Below are positions 1-64,000 of a stretch of 64,000 bases of DNA, piece after piece. How positions within the stretch are numbered: the stretch's first letter is position 1; every line of letters starts with the position of its first letter. A program made the position numbers and the translations under genes. The DNA comes from Cytophaga aurantiaca DSM 3654. Its GTDB lineage: Bacteria; Bacteroidota; Bacteroidia; Cytophagales; Cytophagaceae. The notes beneath the pieces are model-generated. The model was not told where the DNA came from, did not search any database, and saw nothing but the letters and a program-made list of their open reading frames with translations. The stretch lies in contig NZ_KB903643.1 of assembly GCF_000379725.1 (NCBI RefSeq), forward strand, positions 1 through 64,000, given 5' to 3'.

Positions 1-255
1 AAATATGATCCTTATCAAAATGCTGTTGCAGAACGCGTGAATGGTATACTTAAACAAGAATTCTTAGAGGGAATAAGCATTAAGGATTTACAGTTAATGC
101 GTTTATTGGTTGCTGAGTCAATTGATATTTACAACACGGAAAGACCACATTATTCAAATTATTATGAAACGCCTCAACAGATGCATAATCAATCTAAAAT
201 CAAAATGAGAACATATAAAAGCAAAATAGCATCACAAAAATGTGATGCTATTTAA
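1..255 (+). CDS. IS3-family transposase OrfB, C-terminal end (partial)
   Basis: This is the last 84 residues of an integrase-core transposase; the frame is open from base 1 and its start lies outside the window. The segment NAVAERVNGILKQEF matches the C-terminal part of the IS3-type DDE core, in which the Glu of AER would be the third catalytic acid. A YNTERPHY...TPQQ stretch follows, another hallmark of IS3 OrfB tails. The 3' end of the gene lies inside a 13-bp hairpin. Whether the element is intact cannot be judged because its left part is missing. The family call is confident; the IS subgroup is not assigned. Confidence 0.85.
   Translation, partial: KYDPYQNAVAERVNGILKQEFLEGISIKDLQLMRLLVAESIDIYNTERPHYSNYYETPQQMHNQSKIKMRTYKSKIASQKCDAI
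224..253 (+). terminator. Hairpin at the transposase 3' end
   Basis: A perfect 13-bp inverted repeat (224-236 with 241-253) has a four-base A loop and contains the last codons of the transposase. It probably ends element transcription or shields it from reading into the neighbouring gene. Confidence 0.6.
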
Positions 256-268
256 TAAATTGGTATCC

Positions 269-302
269 TTGTAAAACTGTATCGCTATTTCAGGACGACA
301 CA
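269..302. mobile_element. Probable right terminal inverted repeat of the IS3-type element
   Basis: The non-coding tail after the transposase ends in ...GGACGACACA near base 302. Read in reverse, the tip begins TGTGTCGTCCTG, consistent with the 5'-TG...CA-3' tips of IS3 elements. The left end is not in the window, so the repeat cannot be paired and the exact boundary is inferred. Confidence 0.4.
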
Positions 303-317
303 ATGTGTAGTGTTATC

Positions 318-644
318 TTATACAGAGAAACTTTCTCCGCAACCACAGGTTCTGCTTGCATTCGGATTTACAAAGTGAAATCCTTTGCCGTTTAAGCCAT
401 CTGTGAAATCAAGTGTCGTACCAAGAAGATATAAGAGACTTTTTTTGTCAACTAATATTTTGACACCTTTATCTTCAAATACCTGATCGGCTGCGTCTAT
501 TTTATTGTCAAAATCCAGGTCATACATCAAACCTGAACATCCGCCTCCTTTAACAGATACCCGAATGTTGTAATCATCTGTGTAACCTTCGCGTTGACGA
601 AGATCAGCTACATGGTCTTTTGCTTTATCTGTAATTGAGATCAT
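318..644 (-). CDS. IscA/SufA-like iron-sulfur cluster assembly protein
   Basis: This 108-residue A-type carrier is expected to bind or deliver Fe-S clusters (HesB/IscA family). The three signature cysteines are visible: Cys36 in GGGCSGLMY, and Cys100 and Cys102 in the C-terminal TCGCGESF. The length is normal for the family. It stands alone rather than in a suf or isc operon, with the IS3 end only about 15 bp beyond its stop codon. Which paralogue it is (IscA, SufA, ErpA) cannot be told from sequence alone. Confidence 0.92.
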   Translation of the reverse strand: MISITDKAKDHVADLRQREGYTDDYNIRVSVKGGGCSGLMYDLDFDNKIDAADQVFEDKGVKILVDKKSLLYLLGTTLDFTDGLNGKGFHFVNPNASRTCGCGESFSV

Positions 645-767
645 ACGTTGAATTATTTCCTTTTAATTTAAACACGTCCTTGTCGCAAATCGTTCGGTTT
701 AATAATGGAAATGTACGAAGTATTTTGGAGAAACGTTTCAATTGCTGGGAGAAGATAGTCGGGATGA

Positions 768-899
768 CTATTTTTTCCAGCTGCTGTTGTTCTTACGAAC
801 TTTTTTGTAGTCGTTCTTACAGCTCTTGCTTGCACGTACACAGCTCGCTCCGAGGAATAGGAGGATGCAAAGTGAAAGGATGATTTGTTTTGTTTTCAT
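768..899 (-). CDS. Small putative lipoprotein, tandem paralogue 1
   Basis: This 43-residue frame starts with ATG at 899 and ends with TAG. It has a basic start (MKTKQ), a hydrophobic core, and the lipobox-like LGASC with Cys20. The short, very basic mature part contains CVRASKSCKNDYKKVRK. It aligns closely with the next peptide upstream (921-1061): both have Cys20, then V-R-x-S-K-[ST]-C-[KR]. That likeness is the main evidence that both are real genes. Function is unknown; the product is probably a tiny membrane-anchored or exported cationic peptide. Confidence 0.65.
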   Translation of the reverse strand: MKTKQIILSLCILLFLGASCVRASKSCKNDYKKVRKNNSSWKK

Positions 900-920
900 A
901 ATGAATGAGAGAGAAGATTA

Positions 921-1061
921 TTATACCTTGAAGTTAGGATCTTTTTTTCTTCTTTTTTGAATTTTCTTTACGTTCTGACGACATGTCTTGCTAGAACGAA
1001 CACATTCTGTAAACGTTCCCACTGCAAAAGCAAGTATAAGGAAGAGTGCAATTTTTTTCAT
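921..1061 (-). CDS. Small secreted or lipoprotein-like peptide, tandem paralogue 2
   Basis: This 46-residue frame uses the ATG at 1061 (MKKIALFLILAFAV). A longer in-frame start would run into the divergent thiL gene, so the internal Met is preferred. A signal-like hydrophobic stretch leads to Cys20 (FTEC), a poorer lipobox than in its paralogue, then VRSSKTCRQNVKKIQKRRKK. The two cysteines and the V-R-x-S-K core match the neighbour, with only about 20 bp between the genes, so they look like a tandem duplication transcribed together. Function is unknown. Confidence 0.6.
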   Translation of the reverse strand: MKKIALFLILAFAVGTFTECVRSSKTCRQNVKKIQKRRKKDPNFKV

Positions 1062-1140
1062 AAATTTAAAGCTGTTAGTCGAGTTAATACCAGTAAAGTT
1101 ATAAAAAGTAACCATATAATTCAAATTGAAATTCAAATCA

Positions 1141-2187
1141 ATGAATAATACAAAACGTACAGAGTTGTCTGAAATTGGTGAATTTGGCCTTATTGACCGT
1201 TTAAAAGCATATTTGCCTGCAAAATCGGACAAAATAATTAAATCAATCGGCGATGATGCAGCCGTAATTAAGAATTCGGACGATTCGGTTCAGCTGATTT
1301 CTACCGATCTCTTGATGGAAGGAATTCACTTTGACTTAGCCTATACTCCCTTAAAACATTTGGGATATAAAGCGATTGCCGTGAATGTATCGGATATTGC
1401 TGCTATGTATGGTACGCCATCGCATGTAGTAGTTGGTTTGGCATTGAGCAATCGTTTTTCTGTAGAAGCAATTGAAGAATTGTATGCAGGTATGAAACTG
1501 GCGTGTGATACCTATTCGGTGGATTTAGTAGGCGGTGATACAACATCCAGCAGAAGTGGTTTAGGTATTTCTGTTACGGTTGTAGGTACGGCAAAAGCAG
1601 ATGAGGTTGTATATAGAAGCGGTGCACAGGTAAATGATCTGATCTGTGTAACGGGCGATCTGGGTGCCGCATTTATGGGCTTGCAGCTGTTGGAACGTGA
1701 GAAGCAGGTGTATCTTGCCAATCCGGAGATGCAGCCAGAGCTAACAGATAAAGAATATATTATTGAATGTCAGTTGAAGCCTGAAGCACGGATGGATGTT
1801 GTGAAGAGCTTGAAATCGTTGGGTTTGAAACCTACATCGATGATTGATATCTCAGATGGATTGGCTTCTGAATTGATGCATATCTGCAAAGAATCCAATG
1901 TAGGAGCGTATATCTACGAAGATAAATTGCCAATTGATCAAATGGCATTTGATACAGCACGAGAGTTTGATATCAATCCGTTAACAATTATGTTGAATGG
2001 AGGAGAAGATTATGAATTGTTGTTTACGATTCCTCAAAGCGATTACGAAAAAATAAGAAATCACCCGGATATTTCTGTGATCGGTTACATCAAATCAGCA
2101 GAGGAAGGGGTACATGTATATACCAAAGGAGATAATCTGGTACCTGTGACAGCACAGGGCTGGAATCATTTTAAAAGTTCTAAGTAA
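1141..2187 (+). CDS. thiL: Thiamine-monophosphate kinase
   Basis: The product phosphorylates thiamine monophosphate to the diphosphate, the last step of thiamine cofactor synthesis. The 348-residue product has the family's N-terminal LSEIGEFGLIDRL, an Asp-rich GDDAAV segment, STDLLMEGIHFD, GGDTT, and SDGL further on. The start at 1141 is chosen because the conserved N-terminus begins a few residues later; an in-frame ATG at 1126 would add only five residues. No other thiamine gene is adjacent, and the upstream peptide pair is divergent. Confidence 0.95.
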   Translation: MNNTKRTELSEIGEFGLIDRLKAYLPAKSDKIIKSIGDDAAVIKNSDDSVQLISTDLLMEGIHFDLAYTPLKHLGYKAIAVNVSDIAAMYGTPSHVVVGLALSNRFSVEAIEELYAGMKLACDTYSVDLVGGDTTSSRSGLGISVTVVGTAKADEVVYRSGAQVNDLICVTGDLGAAFMGLQLLEREKQVYLANPEMQPELTDKEYIIECQLKPEARMDVVKSLKSLGLKPTSMIDISDGLASELMHICKESNVGAYIYEDKLPIDQMAFDTAREFDINPLTIMLNGGEDYELLFTIPQSDYEKIRNHPDISVIGYIKSAEEGVHVYTKGDNLVPVTAQGWNHFKSSK

Positions 2188-2235
2188 TATGTTTTAAGTT
2201 TTAAGAATGTAAATATCAAGACTTGCTCAATAAAA

Positions 2236-2278
2236 TTACGTGTGAAGTTTTTCTTATTACTTAAAACTTCACACGTAA
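2236..2278. terminator. Bidirectional terminator between thiL and the 2285 gene
   Basis: A perfect 16-bp inverted repeat (2236-2251 with 2263-2278) lies between convergent genes, with T or A runs on both sides. Confidence 0.8.
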
Positions 2279-2284
2279 AACTTT

Positions 2285-2662
2285 TTAATCCTCCGGATAC
2301 GGTATAAACAAAAAGTTTGTAAACTCTTTGTCGACTACAAACAGGCAGCAGAATTCTTCCGGGTCTTTATAGGTTTCCCCAAAAGAATCAAATTTTTCTT
2401 TGTCGATAAATCCCAGCTGTTGAAATTCGTCTGCTGTAGATGCATAATAATTCCACTGTGTGCTTACTTCATTCTTACCAAGTAACAACTGGCCAAAAGG
2501 CAAGTCTGCTTTACAAATAGGGAAGATCGGATAATCTGAAATGCCACGGGCTTTTATCTGATACGCGCCTTCTTTTAATGTATCACACACGTGTATAAAA
2601 TCGGATGAAATTGTACCTAGAAATTTGCCATCAATATCTGCGTCGTTTGATTGGTCTGTCAT
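2285..2662 (-). CDS. Conserved hypothetical protein, 125 aa
   Basis: This is a soluble acidic protein without a signal peptide or membrane segment. It has a Cys pair (FCCLF) near residue 105 and ends in an acidic tail. It lies 30 bp downstream of another small minus-strand gene and probably shares the rlmD transcript. I do not recognise the domain; the compact alternating hydrophobic pattern suggests a single alpha/beta fold. Start and stop are well placed between a clear terminator and the upstream gene. Confidence 0.75.
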   Translation of the reverse strand: MTDQSNDADIDGKFLGTISSDFIHVCDTLKEGAYQIKARGISDYPIFPICKADLPFGQLLLGKNEVSTQWNYYASTADEFQQLGFIDKEKFDSFGETYKDPEEFCCLFVVDKEFTNFLFIPYPED

Positions 2663-2692
2663 AAATCGTATTGAAATTCTTGTTAACTATTT

Positions 2693-2902
2693 TTATCCCT
2701 GATCACCGTAGGGTTGTATGATGTACATGATGTTATTTGAATCCTGAGTTATTCCCTGATACCCGATTTCAGCTTCTTTTAATAATGTTTCAACTTCATC
2801 TTTTAGGGACCCACTTACTACAAATGAATCGTCGTATTTTAATGTGTCTTTTAAACGGTTTTCGTTTGCAAGTGTTCTTATTGAATCGATAGTTAGTTCC
2901 AT
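2693..2902 (-). CDS. Conserved small hypothetical protein, 69 aa
   Basis: This small acidic protein (start MELTIDSIRTLANENRL) has predicted helix-strand character and no export signal. It sits between rlmD (62 bp upstream) and the 125-residue protein, all on the minus strand, so it is probably translated from the same transcript. No family is recognised. Confidence rests on spacing and balanced composition rather than homology. Confidence 0.6.
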   Translation of the reverse strand: MELTIDSIRTLANENRLKDTLKYDDSFVVSGSLKDEVETLLKEAEIGYQGITQDSNNIMYIIQPYGDQG

Positions 2903-2964
2903 AGCAATAACGTTTTATTTGGTTGTTACTGAATTTAACTATTTCTATTCAATAATCATAGTGC

Positions 2965-4371
2965 TTAGGAGGATGCTCTTTTCGTTAACAGTACTACATT
3001 TTCCACATGCGCCGTATGGGGAAACATATCTACCGGTTGTATTTTTGTTACTTCATAATCTGCATCCAGCAATGCCAGATCGCGCGCCTGTGTTGCCGGG
3101 TTACAGCTTACATATACAATTTTAGGAGCACCGATAAACAACAAGGTATTGATTACATCTTCGTGCATACCTGCACGCGGCGGATCCGTAATGATCACAT
3201 CCGGACGTTGATGGCGTTCAATAAATTCTTTGTTCAATACATCTTTCATATCACCTGCATAAAACAAGGTATTATCGATGTTGTTGATCTTCGAATTCAC
3301 TTTTGCATCTTCAATCGCATCTGCAACATATTCAATACCGATCACCTGTTTGGCTTGCTTCGCTATAAAGTTTGCAATGGTACCGGTTCCTGTATATAAA
3401 TCATACACCACTTCGTTGCCGGTTAAACCTGCAAGATCGCGTGTTACTTTATACAACACATATGCCTGATCTGAATTTGTTTGATAAAAAGATTTTGGTC
3501 CAACGCGGAATGTTAAACCTTCCATTTCTTCCTGTATGTAAGGCGGACCGTGGAATGTGTGTACTTCCAGATCCGAATACGTATCGTTCTTTTTTGTATT
3601 GATGAAATAGACCAAAGAAGTTATTTGAGGAAATGTTTTTATCAAGTGACTTAACAGATCCTGAATAATTGTTTTATCATCGTAACCAAACTGCACCAAT
3701 ACCATCACTTCGTTTTTATTGGTAGTACGAATGATCAGGTTTCGTAAAAAACCTTCATGTGCACGTACGTTGTAAAATGTAAGTCCGTGTTTTAATGCGT
3801 ATGCTTTTACTTCCAGACGAATGGAATTGGATGGTTCAGGCTGAAGATGACATTTTTCAATATCCAGAACGCGATCAAATTTTCCGGGCAAATGAAAGCC
3901 CAGTCCATACAACGTATCGTGTTCAAGACTCATCTCTTCATCTGTCAGCCAGCGTTTGTTAGAGAAGGTGAAGTCTAATTTATTCCGGTACTCATAAATT
4001 TTAGAAGAACCAATAATATCTTTTATCTCGGGAATAGCAATTTTGCCTAAACGTTCAAGATTATCCTTTACCTGTTTTTGTTTGAAATGCAGTTGAGTGG
4101 TATAATCAATATGTTGAAGTTTGCATCCGCCGCATAAACCAAAGTGCTGGCATTTTGCTTCGACTCTGTTTGGCGAAGGAGTGATGATTTTATCGATCTT
4201 TGCTTCACCGAATTTCTTCTTTTTAAAATGAGTTACTTTCAAATCAACAACATCACCTGGAACAGTTTTTTCTGAGAAAACAACAATGTTGTTGTATCTG
4301 CTAACACATTTACCTTCTGCCCCCAATTCTTCTATGGAAACCGATTCTAATATTTGACCTCTTTCTAACAT
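2965..4371 (-). CDS. rlmD: 23S rRNA (uracil-1939-C5)-methyltransferase, RumA type
   Basis: This 468-residue SAM-dependent RNA uracil methyltransferase has an N-terminal TRAM-like beta domain (VVDLKVTHFKKKKFGEAK). The Fe-S ligand cluster CQHFGLCGGCKLQHI follows, then a Rossmann methyltransferase domain with DLYTGTGTIANF and DPPRAG, and the catalytic YVSCNP near the C-terminus. The ATG at 4371 (MLERGQILES) fits the family better than the in-frame ATG at 4392, which adds seven residues. Closely related TrmA/RlmC enzymes are possible alternatives; the cysteine cluster favours RlmD. Confidence 0.92.
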   Translation of the reverse strand: MLERGQILESVSIEELGAEGKCVSRYNNIVVFSEKTVPGDVVDLKVTHFKKKKFGEAKIDKIITPSPNRVEAKCQHFGLCGGCKLQHIDYTTQLHFKQKQVKDNLERLGKIAIPEIKDIIGSSKIYEYRNKLDFTFSNKRWLTDEEMSLEHDTLYGLGFHLPGKFDRVLDIEKCHLQPEPSNSIRLEVKAYALKHGLTFYNVRAHEGFLRNLIIRTTNKNEVMVLVQFGYDDKTIIQDLLSHLIKTFPQITSLVYFINTKKNDTYSDLEVHTFHGPPYIQEEMEGLTFRVGPKSFYQTNSDQAYVLYKVTRDLAGLTGNEVVYDLYTGTGTIANFIAKQAKQVIGIEYVADAIEDAKVNSKINNIDNTLFYAGDMKDVLNKEFIERHQRPDVIITDPPRAGMHEDVINTLLFIGAPKIVYVSCNPATQARDLALLDADYEVTKIQPVDMFPHTAHVENVVLLTKRASS

Positions 4372-4446
4372 AATTAATACAAAAGTACGCAATAATTTGG
4401 TTGAATAAACGGTTGTTGATTATTCTGAGTAATCATGAAAAAAATG

Positions 4447-4454
4447 TATATTTG
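4447..4454 (+). promoter_or_regulatory. Bacteroidota-type -7 box (TATATTTG)
   Basis: TATATTTG fits the TAnnTTTG consensus and lies about 28 bases before the ATG at 4482. It therefore supports that start over the longer frame beginning at 4401. No clear TTTG upstream box is present. Confidence 0.4.
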
Positions 4455-4481
4455 ATTAGGTTAACGGGTTCATTAGAAGTT

Positions 4482-6338
4482 ATGAATAAGCAATTTTTAA
4501 GAAGTTTTATTTTTCTGGTTATCTGCTTTTTCATTCAAACGTTAAGTTATGCAACTCATATTGTTGGTGGTGAAATTGTACTGGAAAGGACCGGTAATGG
4601 AAACCGGTACAGGGTTATTTTGAATAAGTACATCAATGAGATCAGTGTTCGCCAACATGGTATATCAACGTCTACTGTAGCATACGTAGATATCTATGAT
4701 AAAAATACGAATATCCTGTTAACAAGCCCTTCCATGCGTTTGGATCTGGTCACAAATGACTTGTTAAGCAATAATGGAAATTATTGCAGCAATCTAACAA
4801 TTATTGAAACGAGTAAACAGGTATACATGGGTGAAATTGATCTGGGCGCCGCGATGTTCAGCCCAACAGGTAGTTATTATATTACCTGGTCTGACTGCTG
4901 CAGAAATCAGGAGATTGCTAATCTGAAAGCTCCAAAGAATGAAAATATAGCTTTGTATACAGAATTTAGAGGTTATGCAATACAAGATGATTCACCTAAG
5001 TTTGTGCCCGTTGGAAACGATTTTTTTTGCAGAAACAACGTAAATGTATTTGATCTGAGTGCAGTTGATCGGGATGGTGATGATTTGAAGTATAGCCTGG
5101 TTGCTCCAAGAAGTTCTGTTAATCCCAGTACAGATGTTGTATGGGATACTACGACCAATAAAAATAGTGGAGATAATCCTATACCGGGAAGTATGCCCTT
5201 TACGATTGATCCAACCACAGGTATAGCAACATTTAATCCTTCTGCGAATGGTGTTTATGTATTTGGAGTGAAGGTGGAGGAATTTAGAAACGGACAAAAA
5301 ATAGGGGAAGTGCGAAGAGATTTTCAACTGAACGTTCAGGATTGTCCGGTGAATAATAAACCGGTCATTGCATTCCAAAACAGCGGGATCAAAGTGAGAG
5401 ATACGTTGAGTGTTAAACTAAAAGGTGGAGGATGTTTTCCTATTTATATTACGGATGTAGATGCTACACACTTTATTTCAGAAACGATTTATATCAATAC
5501 CCGATCAAATCTTCCTGCGGGCTCTACCAATACACCCTACCCGACATCCGGTTTTACAATACCTTCGCAAGTTCCACTAACAGGCTTTAGAGATACTACA
5601 TGGTTTAATGCCTGCTTTGATCCATGTGCAGGCGGTTTACGCCTTGATGAAACAACTTATTATCCATTCAAAATTGTTATTAATGATAATCGCTGTCCGG
5701 CAAAATATGATACATTGATTTTTACAATTCGAATTGAGGTTGAAAAGAACACACAGCCGCAAATATTTATTGATCCTCCAGGCAATCCGAAAACAGTTAA
5801 AGTAGATGAGCAATTGAAATTTAACGTGTATGGTACGGATGCCGATGCAGGCGATCTCTTATCTCTGAAAATTGCAAATCCCCAGCGGGGCATGAGTTTC
5901 ATGAATGTTCAAGACAGCAGTTCAACGATCAGTTCAATGTTTTCGTGGCGGCCTAATTGCAATGATCTGCATCCGGGAAATTATGATGTATATTTTATCA
6001 TAAAAGATAATAGTTGTACGAATAATCCAAGAGACACGATACATCAAAGAATTCTTGTTCAGCAGGATGATGTATCTTTTGATGGTATGGAAGTCACAAA
6101 CTTAATTACTCCCAATGGTGATGGGATGAACGATTACTATCACATTCCGGGTATACCCGTGGGCAATTGCGATAAGTATTTTAAAGGAATAGAAATATAT
6201 AACCGCTGGGGTTCAAGAGTATTTTACAGTCAGGATCCCGGATTTAAGTGGTATCCGAATGTAAGTGATGGAGTGTATTATTTCTCTATCGATCTAAATT
6301 ATGAAGTCCGGAAAGGCTGGCTCCAAATAACTCAATAG
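4482..6338 (+). CDS. Type IX-secreted surface protein with gliding-motility C-terminal domain
   Basis: This 618-residue exported protein has a signal peptide (MNKQFLRSFIFLVICFF...SYA) followed at once by THIVGGEI, an N-terminal module also present in the 53133 gene. The middle has cysteine-containing beta-rich domains and cadherin-like calcium motifs (DRDGDDLKYSL, DADAGDLLSLKI). Residues about 538-618 are a CHU/gliding-type sorting domain: LITPNGDGMNDYYHI, then IEIYNRWGSRVF and VSDGVYYF. It is probably released or attached to the cell surface through the type IX system. No catalytic domain was recognised; the role is likely adhesion or structure. Confidence 0.85.
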   Translation: MNKQFLRSFIFLVICFFIQTLSYATHIVGGEIVLERTGNGNRYRVILNKYINEISVRQHGISTSTVAYVDIYDKNTNILLTSPSMRLDLVTNDLLSNNGNYCSNLTIIETSKQVYMGEIDLGAAMFSPTGSYYITWSDCCRNQEIANLKAPKNENIALYTEFRGYAIQDDSPKFVPVGNDFFCRNNVNVFDLSAVDRDGDDLKYSLVAPRSSVNPSTDVVWDTTTNKNSGDNPIPGSMPFTIDPTTGIATFNPSANGVYVFGVKVEEFRNGQKIGEVRRDFQLNVQDCPVNNKPVIAFQNSGIKVRDTLSVKLKGGGCFPIYITDVDATHFISETIYINTRSNLPAGSTNTPYPTSGFTIPSQVPLTGFRDTTWFNACFDPCAGGLRLDETTYYPFKIVINDNRCPAKYDTLIFTIRIEVEKNTQPQIFIDPPGNPKTVKVDEQLKFNVYGTDADAGDLLSLKIANPQRGMSFMNVQDSSSTISSMFSWRPNCNDLHPGNYDVYFIIKDNSCTNNPRDTIHQRILVQQDDVSFDGMEVTNLITPNGDGMNDYYHIPGIPVGNCDKYFKGIEIYNRWGSRVFYSQDPGFKWYPNVSDGVYYFSIDLNYEVRKGWLQITQ

Positions 6339-6365
6339 AGTAAATTCTACCAGTTTAAACTTTTG

Positions 6366-6411
6366 ATAAAGCACGAATAAATTGAAATAATTCAATTTAT
6401 TCGTGCTTTAT
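6366..6411 (+). terminator. Terminator after the 4482 gene
   Basis: A perfect 21-bp stem (6366-6386 with 6391-6411) with a four-base loop is followed by a T-rich tail. Confidence 0.85.
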
Positions 6412-6475
6412 TTATTTTATGGACAGCTGTTTAGGTTGGGTTTACTTTTTTTAAATAAATAAACTTAGGAAACTA

Positions 6476-6504
6476 TTTGTATTTCAAAAGTTTTTATAGT
6501 TTTG
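6476..6504 (+). promoter_or_regulatory. Promoter of the efflux operon
   Basis: TTTG at 6476 and TAGTTTTG at 6497-6504 match the Bacteroidota sigma consensus, with 17 bases between (slightly short). The box ends 16 bases before the TetR start codon. No obvious palindromic operator was seen, though autoregulation by the TetR protein would be typical. Confidence 0.5.
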
Positions 6505-6520
6505 TAGGCAGTAATATACA

Positions 6521-7141
6521 ATGCCTATGGAAGATATTAAAAATAGAATTATTTCAGGAGCGGAATCCTTGTTTTTGGCTTATGGAGTAAAGTCTATTAC
6601 CATGGATGAAGTTGCCAAAAAGCTAGGTGTTTCTAAGAAGACAATTTATCAGCATGTTTCCGATAAAGATGAATTGGTGACATTGGCTGTAAAGTCGAGC
6701 ATGGAAAACCAGGAATCTCAGGTTGACCTGATACATGCAACAGCGAAAGATCCGATAGACGAAGTGTTGAGATTATCTGACTACATGCGATCCTTATTTG
6801 TCAACATGAATCCGTTTTTGCTGATGGAAATTCAGCGCTATTATCCGAAAGCGTATGAAAGTTATTTGAGTTTTAAAGAAGCATGCATCATTAATTCTCT
6901 GGCAGAAAATTTAAAATGGGGAATTGATATGGGTTATTACAGGCCAAATATCAACATAGATATTTTATCGCGCTTGCGTATGGAGCAGGTAGAATGGGGC
7001 TTTAACCCACGGATATTTAAAGAAGGTAAATACTTTTCGGATGTTCAGATACAGTTGCTCGATCATTTCTTATATGGTATCTGCACATTAAAAGGACACA
7101 AGCTGATAAACAAATACAAACAAATACAGGAAGAAGAATAA
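6521..7141 (+). CDS. TetR/AcrR-family transcriptional regulator
   Basis: This 206-residue regulator has an N-terminal helix-turn-helix (residues about 20-50: SITMDEVAKKLGVSKKTIYQ, then HVSDKDELV) and a divergent ligand-binding C-terminal domain. It heads an operon with TolC, membrane-fusion and RND genes, starting 33 bp before the TolC gene. It most likely senses a substrate of that pump and represses its own operon. An ATG two codons downstream is an equally possible start. Confidence 0.92.
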   Translation: MPMEDIKNRIISGAESLFLAYGVKSITMDEVAKKLGVSKKTIYQHVSDKDELVTLAVKSSMENQESQVDLIHATAKDPIDEVLRLSDYMRSLFVNMNPFLLMEIQRYYPKAYESYLSFKEACIINSLAENLKWGIDMGYYRPNINIDILSRLRMEQVEWGFNPRIFKEGKYFSDVQIQLLDHFLYGICTLKGHKLINKYKQIQEEE

Positions 7142-7174
7142 AACAACAACACACTACTTATACTATACTAAACT

Positions 7175-8557
7175 ATGAAAAAACTATCCGTCTTATCGTT
7201 GCTCGTCACCTTGATTTTATATCATGGTGCGTATGCACAACAGGATTCCCTGTTCACACTTGACAAGTGTATTGATTACGCTTTCACCAATCAGGCAGAT
7301 GTTAAAAATGCCATGATTGATCAACAGATCTCTCAATACAAAATAAATGAAACGCGTGCATACGGTTTGCCTCAGGTAAATTTTGAAGGGACAACGATGT
7401 ATAACATCGAATTGCAACGTATGTTCGTAACAAATGCAGTTGCAGGTAACTTTGGTGCCCCTGTAGCACCTGGTGCTGATCCGAATGGTACGTATGCAAT
7501 GCGAAATTTATTTCAGTTGAAGGCATCGAATACTGCAACGTTGAATGCTTCACAAATTCTGTTTGATGGTTCTTATTTACTTGGTTTGAAAGCTTCGAAA
7601 ACGTATTCAGAGCTTGCTACGAAATCAATGACTCAAACGAAGATTGAAACAACAGATAAAATTACAAAAGCCTTTTATCTGGTGTTAATTAATCAGCAGC
7701 GTATTCAGTTACTGGATGCAAACATTGCACGTATCGATACGTCGTTGAAGCAATTGAAGCAGATCAATAAAGAAGGTTTTGCTGAAAGTTTAGAAGTGAA
7801 TCGTTTGGAAGTAACATCAAATAATTTAAAGTCGGAGCGTGTAAATGTTGATAATCAACTTATCCTTACCTATGCCTTGTTGAAATATCAAATGGGTTAC
7901 CCGGTGAATGTAGATTTAAAATTGAGCGGTACATTGGATGAATTGGTTACGCGTTTAAACACTGCAAGTAATCCGGATATGTCTTCTTTTGACTACAACA
8001 AACGAATCGAATATTCCATACTGAATACTCAAAAAAGACTGGAAGAATTGAATTACAAAAATACAAGAGCTATCAGTTATCCGAAGCTGGTTGCTTTTGG
8101 AACTGCAGGTGTGCTTAATGCTTCAAACACCTATTCCGACTTGTATTCAACCAAGTATTATGGTTATGGGTTTATAGGAGCAAAATTATCTGTTCCGCTT
8201 TTCACCGGATTGAATCACTATTATCAACAGCAGGGAGCGAAATTGAAAGTACAGAAGGTTCAAAACAGCATGGACCTGATGGAAGATGTAATCGATCTTC
8301 AGGTTCAGCAAACAAAATTGATCTTAGATAACAACGTTGCCAACATCAGATCTCAACGCCGCAATCTGGAATTATCTGAGCAGGTAATTAAACAAACAAA
8401 AATAAAGTACGATGAAGGTGTAGGTTCAAACATTGAAGTTGTTGACGCGGAGAATTCATTTAAAGAAGCACAAACGAATTATTATGATGCGGTTTACAAT
8501 GCGCTTATTTCTTTAATTGATTATCAAAAAGCAACCGGTACACTTTATTCAGAATAA
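7175..8557 (+). CDS. TolC-family outer-membrane efflux channel
   Basis: This 460-residue OEP protein has a signal peptide ending in ...GAYAQ, then DSLFTLDKCIDYAFTNQ, the usual first helix of the family. Two long helical hairpin repeats end with the second-repeat motif IKYDEGVGSNIEVVDAENSF. It would form the outer-membrane duct of the tripartite pump encoded by the next two genes. Length is typical and spacing to the next gene is 39 bp. Substrate is unknown. Confidence 0.93.
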   Translation: MKKLSVLSLLVTLILYHGAYAQQDSLFTLDKCIDYAFTNQADVKNAMIDQQISQYKINETRAYGLPQVNFEGTTMYNIELQRMFVTNAVAGNFGAPVAPGADPNGTYAMRNLFQLKASNTATLNASQILFDGSYLLGLKASKTYSELATKSMTQTKIETTDKITKAFYLVLINQQRIQLLDANIARIDTSLKQLKQINKEGFAESLEVNRLEVTSNNLKSERVNVDNQLILTYALLKYQMGYPVNVDLKLSGTLDELVTRLNTASNPDMSSFDYNKRIEYSILNTQKRLEELNYKNTRAISYPKLVAFGTAGVLNASNTYSDLYSTKYYGYGFIGAKLSVPLFTGLNHYYQQQGAKLKVQKVQNSMDLMEDVIDLQVQQTKLILDNNVANIRSQRRNLELSEQVIKQTKIKYDEGVGSNIEVVDAENSFKEAQTNYYDAVYNALISLIDYQKATGTLYSE

Positions 8558-8596
8558 TTATTTTAGAATATTTTACTCTTAAAAAAAACATTCGTT

Positions 8597-9706
8597 ATGA
8601 AAAACAGAACATATACATATTTAGGTTTAGGCTTACTAGCACTAACGTTCGCTTGTAGCGCACCGGATAAAAAAGCCGAATTAGAAAAATTGAAATCGGA
8701 ACAATCTTCTTTATCCGAAAAAATTAAAGCACTTGAAGAAGAAATTAAAAAAACAGATACAACCGATGCTACAAAATATATTGTAGTAGGTTTTGAAGCA
8801 GTAAAGAAAGCACCGTTTGTACATTATATTCAGGTTCAAGGAAAAATTGATTCGGACAAAAATGTTCAGATCAGTTCTACCATAGGAGGTTCTGTAGAAA
8901 AAATATATGTAGTGAAAGGTCAGTCGGTACAAAAAGGTGCCTTGCTTGCCAAAACAGATGGCGAGCAGATCCTGAAAGGGATTCAGGAGATCGATAAAGC
9001 GTTGGAGTTAGCCAATCAATTGTATGACAAACAAAAACGTTTATGGGATCAGCAAATTGGTACTGAAGTACAATACCTTCAGGCGAAGAATCAGAAGGAA
9101 TCTTTAGAAAGCAGAAAAGCAACGTTGCAGGAACAATATTCTCAAACTTCTATTCGCGCACCATTTGCAGGGGTTATAGATGAAGTATATGCTAAAGAAG
9201 GACAAATGTTAGCTCCAGGATATCCTGCATTCAGACTGGTAAATGCAAATGATGTGAAATTGGTTGCAAATATTTCTGAATCGTATGTGAAAAATGTAAG
9301 AGTAGGACAGGAAGCAGTTGTAACCTTCCCGGATCTGAAGAAAGATGTTAAAACGCGTGTAACCGTTGTGGGAGATGTTATTGATCCTATAAATAGAACA
9401 TTCCAGGTTGATCTGGGTTTAAAGCAGGATCAAAATTTATTAAAGGCAAACATGATCTCATACATTAAGATCAAAGATTACACAAACCCTTCTATTGTTG
9501 TGATTCCGATGAATCTTGTTCAGCGTAACAACGATAAAAATTATGTATACGTTGTAGATGGTACTGTTTCTGCAAAGCGCTTTATAACCCTTGGTCAACA
9601 CTATGAAAACTCTGTAGAGGTTTTAGACGGATTAAAAGAAGGTGATAAATTAATCACAATCGGTTACCAGGATTTAGTAGAAGGTCAGCCGATTAAATTT
9701 GAATAG
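8597..9706 (+). CDS. RND efflux periplasmic adaptor (membrane-fusion lipoprotein)
   Basis: This 369-residue HlyD/AcrA-like adaptor has a signal peptide with lipobox LTFACS, which should anchor it by a lipidated Cys. Residues about 27-52 form an extra charged coiled coil (KKAELEKLKSEQSSLSEKI). The lipoyl/barrel-sandwich halves follow (VEKIYVVKGQSVQKGALLAK and IRAPFAGVIDEVYAKEGQML), then the beta-barrel and membrane-proximal domains. It links the TolC channel to the RND pump. The short coiled coil just after the lipid anchor is an addition relative to textbook AcrA. Confidence 0.93.
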   Translation: MKNRTYTYLGLGLLALTFACSAPDKKAELEKLKSEQSSLSEKIKALEEEIKKTDTTDATKYIVVGFEAVKKAPFVHYIQVQGKIDSDKNVQISSTIGGSVEKIYVVKGQSVQKGALLAKTDGEQILKGIQEIDKALELANQLYDKQKRLWDQQIGTEVQYLQAKNQKESLESRKATLQEQYSQTSIRAPFAGVIDEVYAKEGQMLAPGYPAFRLVNANDVKLVANISESYVKNVRVGQEAVVTFPDLKKDVKTRVTVVGDVIDPINRTFQVDLGLKQDQNLLKANMISYIKIKDYTNPSIVVIPMNLVQRNNDKNYVYVVDGTVSAKRFITLGQHYENSVEVLDGLKEGDKLITIGYQDLVEGQPIKFE

Positions 9707-9770
9707 TTCTACAACTCATTAGATAAAGTTGTGTAATCGAAAGATTGCATGCAAACAAAAGCTTATATAT

Positions 9771-12700
9771 ATGAAAGAGTTTAAACTTAGTAGCTGGTCC
9801 ATTGATAATAAGACAAGTGTTTATGTACTGACCGTACTCATATCGTTTTTCGGTTTGATGTCTTATTTCAGCATGCCCAAAGAGCAATTTCCTGAGATTG
9901 TATTTCCTCAGATGTACATTGCTACCATTTATCCCGGTACTTCACCAACGGATATGGAGAAGTTGGTTACCAAGCACATTGAAAAACAAGTAAAAGGTAT
10001 TTCTGGTGTTAAAAAAATTACCAGTAATTCCATACAGGATTATTCAAGTGTATTGGTGGAATTCAATACAGACGTTGATGTTAACGTTGCAAAACAAAAA
10101 GTAAAAGATGCGGTAGATCAGGCTAAAAATGATTTGCCTACAGATTTACCGGATGATCCGCAGGTAATTGAAGTTGACGTTTCGCAAGTTCCGATTATGG
10201 GTATAAACCTTTCGGGAGATTATGAATTGAGCAAGCTGAAAAAATATGCGGATGATATGCAGGATCAGATCGAATCTATGAAAGAGATCCGTCGTGTAGA
10301 TATCGTTGGTGCTCCTGAGCGTGAGATTCAGGTGAACGTGGATAAATATAAAATGGAAGCAGCTAACATTACATTTGCTGATGTAGAGCGCGCTATTCAA
10401 AGTCAAAACTTAACAATCTCCGGCGGTACCATTAAGATGGATGGTATCAAAAGAAATATTACTGTTACGGGTGAGTTTGACAAGATGGATCAAATTGATA
10501 ATCTGCTGATCTTATCTCAGTCGGGTGCAAAGACTTATTTGAAAGACATTCTTGAAAAGGGTGGTGTAAAGGATACATACAAGGAAGCAGAAAGCTTTGC
10601 GCGTTTGAATGGTAAAAACGTAATTACACTGAACGTTATTAAACGTGGAGGGATGAACCTGATTGATGCCTCGGATAAAATTCAGGACTTGATTGAGCTG
10701 CAACAAAAAACAAAATTGCCTGATGGATTAAAAATAACGATCACAGGTGACCAGTCGGATGCTACACGTACAACGTTACATGATTTGATCAACACGATCA
10801 TTATCGGTTTCATACTTGTTGTTATTATTCTGATGTTCTTTATGGGTACAACCAACGCCATCTTTGTTGGTTTGTCTGTGCCGCTTTCTATGGCCATTGC
10901 ATTCCTTGTACTACCAACAATGGGTATTACATTAAACATGATTGTACTATTTGCATTCTTACTTGCTTTGGGTATTGTGGTGGATGATGCGATTGTTGTT
11001 ATTGAAAACACACACCGTATCTATGAAAATGGAAAGGTGCCGATCAAACAAGCCGCTAAGCAGGCCACAGGTGAGGTGTTCATGCCGGTATTCTCCGGTA
11101 CAATGACAACGCTTGCACCGTTCGTTCCATTATTATTCTGGAAAGGGATCATTGGTAAATTCATGTACTTCTTACCGGTTACCCTGATTGTTACCTTACT
11201 TGCATCTTTGCTGGTAGCATATATTATGAACCCGGTGTTCGCGGTAGATTTCATGAAACCACATGCACATGGTGAAAGTCATAAAAAGATAACAAGAGGT
11301 TATATTATTACAATGATCGTATTTGTGGTGATTGCTTTACTGGGTTATGCAGCCGGTTCATTCGGTTTCGGAAACTTTGTAATTGTATTGTCATTATTGT
11401 ATTCATTAAACAAATTTGTACTGATCGATGTCATTCAGCATTTTCAGGATGATATCTGGCCTGGTGTACAAAATAAATATGAAAAAGTACTTGAATGGTG
11501 TCTGCAGGGTGCCCGTCCGTTTATATTACTTGGCGGCATTGTAGTATTATTCTTCTTCTCGATCTTCTTAACCTTCTTTATTGTTAAACCTAAAGTTGAA
11601 TTCTTTCCTACAAGTGATCCCAATTTTATCTACGCGTATGTTAGTTTACCAATCGGTACAGATCAGTCGTATACCGATTCGATCTCACAGGTAGTTGAAA
11701 ATCGTATATTTAAAGTAATCGGTCACGAGAATCCGATTGTATCCTCTGTAATTACCAATGTTGCCATTGGTGCAGGTGATGCGAATGAAATGGATTTAAG
11801 TACTGCCCCGCACAAAGCAAAAGTTACTGTTGCCTTTGTTGAGTTTGCACATCGTAATGGTGAATCAACGGTACCATACTTAAGTAAGATCCGTGATGCT
11901 GTGAAAGGAATTGCTGGAGCGCAGATCATTGTTGATCAGGAGAAAGGCGGACCACCAACGGGTAAGGAGATTAATATTGAACTTATTGGAGATGATTACG
12001 ATGAATTGATCGAACTTTCTGAATCGTTGAAAAGACAAATTGATAATTCAGGTATTCAAGGAATTGAAGATTTGAAATCGGATGTAGTAAAAAACAAACC
12101 TGAGATTGTAATAGATATTGATAAAGAGAAAGCAAATGCCGAAGGTGTTTCTGTCGCGCAGATCGGTATGGAATTGCGTTATGCAGTGTTTGGTAAAGAC
12201 GTTTCCAAATTCCGCGATAAGGATGATGAATATGATATTGAATTGAGATATACATTTGATCAGCGTACGAACATCGATGACATTATGAATTCAAAAATTA
12301 CGTTCCGCGATATGAATATGGGCGGACAGATTCGTCAGATTCCATTGTCATCTATTGCCACTGCGCATTTTGGTAATTCATACGGTGGTGTAAAACGTAA
12401 AAATCAACGTCGTATCGTAACGTTATCTTCGAATGTATTGTCCGGAGCAAATGGCAATGAAATTAATGCAGAGATCAAAAAGCTGCTTCCGAATTTTAAG
12501 AAACCTTCCGAAGTACTTATTCAATTGACAGGTGCACAGGAAGAGCAGGCAGAAACAGGCGCCTTCTTAGGAATGGCAATGTTGATTTCATTTCTTATGA
12601 TTTTCTTTATCCTTGTTACTCAATTTAACTCAATCAGTAAACCACTGTTGATTATTTCTGAGATCGGATTCAGTATTATCGGTGTATTTCTGGGTGTGTG

Positions 12701-13151
12701 TATCTTTGATATGTCGTTGGTTATTGTAATGACAGGTGTTGGTATCATTGCACTTGCAGGTATTGTGGTGCGGAATGGTATTATCCTGGTTGAATTTACA
12801 GATACAATTATGGAAGAAGGACACGATCTGAAGTATGCGATCGTACATGCTGGTAAAGTACGTATGACTCCCGTATTGCTTACTGCAACGGCAACCATTC
12901 TTGGTTTGATTCCATTGGCAGTTGGTTTGAACATCGACTTTGTACGTTTATTCGCTGAAGGTAATCCACACATTTTCTTCGGTGGTGACAGCGTTGCATT
13001 CTGGGGACCTCTTGCATGGACAATGATCCACGGTCTTGCGTTTGCAACATTCTTAACCTTAATCTTGGTGCCGGTTATGTACTACATCAATTACAAAGCA
13101 AGCCGTAAGATTAAAGGCTGGTTTGGAATTAAGGTAGAGAAACTGTCTTAA
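9771..13151 (+). CDS. RND-family efflux transporter, inner-membrane pump
   Basis: This 1126-residue proton-driven pump has the AcrB layout of 12 membrane segments and two large periplasmic loops. Seen are the N-terminal FPEIVFPQM, the porter segment YPGTSPTDMEKLVTKHIEK, and TM4 with LGIVVDDAIVVIENTHR carrying the proton-relay aspartates. A second-half copy ends with GIVVRNGIILVEF. An added membrane stretch between the halves (about residues 515-570) makes it longer than AcrB. The ATG at 9771 (MKEFKLSSWSIDN) fits; an upstream GTG/ATG would add 14 unlikely residues. It is of drug or lipid export type rather than CusA-type, since no Met-rich relay was seen. Confidence 0.92.
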   Translation: MKEFKLSSWSIDNKTSVYVLTVLISFFGLMSYFSMPKEQFPEIVFPQMYIATIYPGTSPTDMEKLVTKHIEKQVKGISGVKKITSNSIQDYSSVLVEFNTDVDVNVAKQKVKDAVDQAKNDLPTDLPDDPQVIEVDVSQVPIMGINLSGDYELSKLKKYADDMQDQIESMKEIRRVDIVGAPEREIQVNVDKYKMEAANITFADVERAIQSQNLTISGGTIKMDGIKRNITVTGEFDKMDQIDNLLILSQSGAKTYLKDILEKGGVKDTYKEAESFARLNGKNVITLNVIKRGGMNLIDASDKIQDLIELQQKTKLPDGLKITITGDQSDATRTTLHDLINTIIIGFILVVIILMFFMGTTNAIFVGLSVPLSMAIAFLVLPTMGITLNMIVLFAFLLALGIVVDDAIVVIENTHRIYENGKVPIKQAAKQATGEVFMPVFSGTMTTLAPFVPLLFWKGIIGKFMYFLPVTLIVTLLASLLVAYIMNPVFAVDFMKPHAHGESHKKITRGYIITMIVFVVIALLGYAAGSFGFGNFVIVLSLLYSLNKFVLIDVIQHFQDDIWPGVQNKYEKVLEWCLQGARPFILLGGIVVLFFFSIFLTFFIVKPKVEFFPTSDPNFIYAYVSLPIGTDQSYTDSISQVVENRIFKVIGHENPIVSSVITNVAIGAGDANEMDLSTAPHKAKVTVAFVEFAHRNGESTVPYLSKIRDAVKGIAGAQIIVDQEKGGPPTGKEINIELIGDDYDELIELSESLKRQIDNSGIQGIEDLKSDVVKNKPEIVIDIDKEKANAEGVSVAQIGMELRYAVFGKDVSKFRDKDDEYDIELRYTFDQRTNIDDIMNSKITFRDMNMGGQIRQIPLSSIATAHFGNSYGGVKRKNQRRIVTLSSNVLSGANGNEINAEIKKLLPNFKKPSEVLIQLTGAQEEQAETGAFLGMAMLISFLMIFFILVTQFNSISKPLLIISEIGFSIIGVFLGVCIFDMSLVIVMTGVGIIALAGIVVRNGIILVEFTDTIMEEGHDLKYAIVHAGKVRMTPVLLTATATILGLIPLAVGLNIDFVRLFAEGNPHIFFGGDSVAFWGPLAWTMIHGLAFATFLTLILVPVMYYINYKASRKIKGWFGIKVEKLS

Positions 13152-13288
13152 AGCCTAACGCGAAAAGCTTAAAACAAAAAGGTCGTCTCGTTAATTTAAC
13201 GTGACGACCTTTTTGTTTTTATTCTTTGAAAGAAACTTTAACAATTAAAGACTGCTCTCAAGTATAGAGCTTTTAGCATTAGGCCTTA
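13150..13288. repeat. Terminator-containing repeat unit, copy 1
   Basis: A 139-bp segment after the RND gene aligns along its length with 17237-17376 in the same orientation. It shares the lead-in CTAACGC-AAAAGCTTAAA, the GGTCGTC hairpin, GAAAGAAACT, ACTGCTCT-AAG and a final TAGGC-TTA. The copies are diverged outside the hairpin core. They bracket an AT-rich segment with one large gene. Confidence 0.7.
13171..13219 (+). terminator. Terminator of the efflux operon
   Basis: A 24-bp stem with one mismatch (13171-13194 with 13196-13219), core GGTCGTC/GACGACC, ends in a T-rich tract about 20 bp after the RND stop codon. Confidence 0.85.
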
Positions 13289-13943
13289 AGTTTTACTCGT
13301 CGTAATGGCAATTTTTTAAAACGTTTGGCACCGTGTATGTATCCTTTGCTGCTTTTTTTATAGCACATTTTCATGTATAGTCTGTTTCACTATTGTTCAG
13401 ATAAAAATCCCAAATAGTCAACAGTAGATGTGAATACTTCATAAAAAGCTTTAAATAATTAATTCTTTGGACTGAAATTCAATTATCCCGGATTTTATTT
13501 AAGGAATTTTCCTTTTTAAATTTCTTAGAAAAAACTGCCTGGCGTACCTGTAAAAGAGATTTGATCAAGATTCGAAGTATTATTTTTCCCAAAGTTCGTT
13601 TGGACTGTTTACTTATGCGCTTATCAAGAGTATTATTTAACAGGCTATATAATCAGGAAATAATACAGATTAATAATAAAATTATACAAGTCAGCCTTAT
13701 TCTCAGAGCTTCAGTTTGTGGGGTAAAATAAAATTTGCTCCGATTTTTAATAAGGTATTGAATATTAGAAGTTTATGGTGTAAGTACATTTATTTATGAA
13801 TGGATTATATACCAATATGTTAGTGATTGAATCTTGCCGAAATAAAGCTTTTTAAGGCTGATATACTTTATATCTTATTTATAATGAGTTTATTAAAATT
13901 AATTGGCTTTGTGCATAGATCCTGCAATTTTACTTAATCTATT
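13289..13943. other. AT-rich non-coding gap
   Basis: About 655 bp without a credible reading frame on either strand and visibly more AT-rich than the flanking core genes. It contains no recognised RNA gene. It may hold the promoter of the 13944 gene, but no convincing TTTG/TAnnTTTG pair was found close to the start. Confidence 0.5.
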
Positions 13944-16900
13944 ATGAAGAGAATTTTATTAATTATTACCTTCTTATTATTTAGTTGTGTTGAATCGTTT
14001 TCACAATGCCTTAATAGTGGGGCAGCCCCAACATTAAAACAAACATTTGGTAAGGGTAGCCCACAATTTAGCACAAATACACCTGCTGTGGAAGGCTTTA
14101 CTACTTCATATAATCAAGTATTTGGTGGGGGATCAAATACGATAAATGATGGTCAGTTTGCTTTTATAAACAGCGTTCCTAATCCTTTTAATGTTTGGCA
14201 TTTAGGTGCAAAAGATCATACAGGTGATCCGGGTGGTTATATGATGATGGTAAATGCTAGTTTTGCTCCCGATGAATTTTACAGACAAAATATTTCAGGT
14301 TTATGTGTTGGCGTAACATATAATTTTTCAGTTTGGTTAGCAAATGTTGATTTATATAATGCTACAAGAATAAAACCCAATGTTCGATTTGAAATTCGTA
14401 ATAGCATAAATAATAATCTAATAACTTTTTATGAAACAGGTGATATTAACAATCAAAACACCTTTCAATGGATACAGCATTCCTTAACATTTACTACAAC
14501 GACTAGTGATATAACACTACTTCTTTTAAATAATAATCCGGGAGGAGGGGGAAATGATTTAGCCTTGGATGATATTGAGTTTAAACCTTGCTTACCAAAG
14601 TATTCCATTAACATTTCAAATGGTATAAAAAAGCTTTGCTTAGGGAATGATTTACTTTTAAATGCATCAGTAATTGGGACGGATTATCTTACTCCAGAAT
14701 ATCAATGGCAACACAAAAATTCTGCTGGAATAATGATAGATATCGTTGGTGCAAATTCTAAAACGTTTACAAAAAACAATATTGCATTAGCTGATTCTGG
14801 TTGGTATCGATTGTTAATTTCTGAGAATGGAATAGCAAATTCAATTCAATGTCGTTCAATAGATTCCATTTTTATTGAAATATATCCAGAATTAAAACCT
14901 GGTAAAATAGGTTCGAATCAAAGCATCTGTTATAATTCAAAACCTGCAGTATTATCAAGCATTGCACTAGCTACAGGTGGTAATGGAAGTTTTACGTATT
15001 CATGGGAATATTCGGAAGATTTAACTACTTGGATTGATTTAAATTCAGCTACTAATTCTTTTACAGAAACACAAAAATTACTAAGGACTAGAAATTATCG
15101 TCGTAAGGTTAAAACAACTTGCTATGAAGGTTACTCCGATACGGTTACAGTAATCGTATCACCTGTAGTCATACCTGGTAAAATAGGTTCAAATCAAACC
15201 ATCTGTTATAATTCAAAACCTGCAGTAGTATCAAGTAATGCCCTTGCTACAGGGGGGGATGGAAATTATACGTATTCGTGGGAATATTCAGAAGATTTAA
15301 CTACTTGGATTGATTTAAATACAGCAACTAGTTCTTTTGCAGAAACACAAAAATTACTAAGCACTAGAAATTATCGTCGAAAGGTTATATCAGCTTGCTA
15401 TGAAGGTTACTCCGATACGGTTACAGTAATCGTTTTACCTGCAGTCCTACCTGGTAAAATAGGCTCGGATCAAATTGTTTGTGATGGGGATGTTCCTAAA
15501 GAATTAAAAGAAGTTGCTGCGTCTTCAGGTGGTGATGGTAATTATACGTATTCATGGGAATTGTCAACCGATTTGAATTCCTGGCAACTTCAATCAAATT
15601 CGAATACAATGAATCATCTTCCTGTTATTACTATTAATTCTGATACTTGGTATAGAAGGAAAACTCAAGATGGTATATGTTCAGTAGTTTATAGTGATAC
15701 AATAAAATTAACATATCAATTAACTACAATACCAACAGTTACTAATTTTAAATTTTGTAAAGATATCCAAACTGTTCCTTTTTCAATAACAGGTACAAAT
15801 TTACTATGGTATCAAGATCTATCAGACGTTACTGGAGAATCAACTATTCCTTCACCAAATACACAACATGTAGGAACTTTTAATTATTTTGTAACACAAA
15901 CGGTTAATACATGCGAGAGTAGTAAAGCAGAAATTCAAGTAGAGATTTTATCAAAACCAGAAATTGCTGTCAATAGTTTAGCTATTTGTGAAGGTGAAGA
16001 AGGGTTATTAACGGCAAGTGTCTTAGGTGGCACTGGAATGTTGGATTATGCTTGGACTCCTATTACAGGATTAAGTTTCGTATCAAATGCTAGTGCCAAA
16101 GTCCAACCAAGTATTACAACTGATTATCAAATTATAGTTACGGATAGTGAATTTTGTAAGGATACTGTAGTTTCTACCGTTACAATAAATCCCAAACCAA
16201 TTGTTACAATAGATGGAAGTGATGTATGTAGTGGTTCACCTGTAACACTTAATGCATCGGTAACGAATTACACGGGAGTTTTGCATTATGATTGGTCGCC
16301 AACTTTGGGACTTTCTTCTCTTAATACTGCTACTGTTGTTGCTACGCCCTTAGTAACGACAGATTATAAACTTCAGGTAATTGATTCGAAAAATTGCAAA
16401 ACAGAAATTACGAAAACAGTAGGTGTAACAACAAGACCTATTGCGAAAATTATTGGTAATGATACAATTTTATGTACAGGGGAATCTGTAGAATATCAAT
16501 CATATCAAGACCCCTTAGAACACTATTCTTTTGTCTGGTATAAAAGTGATGATAATATTAATTTTTATCAAGTAAGTACGCAACCTAATTATACAACTTC
16601 CGAAAGAGGTTATTTTAGATTAAATGTATATAACAATGGAATTTGTGAAGCTCAATCACAAATAGTTCATGTGAAAACAGAAGATATTTCAATTAAGTTA
16701 GATGCCCAATCTTCAACAATTGAATGGAATGACCCAATAAACTTGTCTGTTGTTGGGGGGCTTAGTACTTACACATACACATGGAGGCCGAATCCACCTA
16801 TTGTTCCAGTTAATAGTCCTACAGTATCATTTTATAACAATCAAAGTGCAATGTACTATGTAGTAGTTCAAGGTGATAAATGTTTTGCAGAAGATTCTAT

Positions 16901-17192
16901 TTTTATAAAAGTGCTTCCGCCTATTAAAATTCCAAATGTAATTACACCCAATGGTGATAATGTAAATGATGCTTGGGAAATCGCTGGCTTATCTGAATAT
17001 ACATCTGCAGAAGTGATTATTTTCAATCGTTGGGGAACTATTGTTTATAATTATCCTAAAGGATACATAGAAAATTGGAGAGGGATTTCAAAAAATGGTG
17101 GTGACCTTCCTGATGGTACCTATTTCTATATTATAAATCTAAAGGATAGCCATAATAAATCATTTAATGGTTATGTTGAAATTATTCGATAA
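13944..17192 (+). CDS. Type IX-secreted repeat-rich surface protein (gliding-motility C-terminal domain)
   Basis: This 1082-residue exported protein has a signal peptide ending near SFSQ. Residues about 20-215 resemble a beta-sandwich, carbohydrate-binding-like domain (aromatic residues, LALDDIEF near its end). Ig-like repeats follow: two near-identical 92-residue units begin at residues 319 and 411 (PGKIGSNQ[ST]ICYNSKPAV), and a diverged third begins at 503. More Ig/PKD-like modules lead to a sorting domain at about 999-1082 (VITPNGDNVNDAWEIAG, IIFNRWGTIVYN). Codon and base use is noticeably more AT-rich than the flanking efflux and amidase genes. It is likely an adhesin; no enzyme domain was recognised. 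Confidence 0.85.
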   Translation: MKRILLIITFLLFSCVESFSQCLNSGAAPTLKQTFGKGSPQFSTNTPAVEGFTTSYNQVFGGGSNTINDGQFAFINSVPNPFNVWHLGAKDHTGDPGGYMMMVNASFAPDEFYRQNISGLCVGVTYNFSVWLANVDLYNATRIKPNVRFEIRNSINNNLITFYETGDINNQNTFQWIQHSLTFTTTTSDITLLLLNNNPGGGGNDLALDDIEFKPCLPKYSINISNGIKKLCLGNDLLLNASVIGTDYLTPEYQWQHKNSAGIMIDIVGANSKTFTKNNIALADSGWYRLLISENGIANSIQCRSIDSIFIEIYPELKPGKIGSNQSICYNSKPAVLSSIALATGGNGSFTYSWEYSEDLTTWIDLNSATNSFTETQKLLRTRNYRRKVKTTCYEGYSDTVTVIVSPVVIPGKIGSNQTICYNSKPAVVSSNALATGGDGNYTYSWEYSEDLTTWIDLNTATSSFAETQKLLSTRNYRRKVISACYEGYSDTVTVIVLPAVLPGKIGSDQIVCDGDVPKELKEVAASSGGDGNYTYSWELSTDLNSWQLQSNSNTMNHLPVITINSDTWYRRKTQDGICSVVYSDTIKLTYQLTTIPTVTNFKFCKDIQTVPFSITGTNLLWYQDLSDVTGESTIPSPNTQHVGTFNYFVTQTVNTCESSKAEIQVEILSKPEIAVNSLAICEGEEGLLTASVLGGTGMLDYAWTPITGLSFVSNASAKVQPSITTDYQIIVTDSEFCKDTVVSTVTINPKPIVTIDGSDVCSGSPVTLNASVTNYTGVLHYDWSPTLGLSSLNTATVVATPLVTTDYKLQVIDSKNCKTEITKTVGVTTRPIAKIIGNDTILCTGESVEYQSYQDPLEHYSFVWYKSDDNINFYQVSTQPNYTTSERGYFRLNVYNNGICEAQSQIVHVKTEDISIKLDAQSSTIEWNDPINLSVVGGLSTYTYTWRPNPPIVPVNSPTVSFYNNQSAMYYVVVQGDKCFAEDSIFIKVLPPIKIPNVITPNGDNVNDAWEIAGLSEYTSAEVIIFNRWGTIVYNYPKGYIENWRGISKNGGDLPDGTYFYIINLKDSHNKSFNGYVEIIR
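14898..15449 (+). repeat. Tandem 276-bp coding repeat
   Basis: Two in-frame 276-bp units (14898-15173 and 15174-15449) encode near-identical 92-residue Ig-like domains. A third, diverged unit starts at 15450. The high nucleotide similarity of the first two suggests recent duplication or gene conversion. Confidence 0.85.
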
Positions 17193-17236
17193 CGTCGAAC
17201 GAAGTGATCGTGCTACATAGTCAAACTTGAGTGTTC

Positions 17237-17376
17237 AAAGTCTAACGCTAAAAGCTTAAAGCAAAAAGGTCGTCCCGATAACTATCGGGACGACCTTTTT
17301 GCTTTAATAATTATTAGAAAGAAACTCTATGAATTTACTACTGCTCTTAAGCATTGACCTTTTTGCCATAGGCTTA
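17237..17376. repeat. Terminator-containing repeat unit, copy 2
   Basis: This 140-bp relative of 13150-13288 lies between the surface-protein gene and the convergent amidase gene. Its right end falls one base before the amidase stop codon. Confidence 0.7.
17256..17307. terminator. Long perfect bidirectional terminator
   Basis: A perfect 25-bp inverted repeat (17256-17280 with 17283-17307) with a two-base centre lies between convergent genes and has A and T runs at its arms. Confidence 0.88.
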
Positions 17377-17377
17377 C

Positions 17378-18250
17378 CTAGTCTCCATCAATAAACCTCT
17401 TCTGTATCGGCGCATACGAATCGATGCGTCTGTCGCGAAGGAAAGGCCAGTGTGTACGGTAATAGTCTGTTTGCGACATATCAATTTCCTGTACGTGTAT
17501 TTCTTCCGTTAAGTGCGGTGCCTGATATAACAAACGACCTTGTGCGTTTGATACAAATGATCCGCCCCAGAACTGCATGCCCGCTTCGATCCCTGTTCTA
17601 TTAACAGATACTACCGGCGTGCCATTCGCAACCGAATGTGAGCGCTGGATTGTTTGCCATGCATTGTACTGATCGGTGTTTACTTCTTCTGTCTGGTGAT
17701 CCGCCCAGCCGATAGCAGTCGGGTAGAAGAGAATGTCTGCACCCATCAACGATGTGATACGCGCTGCTTCCGGATACCATTGGTCCCAGCAGATAAGCAC
17801 TCCTACCGTTGCAAATTTTGTTTTGAAAACTTTATATCCAAGATCACCTGGTGTGAAATAGAATTTTTCATAATAACCCGGATCATCCGGTATGTGCATC
17901 TTACGATACTTACCTAAATAACTTCCGTCTGCGTCAATCACAGCAGTAGTGTTGTGGTACAGACCTTCCGCACGTTTTTCAAATAGGGAAGCAATGATTA
18001 CTACACCAAGCTCTTTTGCCAATGCTTGAAATGCATCGGTAGCAGGACCGGGGATAGCTTCTGCTAATTTAAAATTATCATAGTCTTCTACATCACAGAA
18101 GTAGAGCGACCCAAATAATTCCTGAAGACAAATGATCTGCGCACCTTTCGCTGCTGCTTCACGAATGCCTTTCACATTTTTATCAAAGTTGTCTTTCACA
18201 TTGCTGCTGCAAGACAATTGAACCAAACCAACGTTTACTTTCTTACTCAA
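17378..18250 (-). CDS. aguB: N-carbamoylputrescine amidase (nitrilase superfamily)
   Basis: The enzyme hydrolyses N-carbamoylputrescine to putrescine, CO2 and ammonia in the agmatine route to polyamines. The 290-residue length is typical. The catalytic triad is visible as Glu44 (CLQELFG), Lys117 (KYRKMHIPDDP) and Cys154 (LICWDQWYPEAAR). The segment GYYEKFYFTPGD is characteristic of this branch of the carbon-nitrogen hydrolases. An agmatine deiminase gene, its usual partner, is not adjacent. Other nitrilase-superfamily amidases are possible, but the match to AguB is close. Confidence 0.88.
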   Translation of the reverse strand: MSKKVNVGLVQLSCSSNVKDNFDKNVKGIREAAAKGAQIICLQELFGSLYFCDVEDYDNFKLAEAIPGPATDAFQALAKELGVVIIASLFEKRAEGLYHNTTAVIDADGSYLGKYRKMHIPDDPGYYEKFYFTPGDLGYKVFKTKFATVGVLICWDQWYPEAARITSLMGADILFYPTAIGWADHQTEEVNTDQYNAWQTIQRSHSVANGTPVVSVNRTGIEAGMQFWGGSFVSNAQGRLLYQAPHLTEEIHVQEIDMSQTDYYRTHWPFLRDRRIDSYAPIQKRFIDGD

Positions 18251-18333
18251 TGTTTTATAAGATTAGTTTTAGAATTCAAAATTAACAGTATTTCAAGGGA
18301 AATAAAAGGAATGTGTAAGAGTTTAACCATTCC

Positions 18334-18945
18334 TTATTGTTCCTTGTTTGTCAGAATCTCAACAGCAACTCCCAGAATTGGCTTTTGTAAGAACTTAGGA
18401 GTGATGCTTTTACGCATTTCTATTTGCAGAATGATCTTACTTTGATAATCTAACGATAAAATCTGACCATTAAATTCCTTTACCAAACGCATCACTTCGC
18501 CTTGAAGAGCAGCTTCAAACGTAATTTCTAAGGTATCAGAAATATATTTTTCAAGGATGGTAGCTTTGTCCAGACATGCTTTTGCGGCTTCTTTATACGA
18601 CTCTATTAACCCGCTTACGCCTAATTTCGTTCCACCAAAATAGCGCACTACCACAACTAATGTTTGAGTTAAATTCTTTGAACGGATCTGATTCAATATT
18701 GGCGTACCTGCGGTATGTGAAGGCTCTCCGTCGTCCTGTCCTTTCAGGATGCGATCTTCTGTGCCAATAATGTAGCCGTAACAGATATGACGGGCATCGT
18801 AATATTTTTTCTTCAGTTCATGAAGAATATCTTTTATTTCCTGTTCGCTGGAAACCGCATACGAAAAGGCCAGGAACCGACTTCCTTTTTCTTTGTATTC
18901 TGAAGTTGTAGATTCAGCGATCGTGAAATAAAAATCATCTTTCAT
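18334..18945 (-). CDS. YigZ/IMPACT family protein
   Basis: This 203-residue member of the UPF0029/IMPACT family shows GSRFLAFSYAVSSEQE near the N-terminus. It also has the conserved DARHICYGYIIG, DDGEPSHTAGTPIL and VVVVRYFGGTKLGVSGLI segments. The C-terminal domain is the expected ferredoxin-like half. Bacterial members have been linked to nucleic-acid or ribosome-related roles, but the molecular function is not settled. It is a stand-alone gene between the amidase and the transporter, all on the minus strand. Confidence 0.9.
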   Translation of the reverse strand: MKDDFYFTIAESTTSEYKEKGSRFLAFSYAVSSEQEIKDILHELKKKYYDARHICYGYIIGTEDRILKGQDDGEPSHTAGTPILNQIRSKNLTQTLVVVVRYFGGTKLGVSGLIESYKEAAKACLDKATILEKYISDTLEITFEAALQGEVMRLVKEFNGQILSLDYQSKIILQIEMRKSITPKFLQKPILGVAVEILTNKEQ

Positions 18946-18978
18946 AATGCAATATCGTTACTTACTATTAGAAACGCT

Positions 18979-19000
18979 CCCTTCTCCTTAAGGAGAAGGG
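18979..19000 (-). terminator. Palindrome after the EamA-like transporter gene
   Basis: A perfect 22-bp palindrome (CCCTTCTCCTT and its complement) lies about 110 bp past the transporter stop. It lacks a strong T run on the minus side, so terminator function is tentative; it may be a dispersed repeat. Confidence 0.4.
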
Positions 19001-19053
19001 TTGGGGATGAGGTTTTTTTGTTATTGGTGTTTATGCTTGTTCGATTAACATCG

Positions 19054-19085
19054 TTCGTCAGACCACTTTTTTGTGGTACGACGAA
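19054..19085. repeat. 32-bp palindromic repeat, copy 1
   Basis: TTCGTC..ACCAC and GTGGT..GACGAA flank a six-T centre. A near-identical element with a six-A centre lies at 27889-27920 and a related hairpin at 27932-27967, so this is a dispersed palindrome family. Confidence 0.7.
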
Positions 19086-19109
19086 TTGTAAATTATCTAA
19101 AGACATTAA

Positions 19110-19991
19110 TTATGCTTTTATCAGATACAATAACAGAATAGATGAAGATGCGAGTATTAAGCCAATGCTAAGTCGTGTTGTAAATTTTTCTTTGAAAAAA
19201 AGAAACGATACAACTGCTGTAAACAGGATCACACAGAGGTTTAACATGGGGAAAACAAAAGAGCCATCATGCTGAAAATGGTTTAATGTTTTTAATAAAT
19301 AATACACAGAAAAATAATTTGGTATACCCAATACAATTCCGCTTAAAATTGCTTTTGATTCAAACTGTATTTTCTTTGTAAGAATCAGAAAGATCAATGT
19401 GATCGAACCCCAGGAAGCTGCTGCTAAAAAAGTATGGATCGAAAATAAACCAACACTTTCAGGACTAGCAATGGTTTGGTTTATGTACAGTATCGCTAAG
19501 TCTAATAAACCTGCAGAAAGAAATACAAACCAGGGAAGATATCGATTGGATGCCGGAACATCTGCGATAGTTTCTGTTGAATTTTTTTGAGTAACTAAAT
19601 AGATGGAAATAATCCCCAATAAAAACGCTGCAACCTGAAGCCATGCAAAGGGAGCAAGGCCGGCAACGATTGCAAAACCGGCAGGTATAACCATAGATAA
19701 TTTATTAGCCATGGTAGTCGTTGTTAAGCCTGCTCGCTGAGTTGAAATGCCAATCAGGAAAAAGCATGGAAGAAAGCAGCTGCCCAGTATACTGGAGGCA
19801 ATAACGGTATTGATGTGTTTATGATACAACGCTTCATTCAGTAAACTGTATTGTTGAATGAAGCCGGTAATGGAGCATACAACATAGTTCCATACAATAC
19901 TTTGAAATATATCAATCTTTAGATTACTGTATACACGAAATAATATGAAGAGCGCTGACGTGCAAAGAATGGTTAAAACAAGATAGAACAT
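19110..19991 (-). CDS. EamA-like (DMT superfamily) transporter
   Basis: This 293-residue integral membrane protein has about ten hydrophobic segments arranged as two five-helix halves, the layout of drug/metabolite transporters. The C-terminal half ends with FFKEKFTTRLSIGLILASSSILLLY, matching the usual EamA tail. The gene is divergent from the glycan locus. Substrate cannot be inferred; neighbours do not form an obvious operon with it. Confidence 0.8.
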   Translation of the reverse strand: MFYLVLTILCTSALFILFRVYSNLKIDIFQSIVWNYVVCSITGFIQQYSLLNEALYHKHINTVIASSILGSCFLPCFFLIGISTQRAGLTTTTMANKLSMVIPAGFAIVAGLAPFAWLQVAAFLLGIISIYLVTQKNSTETIADVPASNRYLPWFVFLSAGLLDLAILYINQTIASPESVGLFSIHTFLAAASWGSITLIFLILTKKIQFESKAILSGIVLGIPNYFSVYYLLKTLNHFQHDGSFVFPMLNLCVILFTAVVSFLFFKEKFTTRLSIGLILASSSILLLYLIKA

Positions 19992-20070
19992 GGACGGTTA
20001 ATAAATCATAGTTGTTCGTTTACGACACTTTCGCGTAAATCAGTATATTTACCAAAGTTATAAAATTTCT

Positions 20071-20472
20071 ATGTCGGAAAAACCATATCGGATACATTTT
20101 ACAGGAATAGGCGATGAAGAAGTGGGTTATATTTCTGTTGCGCAAAGCAATAGTCATGTGCCCTTTGAGATCAAGCGTGTTTACTGGGTATACCATACGC
20201 CCGAACATATAGAACGTGGTAATCATGCGCATAAAGTGTGCAAGCAGGTATTGGTTGCGTTAAACGGTGCGATTGAAGTTGAACTGGAGAATAGACAGGG
20301 TGGAAAAGAATTATTCCGTTTAGATAAACCATCTATAGGTTTATTTGTTCCGGTATTGCATTGGCGTAAAATAAATCTGGCAAAGGATGCCGTGTTGCTG
20401 TGTCTTGCATCTGAAGAATTTGATGAATCGGATTACATCCGGAATCACGATGTATTTATTTCAACTAAATAA
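20071..20472 (+). CDS. Sugar 3,4-ketoisomerase-like cupin (FdtA/QdtA/WxcM family)
   Basis: This 133-residue cupin has the family motif RGNHAHKVCKQVL, in which the His residues are the expected active-site bases, followed by the beta-barrel strands. Relatives convert dTDP-4-keto-6-deoxyglucose to the 3-keto isomer during synthesis of 3-amino sugars for O-antigen or S-layer glycans. It opens a four-gene plus-strand locus with an acyltransferase, a flippase and a glycosyltransferase, but no aminotransferase or rml genes are nearby. Exact isomer specificity cannot be assigned. Confidence 0.85.
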   Translation: MSEKPYRIHFTGIGDEEVGYISVAQSNSHVPFEIKRVYWVYHTPEHIERGNHAHKVCKQVLVALNGAIEVELENRQGGKELFRLDKPSIGLFVPVLHWRKINLAKDAVLLCLASEEFDESDYIRNHDVFISTK

Positions 20473-20478
20473 ACGGCA

Positions 20479-21378
20479 GTGCTGATCTCATCTACGATAG
20501 CGAAAAGCATTCCTGCTCAATTTTTATTCAATCAATATTTTTATTTGCATGCACATCAAGCAACGGTACATTCGTTTGCTGATAAAACAATTGCTCCGGA
20601 TATTTTATTGAATTGTGTAGAAATATCTGAAGGGAATTATGTGAGCGGTTATTGCGCTCCCTTTGCAGGCATTGAATGTACGATCTCTACGCATGTATCT
20701 GATTTTATTAAAGAACTGAAAACCGATCTTGCTGCAAGACGTGCAACATCATTGGTTATTAAACAAGCACCACAATGTTATCAGACAAACGTTTGGGAGG
20801 CAATACATCAAGCACTGCTTGCTAATGGTTTTAAGGAGGAGGTAAATGAAACCAATCAGTATATTGTCGTGAACACGGAACGTTTGTTTGTTGCAGACAT
20901 TGATGCTCAAAAAAGAAGACGACTGAACAATGCAAAGAAGTTGGGAATGCGTGTAGAATTGTTTGATCGTGTAGAGACAGATGATTGGTACAATGTGTAT
21001 TGCAATGCACGTATGGATAAAGGTTTTCCAATCACCATTTCCAAAGAAGATTATTATTCGCTTTCTGCCATTCCGGATGTATATACTTATGCTGGAGTAT
21101 TTTTAAACGACAGATTGATTGCCAATACTGTTTTTGTTCGTGTGAATAAAGAGGTGTTGTATTATTTTATTGCAGCTTCTGATCCGGCTTATGCCGAATT
21201 AAGTCCAACGGTTTTGCTGATTGAAACCCTTTATGAAAAGGCGGTTCAGGAAAATTATACTCTTATTGATCTTGGAATCTCATCCGTAGATGGGGTGCTG
21301 AATGAAGGTCTGCATCAATTCAAAAAGCATGTAGGTGCAAAAGATTGCAGTAAAAGAACATATACCTTGTTGTTTTAG
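20479..21378 (+). CDS. FemAB/GNAT-like acyltransferase
   Basis: This protein of about 299 residues has a GNAT-like C-terminal half (DIDAQKRRRLNNAKKLGMRV, then DWYNVYCNARMDKGFPITIS and a catalytic-core-like DLGISSVDG). This resembles FemAB/Acetyltransf_6 proteins that acylate amino sugars or add amino acids. A GTG start six bases after the ketoisomerase stop is used; no ATG fits as well. The gene order suggests it acylates the amino sugar made through the upstream isomerase. The donor is unknown. Confidence 0.7.
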   Translation: MLISSTIAKSIPAQFLFNQYFYLHAHQATVHSFADKTIAPDILLNCVEISEGNYVSGYCAPFAGIECTISTHVSDFIKELKTDLAARRATSLVIKQAPQCYQTNVWEAIHQALLANGFKEEVNETNQYIVVNTERLFVADIDAQKRRRLNNAKKLGMRVELFDRVETDDWYNVYCNARMDKGFPITISKEDYYSLSAIPDVYTYAGVFLNDRLIANTVFVRVNKEVLYYFIAASDPAYAELSPTVLLIETLYEKAVQENYTLIDLGISSVDGVLNEGLHQFKKHVGAKDCSKRTYTLLF

Positions 21379-21428
21379 GGCGAATTAGATTATTTATTTT
21401 TGATCTGAATCCGTACATTTGCCTTGTT

Positions 21429-22697
21429 ATGAATCAAATTCGCAGCAGTTTTTTTTCATTAGTCAGTATCTTCTTAAATGTAGGCTTTGGTTTTGTCTAC
21501 AATAAAATCGTTTCGGTTTATTTTGGTCCGATTGGTTTAGCCCTATTAACACATTATCAAAATCTGGTTGCCTTCTTTATGCATATTCCGCAGGAAGGAA
21601 TTCATAAAGCTTTCATCAACGAATTAACACAAGAGCAGGACAGTAAGGCACATACCGGAAGAATCATTACACATACCGTTGTCTGGAATGTATTCATATT
21701 TCTTATTCAATGGATCTGTCTGATTGTGTATATGTACTGGGCAGACTCACCCCTGGAAGAATTATTTCTGGATAAAGGTTCCTCTTTGCTGATTGGTGTT
21801 TCATTCTTTCTATTTGTATTGAATTTGCTTGCATCTTCGTGGATGGTCGCCCGACATAAACTGAAGCGCTATGCCGTATATACATTTTTATTGGGCATTA
21901 CTTCTGTATTGGGAATGGGATGCTGTTTATACTTTGATATTACAGATTCTCTCTACTGGATCATATTGGCTGTAACGCTTTCTAATTTTCCGGTTTTTAT
22001 TTACATGTTCTTTACCGTTTTTAGAAAGTTTCAATATTCATGGAAGGACGTTACATCGGTATTCAGCAGCAAAGATTATTTTATGCCATTGATCATTATG
22101 GGTGTGGTATCTTTGTTGTCGGGGAAATTTCTGGATTATGTAGTTCGTGAAATTGCCTTTGATCTGATCGGTCCCTATGAATCGGGATTGTGGCAATCGG
22201 CTGTTAAAATATCTCAGGCATTTGTTTTTTTATGTGGGGCATTTCTTTCAACTATTTTTTATCCGTATGCAGCTGAAAGTATTAAAGACAAACAGGCACT
22301 GCATGCTTTTGTTAAAAAGTTTATGCTCTTGTATGTTCCTGTAACATTCATAGGTGTGGCTTCAATGTTCGTATTGCGTGATTTGTTGTTTCAGATTTTA
22401 TTTTCTAAAGAATTTATAAAGGCAGATAAATATTTTTTGCTGATCCTGATCGGCGATTGGTTGAGATGTGTGTCTTGGGTAGGAGCATATTTGTTGATGG
22501 CTTCTTCAGATACCAGAAGATTTATTGTGTATGAAATTATTTCCGGTGCGGCGTTTATACTGGTATTTATTTTTGGAACAGACTATTTTACATGGGAAGT
22601 TATGGCGATGGCAAACCTGATGCGCTACGTTGTATACAGTGTATTGGTGATCTTCTATTATAGAAATGTATGGATGGTAGAGAACAGCCGCTTGTAA
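21429..22697 (+). CDS. O-antigen/polysaccharide flippase (Wzx-like)
   Basis: This 422-residue multi-pass membrane protein of the polysaccharide-transporter (MATE-like) superfamily has about 12 hydrophobic segments. The N-terminal LNVGFGFVYNKIVSVYFGPIG is typical of WzxE-type translocases. It would flip lipid-linked glycan units across the inner membrane. It overlaps the next gene by 28 bp, implying translational coupling with the glycosyltransferase. Confidence 0.85.
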   Translation: MNQIRSSFFSLVSIFLNVGFGFVYNKIVSVYFGPIGLALLTHYQNLVAFFMHIPQEGIHKAFINELTQEQDSKAHTGRIITHTVVWNVFIFLIQWICLIVYMYWADSPLEELFLDKGSSLLIGVSFFLFVLNLLASSWMVARHKLKRYAVYTFLLGITSVLGMGCCLYFDITDSLYWIILAVTLSNFPVFIYMFFTVFRKFQYSWKDVTSVFSSKDYFMPLIIMGVVSLLSGKFLDYVVREIAFDLIGPYESGLWQSAVKISQAFVFLCGAFLSTIFYPYAAESIKDKQALHAFVKKFMLLYVPVTFIGVASMFVLRDLLFQILFSKEFIKADKYFLLILIGDWLRCVSWVGAYLLMASSDTRRFIVYEIISGAAFILVFIFGTDYFTWEVMAMANLMRYVVYSVLVIFYYRNVWMVENSRL

Positions 22698-23593
22698 CGG
22701 TTATTGCACTAAGTTATAATCATGCTCCTTATATCAAAGAGGCTTTAGAGTCTGTTTATAACCAGACATATTCAAACATTGAACTGATCATTGTAGACGA
22801 TGCAAGTACGGATGCTAGCGCAGCTGTTATCGAAGAATATATTCAAGGACGTTCAGTACAATTTTTTAAAAATGATATTAATGCGGGCAATTGCAGATCG
22901 TTTAATAATGCCTTTGCGTTAGCCAAAGGAGCATACATCATTGATTTTGCATTGGATGATCTCATGTATTCAACACGAATTGAAAAACAGGTAGCACTGT
23001 TTCAACAATCGGATAAGAAGACTGGTGTTGTATTTACTAATGTTGATCTCATTGATATAAATGGTAAGGTCTTGTCCCCACATTATCCTGCATTCCATCA
23101 TAAAAGTCATCCAAGTAAGATTCCTGAAGGTAATGTATTTGATGCGGTATTAAGTCAGTACTACATCAACCCTGTTGGGATGATGGTGCGCAGAGAAGTG
23201 TTTGAGAAATTGAATGGGTACGATGAATCGCTGGCGTATGAAGATTTTGATTTTTGGATCCGTTCATCACGTATAGTTGAATACCGTTATATTCCGGAGA
23301 TCCTTTCTGCGAAACGAAATGTTCCTGCTTCCTTATCTTCCGGATTTTATACTTCTCATAAAGAATTTATGTTTGATTCTACCTTACAGGTATGTAGAAA
23401 AGCCTGGTGGCTGTGTAGATCAGATAGTGAAAAACAGGCATTGGTAAAGCGCTGTAGGTATGAAGCACGACAAGCATATAGATACAACTACGTAGAGCTC
23501 GTTGAGGAATATCTGAATATATTAAAACTATACGATCCCGTTTATTGGCTGTATAAACCTTTTGTACAACTGTCTCTTTGGTTCAGAAAATAA
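22670..23593 (+). CDS. Family 2 glycosyltransferase
   Basis: This 307-residue GT-A enzyme begins PLVTVIALSYNHAPYIKEAL and has IELIIVDDASTDAS and the metal-binding region DFALDDLMYS. Further on are VGMMVRREVFEKLNGYDES and YEDFDFWIR, the usual acceptor-side motif. It transfers a nucleotide-sugar residue during surface glycan assembly. The start overlaps the flippase by 28 bp; the catalytic fold begins within ten residues, so a later start is unlikely. It ends the locus at a strong terminator. Confidence 0.92.
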   Translation: MDGREQPLVTVIALSYNHAPYIKEALESVYNQTYSNIELIIVDDASTDASAAVIEEYIQGRSVQFFKNDINAGNCRSFNNAFALAKGAYIIDFALDDLMYSTRIEKQVALFQQSDKKTGVVFTNVDLIDINGKVLSPHYPAFHHKSHPSKIPEGNVFDAVLSQYYINPVGMMVRREVFEKLNGYDESLAYEDFDFWIRSSRIVEYRYIPEILSAKRNVPASLSSGFYTSHKEFMFDSTLQVCRKAWWLCRSDSEKQALVKRCRYEARQAYRYNYVELVEEYLNILKLYDPVYWLYKPFVQLSLWFRK

Positions 23594-23625
23594 AAAAGTC
23601 TTCCCTTAAATGAGAAGACTTTTTT
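23592..23625. terminator. Terminator between the glycan locus and the convergent OMP gene
   Basis: A perfect 12-bp stem (23592-23603 with 23614-23625) has A and T tracts on both sides. Confidence 0.88.
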
Positions 23626-23647
23626 TGTAATAGATGAACGCTATTTC

Positions 23648-24394
23648 TTAAAAGAAGTAATAAATACCTGTACCGATGCTGATTGTATTGAAGTTGAAAA
23701 ACTGCAAACCGGTTGTTGTTGCCTTGGTTGTATTGCCGGTTGCATTGTCAGTTGTTTTAGAAGTACGTGAACTATATGCAATCACATTACCCAATGAAAA
23801 TTCTAAACCGATTTTTTTGCCCGGCATAAATAACACACCCGGACTGATTCCGGTAGTCATATCCATGGTTTTTGTTTTGTTAGGGCCATACTCATTTGAT
23901 CTTGTAACACTGGTTGCATTTCCAGCCCCATCATAATTAGTAAGTTCTTCATAGCCGGAAGTTTTTCCTGTACTGAAGGTATTGGAAAATCCTGCTTTGA
24001 GTAGAAAATTAAAATGATCACTTAATGGAAAATAATATTTTATGAAAGGTGAAACGTTTGTTCCATTCGAAGTGGTTTCGTCGTAGAAATAACTTTTTTG
24101 AGTCAATGGAATATCCGTATTTGTATTTTCATGTATATCTTTGTAACCGGCATATCCAACTGAAAGTCCGACTGCAAAACGGTTCGTAAGAAAATAACTA
24201 AGGGTTGGAGCTAGATTATACGATTTGTACGTGCGCGTATCATTGTAATGTGCTGGAGAAGAATTCGTTTCATTCACTGTTTTGTTGGAAGTGAATGCTG
24301 AAGTTAGTCCGATAGCGAACATGCCCTTTTCTAATTGGGCAAAAATGGTTTGCGAGCAAAATAGCAAACCAGCGACGAGCAATATTTTTTTCAT
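23648..24394 (-). CDS. Outer-membrane beta-barrel protein
   Basis: This 248-residue exported protein has a signal peptide ending in TIFAQ. Repeated amphipathic strands follow, with a terminal aromatic residue (IGTGIYYFF), the normal barrel end signal. The pattern (GMFAIGLTSAF, FAVGLSVGYAGY, NVSPFIKYYFPL) fits the OMP_b-brl family of small eight-stranded barrels. It follows the ligase-kinase-phosphatase genes on the same strand after 36 bp, but a functional link is not evident. Confidence 0.82.
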   Translation of the reverse strand: MKKILLVAGLLFCSQTIFAQLEKGMFAIGLTSAFTSNKTVNETNSSPAHYNDTRTYKSYNLAPTLSYFLTNRFAVGLSVGYAGYKDIHENTNTDIPLTQKSYFYDETTSNGTNVSPFIKYYFPLSDHFNFLLKAGFSNTFSTGKTSGYEELTNYDGAGNATSVTRSNEYGPNKTKTMDMTTGISPGVLFMPGKKIGLEFSLGNVIAYSSRTSKTTDNATGNTTKATTTGLQFFNFNTISIGTGIYYFF

Positions 24395-24430
24395 ATAGGG
24401 TAAAATTAGTTAGTTGTTTTATATTTAAAA

Positions 24431-25279
24431 TTATTCGATTACTGCAGATTCGCAGATATGTGTTGGTACAATACCTGTAGATTTTATTTTTGTTTCAGCA
24501 TCGTCAATACGTGTATTTCCTGTTAATACAAGTGCTGTATCCAACCCGAATTTATTACCACCTAAAATATCTGTATGTAAGGTGTCTCCAACCATTAAAA
24601 TTTCACGTTTCGTAATGTCTGATTTTTGTCTGAGCATATCGTAGGCAAACATAAACATTTGAGAATCGGGTTTGCCAAAGCGAATGAATCGTCTGCCCAA
24701 TATACTCTCAATCATTGTAGCAACACCACCAATAGCAATCGCTACATCATGTTTTGTAAGCGGGTAGGTGTTGTCGGTATTTGCTACAATTGCAGGTATG
24801 GTTCGCTTGCGTAATAAATTTACTGTTTTATTTAAATCATGAAACCAGTTGAACCCTTCGTCATCAAGTAATACAAGTGCATTCACCTCGCCAATATTAC
24901 TGTCGTTGATAGCACTTACGGGCAGCAATTTTATTTCAGGAGTTTGCAAATAGTGTGCCGAGTTTTCGGTTCCTAAATAAGCTACAATACCGCCGTCCAC
25001 TTTCAGATCGATGTATTCTTTTGTGATCATACCGGAAGATATGATACGATCCTCTGTAATGGCCATCAAACCAAGTTTATGATACGATTCAGCCAATTGC
25101 TTCGGACTACGGGATGCATCATTCGTAACAATATAATAATCCTGTCCTTGCTCTTTCAAATACGCAAAGGTATTTTCAATACCGGGTAATAAACCATTAT
25201 AGTTTTTAAGAACACCAAAGGCATCGAAAAATATAGCTTTGTATTTTGGAAGAATGGATTTGAATGATTCGATTTGCAT
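24431..25279 (-). CDS. HAD-superfamily class IIA hydrolase (NagD-like)
   Basis: This 282-residue phosphatase-like protein has motif I FFDAFGVL (nucleophile Asp19), motif II YIVTNDASRSP, a C2-type cap, and motif III/IV IRFGKPDSQMF and MVGDTLHTDILGG. The usual second Asp of motif I is Phe21; related class IIA proteins also vary here, but it should affect the general-acid step. It is third in a minus-strand run after the ligase and the kinase, suggesting a phosphorylated small-molecule substrate. Substrate is unknown. Confidence 0.85.
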   Translation of the reverse strand: MQIESFKSILPKYKAIFFDAFGVLKNYNGLLPGIENTFAYLKEQGQDYYIVTNDASRSPKQLAESYHKLGLMAITEDRIISSGMITKEYIDLKVDGGIVAYLGTENSAHYLQTPEIKLLPVSAINDSNIGEVNALVLLDDEGFNWFHDLNKTVNLLRKRTIPAIVANTDNTYPLTKHDVAIAIGGVATMIESILGRRFIRFGKPDSQMFMFAYDMLRQKSDITKREILMVGDTLHTDILGGNKFGLDTALVLTGNTRIDDAETKIKSTGIVPTHICESAVIE

Positions 25280-25334
25280 GTACGTTGGTTTTAGGGATTA
25301 CATCTTACAGATGTATGCGCAAGGTTAGTTCGTA

Positions 25335-26381
25335 TTAATTCAGTTTTAATGCTTCTAATATTTTACTTGCATCAAATTCTTTTTCAATAGATGGAAGGTA
25401 TATTTCAAATGCTTCGGCTTGAAGTTTGGTTGCATACTTTTCATTGAAGAAGTAATTGCCGTCTTTCATCACATAGTTTAAAATGAAAAAACGATATCCT
25501 TCTTTTAAGAATAAGATCTCATTTTTTGTTAATGGATTCACCTTGTGATATTCTTCAAGGAACATAATGAAACGGTCTTCCATTAAAGGACCTATGAGAT
25601 AACTAAATGCTGTGCGATCACCCACATCGGATACTACTCTGCTGAAAAAATAAAAATCCAGCATGCGGTAGCTCATTCTAAACCAGTCGTAATCCCAGCG
25701 GGAAAACAATTCGAACTTGTCGGTAACGGAAAAGTTTCCGATGTTCCAATCAATAAATATGGGCATGATATCAAATTGCTTCACGCCTAATTTATTTCGG
25801 TTCTTTAAAAATTGTTCGCAATGGTGTTTTAAATAATCCGAACGCTCGCGGGAGCCGAAAAGATTTTCGTTTGCATCCAATGCATCCAATAACTTATAAA
25901 TATCGGTACGAAGTGTTTTAGAAGATTTTGGAATTACATTTCGCACTTTGGAGCAGGCTTTGTGAAACTTGCCCATTTGCTCTCCCAACTTACGGATATC
26001 GTTTTCGTCTAATCTGCGTGGAAGCCTGTTTTGTGTACGCACAGGGTTATAAAAAACAACCCATGCATCGATGTTGTTTTCCTGATATCGGAATGTATAT
26101 ACCTGATTGTTTTTAAGCAGTGATTTGCCTAATACATTTTCAAAAGGGTATAATAAATTATTTGAAAGTGCATGAATGATGCGATGGTCTTCTTTGAAAT
26201 TTTCATATTGTCCAAAGAAAGATATTTTTGCAATTACAATATCATCGTCTACAAAGGTTACTCTGTGAACGTGGTTGGTAGATACTTTTGCACTTATATC
26301 TTCAATTTTTTTTATCTCTTTGCTATTATCAAACCCTTGCCAGGCTTTACTGATAATGGTTGAGAAATCCTTTAATTCCAT
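25335..26381 (-). CDS. APH-fold phosphotransferase family protein
   Basis: This 348-residue protein has a protein-kinase-like small-molecule kinase pattern. The catalytic loop is PIFIDWNIGNF (Asp with Asn five residues on), and the metal-binding motif is SRWDYDWFRM. The usual His before the loop Asp is missing. The start is placed at the ATG at 26381, just after the ligase stop; the longer in-frame start at 26477 would overlap the ligase by 70 bp. Located between a glutamine-synthetase-like ligase and a HAD phosphatase, it is probably a choline-, amine- or sugar-type kinase. Confidence 0.7.
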   Translation of the reverse strand: MELKDFSTIISKAWQGFDNSKEIKKIEDISAKVSTNHVHRVTFVDDDIVIAKISFFGQYENFKEDHRIIHALSNNLLYPFENVLGKSLLKNNQVYTFRYQENNIDAWVVFYNPVRTQNRLPRRLDENDIRKLGEQMGKFHKACSKVRNVIPKSSKTLRTDIYKLLDALDANENLFGSRERSDYLKHHCEQFLKNRNKLGVKQFDIMPIFIDWNIGNFSVTDKFELFSRWDYDWFRMSYRMLDFYFFSRVVSDVGDRTAFSYLIGPLMEDRFIMFLEEYHKVNPLTKNEILFLKEGYRFFILNYVMKDGNYFFNEKYATKLQAEAFEIYLPSIEKEFDASKILEALKLN

Positions 26382-26407
26382 TGACTGTGTATGTTCTGTG
26401 CGGTTAT

Positions 26408-27766
26408 TTAAATGATTTCCATGTAGCGTTTTAATTCCCAATCGCTCACATGTTTTGAAAATTGTCTCCATTCCCATTCACGGGTTGCCGTGAAATGTTC
26501 TACAAATTCAGCACCAAATAATTCTTTTGCTATGTCAGACTTTTTCATGATCTGTGTGGCATCCATTAAATTGCCTGCAATACTGCCGTTTGATTTATTG
26601 CTGTATCCGTTTCCAGTTGTAGCTTGTACGTTCAATGACAGCTTATGTTTTATTCCATACAAGCCAGATGCTAATGAAGCTGCCATTGCCAGGTAAGGGT
26701 TTGTATCTGCACCCGAAACACGCTGTTCCAAACGGCATGCTTTATGCGAGTGATTTAACACACGCAGGGCAGTAGTACGGTTGTCAAATCCCCAGGTAAT
26801 CGTTGTGGGCGCCCATGCACCTTCTACCAAACGTTTGTAGCTATTCACTGTTGGGGCCAGCATTGGAACGATATGCGGTAAACAATACAATTGACCTGCC
26901 AGATATTGATTGAACAATTCACTCATATTATGTTCTGCGTTTGCATCATAAAATAAGTTTTTTGTTTTATCGGTGTTCCATAAACTCTGGTGAATATGGC
27001 CGCTGCAGCCCGGAAGCTTTTCACTGATCTTAGCCATGAATGTAGCTATGATTCCGTGTTTGTTTGCTATCTCTTTTACAGATGTTTTAAGCAATGCTGC
27101 ATTGTCGGCTGCTTTTAAAATTTCATCGTGAAAGTATGCTGCTTCATATACACCCGGACCTGTTTCCGTATGCAGTCCTTCGATCGGAATATTGAAGGCA
27201 CATAATAAATCGAACAGATCGTTGTAGTATGCATCTTCTAGGGAAGTACGAAGTATGGAATAACCAAACATGCCCGGTGTAAGCGGAGTTAGCTGATGAA
27301 AGTTTTTTTCTTCTAAGCTTTGTGGCGTTTCTTTAAAATTGAACCATTCGAATTCCTGTGCAAACGATGGTACAAAGCCCATTGACTTGCATTCGGAAGC
27401 TATCTTTTTTAAAAGTGTTCTCGGACAAACAGCCAGATCTGTTAGATCATTTTTTTTATAATCCGCAAGAAAGAATGGCGTATTGTTGTCCCATGGAATA
27501 ACGCGGAAGGTATCAAGATCTATGTGTGCAAGCTTATCGGGATAGCCGCTTTGCCAACCGGTTAGTTCAACATTATCGTAACAGGCATCTGCACTGTCCC
27601 AGCCAAAAACTACATCGCAAAAACCAATTCCATCTTTTAGACCTTCTAAAAATTTAGTAGTATGAATAAGTTTTCCTCTCAACACACCATCAATATCTGT
27701 AAAGGCAAATTTTATTTTATGAATTTCGTTGTTGTGTAAATAATCAACAATCTCTTTTTCAGTCAT
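26408..27766 (-). CDS. Glutamine synthetase family ligase (GlnA/PuuA-like)
   Basis: This 452-residue ATP-dependent ligase has the glutamine-synthetase fold. Seen are DIDGVLRGKL at the N-terminus, the metal-binding QEFEWF and HTETGPGVYEAAY, and the ATP-site GCSGHIHQSLW. The substrate segments SYKRLVEGAWAPTTITWG and NRTTALRV follow. The missing adenylylation-type tail and the divergent glutamate region place it among paralogues that glutamylate amines (PuuA, GlnT types) rather than housekeeping synthetase. It leads the kinase/phosphatase genes, so amine or polyamine modification is plausible. Substrate is unproved. Confidence 0.85.
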   Translation of the reverse strand: MTEKEIVDYLHNNEIHKIKFAFTDIDGVLRGKLIHTTKFLEGLKDGIGFCDVVFGWDSADACYDNVELTGWQSGYPDKLAHIDLDTFRVIPWDNNTPFFLADYKKNDLTDLAVCPRTLLKKIASECKSMGFVPSFAQEFEWFNFKETPQSLEEKNFHQLTPLTPGMFGYSILRTSLEDAYYNDLFDLLCAFNIPIEGLHTETGPGVYEAAYFHDEILKAADNAALLKTSVKEIANKHGIIATFMAKISEKLPGCSGHIHQSLWNTDKTKNLFYDANAEHNMSELFNQYLAGQLYCLPHIVPMLAPTVNSYKRLVEGAWAPTTITWGFDNRTTALRVLNHSHKACRLEQRVSGADTNPYLAMAASLASGLYGIKHKLSLNVQATTGNGYSNKSNGSIAGNLMDATQIMKKSDIAKELFGAEFVEHFTATREWEWRQFSKHVSDWELKRYMEII

Positions 27767-27888
27767 ACATGCTAAAGTTAAAAGGTGCGTGTAACTATTG
27801 ATTGATAAAATCTTTCATTCATACCCAATTTAGTATAAATTAAGGAAATTAAACACTATTTGGAGGGGCAAATTAGAACATAAAACAA

Positions 27889-27967
27889 TTCGTCGGACCA
27901 CAAAAAAGTGGTCTGACGAATGATGTTACTCAAGTGGTCAGACGGCTTTTTGTCCGTCCGACCACTT
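27889..27967. repeat. 32-bp palindromic repeat, copy 2, plus a related hairpin
   Basis: 27889-27920 repeats the 19054 palindrome with an A6 centre. 27932-27967 is a second hairpin (AAGTGGTC and GACCACTT arms) built from the same half-sites. Together they occupy the upstream region of the 27995 gene. Confidence 0.7.
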
Positions 27968-27994
27968 TGCAACTTATTTAATTATCGTAGATTT

Positions 27995-28432
27995 ATGAAA
28001 GCACAAAATTACTCAAACCACACGCGTTATTATACTCCGCATCATTTCGTTTTTTATCCTGTCGTGCTTACCTGTGCAGGGGTATCCGCGTATTTGGTGT
28101 TTCAGCAGGCAGGTAGTGCGCTTATATGGTTGGCTATTATGGGTTTGTTTCTATTACTTGCGGCCTTATCTTTTATGATGCGCCAGCATTATGCATTGAA
28201 CAATCAAAATAGGATTGTCCGGCTTGAAGTTTACTACAGGTATTTTGCCAGTACGAACAAACGATTGGATACGCTTGCAAAACCTTTGTCGTTTTCTCAG
28301 TTGGCGGCACTTCGTTTTGCTTCTGATGAAGAATTTGCAACACTCACGGATCGTGCCATACAGGAAGATTTATCCGCGGATGAGATTAAACGATCGATTA
28401 AAAATTGGAAGCCTGATTATATGCGGGCTTAA
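27995..28432 (+). CDS. Two-helix membrane protein, DUF6526-like
   Basis: This 145-residue protein starts at the ATG at 27995 (MKAQNYSNHTRYYTPHHF); an upstream in-frame ATG lies inside the palindromic repeats and is rejected. Two membrane helices are followed by a cytoplasmic tail with NQNRIVRLEVYYRYF, LAALRFASDEEF and IKRSIKNWKPDYMRA. This pattern recurs widely in Bacteroidota proteins of unknown function. Its stop overlaps the convergent SRPBCC gene stop. Confidence 0.78.
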   Translation: MKAQNYSNHTRYYTPHHFVFYPVVLTCAGVSAYLVFQQAGSALIWLAIMGLFLLLAALSFMMRQHYALNNQNRIVRLEVYYRYFASTNKRLDTLAKPLSFSQLAALRFASDEEFATLTDRAIQEDLSADEIKRSIKNWKPDYMRA

Positions 28433-28896
28433 TGTTGAGTTTTTGCCAGACGTTCTGCTTCTGTTTTAATTACCTCGTTTCGGTGTATTAAGAAGTTCCG
28501 CATGTATGTAGTCAGGAAGATTTGATTCACGAGTTTTCCTAAAATACCCAGAGGAGATTCAAACTGAAACACATCGATCATGCGCGTATAATTTTCTTCG
28601 ACTTCAAAAATATGCTCGTGTTTCATCGAAGCAAACGCACCCTGAACCATTTCATCTACAAAATAAACAGGTGCATTAAATGCAGTAATTTTACTGGTGA
28701 ATGTTTGCCAGACTCCCAGATGTTTAGCGCGCCAGGTAACAGATTCACCCATATCAATGAGTCCGCTCGTTTTGCCGGCAATAGCTGTTTCCCCCGTATG
28801 TTTGGTTGACTCCAAATGTATGTCAATGCTTCTTGAAACATCAAAACAAATTTCGATAGGGGCAAGGATGTTGGTTTCTAATCGAATGGTGGACAT
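28429..28896 (-). CDS. SRPBCC/START-like lipid- or ligand-binding protein
   Basis: This 155-residue protein has the helix-grip layout. It opens with RLETNILAPIEICFDVSRSIDIH, has GESVTWRAKHLGVWQTFTSKI and MVQGAFASMKHEHIFE in the beta sheet, and carries a long C-terminal helix. Family members bind hydrophobic ligands or act as cyclases; none of that can be specified here. It precedes, on the minus strand, a 3'-end overlap with the DUF6526-like gene. Confidence 0.82.
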   Translation of the reverse strand: MSTIRLETNILAPIEICFDVSRSIDIHLESTKHTGETAIAGKTSGLIDMGESVTWRAKHLGVWQTFTSKITAFNAPVYFVDEMVQGAFASMKHEHIFEVEENYTRMIDVFQFESPLGILGKLVNQIFLTTYMRNFLIHRNEVIKTEAERLAKTQH

Positions 28897-28902
28897 GACT
28901 TT

Positions 28903-29859
28903 TTATTTACGTGATAAACTATCGGCAAGCATCTGTGTATAGATTCTGCTTCCTATGTCGTTGGTATGAATCGGATCAGAAAAGCAGCGTGCTTCTTGCC
29001 ATGTTTTTGAAGCAGTAAAATCAATGTATCGAGCACCGTATTGTTCTTCCAGAAAGTGTACATACCTTGTATGGTATGTTCTGTCGAACAATGCCATGCT
29101 GTAATACGGTGCTGATACCAAAATGATCTGTATGTTATTTTCCTTCGCCAATTTTAATGTAGCTAATAAATATTTTTCAGCACGTGGGCCAATATATATA
29201 ATTCCGGGAGCAGCATATTTTTCACCCTTAAATGTGTGGTTTGTAATCAGCTGTTCTCCATTTGTTGTGTTGTATGGAATAGCTACCTGTTTATGTTCAG
29301 TAAAATAAGCAAGAGCAGAATCAACTTTAAAGTACTGATTAAATTCTGCGTAGCGGCTGAACGGCAGATAATCCCACAGATATAAATGCCAGCTGTCGGT
29401 GTAGTCTGCATATACATCACGCACATGTGCTTGTTGATAATACGGGAAAAAATCGAAGTGCTTCAATACAAGTGGTGTAAGTACTTCAATATCTTTTTTT
29501 GTATGTCTTCCTTTAAACAGATCCAAAGATAAGATCAATGATTTTGCGGTATTTCCATTTTTTAAATACTGCTGAAAAAGCAAATAGCTTTCTCCGTACG
29601 AAGAGCCTGATGTAGCAATATTCAGCGAAGAACTCTGCATGGATCGATCAAAATCCTGCATTGCAATCATGTTGGCCATTCTGGACGAACCTAGAAATAA
29701 ATAATCGACATGTTTGTCTTTTAATTCCATTGCCCATCTGACTTTCGTGCGTGAGCCGTAATACTTTTGCTGATACATATTCAGTATAGAGTACATACCA
29801 TAACTGATTAGAATCAGCATAGATACAAACAGACTTATTTTTATAACGAATGACTTCAT
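28903..29859 (-). CDS. SGNH-like envelope protein paired with MBOAT
   Basis: This 318-residue membrane-anchored protein has one N-terminal helix, then an SGNH-hydrolase-like domain. FLGSSRMANM gives the candidate nucleophile Ser, and DPIHTNDIGS near the C-terminus gives the Asp/His pair. It begins two bases after the MBOAT gene ends. Such pairs (AlgI/AlgX or DltB/DltD type) move acyl groups onto extracellular polymers. The polymer here is unknown; the nearby glycan locus is one candidate. Confidence 0.75.
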   Translation of the reverse strand: MKSFVIKISLFVSMLILISYGMYSILNMYQQKYYGSRTKVRWAMELKDKHVDYLFLGSSRMANMIAMQDFDRSMQSSSLNIATSGSSYGESYLLFQQYLKNGNTAKSLILSLDLFKGRHTKKDIEVLTPLVLKHFDFFPYYQQAHVRDVYADYTDSWHLYLWDYLPFSRYAEFNQYFKVDSALAYFTEHKQVAIPYNTTNGEQLITNHTFKGEKYAAPGIIYIGPRAEKYLLATLKLAKENNIQIILVSAPYYSMALFDRTYHTRYVHFLEEQYGARYIDFTASKTWQEARCFSDPIHTNDIGSRIYTQMLADSLSRK

Positions 29860-29861
29860 AA

Positions 29862-31280
29862 TTAAAATTGAAAGTAAATGAAATCACTGTTTTTATGAAA
29901 AGACATATTCATAAGTATGATAAAGGCAAGACAGATGTATACAGGCCAAGCTATCCATTGGCTGGGAAAATGGATGGGTTTAAATCCATCTTTTCTGAAA
30001 TAGATCCATTCTATGTTCAGTAAGAATATCAGCGGCAGTAAGATGCTTATTGGAAATACAGTTAAATAAGAAGTTGTGATGAATGAATTGCCAAATAAAT
30101 GTTTGATGTATGCCATTGCTTCTGTAAGGCTTGCTGCACGGAAAAAGATCCATGCAAAGCAAATGGCAACAAATACAAGAAACATCTGCAGGTAATCTGT
30201 TACAGAATAATTTTTTTCTTTCGAATCCATTTTTAAAAAAAGATACGGAATAAAATAAATGGCGTTCAATAATCCCCAGACGATGAATGTCCAGTTTGCG
30301 CCATGCCAAAAACCGGATACAAGAAAAATGATAAAGGTATTTCGTAAGGTAACAGCCATTCCTTTTTTATTTCCACCCAGTGGAATGTATACATAATCTT
30401 TGAACCACGTTGTAAGTGAAATGTGCCAGCGTCTCCAGAAGTCAGGAATGGAACGGGCAAAGTAAGGTGTTTTAAAATTGGTTGTTAATTCAATTCCAAA
30501 TAATTTACTGATGCCTAATGCCATGTCGGTATACCCGCTGAAGTCGCCATAGATCTGGAATGCAAAAAACACAACACCTAATAGGAGTTGCAATCCCGAA
30601 AGTGCTTCGTAATGAGCGAATGCATTATTTGCATAGTGTGCACACGTGTCGGCGATCACAACTTTTTTAAACAACCCCCAAAGTAATTGCTGTAAGCCTG
30701 CTGTTGCTTGTGCGTAATTAAATATTCGTACGTGTTGAAACTGAGGAATGAGATCTTTAGCCCGTTGTATGGGGCCTGCAACCAACTGCGGAAAGTAGCT
30801 CATGAAAGAGAGATAGACGATCGGATCTTTTGTAGCCTGAATGTGTTTGCGGTATACATCAACAATATAGCTGATGTTGTGAAAGGTATAGAAGCTGATT
30901 CCGATCGGTAAGATCCAGTGAAGCGTTATAAAATCAGCCTCGAAGCCAAGCTTGTGTATGAGTGTTTCGGTTGAGTCTATAAAGAAGTTCAGGTATTTAA
31001 ATGCTGCCAGAAACAATACATTAATAACTATGGAAAGCGTTAGCAAGCGCTTGCGGATGCGCTCTTCCGGCGTGCTATCCATCCACCAGCCAATACCGAA
31101 ACCAAGTAACGAACTGAAGGAAATTAAAAACAAGAAACGCCAATCCCACCAACCGTAAAACACATAACTGCTTACAAAAACAAATGCATTTTGAAGACGG
31201 ATATTTTTATTAAAGACAAACCAGTAGCCTATAAAAAAGAGTATTAAGAAAAAGGCAAACGGAATGGAATTAAAGAGCAT
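29862..31280 (-). CDS. MBOAT-family O-acyltransferase
   Basis: This 472-residue multi-pass protein is similar to AlgI/DltB/PatA. It shows the N-terminal YVFYGWWDWRFLFL, ILPIGISFYTFHNISYIVDVYR, FPQLVAGPIQRAKDLIPQ, and the core FWRRWHISLTTWFKDYVYIPLGG. The catalytic His lies in GFWHGANWTFIVWG. It would transfer acetyl or another acyl group across the inner membrane onto an extracytoplasmic acceptor, working with the SGNH-like protein encoded right behind it. Confidence 0.93.
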   Translation of the reverse strand: MLFNSIPFAFFLILFFIGYWFVFNKNIRLQNAFVFVSSYVFYGWWDWRFLFLISFSSLLGFGIGWWMDSTPEERIRKRLLTLSIVINVLFLAAFKYLNFFIDSTETLIHKLGFEADFITLHWILPIGISFYTFHNISYIVDVYRKHIQATKDPIVYLSFMSYFPQLVAGPIQRAKDLIPQFQHVRIFNYAQATAGLQQLLWGLFKKVVIADTCAHYANNAFAHYEALSGLQLLLGVVFFAFQIYGDFSGYTDMALGISKLFGIELTTNFKTPYFARSIPDFWRRWHISLTTWFKDYVYIPLGGNKKGMAVTLRNTFIIFLVSGFWHGANWTFIVWGLLNAIYFIPYLFLKMDSKEKNYSVTDYLQMFLVFVAICFAWIFFRAASLTEAMAYIKHLFGNSFITTSYLTVFPISILLPLIFLLNIEWIYFRKDGFKPIHFPSQWIAWPVYICLAFIILMNMSFHKNSDFIYFQF

Positions 31281-31489
31281 AATAAGGAAAGGCTTTCGGG
31301 TGTGAAGATACAGAAATATCCTGCAAGGTGTAAGCCTGTTTTCAGGATTGAAAGTTGGGATATAATTCTTTAAAACAGCTTTATAGGAGAAAAACGAAAA
31401 AGGAGCGAAAATCAGGAATCTTAATTTTACAAATGACTGATAGTAAGTTGTTAATATATAGTGTATTACTTGTATTCTGAGAGAATTTA

Positions 31490-31521
31490 TTTGCCAATCT
31501 CACTTTCTGTGAATACCTTTA
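31490..31521 (+). promoter_or_regulatory. Promoter of efp
   Basis: TTTG at 31490-31493 is followed after 20 bases by TACCTTTA at 31514-31521, one mismatch from TAnnTTTG. The box ends 35 bases before the start codon. Confidence 0.5.
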
Positions 31522-31556
31522 TAATCGCTTAAAAATTACAATATTAAAATTTATAT

Positions 31557-32120
31557 ATGGCTACTACTTCAGATATCTCAAAAGGATGTTTTTTCAAACA
31601 GGATGGTGAACTTCTAACAGTATTAAGTTACGATCACATTACGCCTGGAAAAGGCAATGCAATTTATTCTACAAAATGCCGCAATGTTAAAACCGGAAAA
31701 CAAAGTGAAGTTCGTTTCAGATCTGGCGAGAAGGTTGACATCGTTCGTGTAACAGTTGTAGAGATGCAATATTTATATGAAGAAGGCGATTCGTTGGTTT
31801 GTATGAATCAGGAAACGTTCGAACAAATTTCAATTCCTAAAGTAGCTTTTGGTGATGCAATCAAATTTGTAAAAGAAGAAATGATCTTATCGATTCGCTT
31901 CGACGACGAAGAGCAGCCGTTAGATGGCTTGCTTCCTAAGCATGTTGAATTGGAAGTAACGTATACGGAAAAAGGAATCAAAGGAGATTCTACTTCTAAA
32001 TCATTAAAACCTGCTGAAGTAGGAGATGGAGTAAAAGTTTCTGTTCCGTTATTTGTTGAAACGGGTGATAAAATCAGAATCAATACAGAGACGGGCGAAT
32101 ACGTTGAACGTGTGAAGTAA
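31557..32120 (+). CDS. efp: Elongation factor P
   Basis: This 187-residue translation factor relieves ribosome stalling at polyproline. All three OB/KOW domains are present. The modification-loop tip ITPGKGNAIYSTKCRN carries Lys32, the usual site of lysyl-type modification, and the C-terminal GDKIRINTETGEYVERVK is standard. No modification enzyme gene is adjacent. It is transcribed alone from its own promoter and ends at a strong terminator. Confidence 0.97.
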   Translation: MATTSDISKGCFFKQDGELLTVLSYDHITPGKGNAIYSTKCRNVKTGKQSEVRFRSGEKVDIVRVTVVEMQYLYEEGDSLVCMNQETFEQISIPKVAFGDAIKFVKEEMILSIRFDDEEQPLDGLLPKHVELEVTYTEKGIKGDSTSKSLKPAEVGDGVKVSVPLFVETGDKIRINTETGEYVERVK

Positions 32121-32139
32121 TTCTTAAAAAATAAATAAT

Positions 32140-32186
32140 AAAAAGAGAGGAGTGAAGTCGCTACGATTTCACTCCTCTCTTTTTTT
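32140..32186. terminator. efp terminator, shared with the convergent gene
   Basis: A stem of about 17 bp (core AGAGAGGAGTGAA/TTCACTCCTCTCT) is followed by a seven-T run. The right arm overlaps the last codons of the convergent membrane-protein gene. Confidence 0.85.
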
Positions 32187-32477
32187 AAGTAATATAAATG
32201 AAGTGATCCGCTCTGTTATAAATGCATAAAATAATCCATTAAACACTAGACCAGACAAAAACAGATACATGCGTCCATTTGTTATGAATTCCCATAAAAG
32301 CGTATGTGTGGGAAAACGTAAGATATAGAATAATTTAGCAAATATAATCCAAACAGGATTTGTTCCGATTGTGCCTTCATCTTCTGCAGCAGCTGCAATC
32401 AATGCTACAAAAATTAATATCCAGAAAAATAGTAACAGAAGAATAAATAAAACAACATTGAATTTTATATGTTTCAT
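32169..32477 (-). CDS. Small membrane protein, hypothetical
   Basis: This product of about 102 residues (start MKHIKFNVVLFILLLLFFW) has a hydrophobic N-terminal helix, an acidic loop (AEDEGTIG) and two further hydrophobic segments. The ATG at 32477 is preferred because an earlier in-frame ATG (32510) would overlap the upstream sorting-tail gene. It probably shares that gene's transcript. No family is recognised. Confidence 0.6.
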   Translation of the reverse strand: MKHIKFNVVLFILLLLFFWILIFVALIAAAAEDEGTIGTNPVWIIFAKLFYILRFPTHTLLWEFITNGRMYLFLSGLVFNGLFYAFITERITSFILLKKREE

Positions 32478-32496
32478 TTTTAATAATGAATTTTTT

Positions 32497-33276
32497 TTAT
32501 TGCTTGACAAACTTTATTGTTTCCCGTTCTCTGTCTCCAAGGAGCATAAAATAAAAACCAGCTTGTAATTCACTAATATCAACTACAGTTGTTTCATCAG
32601 TTAATACGCCCGTTCTTAGCTCCGTTCCGGAAATGTTTGTAATGCGATAGGTTTCGCCGATAAGACTTGGTTGTGTATTGATCGTAACCTGATCGCTTGC
32701 CGGGTTGGGATAAAAATTAATTACAGCAGAATTGTTTGCCTGCGTAATTGCTGTTGTATTACCGCAATCGATTCCCAGGAAATAGGTAAACGTCGTATTG
32801 GTGTATTTTTTAAAACCCTTACCAGTGGTTGGTATGCCATCGGTGAAAGTCATTGTTTTGTAATAGATAACATTGTCGTTTAGTGTCTTTGAATACGTAT
32901 GGCTACCATCTGCGCTGTATACCGCCATAATCCAGTAGTCTCCCACATCAAGAAAGGTAGGTGTAACGGCAAGAGAAATAATTCCTGATTTAACTGTTCC
33001 TGCAGCAGTTTCTGCAATGAGAGCTCCCACAGTATCAGCTTCACTTTTATACAAAGCCATTTTCACACTGCTTTGTGAATTTCTTCCAAGTAAATTTAAA
33101 GACTTTAGCGTACCTGCATTGGATAAAGTAAACTTAATACCCAATAAATAATTTTTATAAATAGGATCAGCCGGATTTGTATATCCTGTAGAACTTTCGT
33201 TTCCAATGTTGCAGTTTGTTGCAGCAAACGTAGAGATGGAAATTAAAAACAAGAATAAAAAGATACTGTTTTTCAT
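32497..33276 (-). CDS. Secreted protein with type A type IX sorting tail
   Basis: This 259-residue exported protein has a signal peptide ending near STFAA. A beta-sandwich-like domain of about 150 residues follows (YLLGIKFTLSNAGTLKSLNL, VGDYWIMAVYS). The C-terminal Por-secretion tail is clear: VINFYPNPASDQVTIN, then ISELQAGFYFMLL and IKFVKQ. It differs from the three CHU-type (type B) proteins in this window, so both cargo classes are present. Function of the passenger is unknown. Confidence 0.85.
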   Translation of the reverse strand: MKNSIFLFLFLISISTFAATNCNIGNESSTGYTNPADPIYKNYLLGIKFTLSNAGTLKSLNLLGRNSQSSVKMALYKSEADTVGALIAETAAGTVKSGIISLAVTPTFLDVGDYWIMAVYSADGSHTYSKTLNDNVIYYKTMTFTDGIPTTGKGFKKYTNTTFTYFLGIDCGNTTAITQANNSAVINFYPNPASDQVTINTQPSLIGETYRITNISGTELRTGVLTDETTVVDISELQAGFYFMLLGDRERETIKFVKQ

Positions 33277-33366
33277 TTTAAAAGGAGTTTACACACAAAG
33301 CTTAAATTGTGAAATTATATATAAATGTAGCAAACATTCATTGAAGTTTTAAGGATTAGAGAAATG

Positions 33367-33879
33367 TTATTGTCCGGTTAATAATTTCCTCATGCGGTCT
33401 TCTAAGTGCTCATTTTTGATTGCTAAGAAAAAACCAGATTGCCACGCTTGTGTTGCCAAAGCTTGCTTGCTGGTTGGTTGATCCCAGGGCGGATATACAC
33501 GGATCCCCCGCTTTCCTGATGAACCCTTTCTGCTTACAATACCTTTATCTGCTAAAATGGGTATTGGGAAAATAAATTGACCAATGTTCTCATCGCTTCT
33601 GACAGTGATAATAATAAAATCTATTCCATCGGAAACATCAAAAGGAGCAGTAATACCTTCTGCATTCCGTTTCCAGATAGTAACAAACTGTCCGATTTTA
33701 GTTGGTGTAATTTTAGAGCAACGATGTTCAATTTTATTTCCATTTAATTCATAAGAACAGGCAGCATATTCTGTACTTTCCGTATGCTGCTGGAAATTTT
33801 TAAACTCCAAACCACAAACATCATAGATCAGTTCTTTTGCAAGGAGCAGGTCGCTGTGAAGGGAGTTGGGTGATGTCAT
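33367..33879 (-). CDS. MepB family protein
   Basis: This 170-residue soluble protein shows the family pattern: YAACSYELNGNKIEHRCSKI, TPTKIGQFVTIWKRN, IDFIIITVR, GQFIFPIPILADKGIVS, and RGIRVYPPWDQP. The family takes its name from a gene of the staphylococcal mepRAB cluster, but its biochemical role is unknown. Here it stands without an efflux gene next to it. Confidence 0.85.
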   Translation of the reverse strand: MTSPNSLHSDLLLAKELIYDVCGLEFKNFQQHTESTEYAACSYELNGNKIEHRCSKITPTKIGQFVTIWKRNAEGITAPFDVSDGIDFIIITVRSDENIGQFIFPIPILADKGIVSRKGSSGKRGIRVYPPWDQPTSKQALATQAWQSGFFLAIKNEHLEDRMRKLLTGQ

Positions 33880-33898
33880 GGTTGGAAAAATTTTATTC

Positions 33899-34384
33899 TT
33901 AACTTATTATTTTGCCTTTGCATAAGACTACCAATTTTTCTGTGCACTCTTTTACTTTATTATAATAAATCAATAATGCTATTATATAGCCGACTAGCGA
34001 AAACCCTCCATATACTTTCCATCCAAAAGGGAACATTGCGCAATCCATTAGCCAATTAGTGGTAGCTAGGATAATAATAAGAGTTATATTAATTATAAAA
34101 ACACTCCACCAAAAAATACTCATTTCAGTCGAAAGATTGAAAGCCAGTTCTATTTCATTGAACTCATTTTTTTGAACAAGTATACCATTGATTTCTGGTC
34201 TCAATTGATTTTTCATTCCATAATCAAAGAGTTGATAAAGTCTGAATGAGTTTTCGGCAATGCTACCTTCGAATAAGGAAGAAGTGTTTTTTTCGTTATA
34301 AGGCTCTGTAACGTTGTGTAATCTTTTCCATATATCTTCTTTTGACATTTTACTTTTTATAGTTATACGCTTTTTAAAATTCAT
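33899..34384 (-). CDS. Hypothetical membrane protein, 161 aa
   Basis: The N-terminal half of about 85 residues is soluble and polar. It is followed by two hydrophobic segments (MSIFWWSVFIINITLIIILA and VYGGFSLVGYIIALLIYY) and a short basic tail. The gene sits 23 bp downstream of the alpha-2-macroglobulin gene on the same strand and could be its last operon member. No family is recognised. Confidence 0.65.
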   Translation of the reverse strand: MNFKKRITIKSKMSKEDIWKRLHNVTEPYNEKNTSSLFEGSIAENSFRLYQLFDYGMKNQLRPEINGILVQKNEFNEIELAFNLSTEMSIFWWSVFIINITLIIILATTNWLMDCAMFPFGWKVYGGFSLVGYIIALLIYYNKVKECTEKLVVLCKGKIIS

Positions 34385-34407
34385 GTTAAATAATTTTAAA
34401 TGCCATA

Positions 34408-37400
34408 TTATTTAATATTCACGCGTATGCCCTGTGAATGCGCATTAAACTCTGGTGCATACATGCATTGAATATTTGTGATACCGTTTGAGAAATTACC
34501 TGCATTGTTCACACGCAGACTGTATTCAAACACATAGGTTCCTCTTGGTAAATAACCAATAAAGAAATCGGTTGACGCATCACGTGTGCTTTCATAATAA
34601 CCAAAACTTCCGTTCCATTTAGCACCTGATAAAACATTCAATGGCTCGAAGCCTGCTGCACGCATATCCTGTAAGTGTACATATTCCAGATCGCGGTCGG
34701 TACGAATGATGAGTTTTACTTTCACCAGATCTCCGGCTTTTAAAACAGTACTCGCCGTAACAGGCGTAAGTACTGTGCCGGTGTCTGTTTGTAAAACCAG
34801 CATCAATTCCTTCGTTAACTGAACCTGTGTATTTTTATGTGTCGTGATCTTATCAAGATCTTCGTAATACTGCCAGTGTAAAGCTCCCCAGGCAATGCCT
34901 TCGCCTTGCTTGCTCAGTGTTACTTTCGACATCTCCGGTTTTATTTCTGTAGTGTTCCATACTTTTGTCTTAGTCGGACTAAGTTCATTTTTCGGGAAAT
35001 CTACTTTTGTATTTCCTAGGGTTACACTCAGAGTAGTGTCTTCATTTAGCCACGATGTTCCATTCAACAACAATGCGTAACATGCTTCGGTTGTTGCTTT
35101 GGTTGTCTTCCAGTGTGTAGTCTGTTTTTGTGTTAACAGCCAGAAGCGCATTAGATCAACGGATGCACGGTCTTTCGCAGTTTCTTCAAAGAATTCGATC
35201 AGTAAGGCCTGACGCTCGATCGGAGCCTGATACCAGTAATATCCTTCGTTTGCTTTCCAGTACATGCCTTTATCTTCGCTAATGATCGCACGTTCTTTAA
35301 AGGATTTATGCATCAATCCGGAAAGCTGTGTGTTGCCATCACGAAATGCGGCAAGGCCAATCAATCCTTGTTCATATAAACTGTATTCGGTCCAGTATTT
35401 ACGCGACTGATCTTTGTAAAATTGCAGTGCTTTTGCAAGATCGCCTTCTGCAGTCCGTTGATAGAAGCTTCTTCCATATAAATAATGAACCTCCATAGAA
35501 GATGGTCGTACCTCTTCAAGAATAACTTCTTTGCGTTTCGCACGCGCCAATAATTCTTTGTAATCTTTTAATAACTCACCATCGCAATATGTCAATGCTT
35601 TTTCAGTCATGTCAGCGATCTGCTCATCGTTTCTACCCTGAATGCCTAAGTGTTTCAGATGGCCCAATCCGGTAAGAATATGCTGCGTAATGTAACGATC
35701 TTCGCGCATACCCGTGAACCATGGGAAAGCGCCGTTGCTTAACTGCATTTTTTCAAGCTTACTGATCGCACGATCTAATTCGCTGTTCATGCGGGTAAGA
35801 TCAAACAACAGACCAATGCGTCGCTTTTGTTCTGTTTCATTTTCAGCATCGCGCAACCACGGTGTTTGTTCCAACAACAACATTTTCAGTTCCTGATTTT
35901 TTTCAAGATTTGAAAGCAAGGCATCCGGTTCCAGATCTTTCCAAAGATCAAACATGCGCTTTAACGCCGGACTGCTATTGGCAACAAAGCCTGCAAGTGA
36001 GTTGGCATAATAACGGCTAAAGGTTTGTTCCGCACATTCGTATGGATATTCTGCAAGATAAGACAAGGCCTGTACCGCATACCATACGGGGTTCGGAGTC
36101 AACTCGAGTGTTAATCGGTGATTAACCAGTGTAGTAGATTTATGTGTGGCAAGTTTTTCCAGATTGTATGTTTTCGTTTGACCTTTTGTAACAACCATCG
36201 GTACACTTTCTGTAACCAGCATGCGATTTGAGAATACAGGTATAACGTTCTCTTCTCCATCGCTGAAATTTCCTGCTGTTGCAACTACTCGATAGGTGAT
36301 GGCCTGATAACCGCCCGGTACGTTGATCGACCAGTTCTTAACCTCACTTGGTGTGTTTGCTTCTCCAAAGAATTTTATAGCGTCTGTGTTGCCTAGCTCT
36401 TTATCGATCGGCTTCATCGTTGCCGCATCAAACAAGTATAAGGTTACGGTTCCTTTTAATGGTGCACCGCTTAGGTTCGTTACTTTTGCTGACAATACAA
36501 GTTGATCGCCTTCGCGTAAGAAACGCGGAGCATTCGGTACAACCATCAGATCTTTTTGTGTAACGACTTCCTGTTGGGTATAGCCATAACTCATGTCTGT
36601 TGTATGGGCTAGTCCCATCATCTTCCAGCGGGTAAGGGCTTCAGGCATGCTGAAGTTTAATACAACATTACCTGCGCTATCTGTTTTCAGATCCGGGAAG
36701 AAGAAGGCTGTTTCTCTGAAGTCCTTACGGATAGCAGGTTGCTGCACCTCTTCGGGTTTGGAGTCTGTTGTAAGTGGTTCAGGTTTTGCAAGCGGCCCAT
36801 TCCCGGCACTACCCGAAGAAGAAAATTGGTATGTTACATTGCTGCTTGCCATAGGAGCAGCAGCAGCCATGTCCGCGGATACAGATAGTTCTGATTCTTC
36901 TTCTTTCGCTCCTCCAACAGACATAGATTTTTTTCTCATTTCTCTTCCACCATAACCTCCGTAATTTCTTCCGAACGTATAGTTGAACCAATTGAATTGA
37001 TCATAGTATTTATATGAACCATAACCTGCATTTCTGTAATAATCCCAGATCGTAAAATCATCTGTGCCGAACGTAGGATTGCTGTAATTGTTCCAGCTTA
37101 GTCGATTGCTGTTTTCAGAATACAGATTAACAGGCCAGTAGTGCGGCTTGAATGCATCAAGCGAAGCATCGTACATGCCAGCTAATAATTCTGCTGCCAT
37201 TTTTTCTCCGTTCGTTTTCTTAATGGTCAAACGCCATTGTTCCGCTTGTCCGGGTAAAAGCTTATTGCGGAACGTTTCCCAATGAATACTTAGTTCTTTG
37301 TTTGTGAACGGAACATAAATGCTGGATGTACCTGCATATACACGATTGTTATGAACAAACGCATAATGTACAGCCAGACCTCCGCGATCTTCTTCAGTGA

Positions 37401-40400
37401 TCAGTTGTTCAATGCGCTTGATGTCGTTTTTAATAGATAGAAATTCTTTACGCAGAATAACTCCATTGCGCTCTATTTCACAGATCACATGTATGTCTGT
37501 AAAAGAAGAACCCAGTTCGAACACCGCTTTGTTTTGGGGCTCTGTAGAAGTTGGAGATACATTTGTCCACTCTGCCATTGCATACGGAAGCTTATCACTG
37601 TGCGGATCTGTTTTGGTGAAATTTGCCTGAGCAATGCTTTCAACTTTATCTGCATCCAGCGCAGATACTTTTACAACATACTGTCCGGTTTCCCAATTTT
37701 CCGGAAGGATTATTTCGCCTGCTTTGTCAACGGTTGTATGCAGCACCGTTTCGAGGATCAGTTTTTGCGGATAGTTTTCGATCTGTGTTTCGTTTTCGTA
37801 TTCATCTTCCGGAAATAATTTGTGGAATGCAGCTTCGCTTAGCAGCGGTTTATCCGGAGTATCCCAAAGTCTTCTGCGCAATACTTTTTTCGGAGCTTCC
37901 AGTTTGAATACCTGAACACGAATGGTTGCGGATTCCGGTTGACCGGATTGATTGCTTGCCCGTACAGACAACGTTGTTGATTTTCCTTTTTCAATCGTTG
38001 CAGGGATTTGTATGCTTAAGTTTAAAGAAGAATATCCGATCGAAACAGAAAGTTCATCGCTGTGTGTTTCGCCATTGATATCAATTACATCTGCGTATAC
38101 GGTATAAACAAAGGTAGGCTTGCTGTCCGGAGAAACGGATGCATCGGGTTGTGCTGCAAACGTTACCGTAAATGCACCATCGTTATCTGTAGTTGTTGAT
38201 CCGGTTGCAATAACAGTTTCCTGATTGCTGAAACTACTCCAATATTTCGAATACCAGTATGGGATCTGTGCACGGCGAACCACACGATATGTAACTTCAG
38301 CACCATCAACGGCATTGCCTGCATACGCTTTGGCTATTGCTTTGACCTGCACCTGCTGATTGAGTTTATACTGTCCGGTTAACGGCTGCATGCGTACTTC
38401 AAACTTCGGACGTTTGTATTCTTCCACATTGAAATAGGCGTTTGCCATATCATCACCGCTTATGTGCATACTTCCTGTGAGCGAGCCTACAGGAGCGGTG
38501 AAGCTTCCTTGTACAGAACCGAACTCATTGGTTATAAGATCCAGATACGAAACTTCTTTGTAGTTGGCATCATATAGCGTAACACGGACCTGTGATTTTT
38601 TTGCAACGGCGAATGTGTTTCGTGCTTTAGAATCGTATACGATTCCTTTGAAATAGATCGTTTGTCCCGGTCGATAAATAGAGCGGTCTGTGAAGAGCAT
38701 CATCGAACGTTCATAGAACCGATCGTTGTTGTATTCTTCGTCTTTGTATAAATAAAATCCGGATGATTTTCTGTTGTCGCAAACCAGACGATCGTTTTTT
38801 GTACTGATGTCAAAGTTTACATAACCCGAACGTTTGTTATCTGTAATTGATACTTCTACATATCCATTGGCATCACTGGTAAATTCTCCGATGATTTTTT
38901 TCTTGTTCTTGCGTGCTGTGTAATCGTATTCAAGTGAAAAGGCGCGTACTTTCGCATCCTTGATCGGCTTGCCTGTATCGCGACTCAATACATATACCTG
39001 CGTTTTTCCTTCGACCCCACGTGCAATGAACGAGATGTTTGAAACCGTGGTAAACGTATAACCCAGAATTGCTTTTTCTTTTTCAATTTTAGAAACATCT
39101 GATGCAACGATCAGATACATGCCAGTAGGAAGTGCTTCTGTAACAACTTCTGTTGTATGCTCACGTAGCTGTGGGTCTTTGATCAGATCAACCGACCATT
39201 TTTTAATCGCGGTACGTTCAATGTAAGGTTTAAAGAGATCAAACCGGTTTACATCGTATCTATAATTGAGATCACTTTGAAGTTTATCAACTTCTTCAGG
39301 AGTTATTGCAATGATCCGAAAAGATACAGTTGGTACGTTGTTGTAGGTTACACGTATGCGAAACGGCTGCATCGGAAGATTCACTTCTTCCATTGTCAGG
39401 TTCAGCGAAGGTTTCAGAATGGTGTTCTTCAGATTGTCGCAATTATGTGCTCCATCTGAATTCGGAAAGCGTGCCATTGCAGCATCGCAGATCTGGATGC
39501 TTTTAATATTTGCATCCGGATACATGTAGGCATTGTTTATTCCGGAATTGATCTTTGAACGTTCGTGCCAGATCACAGCAATCTCAAAACTTACGTCCGT
39601 TGATATCGGGAGCTTCAGAGAAGTCTGTTCAAGTTTGAGTAAAGTCGCAAGCTGAAGATCGGCTGCATTACTTAAGCCGGTATTTGCGGAAACAAATTTT
39701 AATCGTGCCAATACAAGATCAATTAATATCGTTTGATCTGCATCTTTCAAATGTACTTTTTCCAGATCCTGCATAAGCTGCATTGCATATAAATGAAGGC
39801 TTAAGGCATCATGACTCTGTATGTTCAGTACAATGAATTCCGGAGAATTTGAAAAATAATTTACATCATTCAGATTGAATTGCTCGGCCGGCCGGGAAAC
39901 ACTTGCTTCGCTTGATTTGAAAAAATCTAATGCTTTTTTACCAAGGAAATCATAGAGATTCGCAGTATGTACGTGATTTCCGCTTCTATAAATAAGCTGT
40001 TTGAAAACATCTGTATTGAATTTGAGTAACGCATCTTTATCTTTTAAGGAAGCCTTAAATGCTTTTATAGAAGCTTCAAGGATCGTCTTCTGATCCCAGG
40101 TTTGTATGTCGGTGTCATCTACATTTGTTGAAGCACTGATGTTTGAATTATATCTTCTGCGTTGAAAATATTGCCAGTACATTTCGCCCAGCATGGATTG
40201 TAGTATTGCGTTGGCAGGGAAGGAGGCTGTTTTAATTTCCTGACGAACAAATTCGATGTCTTTTTCAAAAGCATCTTCTTCAGACATATCGTTGCAGCGC
40301 ATGATGTAGATCAAGGCTTTGATCTGATTGTCTGGATCATTTTTTTCTACAGCCTCTCTGTATAAAAGGTGAAGATCTGTTAAAGCAGATTTAGGTAAAG

Positions 40401-40512
40401 ATTGGTTTAAGTATTCATCAATTTTGTCCCAGCGTTGTTTCATGCCATCAGTTTGTGCCATTGCAAGAGTAAGTGTAAAGAATGATAAAATGGTTACGAT
40501 TAAAAATCTCAT
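34408..40512 (-). CDS. Bacterial alpha-2-macroglobulin family protein, 2034 aa
   Basis: This very large exported protease-trap-like protein has a signal peptide ending in LAMAQ with no lipobox Cys, so it is probably periplasmic or surface rather than an inner-membrane lipoprotein. About 500 N-terminal residues are helical, then MG domains follow (TDRSIYRPGQTIYFKG). A low-complexity bait-like linker lies at about residues 1190-1250 (Gly/Ser/Met/Ala rich). After it comes the A2M core ETAFFFPDLKTD and the thioester motif YPYECAEQTF with Cys1493 and Gln1496, in an alpha-toroid domain, then a receptor-like C-terminus. No PBP1C gene is adjacent, unlike many proteobacterial cases. Confidence 0.9.
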   Translation of the reverse strand: MRFLIVTILSFFTLTLAMAQTDGMKQRWDKIDEYLNQSLPKSALTDLHLLYREAVEKNDPDNQIKALIYIMRCNDMSEEDAFEKDIEFVRQEIKTASFPANAILQSMLGEMYWQYFQRRRYNSNISASTNVDDTDIQTWDQKTILEASIKAFKASLKDKDALLKFNTDVFKQLIYRSGNHVHTANLYDFLGKKALDFFKSSEASVSRPAEQFNLNDVNYFSNSPEFIVLNIQSHDALSLHLYAMQLMQDLEKVHLKDADQTILIDLVLARLKFVSANTGLSNAADLQLATLLKLEQTSLKLPISTDVSFEIAVIWHERSKINSGINNAYMYPDANIKSIQICDAAMARFPNSDGAHNCDNLKNTILKPSLNLTMEEVNLPMQPFRIRVTYNNVPTVSFRIIAITPEEVDKLQSDLNYRYDVNRFDLFKPYIERTAIKKWSVDLIKDPQLREHTTEVVTEALPTGMYLIVASDVSKIEKEKAILGYTFTTVSNISFIARGVEGKTQVYVLSRDTGKPIKDAKVRAFSLEYDYTARKNKKKIIGEFTSDANGYVEVSITDNKRSGYVNFDISTKNDRLVCDNRKSSGFYLYKDEEYNNDRFYERSMMLFTDRSIYRPGQTIYFKGIVYDSKARNTFAVAKKSQVRVTLYDANYKEVSYLDLITNEFGSVQGSFTAPVGSLTGSMHISGDDMANAYFNVEEYKRPKFEVRMQPLTGQYKLNQQVQVKAIAKAYAGNAVDGAEVTYRVVRRAQIPYWYSKYWSSFSNQETVIATGSTTTDNDGAFTVTFAAQPDASVSPDSKPTFVYTVYADVIDINGETHSDELSVSIGYSSLNLSIQIPATIEKGKSTTLSVRASNQSGQPESATIRVQVFKLEAPKKVLRRRLWDTPDKPLLSEAAFHKLFPEDEYENETQIENYPQKLILETVLHTTVDKAGEIILPENWETGQYVVKVSALDADKVESIAQANFTKTDPHSDKLPYAMAEWTNVSPTSTEPQNKAVFELGSSFTDIHVICEIERNGVILRKEFLSIKNDIKRIEQLITEEDRGGLAVHYAFVHNNRVYAGTSSIYVPFTNKELSIHWETFRNKLLPGQAEQWRLTIKKTNGEKMAAELLAGMYDASLDAFKPHYWPVNLYSENSNRLSWNNYSNPTFGTDDFTIWDYYRNAGYGSYKYYDQFNWFNYTFGRNYGGYGGREMRKKSMSVGGAKEEESELSVSADMAAAAPMASSNVTYQFSSSGSAGNGPLAKPEPLTTDSKPEEVQQPAIRKDFRETAFFFPDLKTDSAGNVVLNFSMPEALTRWKMMGLAHTTDMSYGYTQQEVVTQKDLMVVPNAPRFLREGDQLVLSAKVTNLSGAPLKGTVTLYLFDAATMKPIDKELGNTDAIKFFGEANTPSEVKNWSINVPGGYQAITYRVVATAGNFSDGEENVIPVFSNRMLVTESVPMVVTKGQTKTYNLEKLATHKSTTLVNHRLTLELTPNPVWYAVQALSYLAEYPYECAEQTFSRYYANSLAGFVANSSPALKRMFDLWKDLEPDALLSNLEKNQELKMLLLEQTPWLRDAENETEQKRRIGLLFDLTRMNSELDRAISKLEKMQLSNGAFPWFTGMREDRYITQHILTGLGHLKHLGIQGRNDEQIADMTEKALTYCDGELLKDYKELLARAKRKEVILEEVRPSSMEVHYLYGRSFYQRTAEGDLAKALQFYKDQSRKYWTEYSLYEQGLIGLAAFRDGNTQLSGLMHKSFKERAIISEDKGMYWKANEGYYWYQAPIERQALLIEFFEETAKDRASVDLMRFWLLTQKQTTHWKTTKATTEACYALLLNGTSWLNEDTTLSVTLGNTKVDFPKNELSPTKTKVWNTTEIKPEMSKVTLSKQGEGIAWGALHWQYYEDLDKITTHKNTQVQLTKELMLVLQTDTGTVLTPVTASTVLKAGDLVKVKLIIRTDRDLEYVHLQDMRAAGFEPLNVLSGAKWNGSFGYYESTRDASTDFFIGYLPRGTYVFEYSLRVNNAGNFSNGITNIQCMYAPEFNAHSQGIRVNIK

Positions 40513-40678
40513 AAGATCTCAGATTAAGTCTACGGATTCGGTCTGTACAACTAACGTACAGATTGAATATAGGGTTAAGTTCAACATCCTGAAGCAGAAA
40601 AGCAAAAGATGTACCAATACCTTAACGTTAATAAAACAGAATAATGTATCTGGCTCATGCACAAATAGATTTGCTTAA

Positions 40679-40750
40679 CCGTTGGCTAAAGCCAACGGCA
40701 ATGAAAGCCGAGTATCTCTCTGAGTAAGAAATGCTCGGCTTTCATTGCCG
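40679..40750. repeat. Interlocked hairpins in the gap upstream of the A2M gene
   Basis: A 9-bp hairpin (40679-40687 with 40690-40698) shares bases with a 17-bp hairpin (40696-40712 with 40734-40750). The two are mutually overlapping at CGG, so they could be alternative folds. The rest of 40513-40858 shows no gene. Confidence 0.65.
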
Positions 40751-40795
40751 TCACATTTATGTGACTGATGTTATCTAGATAATGGTATAATAAAA

Positions 40796-40837
40796 AAAGC
40801 GGCATACACAGGATTCGATTCCTTTGTATACCGCTTT
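40796..40837 (-). terminator. Terminator of the FrnE-like gene
   Basis: An inverted repeat of about 17 bp with two mismatches (40796-40812 with 40821-40837) ends in seven T residues on the minus strand, 22 bp past the stop codon. Confidence 0.75.
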
Positions 40838-40858
40838 CATATTATTGGCTTTACTCAA

Positions 40859-41584
40859 TTATTCACATATACCATCCGTTGTGCAGGTAGGTCCTTCAGA
40901 TACTTCGAACGGAGATGTTGGGTTTTCTTTGCGCCATTCAGAAAAAGATTTTTCCAGTGTTTCTAAAAACGCCTGCGGAGGTTGTGCACCCGAAACAGCG
41001 TACTTACGGTCAAATACAAAGAACGGAACACCCCGTACACCCAACTGCTGCGCTTCTTCAATATCTTGTCTTACTTTATAGGCATAGCTATCATCTGTCA
41101 GAGCTGTTTTAACTTCTGCTTCCGTTAAACCAATGTCTTTGCCTAATTCTATCAATACTTCTGCACTACCAAAGTTTTTTCCTTCTGTGAAATACGCATA
41201 GAACAAACGTTCTTCAGCCGCATCGCCCAGACCTTTTGTTTTTGCCAGCTGAATCATACGATGCGCATTGAATGAATTTGCGATCACCGCTTTGTCAAAG
41301 TTGTACTCCAGTCCGGCTTTTTTTGCTGTTGCCACAACACTCTCGTGCATCTGAACGGATTGTTCATAGCTCATGCCTTTCCGATCTGCCAGGTATTGAT
41401 ACACATTTTCTTCTACAGCTTGCGGAATGTTCGGATCAAGCTGAAAACTTTTCCAAACAATCTCTATGTTGCTGCTGTCAGCAAATTGCTTTAAACCAGT
41501 TTCATAATTTCGTTTTCCGATGTAGCAGAAGGGACACATAATGTCGCTCCATACTTCTACCTTCATTTTATTTGTTGTTGCCAT
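40859..41584 (-). CDS. DsbA-family oxidoreductase (FrnE-like)
   Basis: This 241-residue thioredoxin-fold protein with helical insert has no signal peptide, so it should act in the cytoplasm. The redox motif is Cys17-Pro-Phe-Cys20 (DIMCPFCYIGKRN). The helical domain has FNAHRMIQLAKTKGLGDAAEERLF, and the cis-Pro segment is GVRGVPFFVFDRKYAVSGAQPP. A Cys pair in the tail (TCTTDGIC) is unusual and could form an extra disulfide. FrnE-type members act as disulfide isomerases or in polyketide pathways; no such pathway is nearby. Confidence 0.9.
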   Translation of the reverse strand: MATTNKMKVEVWSDIMCPFCYIGKRNYETGLKQFADSSNIEIVWKSFQLDPNIPQAVEENVYQYLADRKGMSYEQSVQMHESVVATAKKAGLEYNFDKAVIANSFNAHRMIQLAKTKGLGDAAEERLFYAYFTEGKNFGSAEVLIELGKDIGLTEAEVKTALTDDSYAYKVRQDIEEAQQLGVRGVPFFVFDRKYAVSGAQPPQAFLETLEKSFSEWRKENPTSPFEVSEGPTCTTDGICE

Positions 41585-41697
41585 GAAATTCTTTTTTATA
41601 CTTTATTTAAGACAAAATTCAGGATAAATCAGTTCATTATAATTTATAATTGAAACAGATATCTTCGTTTTCAGTGAAGGCATCCGTTAATAAATAA

Positions 41698-41730
41698 AAC
41701 GTCGTCGGGATTTAAAACCTCGACGACGTT
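41698..41730 (-). terminator. Terminator of the 41794 gene (within the 89-bp repeat)
   Basis: AACGTCGTCG and its complement flank a short loop; on the minus strand the hairpin runs into TTTTATTTATT. Confidence 0.75.
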
Positions 41731-41789
41731 ATGAAAAGCTGTGTACAATCCAATAATCCTTTTAATCCAATAAATCCAAATCTCAGACA
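41701..41789. repeat. 89-bp direct repeat, copy 1
   Basis: Identical base for base to 42565-42653. The repeat holds a GTCGTCGGG...CGACGAC hairpin and a tail rich in AATCC motifs, and ends four bases before the stop codon of the 41794 gene. Confidence 0.92.
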
Positions 41790-41793
41790 AGTT

Positions 41794-42306
41794 TTATCCA
41801 TTCATCGGAATCTTCTTATTTTTCAGTGCGTCAACAAGTAGGATCAATAGCAATAGTACAGCCACCAACGAAACTTCTTCTGAATAAGGCATGTGAAACA
41901 TGGCTAACGAGCGGCCAAATACTATGAGGAAGGTTAATGCAAATTTTAATAATTGAGGCCATTGTGTCCGTTTGTGTTTGATCATATGATACAGATAGAT
42001 CAGTGGGATGCTTATATAACCCATAAACATGATCTCTTGTGCGTTCGACCAATGCATAAATCTCATGAGTAAACCAATGGTGAAAATAGAAATTCCCAAT
42101 CGGGTGAACCGATACTCATCGGATTGTATGAATATTCCATTCTTGGCAAGAATATACGTCCCTGTGAATATAAAAAGAATGACACCTATCCGTAAAGGAG
42201 TATCATTATCTATATTCCCGATCGCAATCCCAATGCCACCAAAGATGCCTAAAGCCAAGGCAAAGGAGAGGATAATAAAAAGTATTTTATTGTTTACAGT
42301 AAGCAT
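41794..42306 (-). CDS. Hypothetical polytopic membrane protein, 170 aa
   Basis: Five or so hydrophobic segments cover nearly the whole length, with short polar links (IGNIDNDTPLR, KHKRTQWPQ) and a Lys-rich end. No recognised motif, charged pore residue pattern or lipobox is present. It is bracketed by two identical 89-bp repeats, which suggests it came with, or was inserted into, a duplicated hrpB terminator region. The downstream half resembles small GldL-like or DUF membrane proteins only in hydropathy, which is not enough for a name. Confidence 0.6.
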   Translation of the reverse strand: MLTVNNKILFIILSFALALGIFGGIGIAIGNIDNDTPLRIGVILFIFTGTYILAKNGIFIQSDEYRFTRLGISIFTIGLLMRFMHWSNAQEIMFMGYISIPLIYLYHMIKHKRTQWPQLLKFALTFLIVFGRSLAMFHMPYSEEVSLVAVLLLLILLVDALKNKKIPMNG

Positions 42307-42560
42307 AGGAATCGGAGATTATTCTTGTTCAATTGTATCGCTAACTAGTTGTACCGTTTTTTTCTTATAGTTAACAATTATTTTAATTGTCAACTATACT
42401 ATTTTTGATGCTATAGTATCTTGCGCATTACAAAAAGTGGTATGAAAATCGAAATGATTAAAAATAAAATGAATTTCAGATAGCTCATATTTTATTCTGA
42501 ATGGTAAAATGTTGCAATAAGATACTGAAGAAATAAGAAACACAAAAGGTGGATTAACTA

Positions 42561-42594
42561 AAAAGTCGTCGGGATTTAAAACCTCGACGACGTT
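42561..42594 (-). terminator. Terminator of hrpB (within the 89-bp repeat)
   Basis: The same hairpin as at 41698-41730; on the minus strand the stem ends in a run of five T. Confidence 0.75.
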
Positions 42595-42653
42595 ATGAAA
42601 AGCTGTGTACAATCCAATAATCCTTTTAATCCAATAAATCCAAATCTCAGACA
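42565..42653. repeat. 89-bp direct repeat, copy 2
   Basis: Identical to 41701-41789 and in the same orientation. This copy contains the last codons and stop of hrpB, so it is likely the parental copy. Confidence 0.92.
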
Positions 42654-44812
42654 GCTTCCTTCACCAACTTCAACAATTCTTTCGGAATCCGCGCAGAAAT
42701 AATTTCCAGCAGATCCAATTTTTTCAGATCGTCTTTTTCTTCGATCTCATCTGCAAAAGGCGTAAGCCATTCTTCGCATGAAAGTAATAACGAATCCGTA
42801 TCTACGTCAGGGAATTTAGCTAATGGATTTTGTTGCTGTGCCTCAAACATAGATGCTTGCCATTGCTCAAATTCCGGAGTGAAATTCAATAAATGTTGTC
42901 CTTCTTTTTTTACGATGTTACACAAAGCACGTGCTCGTTCCTCATCGCTAGGTTCATCCATAGGAGACGACTTCAATACAATATGGCCGATACGTAATTC
43001 CGTATGTACAATCAAATCGTTTGTAATTAAATCCCACTGCACCGATAGAACTGTTTTTACCATGCCTTTTAAATCTTTTGGATTTAAGGGTAAGGCACTG
43101 AATATTTTTCCGGTTCCTTCGCGTGCATCAATACGGCCGACCGATAACCACGATTCTCGCGACAACGAATCTTTGTGACTGAACTCTGCATACGTTCCAT
43201 TCGCTAATTGAAATTGAGCCTTATTGCCAGGGCGTGCAAAAGCAACGCGTTCCGGATAGGCATAGGCTAATAATAAGCCAGACATGTAGGGGTCGAACGT
43301 TTCGTTTTCGACTTCGATCTCCATCAATTCCCGATACGATTTTGCAACACGTTCAATCAGACCGAAAGTTCTTCCTTTACCATCGTTGCGTCTGAACCTA
43401 CGCAGAGCCTTGATACGCTCATTAATATCGATGCCGGCTTCTTTTGCATTAAGTGGGTCTTTTTCTTCGAGAGTTGCGGCAAGATCGGTTGCCAGGGCTT
43501 CCTGTTCCAATTCTTCCGCCATCAATAACATGTGTGCGATCCGTGGATTGCATGGTAACTGATGAATCTTTTTTCCGTGTGCAGTAACTTTATTACGATC
43601 CAATGCATTGATGTAATGCAAGGTTTCTCTCGCTTGCTTTACATGCGATTTTGGTGGCGGTGTAAGCCAAACCATATTAAATACATTGCTGATACCCCAG
43701 ATAGCCATTTCCAATACTAAAGGCGATAAATCAGTAGTTTCAATTTCAGGTTGATGATGTTTCTGTAACGTTGCGTGTTGTGCTTCAGACCACATGCGGT
43801 AACAGGTACCGGCAGACAAACGTCCTGCGCGTCCTGCACGCTGATCTGCAGCGTCGATAGAAATGTTTATGGTTTCTAATCGGGATAATCCGGATTCAGG
43901 GTCAAACATAGATCGTTTGCCAAAGCCCGAATCCACAACCGTTGTAACACCTTCAATGGTTAAACTGGTTTCAGCAATGGATGTAGCCAATACTATTTTT
44001 CGTTTGCCGTCTTGATCAGGTAGGAGTGCTGCTTGTTGCTGTGCAAAAGGAAGCTGTCCGTAAAGTGTATGTATAACTGTATCCTTTAGTTTTCCTTCAA
44101 GCAATTCTTTACAGCCATTGATTTCTGCTTGTCCGGGTAAGAATACTAAAATATCTCCTTTATTGTCTTTGCTTGCTTTTTTTACCACACGTGCAGTAAG
44201 TTCGGGCAGCAGGTGCATGTCTGTTGCGCCCATGTAATGAATGGCTACCGGATATTGACGGCCTTCGCTTTCAATGATTTTGCAGGCTAGTTTTGCAGAT
44301 AGCTCCGGTAGATCCATCGTTGCAGACATAATCAACAAACGCAAATCGTTACGTTTGGTAAGTTGTGCTTCTCTACACAAAGCAAGTGCAACGTCAGCGT
44401 GTATGCTGCGTTCATGGAACTCATCAAAGATTACCAAAGCAACGTCCTTTAATTCATTATCCGTTTGCAGCATACGGGTAAGAATACCTTCTGTAACTAC
44501 TTCAATGCGTGTTTTATCACTCACCTTGGTTTCGAAGCGAATACGGTAACCAATGGTTTCTCCAACTTGCTCGCCCAGCAAATGACTCATACGGGTTGCA
44601 ATTGTCTTTGCTGCCAGCCGTCGTGGTTCTAACACAATGATTTTTTTGTCAGTGAGCCACTGTTCATTTAAAAAAGTTAAAGGCAGTAAGGTACTTTTTC
44701 CTGCACCCGGCGGAGCCTTTACAATGAGAGTGATGTTATTTTTAAAGTGATCGGTAACCTGTGTAACAATTTCCTGTACAGGTAAGCTGGTTGTGGGAAT
44801 GGTGTATTTCAA
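42647..44812 (-). CDS. hrpB: ATP-dependent helicase HrpB
   Basis: This 721-residue DEAH/RHA-type helicase has motif I PPGAGKST, Ia LEPRRLAAK, II DEFHER, III SATMD, IV ILVFLPGQAEI, V TSIAETSLTIEGV, and VI QRAGRAGR, in order. A helicase-associated and HrpB-type C-terminal region follows (MSGLLLAYAYPERVAFAR). It is somewhat shorter than the E. coli protein. It is an RNA-type helicase by family; its cellular role is poorly defined. The stop codon falls within the 89-bp repeat. Confidence 0.93.
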   Translation of the reverse strand: MKYTIPTTSLPVQEIVTQVTDHFKNNITLIVKAPPGAGKSTLLPLTFLNEQWLTDKKIIVLEPRRLAAKTIATRMSHLLGEQVGETIGYRIRFETKVSDKTRIEVVTEGILTRMLQTDNELKDVALVIFDEFHERSIHADVALALCREAQLTKRNDLRLLIMSATMDLPELSAKLACKIIESEGRQYPVAIHYMGATDMHLLPELTARVVKKASKDNKGDILVFLPGQAEINGCKELLEGKLKDTVIHTLYGQLPFAQQQAALLPDQDGKRKIVLATSIAETSLTIEGVTTVVDSGFGKRSMFDPESGLSRLETINISIDAADQRAGRAGRLSAGTCYRMWSEAQHATLQKHHQPEIETTDLSPLVLEMAIWGISNVFNMVWLTPPPKSHVKQARETLHYINALDRNKVTAHGKKIHQLPCNPRIAHMLLMAEELEQEALATDLAATLEEKDPLNAKEAGIDINERIKALRRFRRNDGKGRTFGLIERVAKSYRELMEIEVENETFDPYMSGLLLAYAYPERVAFARPGNKAQFQLANGTYAEFSHKDSLSRESWLSVGRIDAREGTGKIFSALPLNPKDLKGMVKTVLSVQWDLITNDLIVHTELRIGHIVLKSSPMDEPSDEERARALCNIVKKEGQHLLNFTPEFEQWQASMFEAQQQNPLAKFPDVDTDSLLLSCEEWLTPFADEIEEKDDLKKLDLLEIISARIPKELLKLVKEAV

Positions 44813-44959
44813 TGCGTCTTTTTATTTGCGTCTACAAAAATACACAATAATGACGTGTAATGAAAAGGAATTCCGGTGTATGCTGCGAAACAATTAATAC
44901 TAGCGCTAGCGTTTAGTATTCTTGCATGCTGAACTGCATTGGTAACAATGTGTTCTTTG

Positions 44960-45493
44960 TTATATCCTTGGGAATTTGTTGCCCCATCCATGGTTTTGTT
45001 CAAAATTGGAAAATAAAAAATCTTCCGGTTTGGGAATTGTATCTAAAGGGTATACGTTCATTATTTGAATTATTTTTACTGTTGGTTCATACGTTAAGAT
45101 GCTATATTCTCCGCATCCAGCAGAAATATTTGAGTTAGCAATTATAGATAAATTCGCAAGAATGTCAGTTATATCTTTCGTCAAAGCTGAATAGAGTTCA
45201 AAAAAATCTTTCATTTGGCTTAAAGAAATATTGTCGTATCCGAATTCATACATTTTTTCAGGATTAACACTTACTGTTGGGTAGTCAGATAAAATGCAAA
45301 ATGGATTTCTCGTTATAAAGAAGTCTTCTAGAGCACCTGGTTTATCTACGTTTGTAAATCTCCAAAAATCCTCAATGATTGAGTCGAGCAAGGAATTTTG
45401 AATATTGTGATATTGAACAATATTTTCTAAAGATTTTAGCCCGAAAGCGAATCGCCCTCTTATTGATATTTGTTTGAAAATTTCAGGATTCAT
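44960..45493 (-). CDS. Hypothetical soluble protein, 177 aa
   Basis: This acidic, cytoplasmic-looking protein (start MNPEIFKQISIRGRFAFGLK) is mainly helical with two aromatic-rich segments (SLLDSIIEDFWRF and IIQIMNVYPL). Its composition is similar to small immunity-type proteins, but I see no diagnostic motif and no toxin gene nearby. It lies 12 bp after the DUF1569 gene on the same strand. Confidence 0.6.
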   Translation of the reverse strand: MNPEIFKQISIRGRFAFGLKSLENIVQYHNIQNSLLDSIIEDFWRFTNVDKPGALEDFFITRNPFCILSDYPTVSVNPEKMYEFGYDNISLSQMKDFFELYSALTKDITDILANLSIIANSNISAGCGEYSILTYEPTVKIIQIMNVYPLDTIPKPEDFLFSNFEQNHGWGNKFPRI

Positions 45494-45505
45494 ATTGTAC
45501 GACAG

Positions 45506-45946
45506 CTAGCAATTGAATTGTTTTAAATGATGGTCTATATGTTTATAATCCATGATCCCGGCTTGTTCTGCAGTAATTCTACCGAAGAAAGGGTGAACAA
45601 ACCCAGCGTGTTGCTTCAATGTATATTCTTCAAGGAGGCTGATCCATTCTGTTTTTGCCGCAGCAACATCTCCGGTTCCGGTAGTTTTAAAGGATGGAAC
45701 CGTTGGCAAATTGGGTTTTATAGGTGCATCTTTTAACATGTCCTTCAGTGCAAATTTTCCAAAAAAGCGACCAATAAAAGATTGTTTGTATTGTTTTTTC
45801 TCCAGAAACATTTCTTCCCATTGAATGCAATGTTTCAACATCTGATACACATTCATTTTACCCCACTGAGCAGAACTATTTTCAGTAAGTAATTGAATTC
45901 TGGTTATTAGTTCTTCTCGTGTTGTTTTGTCTAAGGTAGATTTCAT
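45506..45946 (-). CDS. DUF1569 family protein (DinB-like helical bundle)
   Basis: This 146-residue protein has WGKMNVYQMLKHCIQWEEMFL near the start and HPFFGRITAEQAGIMDYKHIDHHLKQF at the end. The spaced His residues are typical of the DinB/YfiT metal-binding bundle to which DUF1569 relates. It may bind a divalent metal and act as a thiol-linked transferase, but no substrate is known. Confidence 0.82.
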   Translation of the reverse strand: MKSTLDKTTREELITRIQLLTENSSAQWGKMNVYQMLKHCIQWEEMFLEKKQYKQSFIGRFFGKFALKDMLKDAPIKPNLPTVPSFKTTGTGDVAAAKTEWISLLEEYTLKQHAGFVHPFFGRITAEQAGIMDYKHIDHHLKQFNC

Positions 45947-46000
45947 GAAATGTGTTTTATAATGTTTATGTTATAATTTAAAAGTTAAAACCAGCGGATA

Positions 46001-46684
46001 TTATTTCAGGTTATTGCAAAATACGATCTGATCATCGATCCAAAAAATATATGCATTATAGCAATAGGAGTATTCTCCATAAGCAATAAATGCGGTTTGA
46101 TCCTTAGAATAAAAAACGGTCATACTCTTGATATTGTTTTCGAATTCAGAGATTTTTGGAGCTCCCATTTTAATTTTTTTCGAATACAATATTTTATCGT
46201 TTCGTTTGATGTGTAAAGTGAATATGTTGAATATTGCTTTATGTCCTTTTCTGTCTTGCCCACAGCCATAGACGCGACCTGTTTTTTGTTTTGTGTTTTT
46301 AAATTCAATTTGAAAAAAAGCATCAAATCGTGCTGAATAAGATTTTTCGGTAAGTCTATATTTGCTGAGAATCTGATCAAGCGTTACGGTATCCTTTGTA
46401 ATAAGACTGCTTAAAAAATCAGAGTTGCCTTCTTTAAGTTTTATAATATGGTTGTTTGTAATCCAATAGTGATCGATCAATGAATCGCCTTTAAATATTT
46501 TATAAATAAAAACATGATCCTTTGTCGAATTAGGTAAATAGGTATACGTGGATGCAGTGAACGAAAAATACTTCTTATCCGATGAATAATAAGAAGGTAT
46601 AGAATCTGCTTGAATAGTGCAATAACCGCTATATGCCCAAATGAATAGAAATATAGTTATTAGTGTTGTTTCTATATTTTTCAT
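46001..46684 (-). CDS. Hypothetical exported protein, 227 aa
   Basis: The N-terminal signal segment (NIETTLITIFLFIWAYSGYC) is followed by a beta-rich domain with repeated aromatic/polar alternation (KYFSFTASTYTYLPNST, DHVFIYKIFKGDSLIDHYW). A candidate disulfide pair lies in the second half (VYGCGQDR...YSYCYNAYIFW). No family is recognised. It belongs to the run of short minus-strand envelope genes at 44960-48712. Confidence 0.6.
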   Translation of the reverse strand: MKNIETTLITIFLFIWAYSGYCTIQADSIPSYYSSDKKYFSFTASTYTYLPNSTKDHVFIYKIFKGDSLIDHYWITNNHIIKLKEGNSDFLSSLITKDTVTLDQILSKYRLTEKSYSARFDAFFQIEFKNTKQKTGRVYGCGQDRKGHKAIFNIFTLHIKRNDKILYSKKIKMGAPKISEFENNIKSMTVFYSKDQTAFIAYGEYSYCYNAYIFWIDDQIVFCNNLK

Positions 46685-46702
46685 TAGAATAAAAATTATC
46701 TG

Positions 46703-47182
46703 TTATTTATTGATCAATTCTATGATCTCTTCTGGAGATGTTTGATTTGCAACGCTGATTTCTTCTATCGATTGTAGAGAATCTTTTACCTGAATGTGAT
46801 TTTGGTTCAATATTGTTATGGCTTCGTTATAATCAATCTGTATTACTTTGAATGAAACGTTAACGGGAGATTTGATCAATTTTTCCAATAGTTCATTTTC
46901 CATGTTTCCTTCTAATTTTCCGAAAATAATTAATGCGATCGAAATAAACAGAATTGCAATGCTTGGGTAAACAAGCAAACTATTATTTGAATAGTTGATA
47001 ATGCTTTTCCAATTGTTTATGATGTGTAGGATGGCGAAAAGAGCAAATCCTAATCCAAGGAATTCATGTACGGTGTTTGTATAATCATCTGCCAGATGGA
47101 AAAACATAAAGATGCCGGATAGCGCAACGACAAGGAAGATACATACCAGATAAGGTGTAACGATTTCTCTTTTGAATTTCAT
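46703..47182 (-). CDS. DUF4405-like membrane protein (cytochrome b561-type helices)
   Basis: This 159-residue protein has three or so hydrophobic helices in its first two thirds. His residues at HLADDYTNTVHEFLGLGFALF and AILHIINNWKS resemble the heme-binding helices of DUF4405/b561-like proteins. A soluble C-terminal tail of about 60 residues (NHIQVKDSLQSIEEISVANQ) is unusual for that family. Function is unknown; possibly a small heme-binding membrane protein. Confidence 0.65.
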   Translation of the reverse strand: MKFKREIVTPYLVCIFLVVALSGIFMFFHLADDYTNTVHEFLGLGFALFAILHIINNWKSIINYSNNSLLVYPSIAILFISIALIIFGKLEGNMENELLEKLIKSPVNVSFKVIQIDYNEAITILNQNHIQVKDSLQSIEEISVANQTSPEEIIELINK

Positions 47183-47310
47183 GTTTTTAGCTTAGGGTTA
47201 TTTGTGTTGTAAAGAAATAGGTTGCGATGAAAATTAATCTATTCGTCGTGGCGTACTATGTAATGATAGATATCAGTCACTATTTCGCTAAGATTGACAC
47301 CATCGAACAT

Positions 47311-47694
47311 TCAATCAATAATTATTTCCGGATTAAAGATGATGTTTCTATTTGATACTATAGAATCAAATTCAATGCTGAGCGAAGTATCAATATGGAA
47401 ATACTGTTCTTCGGAATGATAGATGTCAAGAATCATTGATTTTACTGAATCGCTTGGATGTGACAGGTATTCTTCACACAAGCAAATCGCTAATTTACGC
47501 TTAGCAGATTCATATTCCATTTCATTGGGTATGGAATGGCCTTCGTATAAAAAAAGCCCACCATTCTTATATACAGAATATTTTATAGCACAGCTGCTGA
47601 ATGTTACTGTTTCGATTCGGTCTACACCATTATCTTTCTGGCAACTTGCTATTATCAAAGAGAGTAGAAGGTAAGGAAATATATTCAACTTCAT
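47311..47694 (-). CDS. Hypothetical lipoprotein, 127 aa
   Basis: The signal peptide has a good lipobox (LSLIIASCQ), giving lipidation at Cys18. The mature part has further cysteines (SSCAIKYSVY, LAICLCEEYL). The protein is acidic with no recognised domain. It begins four bases after the stop of the next upstream gene on the minus strand, so the two are co-transcribed. Confidence 0.65.
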   Translation of the reverse strand: MKLNIFPYLLLSLIIASCQKDNGVDRIETVTFSSCAIKYSVYKNGGLFLYEGHSIPNEMEYESAKRKLAICLCEEYLSHPSDSVKSMILDIYHSEEQYFHIDTSLSIEFDSIVSNRNIIFNPEIIID

Positions 47695-47698
47695 AATT

Positions 47699-48235
47699 TC
47701 ATTTTACTTTCAATGAATTCATAATTTCTTTCGCCGTAGGAACCCATTCTTTCATATCGCTTTTGGTACAGTTAAATGTGCAAATTAACAATTTTCCATC
47801 TACGTCTGTCAAGAACATAAGATTGTAAATTTCTGTATCAATACCGGGTGTTATGAATTCCAAATAACAAACTTGCCTTCCATTGATTTCAGTTACTCCA
47901 TTGCTTTTCCATTTTAAAGATGGAGACATTTTCGATAATGTTTTTACAAGATAGTCTTTATAAGAAGGAAGGACATCCTGGCTTGCCTTACTGGATGTCA
48001 GGTTCATCGCAATATTGGTTCCTCCGCTTTCATCTGTGTATACTAAGGAAGGTGGATTTTCTTTGGGATATTTTATTGCGATACGCTCTGCAGACATGAC
48101 TTTAAAATCCTTTGGAATCTTAAGTTCAATGCGATCATTTAATAATGATTTTGTTTCAAGTTCAATATCAACATGCGTTGCTGAAACAAAAAATAATGAA
48201 AATAGTATGAAATTAAATAGTTTGAGTTTGTGCAT
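47699..48235 (-). CDS. Hypothetical exported protein, 178 aa
   Basis: The signal segment (LFNFILFSLFFVSA) is followed by a compact domain: RIELKIPKDFKVMSAERIAIKY, GGTNIAMNLTSS, INGRQVCYLEF, and LLICTFNCTKSDMKEWVPTA. This beta-strand then helix order resembles PsbP/DcrB-like small envelope folds, but the resemblance is only structural guesswork. It lies directly before the lipoprotein gene. Confidence 0.6.
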   Translation of the reverse strand: MHKLKLFNFILFSLFFVSATHVDIELETKSLLNDRIELKIPKDFKVMSAERIAIKYPKENPPSLVYTDESGGTNIAMNLTSSKASQDVLPSYKDYLVKTLSKMSPSLKWKSNGVTEINGRQVCYLEFITPGIDTEIYNLMFLTDVDGKLLICTFNCTKSDMKEWVPTAKEIMNSLKVK

Positions 48236-48301
48236 GCTGATTGGAATTTAATTGCTGAATATTTTGACTGTAGGGAATCAATAGGAAGTCAGTGATCTGA
48301 A

Positions 48302-48712
48302 TCAATTAAACGGTTCAAAACAATCGTAATTTCTCTGTCTGTATATTTTCCCATCTTTGAATTGAAAGAACTGAGCAAAATAAGCAGTCATTTCACCACC
48401 AGCCGGAATATTTCCTAAAGGAATGGATAATGTGCCTTTCCAGATCGCTTCCAGTATTACATTGTCGTCGCTTGAATAGATATGCTGCACTTCATATACT
48501 TCTTTTATCAGGATTTTCTTTCCTCTTTCTGAAGCATCTTTTAAATCCTGTAAACTTCTGATTGCAGTATTTTTTACAATGGCATTCGGATACTCGATTT
48601 GCTGAACATCCTCATGATAAAATGTATTTAATTCTTCTGCAGATGTACGTTGCTCAACCATTTTAAGATAGTCGATTACGATCTGTTCATTTGGAGTAAG
48701 AGTTGTTGGCAT
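48302..48712 (-). CDS. NTF2/SnoaL-like protein
   Basis: This 136-residue cone-fold protein begins EQIVIDYLKMVEQRTSAEEL and has FYHEDVQQIEYPNAI and VILEAIWKGTLSIPLGNIPAGGEM. It ends AYFAQFFQFKDGKIYRQRNY, the usual closing strands of SnoaL-like proteins. The family includes isomerases, hydrolases and binding proteins; the substrate here is unknown. Confidence 0.82.
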   Translation of the reverse strand: MPTTLTPNEQIVIDYLKMVEQRTSAEELNTFYHEDVQQIEYPNAIVKNTAIRSLQDLKDASERGKKILIKEVYEVQHIYSSDDNVILEAIWKGTLSIPLGNIPAGGEMTAYFAQFFQFKDGKIYRQRNYDCFEPFN

Positions 48713-48791
48713 AATGATATAATGATAGTAATTATTTTATAAAAATAATACTAAAAAAAAATTGAAAATGAGGTTCAACATGCTTTTACAC

Positions 48792-48823
48792 AAAAAAGCT
48801 CCGGATTTATCCGAAGCTTTTTT
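48792..48823 (-). terminator. Terminator of the response-regulator gene
   Basis: A short stem (AAAAAAGCT-CCGG and complement, one mismatch) carries A and T runs on its arms, about 90 bp past the stop codon. Confidence 0.7.
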
Positions 48824-48913
48824 ACATCAATAAATTCTAAGGGGAGGAACTACTTGTATTATTTGAAGAAGTAAAATTCTTTGTTCATACTATTGAATAT
48901 TCGTACATGTTGT

Positions 48914-49339
48914 TTATTTAACATAGTTTGGCGATACACAAGCTTCCCAATAACTAACAATTGTTTTAATGGTTTCTTTTAATTCGCCATAGCTTGAAGG
49001 TTTTACAAAAAAGCCTTGGATGGATTTGGAATATGCATCAATAACATGTTGTTGTTCTGCACTAGTAGAAAAAAATAAATATGGAATTGATTTTAATCTT
49101 AAATCTTCATTTTCATGAATTTTTTCACGCAATTGCATGCCGTTTAGTTTTGGCATGTTTATATCTGAAAAGATTATAAACGGTTCAATTTCTGTAGTTG
49201 TTAAATAGTCTAAGGCAAGCTCTCCGTCTGCAAAAAATAAAATTTTATTTTTACAATTGATTTCATTAAATACTTCCGTCAATATTTCCTGATCATCTAA
49301 ATCATCTTCAATTATAATTATTGGACCGCCTTTGTTCAT
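48914..49339 (-). CDS. Single-domain response regulator
   Basis: This 141-residue CheY-like receiver has no output domain. The acidic pocket is Glu11-Asp12-Asp13 (IIIIEDDLDD), the phospho-acceptor is Asp59 (IIFSDINMP), the switch Ser/Thr is in LFFSTSAE, and the Lys is in GFFVKPSS. It likely relays a signal from a histidine kinase encoded elsewhere to a partner protein, for instance in motility or envelope control; no kinase is adjacent. Confidence 0.93.
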   Translation of the reverse strand: MNKGGPIIIIEDDLDDQEILTEVFNEINCKNKILFFADGELALDYLTTTEIEPFIIFSDINMPKLNGMQLREKIHENEDLRLKSIPYLFFSTSAEQQHVIDAYSKSIQGFFVKPSSYGELKETIKTIVSYWEACVSPNYVK

Positions 49340-49490
49340 GTTCGTTTTTGCTAAATGTAACCTATTTAAACCAATAAGTAACTTTTATGCGTTTAGAGCG
49401 GTGTAAGGCATATTTTCGATGTGATAGGCTTGGTGCACAAATGCTTTCATATAATTAAGATCACTATTATTTTCAGTTCAGACAATAAAA

Positions 49491-49524
49491 AAAGTCTCCC
49501 TCGATAGCTATCGGGGGAGACTTT
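49491..49524 (-). terminator. Terminator of the sdhCAB operon
   Basis: A 17-bp stem with one G-T pair (AAAGTCTCCC...GGGAGACTTT) is followed on the minus strand by a T run, 28 bp past the sdhB stop. Confidence 0.85.
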
Positions 49525-49551
49525 CGTATTTTAAATTCCAATAAAGGAAAC

Positions 49552-50319
49552 TTATTTTGTTTTTGAAGAAGACAACTTCGCAGCGTAGAACTCTCTGTTC
49601 ATACGGGCGATGTGTTCCTGACCGATTTCTTTCGGACATTCAGCAGAACATGCTTCCGTGTTTGTACAGTTACCAAAACCTTCTAATTCCATCTGGTCGA
49701 TCATTGCTTCAACACGAGCAGCTCTTTCCGGATGACCTTGTGGTAACAATGCCAACTGAGAAACTTTAGCCGATAAGAATAATGTTGCAGAAGCATTTTT
49801 ACAAGCAGCTACACAGGCACCGCAACCAATACATGTTGCAGCATCCATTGCATTATCTGCATGCTCTTTTGGAATTGCGATCGCATTTGCATCAATCGTC
49901 ACACCAGTGTTTACAGAAACATAACCACCTGCCTGTATGATACGATCAAATGCAGAACGGTCAACAACTAAATCTTTTATGATAGGGAAGGCTTTCGCTC
50001 TCCATGGTTCGATCGTAATTGTTTCGCCATCCTTGAAGCTACGCATGTGCAACTGACACGTTGTGATGCCTTGTTTCGGTCCGTGCGCATGTCCGTTGAT
50101 GTACATACTGCATGCACCACAGATACCTTCGCGGCAATCGTGATCAAAAGCGATTGGTTCAACACCTTTTTTAATCAGGCTCTCATTCACAACATCAATC
50201 ATCTCTAGAAAAGACATATCCGGAGAAACATCTTTTGCTTCGTATGTTTCTAGTTTTCCAGCAGCTTTAGCATCTTTCTGACGCCAAACCTTTAACGTTA
50301 AATTCATGTGACCTGACAT
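49552..50319 (-). CDS. sdhB: Succinate dehydrogenase/fumarate reductase iron-sulfur subunit
   Basis: This 255-residue electron-transfer subunit has a plant-type [2Fe-2S] N-terminal domain with [16 protein letters not shown]. The C-terminal ferredoxin domain carries [13 protein letters not shown] and [15 protein letters not shown] for the [4Fe-4S] and [3Fe-4S] centres. It passes electrons from SdhA to the cytochrome b subunit and quinone. It lies one base after the sdhA gene, as usual for the Bacteroidota order sdhC-sdhA-sdhB. Confidence 0.96.
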
Positions 50320-50320
50320 A

Positions 50321-52234
50321 TTACTTATAACTTCTTTGAGTTAATTTAACACTTTCAAATTTCAATACTTCTTTGTGTAATACTTCCGGCTGATTATCGC
50401 CTGTGTATTCCCACGCTGCTACATAGCAGAAATCGTTATCGTTACGCAACGCTTCACCTTCTTCCGTTTGAGATTCTTCACGGAAGTGACCGCCGCAAGA
50501 TTCAGAACGATTCAAGGCATCTACAACCATCAACTCACCAAGTTCTAAGAAGTCAGCTACACGTCCTGCACGTTCAAGTTGTTGATTCAACTCTTCGTTT
50601 GTACCTGTAACGTTTACGTTCTTCCAGAAGTCTGCACGCAATTCCTGAATCAATACCTGTGCTTTTCTCAAGCCTGCATCGTTACGGGCCATACCACAGT
50701 ATTCCCACATGATGTGACCCAGTTCACGGTGGTATTCAGCAACCGTTTTCGTTCCTTTTATTGCTAATAGTTTTTTCGTCTGTGCTTCAACCTTCGCTTT
50801 TGCTTCAGCAAATGCAGGGTGTTTGGCATCGATTGCTTTTGGTCCGATTGTCGCTAAGTAATCACCAACAGTGTATGGTACTACGAAGTAACCATCTGCC
50901 AGACCTTGCATCAATGCAGACGCTCCCAAACGGTTTGCACCGTGATCAGAGAAGTTAGCTTCACCCAATGCATATAAACCAGGAATCGTAGTCATCAAAT
51001 TGTAATCAACCCAAAGTCCGCCCATTGTATAGTGAACAGCAGGGTATATGCGCATTGGCTCTTTGTATGGATTCTCCCCCGTGATCTGTGCATACATGTC
51101 AAACAGGTTACCATATCTTGCACGTACAGTATCTTCACCCAAACGGCTGATCGATTCAGCAAAGTCAAGGTAAACAGCTAAGCCGCTTGTACCAACACCT
51201 TTACCTAAATCGCATTGTTCTTTTGCGTTACGTGATGCCACGTCACGAGGAACCAAGTTACCGAATGAAGGATATTTTCTTTCTAAGAAGTAGTCTCTTT
51301 CATCTTCAGGGATCTCACTTGCTTTACGCTTGTCGCCTTTTGCTTTTGGAACCCAAACACGACCATCGTTACGAAGAGATTCTGACATCAAGGTCAGTTT
51401 AGACTGATGATCACCTGAAACCGGAATACACGTAGGGTGGATCTGTGTGAAACATGGGTTAGCAAACAAAGCACCATGTTTGTGTGCTCTCCATGCTGCT
51501 GTTACATTCGAACCTTGAGCGTTTGTAGATAAGAAGAATACGTTACCGTAACCACCTGTACAAAGAAGTACAGCATGTGCAGCATGTGTATCGATTGCAC
51601 CTGTTTCAAGGTTACGTGTTACAATACCTTTTGCTTGTCCATCGATCATTACAAGGTCAAGCATTTCTTCACGCGTGTGCATTTTTACTTTACCTGCATG
51701 GATCTGACGGCTCAATGCACTATATGCGCCTAATAATAATTGCTGTCCTGTCTGGCCACGTGCGTAGAACGTACGCGATACCTGAGAACCACCGAATGAA
51801 CGGTTATCTAATAAGCCACCATATTCACGTGCGAAAGGAACACCTTGCGCTACGCATTGGTCAATAATATTTACAGAAACTTCCGCTAAACGGTGAACGT
51901 TTCCTTCACGTGCACGGTAGTCACCACCTTTTACTGTATCGTAGAACAGACGGTAAACAGAGTCACCATCATTCGGATAATTTTTTGCTGCATTGATACC
52001 GCCTTGTGCTGCAATAGAGTGCGCACGACGCGGGCTATCCTGAAAACAGAATGCCTGAACATTGTAACCCAACTCAGCTAATGAAGCAGCTGCAGAAGCA
52101 CCTGCAAGACCTGTACCCACTACAATGATGTTGTACTTTCTTTTATTCGCCGGGTTTACCAACTTAAGATTGAACTTGTGTTTGGTCCACTTTTCAGCTA
52201 ACGGTCCGTCTGGTATTTTCGAATCTAAAATCAT
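50321..52234 (-). CDS. sdhA: Succinate dehydrogenase/fumarate reductase flavoprotein subunit
   Basis: This 637-residue flavoprotein catalyses succinate/fumarate interconversion. The N-terminal dinucleotide motif is [20 protein letters not shown]; the covalent-FAD His is in [17 protein letters not shown]. The substrate region has [15 protein letters not shown], and [15 protein letters not shown] and [18 protein letters not shown] lie near the C-terminal third. Length fits the Bacteroidota/epsilonproteobacterial type. It lies 21 bp after sdhC. Confidence 0.96.
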
Positions 52235-52255
52235 AATGCTATAACAGAAGGTTTA

Positions 52256-52963
52256 TTAATTTCTACAAAAGAAGATGATAAGAGGAATGATGGCAAAGCC
52301 AAGAGGAATAAGGCCCCAGAAAATAAAACCTGCAGATTTGATTACCGGAGTATATTTAGGATGTCTTAAGCCCAATGTCTGGAATGCGCTCTGGAAGCCA
52401 TGATACAAGTGGAAACCTAATGCGATCATTGAAAGAACATAGATACCAACTACTACCGGCTCGTGAAATTCTTCAATTACTTCATCGTACATGTTTTTAA
52501 CTTCTACCTGATCTCCGTTGTCTAATGTATAAGTAACAAGATCCAATTTGTGTGTAATTCCCAAATAAGCCATCTTGAAATCTTTTAAGTGTATGATTAA
52601 GAAGATCAAAATCATAGTACCTAAAACACCCATCCAGCGCGAAGAGAAAGAACTTGTTTTACCCGGATCATTGTAGGCATAGCCTGTAGGGCGAGCTTGT
52701 CTGTTTTTGTATGTGATGTATGCACCCCATACTACGTGCCCAAGGATGAAGGCAAAGTTTACATAAGAAATTGTTTTGATCAACGGATTTGAAGTCATAA
52801 ATACTGTATACAGATTGAATGCTTTTCCGCCATCATTGTGCAGCAACTGGAAGTTACCTGCTAAATGCACTGCTAAGAATGTACATAAAAATAACCCTGT
52901 AAGGGCCATAATTACCTTTCTACCAACACTTGTAGAGAAAATTGTCTGTGTAAACCAACTCAT
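52256..52963 (-). CDS. sdhC: Succinate dehydrogenase cytochrome b subunit (type B)
   Basis: This 235-residue membrane anchor has five hydrophobic helices. Heme-ligand candidates are His in FLAVHLAGNFQLL, FAFILGHVVWGAY, IFLIIHLKDFKM and GFHLYHGFQSAF. A single large subunit with two hemes is the type B architecture of Bacteroidota succinate:menaquinone oxidoreductases. It is the first gene of the operon and has a consensus-like promoter just upstream. Confidence 0.92.
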   Translation of the reverse strand: MSWFTQTIFSTSVGRKVIMALTGLFLCTFLAVHLAGNFQLLHNDGGKAFNLYTVFMTSNPLIKTISYVNFAFILGHVVWGAYITYKNRQARPTGYAYNDPGKTSSFSSRWMGVLGTMILIFLIIHLKDFKMAYLGITHKLDLVTYTLDNGDQVEVKNMYDEVIEEFHEPVVVGIYVLSMIALGFHLYHGFQSAFQTLGLRHPKYTPVIKSAGFIFWGLIPLGFAIIPLIIFFCRN

Positions 52964-53014
52964 TTTTTATCCTTTTATTTTTACCTGTTCGATAAATGTT
53001 TTTTATTATCTTGC

Positions 53015-53046
53015 CAAAGTTAACTTCAGACTTGAAATGATGCAAC
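53015..53046 (-). promoter_or_regulatory. Promoter of sdhCAB
   Basis: On the minus strand TAACTTTG (53022-53015) matches TAnnTTTG. GTTG (53046-53043), 20 bases upstream, is one base from TTTG. The box ends 51 bases before the sdhC start. Confidence 0.5.
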
Positions 53047-53132
53047 CTAAATTATTATTTGTATATATTCTAAATTAAGTCTTTATCGTTATACTTATAA
53101 CAACAAACTGTCTCTCATTGTTTTATCACAGC

Positions 53133-55775
53133 ATGGATATTTTCAATAAAATAAGAAAATTTACGTACGTAGTTATACTTGCTCTTTTTTTTAGTCAAAC
53201 CAGTTATGCGACGCACATAAAAGCAGGGGAATTCTCTGCAAGAAGGATTTCAAATACTGCTCTGCAGTATGAAATTATCCTTACACTGTATTATAATTCT
53301 TTGAGTCCTGCGGCAGGTTCTCCGGGAGGTGATGATGTTAGTATTGACTTCGGAGATGGAACACAGCAGACAGTAACACGTGATCCACCTATAGATGTAG
53401 GAAATAATACTTCTAAAAATATTTTCCGTGTAAATCATACCTATAACGGATCAAGTACCTATCTGATTGGTATGCGTGAAGTAAACCGCAATGCAAATAT
53501 CTGGAACATTCCAGGCTCTTCGGATAAAGCATTTTATGTGGAAATGGAATTGAAGATCAGTCCCTTGTATGGCTTGAACAGCAGCCCGGTTATGACTGTA
53601 CCACCAATCGATTTTGGTGCGGTAGGCAAAATATTTACACACAACCCCGGTGCCTATGATCCGGATGGCGATAGTCTTTCATACGAATTGATTGCCGCAC
53701 AGAGCGGAGTGAATCAACCGATTGTTGGTTACAACTTACCTAGTTCACCAATCTTTGGCGGAACTAGTACATTGGGCGGCCCAGCTTTTTTAACGCTTGA
53801 TCCTGTAACCGGAGATATTGTTTGGAATACGCCAAATAAATATCAGACTGCTCCCTGGTATTACAACATTGTAATCAAAATAACGGAGTGGCGTTACGGT
53901 AGGCCCATCGGGTATATTGTGCGCGACATGCAGGTTGAAATAAAAGAAACAATAAACAATCCTCCTGTACTGGCTATGCCTAAAGATACGTGTATTGAAG
54001 CGGGAAGTTTATTGCACGCAACGATTAAGGCGAGCGACCCGGATGGGGATGTAGTGCGCTTGGAATCATACGGACAACCCTATCAGGTGCCTTCAAGCCC
54101 TGCTACCATAACATATACAGGACAATCAACAAAAACACCTTCAGGAAATTTCAATTGGCAGACAAACTGTACACACGTAAGAAATCAACCGTATCAAGCC
54201 GTATTTAAAGCGACCGATCAAAACCAGGTTCCCTTATTGGTTGATATTCAAACATGGCTGATCTCCGTGAAAGGCCCAAGAATAAAAGGGATCACAGCTA
54301 CACCGGGTTTGAATTCGGTTACACTGAATTGGCCTTTATATACCTGCAGTGCCAAAGCAGAATTTATCAAAATATACAGAAGAGATTGCGATTCAGTTGC
54401 ACCTAATCTGGATCCATGTAAAACCGGTGTGTTGCCGGGCTATACCTTAGTAGGTACGGTAGCTGCAACGGCTACTACGTTTTTAGACAACAATAATGGT
54501 ATAGGCTTGAATAAAGGAAAAACCTATTGCTATATTTTGGTAGCAACCTATCCTGCTCCGGGTTACGGCGAAAGCTATCCGTCGGCACAGGTATGTGTTC
54601 AATTGAATAGAGATGTGGCGGTATTTTCATCTGTTGATGTTACAGAAACATCCACAACTACAGGCAAGGTATTTTTGAGTTGGTACAAACCTTCAGCAAG
54701 TTTTATAGCTGGTCCGTATACGTATGATGTAGAAAGAGGAGTAGGGCTTGCGCCTGCTTTGTATACAACTGTAGCAACAGCTGTTACCGATACATTTTAT
54801 ACAGACATCAATCTGGATACTAAAAATACCATTTACAGTTACCGCATTAAATTAGTGAATAATGGTTTGTATTCTACCGTAGTTCCGGTGTTTGATTTAA
54901 CTACGGTTGCTGGCAATGCATCTGCAAATCTTTCCTGGACATACAAGACTCCATGGATCACAGATTCAGTAGAAGTATATCGAAAAATAAATTCTACAGG
55001 AACATTCAGTAAGCTTGTAAAGTTGGCTCCTACCGCAGTTTCATACAAAGACAATACGGTTGCAAATTGCGATACCGTTTATTATTACATCAAACAGTAC
55101 GGACGTTACTGTGATAAAGAACTGTTGCAAATAGCTACGCAAACTTCAGCAATTGACTCGGTGCGGCCGATGAATGACAATCCTCCTGTAGCACCTGCAC
55201 TTAGCGTGCGTGGATGTGATGGTGATTTAACGATATTCCAGAACGTATTGAACTGGACAGATTTAGTGGATGAAAAATGTAATACGATCGATCATTACAA
55301 CGTGTATTTTGCTACACACAATACCGATCAGCTGAATAAAATATTTACTACGACAGACACTACGTATACATACATCAATCATCAGACAACTGCAGGCTGT
55401 TATCAGGTATCGGCAACCAATCTTGCCGGTGTGGAAGGTGCGCGTAGTACGAAGATCTGTGTGGATGATTGTATTTATTATGAACTTCCGAATTTACTGA
55501 CCGTAAATAACGACGGACAAAATGATCTTGTGAAGCCTTTCCCTGTTCCAAGAGGGGCGTGCTTTGTACGTTATTATGTATACAACCGCTGGGGTTCACT
55601 GGTGTATTATAAAGATACCGATCCGAATGTTAACTGGGATGGTAAAGTTGAAAAAGGAGAACTATCTGATGGCGTATATTATTTCTTAGCTGAGGTACAT
55701 TTTTGCGGACGTGTGAATCAAAAAGATGAAGTAAAAAATATCAAAGGATGGCTGCAGATCTTAACAACGAAATAA
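53133..55775 (+). CDS. Type IX-secreted surface protein with gliding-motility C-terminal domain
   Basis: This 880-residue exported protein has a signal peptide ending near TSYA, then THIKAGEFSARR, related to the start of the mature 4482 protein. PKD/cadherin-like domains with DPDGDSLSYELIAA and SDPDGDVVRLES follow. FN3-like modules come next (IKGITATPGLNSVTLNWP; later LNWTDLVDEKCNTIDHYNVY), then a sorting domain from about residue 785 (NLLTVNNDGQNDLVKP, YVYNRWGSLVYYKD). The ATG at 53133 is chosen; 53118 would add five residues. No catalytic domain was seen; it probably mediates surface attachment. Confidence 0.85.
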   Translation: MDIFNKIRKFTYVVILALFFSQTSYATHIKAGEFSARRISNTALQYEIILTLYYNSLSPAAGSPGGDDVSIDFGDGTQQTVTRDPPIDVGNNTSKNIFRVNHTYNGSSTYLIGMREVNRNANIWNIPGSSDKAFYVEMELKISPLYGLNSSPVMTVPPIDFGAVGKIFTHNPGAYDPDGDSLSYELIAAQSGVNQPIVGYNLPSSPIFGGTSTLGGPAFLTLDPVTGDIVWNTPNKYQTAPWYYNIVIKITEWRYGRPIGYIVRDMQVEIKETINNPPVLAMPKDTCIEAGSLLHATIKASDPDGDVVRLESYGQPYQVPSSPATITYTGQSTKTPSGNFNWQTNCTHVRNQPYQAVFKATDQNQVPLLVDIQTWLISVKGPRIKGITATPGLNSVTLNWPLYTCSAKAEFIKIYRRDCDSVAPNLDPCKTGVLPGYTLVGTVAATATTFLDNNNGIGLNKGKTYCYILVATYPAPGYGESYPSAQVCVQLNRDVAVFSSVDVTETSTTTGKVFLSWYKPSASFIAGPYTYDVERGVGLAPALYTTVATAVTDTFYTDINLDTKNTIYSYRIKLVNNGLYSTVVPVFDLTTVAGNASANLSWTYKTPWITDSVEVYRKINSTGTFSKLVKLAPTAVSYKDNTVANCDTVYYYIKQYGRYCDKELLQIATQTSAIDSVRPMNDNPPVAPALSVRGCDGDLTIFQNVLNWTDLVDEKCNTIDHYNVYFATHNTDQLNKIFTTTDTTYTYINHQTTAGCYQVSATNLAGVEGARSTKICVDDCIYYELPNLLTVNNDGQNDLVKPFPVPRGACFVRYYVYNRWGSLVYYKDTDPNVNWDGKVEKGELSDGVYYFLAEVHFCGRVNQKDEVKNIKGWLQILTTK

Positions 55776-56173
55776 AACCCGGTCAATCACTGGTGTTGTT
55801 TGATGGCGTATGTCATTTCTGTAACAACTCTGTGAACTTCATTATTGACCGCGATCCAAAGAAAAAATTTGTCTTCGCACCACTTCAATCTGAATTGGCA
55901 AAGACAGTATTAAATAAATTTGGTGAAGACACGATAAAAATCGATACCATCATTCTTATTCAGAATAATAAAATATACAAACGTTCAAGAGCCGCATTGG
56001 AAATTGCAAAGCAGCTAAATGGCTTGTGGTCGCTGTGTTATGTGTTTATCATTGTGCCCGGTTTTATTCGGGATATGGTATACAATCTCATAGCAAAAAA
56101 CAGATACAAGTGGTTCGGACAACTGGAAGCCTGCCGTATACCGACGCCGGAAATGAGAGAACGATTTTTGTAG
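55748..56173 (+). CDS. DCC-family thiol-disulfide oxidoreductase-like protein (DUF393)
   Basis: This 141-residue protein has the family signature LVLFDGVCHFCNNSVNF (Asp-Gly-x-Cys-x-x-Cys), then KKKFVFAPLQSELAK and YKRSRAALEIAKQLNG. It ends in a basic RYKWFGQLEACRIP segment. The fold is thioredoxin-like; the substrate is not known. Its start lies inside the last 28 bp of the surface-protein gene; the conserved core begins at about residue 15 and no later ATG exists, so the overlap is genuine. Confidence 0.88.
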   Translation: MAADLNNEIKPGQSLVLFDGVCHFCNNSVNFIIDRDPKKKFVFAPLQSELAKTVLNKFGEDTIKIDTIILIQNNKIYKRSRAALEIAKQLNGLWSLCYVFIIVPGFIRDMVYNLIAKNRYKWFGQLEACRIPTPEMRERFL

Positions 56174-56192
56174 TTCCCAGTTACGAGATACA

Positions 56193-56384
56193 AGTTACTA
56201 GACGAGAAAAGTATTAAGTACAGAGTACATAGTATTAAGTAGAGAAAATAAAAACAGCACAGCTTCTTAGAAGAGGCTGTGCTGTTTTTATATAAAATTT
56301 TAATTTATAGAACGATACGTTGATATTGCGTCGTCTTTGTACTCTGTACTTAGTACTCTATACTTCTTCTTTCGTCTAGTAACT
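56193..56384. repeat. Long inverted repeat around a terminator
   Basis: Left arm (about 56193-56240) and right arm (about 56339-56384) are imperfectly complementary. Shared blocks include AGTTACTAGACGA and AGTACAGAGTA-type sequences. The gap 56174-56478 otherwise shows only the terminator, CTAGTAACTAG-like short repeats and the fabD promoter. Confidence 0.6.
56250..56289 (+). terminator. Terminator after the DCC gene
   Basis: A 19-bp stem with one G-T pair (56250-56268 with 56271-56289) has flanking A and T runs. Confidence 0.85.
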
Positions 56385-56411
56385 AGAAACTAGCACCTAG
56401 TAACTAGTTTA

Positions 56412-56443
56412 CTTGGATTTTCAGGATTAAAGGAATAGTTTTG
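56412..56443 (+). promoter_or_regulatory. Promoter of fabD
   Basis: CTTG at 56412-56415 (one base from TTTG) is followed after 20 bases by TAGTTTTG at 56436-56443, 35 bases before the start codon. Confidence 0.45.
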
Positions 56444-56478
56444 TTCCCTTATACTTCGTTAAACATTAAGAAAATACT

Positions 56479-57354
56479 ATGAAAGCATACGTTTTCCCTG
56501 GTCAGGGGTCTCAATTTTCAGGAATGGGTAAAGACCTTTTTGAAAATTCTGCGAAAGCAAAAGAATTATTTCTTCAAGCAAACGATATCCTTGGATTTGA
56601 TATTACGAAAGTAATGTTTACAGGTACTGATGAAGAATTGAAACAAACGAATGTAACACAGCCTGCTATATTTATTCATTCTGTAATTCTTGCAAAGATC
56701 AGCGAAACCTTCGCACCGGAAATGGTTGCAGGGCACTCTTTGGGTGAGTTTTCAGCATTGGTTGCAAATGGTACCTTATCTTTTGCAGATGGATTGAAAC
56801 TTGTTTCACAACGTGCCACAGCAATGCAGAAAGCATGTGAACTTGTACCGGGTACAATGGCTGCAGTATTGGCATTGGCAGATGAAAAAGTAGAAGAGAT
56901 CTGCGCTTCTATTACAGACGAAGTTGTTGTTGCAGCAAACTATAACTGTCCTGGACAATTGGTTATTTCTGGCAGTGTAAAAGGAATTGAAAAAGCTTGC
57001 GAACTAATGAAAGCTGCTGGTGCGAAACGTGCATTGGTATTGCCTGTAGGCGGTGCATTCCACTCTCCATTGATGGAACCTGCACGTATTGAATTAGAAG
57101 AAGCAATTAAAAACACCTTATTCAGCAAACCAACGTGTGCGGTTTATCAAAACGTAAATGCTAAACCATCAACAGATGTTGAAGCAATTAAATTGAACCT
57201 GATCGCTCAATTAACTGCACCTGTGCGCTGGACACAGTCTGTACAGAATATGGTAAAAGACGGAGCTACAAATTTTGTAGAATGTGGTCCGGGTAAAGTA
57301 TTACAAGGTCTTGTGAAAAAGATTGAAGCGGGTACAGAGGTAGCATCGATTTAA
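56479..57354 (+). CDS. fabD: Malonyl-CoA:ACP transacylase
   Basis: This 291-residue enzyme loads malonate onto acyl carrier protein for fatty-acid synthesis. It starts YVFPGQGSQFSGMGKDL, the classical FabD opening; the nucleophile is Ser87 in VAGHSLGEFSAL. Further on are VGGAFHSPLMEPA with the catalytic His and NFVECGPGKVLQGLVKKI at the end. It stands alone rather than in a fab cluster, with its own promoter. Confidence 0.96.
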   Translation: MKAYVFPGQGSQFSGMGKDLFENSAKAKELFLQANDILGFDITKVMFTGTDEELKQTNVTQPAIFIHSVILAKISETFAPEMVAGHSLGEFSALVANGTLSFADGLKLVSQRATAMQKACELVPGTMAAVLALADEKVEEICASITDEVVVAANYNCPGQLVISGSVKGIEKACELMKAAGAKRALVLPVGGAFHSPLMEPARIELEEAIKNTLFSKPTCAVYQNVNAKPSTDVEAIKLNLIAQLTAPVRWTQSVQNMVKDGATNFVECGPGKVLQGLVKKIEAGTEVASI

Positions 57355-57382
57355 GAAATCTAAAAATCCAAAATACAAATAT

Positions 57383-57425
57383 CAAATTCCAAACGGAGGT
57401 AATAGTTCTCTCTGTTTGGAATTTG
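57383..57425. terminator. Hairpin between fabD and folK
   Basis: A 12-bp inverted repeat (CAAATTCCAAAC and complement) lies between convergent genes, followed by a T-rich stretch on the plus strand. It is probably a bidirectional terminator. Confidence 0.7.
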
Positions 57426-57432
57426 TTTTTTG

Positions 57433-57936
57433 TTATTTGGAATTTAGTAAGGTTACTTGGAGTTCATCTGTGCAACGTTCCAACAACTGCTTCGATGAAA
57501 AGTTGAAAATGGGATGTACAAAATCCGGAAGCACTTCAACTAAGGGCACTAAGGTAAATCTACGGTCATGTAAAAATGGATGCGGAATTTTTAATTCAGG
57601 CGTTGCCATGATCTCGTTTCCGAAATACAGAATATCAATATCAATCGTGCGGCTGCCCCATTTTTCTTTGCGGTCACGACCTAAGTTTTTTTCAATCGAC
57701 AAACACGTATTCAATACATCAATTGGCTTCTGCGCTGTTTCGCAAACCAGCACCTGATTCAGAAAATCCGGCTGTGTTTCATTTCCCCAGGCTTTCGTTT
57801 CGTAATACGAAGAAGACTTTATAATAGCGCCGACTTGAATAGATAATTCTTGTGCGGCTTGCTGCATAAATTCCTGACGAGAGCCAAGATTGCTTCCTAA
57901 TAAAATAACTACGGTGTGTGATGTTACTTGCTTCAT
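57433..57936 (-). CDS. folK: 2-amino-4-hydroxy-6-hydroxymethyldihydropteridine diphosphokinase
   Basis: This 167-residue folate-pathway enzyme transfers pyrophosphate from ATP to the pterin alcohol. Seen are VILLGSNLGSR, YYETKAWGNETQPDFLNQVL, LSIEKNLGRDRKEKWGSRTIDIDILYFG with the metal-binding Asp pair, and IPHPFLHDRRFTLVPLVEV. All these are standard for FolK. No other folate gene is in the window. It is convergent with fabD. Confidence 0.96.
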   Translation of the reverse strand: MKQVTSHTVVILLGSNLGSRQEFMQQAAQELSIQVGAIIKSSSYYETKAWGNETQPDFLNQVLVCETAQKPIDVLNTCLSIEKNLGRDRKEKWGSRTIDIDILYFGNEIMATPELKIPHPFLHDRRFTLVPLVEVLPDFVHPIFNFSSKQLLERCTDELQVTLLNSK

Positions 57937-58051
57937 GAATGTTCAAATATACGGAAAATGTCTGAACCACTGATTAACCTGATTTATATGATTAAATGAT
58001 CATGTGAATTATTTTGATTGTCTGAATATGTAACAATTTTCAACGGCCTCA

Positions 58052-58170
58052 TTTCAAATTGCGTTAAGAAATTTTGGTTCATGGAGCTTTTTGAACGCTA
58101 CAACTAGTCCTTTTCCCAGGACGATTTTGTAGCGTTCGCGGAATGAACCAAAATTTTAGCTTATTTGAAA
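58052..58170. repeat. Structured 119-bp inverted-repeat element
   Basis: Three nested pairings were traced: TTTCAAA/TTTGAAA at the ends, AAATTTTGGTTCAT with its complement, and GAACGCTACAA with its complement, around a small GTCC/GGAC tip. It lies in the 470-bp gap 57937-58409 between divergent folK and sppA. It could be a MITE-like repeat or a structured RNA. Confidence 0.6.
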
Positions 58171-58188
58171 TCAGCCTTGATTTTTTTG

Positions 58189-58235
58189 GTTCTTTTGCAT
58201 CAAAGCCTGTCCCGCCTTAGCGGGGGCAAAAGAAC
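58189..58235. repeat. Second hairpin in the folK-sppA gap
   Basis: GTTCTTTTGC and GCAAAAGAAC enclose an inner CCCGC/GCGGG stem. It is a REP-like palindrome 20 bp after the larger element. The rest of the gap shows nothing else except a TAGTTTTG -7-like box at 58374-58381 before sppA. Confidence 0.6.
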
Positions 58236-58409
58236 AGAAGAATAAAAAAGAAAGGTTGATGAGGATAAGCAAGAAAAACTATTTATAGAAGGGCCACGCA
58301 ATATAATCGCCCTTCAACCGACTACATTAAAACAAACAATTAAACTAATCATAATAACTATTTAACTACCCGCTAGTTTTGTATATTTGATCAACTAATC
58401 ATTACCCAT

Positions 58410-60164
58410 ATGAATTTTCTGAAAAATGTTTTGGCCGTTATTGTAGGCTTTATTTTATTGACAGTAATAGGTATTGTTATTCTTCTTGCAATATTCTCTT
58501 CCGGAAAAGATGAAGGAGCTGTAGCTTTGAAAGAGTCGTCTGTTTTAAAGATCACATTAGACAATCAGATCGTTGAACGCGAATCGGATAAATTATTTGA
58601 TGGCTTGCTGGATCCGCGTGGAGCGTCTTCTCAAATTGGTTTGTTGGAATTGAAACAAGCAATCAAAGAAGCAGCGGGCAATGAAAAAATCAAAGGGATT
58701 TTAATCGAAATAAAATTTGCCAATGCCGGCATTGCAACCTGGAAAGAATTGCGCGACGAATTGAATGACTTCAAAAAATCCGGAAAGTTTGTTATAGCCT
58801 ATGGTGAAATGTATAGCGAAGCGGCATACTATTTAGCATCTGTAGCAGATGAAATTTATTTGCCTGAATCAGGAATGCTTGAATTTAATGGTATTGGCGT
58901 AAACATGCTGTACTTTAAAAATCTGCTTAGCAAGATCGGTGTTAAAACGGAAGTGTTCCGTGTAGGAAAATACAAGAGTGCAATAGAGCCGCTTGTGAAT
59001 GATCATATGAGCGATGAAGATCGTGAGCAGGTTCGTTTATATATCAACTCTCTGTACAGTGTAATGCTGGAAGACATTGCTGCAAGCAGAAACATTCAGG
59101 TAGAAACACTAAAGGTCATTTCAGATTCGATGCTGGTTCGCAATGCTGCTGATGCCAAGCGTTTCGGATTGGTTTCACATGTTGCCTATTACGATGAATT
59201 ATTAACTTCATTGAGAGTAAAATTAAATATGGAAGTCGATAAGGAAATTAATTTTGTTTCGTATAAAAAGATCAATCAATTAACCGGAGATAAAAAAAAG
59301 CTTTCAACAGAACCGCATATTGCTGTATTGTTTGCGAATGGTGAGATACAGTCGGGCAGAGGCGATGGTGAAACGATCGGTTCAGAAACGATCTGTGCGG
59401 ATCTTCGCAAATTAAGAGAAGATAAAAATGTGAAGGCAATTGTATTGCGCATCAATTCTCCGGGAGGTAGTGCTCTGGCTTCGGATGTGATCTGGAGAGA
59501 AATTGTGTTAACACGTAAAGTAAAACCTGTAATAGCATCTATGGCGAATGTAGCTGCTTCAGGCGGATACTATATTGCGATGGCGTGTGATACCATTGTT
59601 GCATCACCGGCTACTATTACAGGTTCTATTGGTGTATTTGGACTATTGATGAACTCAGAAGATCTGTTGAATAATAAATTAGGTATCAATACCGACTCTG
59701 AAAAAACAGGTTTGTATTCCGATATCGGTTCGTTAACAAGGCCGGTTACAGATGCTGAGCGTATGATCATTCAAAATGAAGTGAACTCCATCTATTCAAC
59801 TTTTGTGCGCAAAGCTGCAGAAGGCAGACGTACTACCGTAGAGCATATTGAAGAAAATGCTTCGGGTAGAGTATGGGCAGGTAAAGATGCGATAAACAAT
59901 AAATTGATTGACGTTTTTGGAGGCATGAACAAAGCAGTTGCTTTGGCTGCAAATGCAGCAAAGTTAGGTGAATCCTATAAATTGGTTTATTACCCTGAAA
60001 AGAAAAATCAGATCTGGATCGAGTTTTTTAATTCCTTATCCGGTGAAGAAGAAGCCAAAATGAAGACCTTCGGTGCCTATTATGAGCACTTTAAAACACT
60101 GCAATCCTTGCCTAAATATCAGGGTGTTCAGGCAAGGATTCCATATTTTATAGAGATAAAATAA
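58410..60164 (+). CDS. sppA: Signal peptide peptidase SppA, 67K type
   Basis: This 584-residue membrane-anchored serine protease has an N-terminal helix (LAVIVGFILLTVIGIVILLAI) and two tandem S49 domains. The catalytic Lys189 is in the N-terminal half (GKYKSAIEPLVND) and Ser384 in the C-terminal half (NVAASGGYYIAM), matching the E. coli Lys/Ser dyad layout. It degrades leftover signal peptides in the membrane; the many exported proteins in this region make that a reasonable housekeeping need. Confidence 0.95.
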   Translation: MNFLKNVLAVIVGFILLTVIGIVILLAIFSSGKDEGAVALKESSVLKITLDNQIVERESDKLFDGLLDPRGASSQIGLLELKQAIKEAAGNEKIKGILIEIKFANAGIATWKELRDELNDFKKSGKFVIAYGEMYSEAAYYLASVADEIYLPESGMLEFNGIGVNMLYFKNLLSKIGVKTEVFRVGKYKSAIEPLVNDHMSDEDREQVRLYINSLYSVMLEDIAASRNIQVETLKVISDSMLVRNAADAKRFGLVSHVAYYDELLTSLRVKLNMEVDKEINFVSYKKINQLTGDKKKLSTEPHIAVLFANGEIQSGRGDGETIGSETICADLRKLREDKNVKAIVLRINSPGGSALASDVIWREIVLTRKVKPVIASMANVAASGGYYIAMACDTIVASPATITGSIGVFGLLMNSEDLLNNKLGINTDSEKTGLYSDIGSLTRPVTDAERMIIQNEVNSIYSTFVRKAAEGRRTTVEHIEENASGRVWAGKDAINNKLIDVFGGMNKAVALAANAAKLGESYKLVYYPEKKNQIWIEFFNSLSGEEEAKMKTFGAYYEHFKTLQSLPKYQGVQARIPYFIEIK

Positions 60165-60259
60165 CGAAAAGTTAAAATATTATATCTTCATGCTGAATTA
60201 CTTAGCTTTTGGCAGAGAACGTAAGGCATGAGAGTACGTATACAAAACTCAATAATTCG

Positions 60260-60267
60260 TATATTTG
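60260..60267 (+). promoter_or_regulatory. -7-like box upstream of bioB (TATATTTG)
   Basis: Matches TAnnTTTG and ends 23 bases before the start codon. No matching TTTG upstream box at the normal distance. Confidence 0.35.
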
Positions 60268-60290
60268 TTGATTAGCTACTTAGAAAAGAA

Positions 60291-61304
60291 ATGACAGAAA
60301 TTCGCAATAACTGGACAAAAGAAGAGATTTCAGCAATCTACAACAGCCCTATATTGGATTTAATGTATCGTGGTGCTACAGTGCATCGTGAATTTCATGA
60401 TCCACAGGAAGTACAGGTTTGTACGTTGTTGTCTATCAAAACGGGCGGATGTCCTGAAGATTGTTCTTATTGTCCGCAGGCTGCCCGCTATCACACAGGT
60501 GTGAAAGTAGAGAAGTTGATGGATGTAAAAGAAGTGTTGAACTCTGCTTTGGAAGCAAAAGAATCCGGAAGTACACGTTTTTGTATGGGTGCTGCCTGGA
60601 GAGAAGTGAGAGACAACAAAGACTTCGATAAAGTAATTGATATGGTGAAAGGTGTAAGTACAATGGGTATGGAAGTTTGCTGTACACTTGGTATGTTAAC
60701 ACCTGAACAGGCAACAAAATTAAAAGATGCCGGTTTGTATGCATACAACCACAATCTGGATACAAGCGAAGAACATTACGATAAAGTAATTACGACAAGA
60801 ACATACGACGATCGTTTAGAGACATTGGATAACGTGCGTAATGCAAAAATCTCTGTATGTTCAGGCGGTATCATCGGTATGGGCGAAAGCCATGGCGATC
60901 GAGTAGGTATGTTACATACTTTGGTAAACATGGCTGAGCATCCGGAATCTGTTCCGGTAAATGCATTGGTACCGGTTGAAGGTACGCCGTTAGAAGATCA
61001 ACCACGTGTTTCTGTTTGGGAAATGGTGCGTATGATCGCAACAGCTCGTATCATCATGCCGAAAGCAATGGTCCGTTTGTCTGCAGGTCGCGTGCGCATG
61101 AATACAGAAGAGCAGGCATTGTGTTTCTTAGCAGGCGCTAACTCAATCTTCGCAGGTGACAAATTGCTTACTACTCCGAATCCGGAAGTAAATGCAGATA
61201 AAGAAATGTTCCAGGTGTTGAACCTTAAGCCGCGTCAGTCATTCAAAAACGGCGATGCTCCAAAGATCAAATTCGAACAGATCCCGAGTGCATTGGTTAA
61301 ATAA
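60291..61304 (+). CDS. bioB: Biotin synthase
   Basis: This 337-residue radical-SAM enzyme inserts sulfur into dethiobiotin. The radical-SAM cluster ligands are Cys54, Cys58 and Cys61 ([12 protein letters not shown]). [16 protein letters not shown], the [2Fe-2S] region [33 protein letters not shown] and VRLSAGRV follow in the expected order. Other biotin genes are not adjacent. It has a strong terminator downstream. Confidence 0.97.
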
Positions 61305-61349
61305 ATAATAAATCCTGCAAACATAGTTGATTCAAGATCTCTAAATATA

Positions 61350-61380
61350 AAAAGCCTTCCGTTATTAACGGAAGGCTTTT
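61350..61380 (+). terminator. bioB terminator
   Basis: A perfect 15-bp stem (AAAAGCCTTCCGTTA and complement) with a one-base centre is followed by further T residues. Confidence 0.88.
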
Positions 61381-61428
61381 TTGTATATTACGTATAGTGG
61401 TAGAACTGAATAAATTTGTCTTATTTAT

Positions 61429-61848
61429 ATGAAAGCAAATCATGTTAAGATTTCAATGGTGTTATTCTTATCCATTATACTATGCTTATTTAATTGTATT
61501 GGAAAGAATGATTCATATGAAGCAAATCCAAAAGGATTGGTTTATAGTTCCGTACAGGGTGGGCCGGGTACCAGCAATAGTCAGGGTGCTTTAAAGGTAA
61601 ACATTCGTTCAGATACGTATTGGTCAAATTATGAAAAGTATACGATCCATATTGATGGACTAGGAGATTATACACTTCCGGTCAATACCATTCAATTTAA
61701 TAAATCGAATATTAACCCGGGTACATATACATTTCAGATAAATGTGGTTTGTGAAAATGGAAATAATAATAATTGCAGACAACGTTTTATAAAAGGACAA
61801 TTTACGGTGCAAGCTTCATATACCACTGTAATCGATGCCGGCCTATAA
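61429..61848 (+). CDS. Hypothetical lipoprotein, 139 aa
   Basis: The signal peptide (ISMVLFLSIILCLFNC) has a plausible lipobox LFNC giving lipidation at Cys24. The mature part is a short beta-rich domain (GALKVNIRSDTYWSNY, YTIHIDGLGDYTLPV, INPGTYTFQINVVCENG), looking like a small Ig-like or PEGA-type fold. It has a terminator before it and a 171-bp gap after it. No family is recognised. Confidence 0.65.
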   Translation: MKANHVKISMVLFLSIILCLFNCIGKNDSYEANPKGLVYSSVQGGPGTSNSQGALKVNIRSDTYWSNYEKYTIHIDGLGDYTLPVNTIQFNKSNINPGTYTFQINVVCENGNNNNCRQRFIKGQFTVQASYTTVIDAGL

Positions 61849-62019
61849 TTTATTTTTCGGAAAATTTAATGAGTAGGTCTTTCGTTTGTTGGGAGGATTT
61901 TTTTGTATGTTTTGAGAATCTGTTTTTTGAAATAATTTTTTTCGAAAGAAATTGATTTCAGATAAAAAAATACCTTAGATTGTTGATACAAATCCCCGGT
62001 GTTTTTTAGAACTACCCAA

Positions 62020-63072
62020 ATGAAGCATTTTATTATTTTCCCTTACAAACCATTATTGTTGGTGTGTTTATTCGCATCTATACTCTTTGCATGCAAAACA
62101 AAAGAGAAACCAAGTCAGATCACCAATGCGATTTATGTATGGAATGAGCGATCGGGATATAATTATTTTTCCGATGAAGAATTAAATTTTATTAAAGTAA
62201 ATAATATTCAACAGGTGTATTGCAAACTGGCGGATGTAAGCTGGGATGAAACGGATCATGCGTATCCGCACGACATCAATCAGCTGCCGGGGGATCGTGT
62301 ATTGCAAACATTCATAAATATTGTTCCATGTATTTTTATGGAAAACTCTGTGATGCTGAAAAGCACAAAGCCTGAATTGGAATACATGGCTCAAAAAATT
62401 GCAGCACGTATTAAAAATTTTGACAAACATACAAAGATCTGCCAGGTCGATTGCGACTGGAGTGCAGCAAGCAAAGACAATTATTTTTTCTTTCTGGAAA
62501 AAATGAAACAGCACCTGGATTCAACAAAACTTTCGGTTACGCTACGATTGTATCAATATAAGTATCCTGAAAAAACAGGTGTGCCGCCTGCAGACCGTGT
62601 TACGTTGATGTTATATAATTTTAATTCACCTACCGTTTACCGTCAGGAGAATAGCATCTTTGATAAAGCAGAAGCAAGCAAATACATTACCGGTAAAAAA
62701 TATGCGTTGCCGATGGATTTTGCCTTGCCGGCTTTTTCATGGAATGTGGTCTATGATCATGAGGATAAATTTGCGGGCTTTCTTAAACTCAGCGGAGATT
62801 TTGACAAAATCGAATATTTGAAATTAGTAAAGGATCATGTGTATGAGGTAACAGCAGATACAGTTATTGATGCATACTATTTAAGGAAAGGATATAAGCT
62901 AAAGTTTGAAGAGGTCAATCATAAAAAATTGAAAGAAGCATACAGTCTGATCGATAAATTTAAAAATACAGATACCTTTTCTGTTGCTTTATTTGATTTG
63001 AATTATGAAACATTGAAAAAAATAACTGAAGAAGATCATGCACCGCTATACAATTCGATTCTGGTTAAGTAG
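62020..63072 (+). CDS. Hypothetical lipoprotein, 350 aa
   Basis: The ATG at 62020 gives a signal peptide LLLVCLFASILFACKT with lipobox LFAC. The alternative in-frame ATG at 61999 adds seven residues that spoil it. The mature protein has an alpha/beta pattern with QVDCDWSAASKDNYFFFLEK and LSVTLRLYQYKYPEKTGVPPADRVTLMLYNF, reminiscent of TIM-barrel glycosidase-like proteins. No catalytic residues can be assigned. Its end overlaps the next gene by 35 bp. Confidence 0.7.
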   Translation: MKHFIIFPYKPLLLVCLFASILFACKTKEKPSQITNAIYVWNERSGYNYFSDEELNFIKVNNIQQVYCKLADVSWDETDHAYPHDINQLPGDRVLQTFINIVPCIFMENSVMLKSTKPELEYMAQKIAARIKNFDKHTKICQVDCDWSAASKDNYFFFLEKMKQHLDSTKLSVTLRLYQYKYPEKTGVPPADRVTLMLYNFNSPTVYRQENSIFDKAEASKYITGKKYALPMDFALPAFSWNVVYDHEDKFAGFLKLSGDFDKIEYLKLVKDHVYEVTADTVIDAYYLRKGYKLKFEEVNHKKLKEAYSLIDKFKNTDTFSVALFDLNYETLKKITEEDHAPLYNSILVK

Positions 63073-64000
63073 TATTATTCTACTGCTGCCGCTGATTCCA
63101 TTGAAGCCCTGCGGCGATTATTATGCAAATGGAATACGTGTTACCAATTTCATGGATAACGTACTGCATTTTGATGAACTTACGAAATATGTTTTCACGA
63201 CAGATTATTATAAATACGATTACGATATACCCACATATGAGTCGTACAAAGAAAATATTGAACAATGGTTTGTGTATTGCAATAATCAACATGTTAAACG
63301 AAAAGATATTTATGATTATTTATATATTCTATCAGATGAGGATTTTATAAAAAATGAACGCATCTTATTAGAAAAAAACACCTTTCTTTCTTCCTTAAAA
63401 AATAAAAAAGAAGCACTGAATTATGTCTTGTCACTAAAGCATACATCCGGCGGTAGCTTTGAAAAGACCTGGGATGATTTTGGAAATGAATATGGTTCAT
63501 ATTATAATGGAAGAGAAAAAGTATATGATATAAAAGCTTTAGATAGCTTACTTGCAAATACACAGGATGCTTTTTTGAAAAGACGTTATGCATATCAATT
63601 GTTGATCGCTTCTTTTTATTATGCGGATAGTATTCCTCATACGGTTGAAAATATCTTTGATCTGAATTTTAAAGAAGGTAAAAAAGATTGGATGTATTAT
63701 TCAGCCTTGCATTATGTGGCGTATGTTGTACCGAATGAAAATGAAGTGCGTTTAGAGTGTATCATGTATGGTAGCGATAAGCAGTCTCGCAATATAGAAT
63801 TGCTATATGCTTCACCTACATTTAACAGTTTTCTTGCAACTGAAAAAGATCCGGTAAAAAAATCATATTTGTTAGCTGTTAGATCGATGCGCAATATGGG
63901 GCCTTGTCTGGCTGATCTCAAAGAAATTTATCGTTTGAATCCGAAAAATAATTATCTGAATTTTTTACTGAATAGGGAAGTGAATAAAATTGAAGACTGG
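63038..64000 (+). CDS. Hypothetical exported protein, N-terminal part (runs off the window)
   Basis: The frame is open from the ATG at 63038 to the last base (321 codons, no stop). It starts MHRYTIRFWLSSIILLLPLI, a signal-like segment, followed by PCGDYYANGIRVTNFM. A Tyr-rich, mostly helical region follows with repeat-like helices toward the end (AYQLLIASFYYADS, YLLAVRSMRNMGPCLADL). Overlap with the preceding lipoprotein gene by 35 bp suggests translational coupling, so the two may work together. No family is recognised. Confidence 0.7.
   Translation, partial: MHRYTIRFWLSSIILLLPLIPLKPCGDYYANGIRVTNFMDNVLHFDELTKYVFTTDYYKYDYDIPTYESYKENIEQWFVYCNNQHVKRKDIYDYLYILSDEDFIKNERILLEKNTFLSSLKNKKEALNYVLSLKHTSGGSFEKTWDDFGNEYGSYYNGREKVYDIKALDSLLANTQDAFLKRRYAYQLLIASFYYADSIPHTVENIFDLNFKEGKKDWMYYSALHYVAYVVPNENEVRLECIMYGSDKQSRNIELLYASPTFNSFLATEKDPVKKSYLLAVRSMRNMGPCLADLKEIYRLNPKNNYLNFLLNREVNKIEDW

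Follow-up and report, generated by a model that had tools for sequence, protein, structure and literature searches.

At the start of a contig of Cytophaga aurantiaca, two adjacent reading frames, so short that genes of this size are easily missed, raise a twofold question, namely whether they are genuine genes and, if so, what a pair of very basic, lipoprotein-like peptides may be doing in this bacterium. The window considered here is the whole stretch of DNA analysed, 64,000 nucleotides in length, and the features of the locus are as follows.

318..644, minus strand: downstream neighbour iscA, an IscA/ErpA-type iron-sulphur carrier of 108 aa (TIGR00049, E 6.2e-36), taken as context and probably outside the system.
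708..715, minus strand: possible separate -7 box for iscA, a weak candidate read from the alignment (TACATTTC in the window, TACATTTA in G002 and G003).
768..899, minus strand: second micro-gene (p1 type), ATG at 899, 43 aa (MKTKQIILSLCILLFLGASCVRASKSCKNDYKKVRKNNSSWKK), with LGASC lipobox, Cys27, tail of net charge +8 and SSWKK end.
921..1061, minus strand: first micro-gene (p2 type), ATG at 1061, 46 aa (MKKIALFLILAFAVGTFTECVRSSKTCRQNVKKIQKRRKKDPNFKV), with signal 1-19, Cys20, Cys27 and basic tail of net charge +10.
1094..1101, minus strand: -7 promoter-like box TAACTTTA, beginning 40 nt before the ATG at 1061 and differing in its last base from the Bacteroidetes consensus TANNTTTG.
1122..1125, minus strand: -33 promoter-like TTTG, 20 nt before the -7 box.
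1141..2187, plus strand: divergent neighbour thiL, a thiamine-phosphate kinase of 348 aa (TIGR01379, E 9.3e-96), taken as context.

The architecture announced by the original prediction, that is two neighbouring minus-strand frames of 43 and 46 residues sharing a signal peptide, Cys20, the motif V-R-x-S-K-[ST]-C-[KR] and a very basic tail, was confirmed with lengths and motifs as claimed. Both peptides begin with basic residues, followed by a hydrophobic stretch, Cys20, the sequence V-R-[SA]-S-K-[ST]-C27-[KR] and a Lys/Arg-rich tail, the net tail charges being counted from Cys20 on, and p1 lies downstream of p2 after a gap of 21 nt. While a mechanical list of open reading frames lets the 46-aa frame open at a TTG (103 aa), the relatives point to the ATG at 1061 as the true start. 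A scan with our own rule over the window and 400 kb of G002, a sample excluding the locus of G002's own pair, retrieved 8 small lipoprotein-like ORFs, with a tail net charge of at least +7 only in the window's pair.

Regarding the first part of the question, the two frames are real protein-coding genes under purifying selection, because they have relatives, low dN/dS, a third-position bias and a stop-free reading in their own frame only. Relatives of p2 were found in 18 of the 19 genomes of the family Cytophagaceae (E 0.1), with E-values of 2.6e-8 or better in G000 (the window's own genome), G002, G003, G004 and G009, and up to 0.037 elsewhere in the family. Among the three Cytophaga genomes compared (G000, G002 and G003), the dN/dS of p2 was 0.11 (G000-G002), and p1 gave a pS of 0.76 vs. 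a pN of 0.16, its dS being saturated. Against G002, third codon positions hold 15 of the 20 differences in p2 and 22 of the 35 in p1 (P = 1.7e-4 and 3.3e-4, respectively), and over all Cytophaga comparisons the shares were 15/20, 26/38 and 21/30 for p2 and 22/35, 27/43 and 23/39 for p1 (P 1e-5 to 9e-4). When the six frames were checked, internal stops were absent from all three species only in the gene's own frame. The earlier expectations of homologues in related genomes, of substitutions biased by codon position and of selection acting on the peptide were thus all borne out, selection being purifying wherever it could be computed, in Cytophaga as in its relatives, despite the small size of these genes.

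Beyond the family, a profile from 20 relatives had matches in 29 of the 390 order genomes. As the matches of the full-length profile in a phylum sample (24/395 genomes) nearly all cover mainly the signal peptide, the window's own genome aside, a mature-only profile was used; it matched 26/390 order genomes, i.e. 18/19 in the family plus 8 in three other families (f3, f16 and f20), and a single genome of the phylum sample (1/395), the window's own. Built from earlier matches, this mature-only profile added no genome beyond the order search with the 20-relative profile, and E-values are not independent for rows already included in a profile. These probable envelope micro-lipoproteins are thus mostly confined to one family of Cytophagales.

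Within 29 aligned relatives, Cys20 and Cys27 are the sole invariant residues, although their spacing differs in two rows and the invariance is partly a matter of ascertainment, as the profile seeds carried these Cys residues and G356, a thiL-slot peptide lacking the second Cys, was omitted from the family alignments A3 and A5. Also omitted were a CPQIDC-type family (L022, L026, L028 and L030), L003, L027, L029 and L031, close copies (such as G006 and G016-G018), as well as G021, G340 and G079:C25. Three branches can be distinguished: p2, with tails such as KKIKKMRKNNPNFKM; p1, with a Trp second or third from the C terminus and forming a single clade of 6 rows (support 97/92); and L, with an [LM]HL[KQT]NW end, likewise a single clade of 6 rows (support 100/99), placed inside p2 by a tree that is unrooted, spans 46 columns and leaves many forks open. 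In all six cases (G000, G002, G003, G009, G001 and G008), p1 lies directly 3' of p2, with gaps of 21, 19, 11, -1, 6 and 11 nt, respectively, and p1 was seen nowhere else. Because the p1 rows of the four genera carrying both genes form their own clade, the duplication predates the split of these genera. The neighbours were rightly regarded as duplicates, and old ones, a recent tandem duplication being rejected on this same tree of 46 columns and many open forks. As p2 was found without p1 in most genera, a complex of p1 and p2 cannot be the whole function.

Upstream of the pair lies a promoter-like element of the type described for Bacteroidetes, whose -33/-7 consensus is given as TTTG/TANNTTTG in the part of the literature cited here (PMC6847099). 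The arrangement TTTG-N20-TAACTTTA is present in all three Cytophaga genomes, with the -7 box starting 39-41 nt before the ATG, for a chance of 0.012-0.016 per sequence, these sequences not being independent. Of 17 relatives, which are again not independent, 11 have a -7 box at most 80 nt upstream, vs. 4.3 expected; G004-G007 carry TAATTTAG in its place, and none was found within 80 nt upstream in G010 and G014. Sigma-70 promoters (5 found vs. 3.7 expected) were set aside for the Bacteroidetes type, and a search for terminators returned none. Since a TACATTT[AC] element precedes iscA, the sequence weakly suggests that this gene has its own promoter.

As to the fate of the peptides, the term lipoprotein-like holds well for the 43-mer and is uncertain for the 46-mer. 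Among 33 long-ORF lipoprotein candidates, collected with our own loose rule from 400 kb of G002 and the window, 16 have S, 5 have A and 3 have N immediately before the Cys, and none has D or E there. With S at -1 in its LGASC lipobox, p1 resembles these 16 candidates and is likely lipidated. By contrast, p2 has a Glu before the Cys (FTEC), and either E or D is found there in the p2 of Cytophaga; across genera, D/E precedes the Cys of p2 in five, Cytophaga included, and S or G in five others. As to p1, D is found in G009 and S, A or G in the other five of six genomes. Because D/E was absent from all 33 background candidates, cleavage by signal peptidase II is doubtful for members of the D/E type, and lipidation of p2 is uncertain.

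This acidic residue brings in a different topology, in which both products would stay uncleaved in the inner membrane, anchored by the hydrophobic stretch, with a basic tail kept in the cytoplasm by the positive-inside rule and binding nucleic acid, the ribosome or an acidic lipid. Such a topology would fit the D/E found in the p2 of five genera and in 0/33 candidates, as well as a tail (+10) far more basic than the N terminus, yet the S, A or G before the Cys of p1 in 5/6 genomes and the S or G of p2 in five genera speak against it, and it fails to explain why the hydrophobic stretch closes with Cys20 in 29/29 rows. It is considered rather unlikely. The first option of the original prediction, an envelope micro-protein, is supported.

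In other Bacteroidetes, the lipoprotein export signal is described as K-(D/E)2 or Q-A-(D/E)2 at positions +2 to +6 in the part of the source cited here (PMC5080379). Behind the Cys of the pair, VRSSK and VRASK contain no acidic residue, and neither these signals nor an SDDDD-like one, as defined in that part of the source (PMC5080379), are present. Because this signal, defined for other Bacteroidetes in that part of the source (PMC5080379), is absent behind the Cys, the peptides are predicted to face the periplasmic side rather than the cell surface. An AlphaFold2 model from a single sequence without alignment has helices at 4-23 and 25-40 (mean pLDDT 74.6, pTM 0.35), and the amphipathicity of the tail, measured as helical moment, is not significant, 0.10-0.23 of shuffles being as high.

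Taken as an envelope pair, the two genes would form a bicistron with its own promoter, giving two paralogous micro-lipoproteins, each exported by Sec, cut at Cys20 and lipidated. The mature peptides, of 24 and 27 residues, would be anchored in a membrane, facing the periplasm, each folded into a short and strongly basic helix that has only one further Cys and ends in an aromatic or aliphatic residue. This helix would serve as an electrostatic anchor on an anionic surface (lipid A, another acidic lipid or the cell wall) or for a partner protein, and Cys27 would form a disulphide between neighbouring copies, perhaps between p1 and p2. That the pair belongs to a new family of periplasm-facing cationic micro-lipoproteins, with a basic helix holding an anionic envelope surface or a partner, is given about an even chance; were it true, a small and deletable part of the envelope would be named.

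The genomic neighbourhood might suggest another role. Among 18 loci of the family, thiL is the divergent neighbour in 17, across 9 genera, the contig ending at the 18th (G012), and iscA lies within a few kb of the peptide genes in 16. Since the pair adjoins both genes, it could be an accessory of iron-sulphur or thiamine metabolism, i.e. a metal-binding peptide working with IscA or ThiL. Outside the family, 79 thiL loci of 79 genomes (19 + 60) were examined, drawn from the 123 non-family genomes with a thiL match (134 of 148 genomes searched matched, 11 of them in the family). In 12 of these 79 loci, iscA stands beside thiL, and in 8 of these 12 a micro-lipoprotein was not found in the slot when ATG, GTG and TTG starts were scanned, the addition of GTG and TTG to the ATG scan having gained G027 and one chance-like candidate (G084). 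As the thiL-iscA order thus also exists without a detected peptide, an iron-sulphur role is not supported, and this coupling was rejected as the main reading. Besides, paralogues of the family occur in contexts other than the thiL slot, and the peptides carry an export signal whereas IscA and ThiL are cytoplasmic proteins. Metal binding, one of the functions initially proposed, fits poorly for the same reason of synteny and also because this branch offers just one invariant candidate ligand, a Cys that is not lipidated, and no conserved His. A link to IscA or ThiL is accordingly regarded as scarcely credible.

The neighbours common to the pair in the window and in relatives are thiL, iscA and a further gene which we take to be VOC-like; no transporter, protease or modification gene stood out as common to these loci. 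This bears on the possibility that the cell releases the peptides for signalling or antimicrobial action, to which a strongly cationic mature part and a terminal aromatic residue would lend themselves. Released peptides would be at odds not only with such a neighbourhood but also with a lipid-anchor signal and with conservation both within and between genera, unlike that of most competitive peptides. The antimicrobial action first envisaged is likewise disfavoured by the conserved chromosomal slot and by the lack of any match of the 46-mer to phage and plasmid records at E 0.1, so that release from the cell is held to be very improbable. A RiPP precursor was also rejected, other members reaching only sub-cut-off matches to chryseobasin models (E about 0.02).

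Several other features were recorded around these loci. The contig (G000:C24) starts within an open frame at 1-255 that resembles the end of an IS3-type transposase. On the minus strand, Pfam and NCBIfam returned nothing for a 125-aa ORF at 2285-2662, relatives of which occur at 7 further thiL loci, and Pfam nothing for a 69-aa ORF at 2693-2902. The product of 4401-6338, 645 aa long, carries a type IX secretion sorting domain of the CHU_C kind (PF13585, E 1.6e-14). Just behind iscA, G008 has an additional basic ORF (L063 4272-4400), lipoprotein-like and 42 aa long, with a C-x3-C start.

The thiL slot can also be occupied by another micro-lipoprotein. Family II, with the tail GKKKxKYYNS[IL]QY, is found there in 9 of the 79 non-family loci (L159, L186, L188, L192, L193, L197, L214, L224 and L244), in other Cytophagales families and including G027 with its GTG start, and G356 has one further peptide of this type. 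The family II profile (8 rows) matched 22/157 order genomes at E 0.05, of which 7 are its own seeds and several others are weak, and 2/90 genomes of a phylum sample, one within the order and one weak. Family II resembles the pair in its slot, its lipoprotein-like signal, an often present second Cys (Tyr or Phe in the f19 members and G086), its basic tail and its aromatic end, but hhalign returned no alignment between the two profiles, and treating families I and II as one family was rejected upon this failed comparison. While G356 matches the full-length family I profile (E 4.3e-4), this match may rest on the signal peptide because the mature-only profile misses it. The rows of G020 and G130 mix the C-x6-C of family I with an IQ[YF]Q end like that of family II, and a common origin of the two families is possible. 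L022, L026, L028 and L030 belong to yet another family of tiny lipoprotein-like proteins, in which a basic stretch is combined with a C-terminal C-P-[QR]-I-D-C.

A different association appears in the L branch. At 9 loci, each in a different genome, a relative with the [LM]HL[KQT]NW stretch immediately follows a short protein encoded on the same strand, and these short proteins all belong to one blastp cluster (L072, L074, L076, L077, L080, L081, L086, L087 and L088). One member of the cluster matches the LIC11966 model NF047958 at E 5.6e-37 and three, including that one, at E < 1e-30, the remaining members being assigned to the LIC11966 type through the blastp clustering. The L-type peptide extends 12 residues past the W in G117 and G142, and three such micro-genes stand in a row in G104; G010:C95 and G011:C202 each have a peptide that ends much the same, in NLK[NS]W, but lacks a LIC11966-type neighbour. 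Over 12 genomes scanned, NF047958 gave 26 matches in 10, and the three strongest lie beside a peptide gene. The 12 remaining NF047958 places of these genomes, G008:C338 among them, are mostly frames of about 350 residues with two matches, and a basic micro-lipoprotein was found at none of them. One of these 12 (G008:C413:9966) is a short form and itself lipoprotein-like (LSSC), so that 3 of the 4 short forms in these genomes are linked to the peptide. In the window's own genome, LIC11966 occurs only as the weaker, unlinked two-match form. Because the short proteins are about neutral in 8 of the 9 loci (net charge -1 to +2, counted from residue 21 on), a simple charge attraction to the peptide is not indicated. 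Titles retrieved under the name LIC11966 concern only Leptospira and complement evasion.

Extending the anchor reading, one could imagine in Cytophagales a modular set of lipid-anchored cationic micro-proteins with their own partners, where a Cys27-linked p2-p1 heterodimer would occupy the thiL slot, the LHLxNW type would dock short LIC11966-type periplasmic proteins to the membrane, and family II would be a far-diverged branch in the same slot. This broader scheme is quite doubtful. If the anchor reading itself holds, it would provide a possible membrane partner for LIC11966-type proteins.

In the libraries searched, the pair matches no catalogued family beyond weak matches, and no report of this micro-lipoprotein family was found in the literature searched. 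Neither peptide matched a Pfam family at E 10, and 29 relatives gave 14 scattered weak families at E 0.1 (best E 0.0015). Against NCBIfam at E 10, p2 had no match and p1 only LytA (E 0.073), and the relatives had weak matches (best E 0.00092), many of them to lipoprotein models such as PG1828 and SA0632 (4/29 and 3/29 relatives, respectively), well short of the curated cut-off wherever one is printed. PHROGs gave nothing for p1, a best E of 0.043 for p2, and E 0.0011 for a family II member against an Rz-like spanin over residues 5-27; PADLOC defence models matched none of four peptides, the pair included, at E 0.1, and the best PDB match had an E of 0.37 at profile positions 1-25.

Two known kinds of system share the format of the pair and would make it a small membrane toxin, either of a type I toxin-antitoxin with a Hok-like layout or as an entericidin-like pair of lysis lipoproteins. 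Hok-type membrane toxins have a similar length, one membrane stretch and a second Cys, and the pair shares this layout, with its short membrane stretch, second Cys and charged tail. Yet Rfam over 1-5000, which would reveal described RNAs only, gave a single chance-level IS009 match and no antitoxin RNA, the Hok/Gef model is neither matched by the pair at E 10 nor among the 14 Pfam families of the 29 relatives, and the synteny of the pair is conserved. Such a slot, kept under purifying selection in 9 genera, and the 46-mer's lack of phage or plasmid matches at E 0.1 also run against a toxin, which is deemed a slim chance. The same format is seen in the tandem pair of very short lipoproteins formed by entericidin A and B in E. 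coli, to which two tandem lipoprotein-like peptides of 43-46 residues may be likened; the entericidin Pfam model is nevertheless unmatched by the pair (E 10) and not among the 14 families matched by the relatives (E 0.1). Atu8019 of Agrobacterium is, in the part of the report cited here, an entericidin-type surface lipoprotein interacting with membranes (PMC7296081), exposed at the surface while the pair is predicted to be periplasmic. Entericidin-type lipoproteins and the pair are alike as very short lipoproteins, which the pair are predicted to be, and the pair differs by its second invariant Cys and its strongly basic tail.
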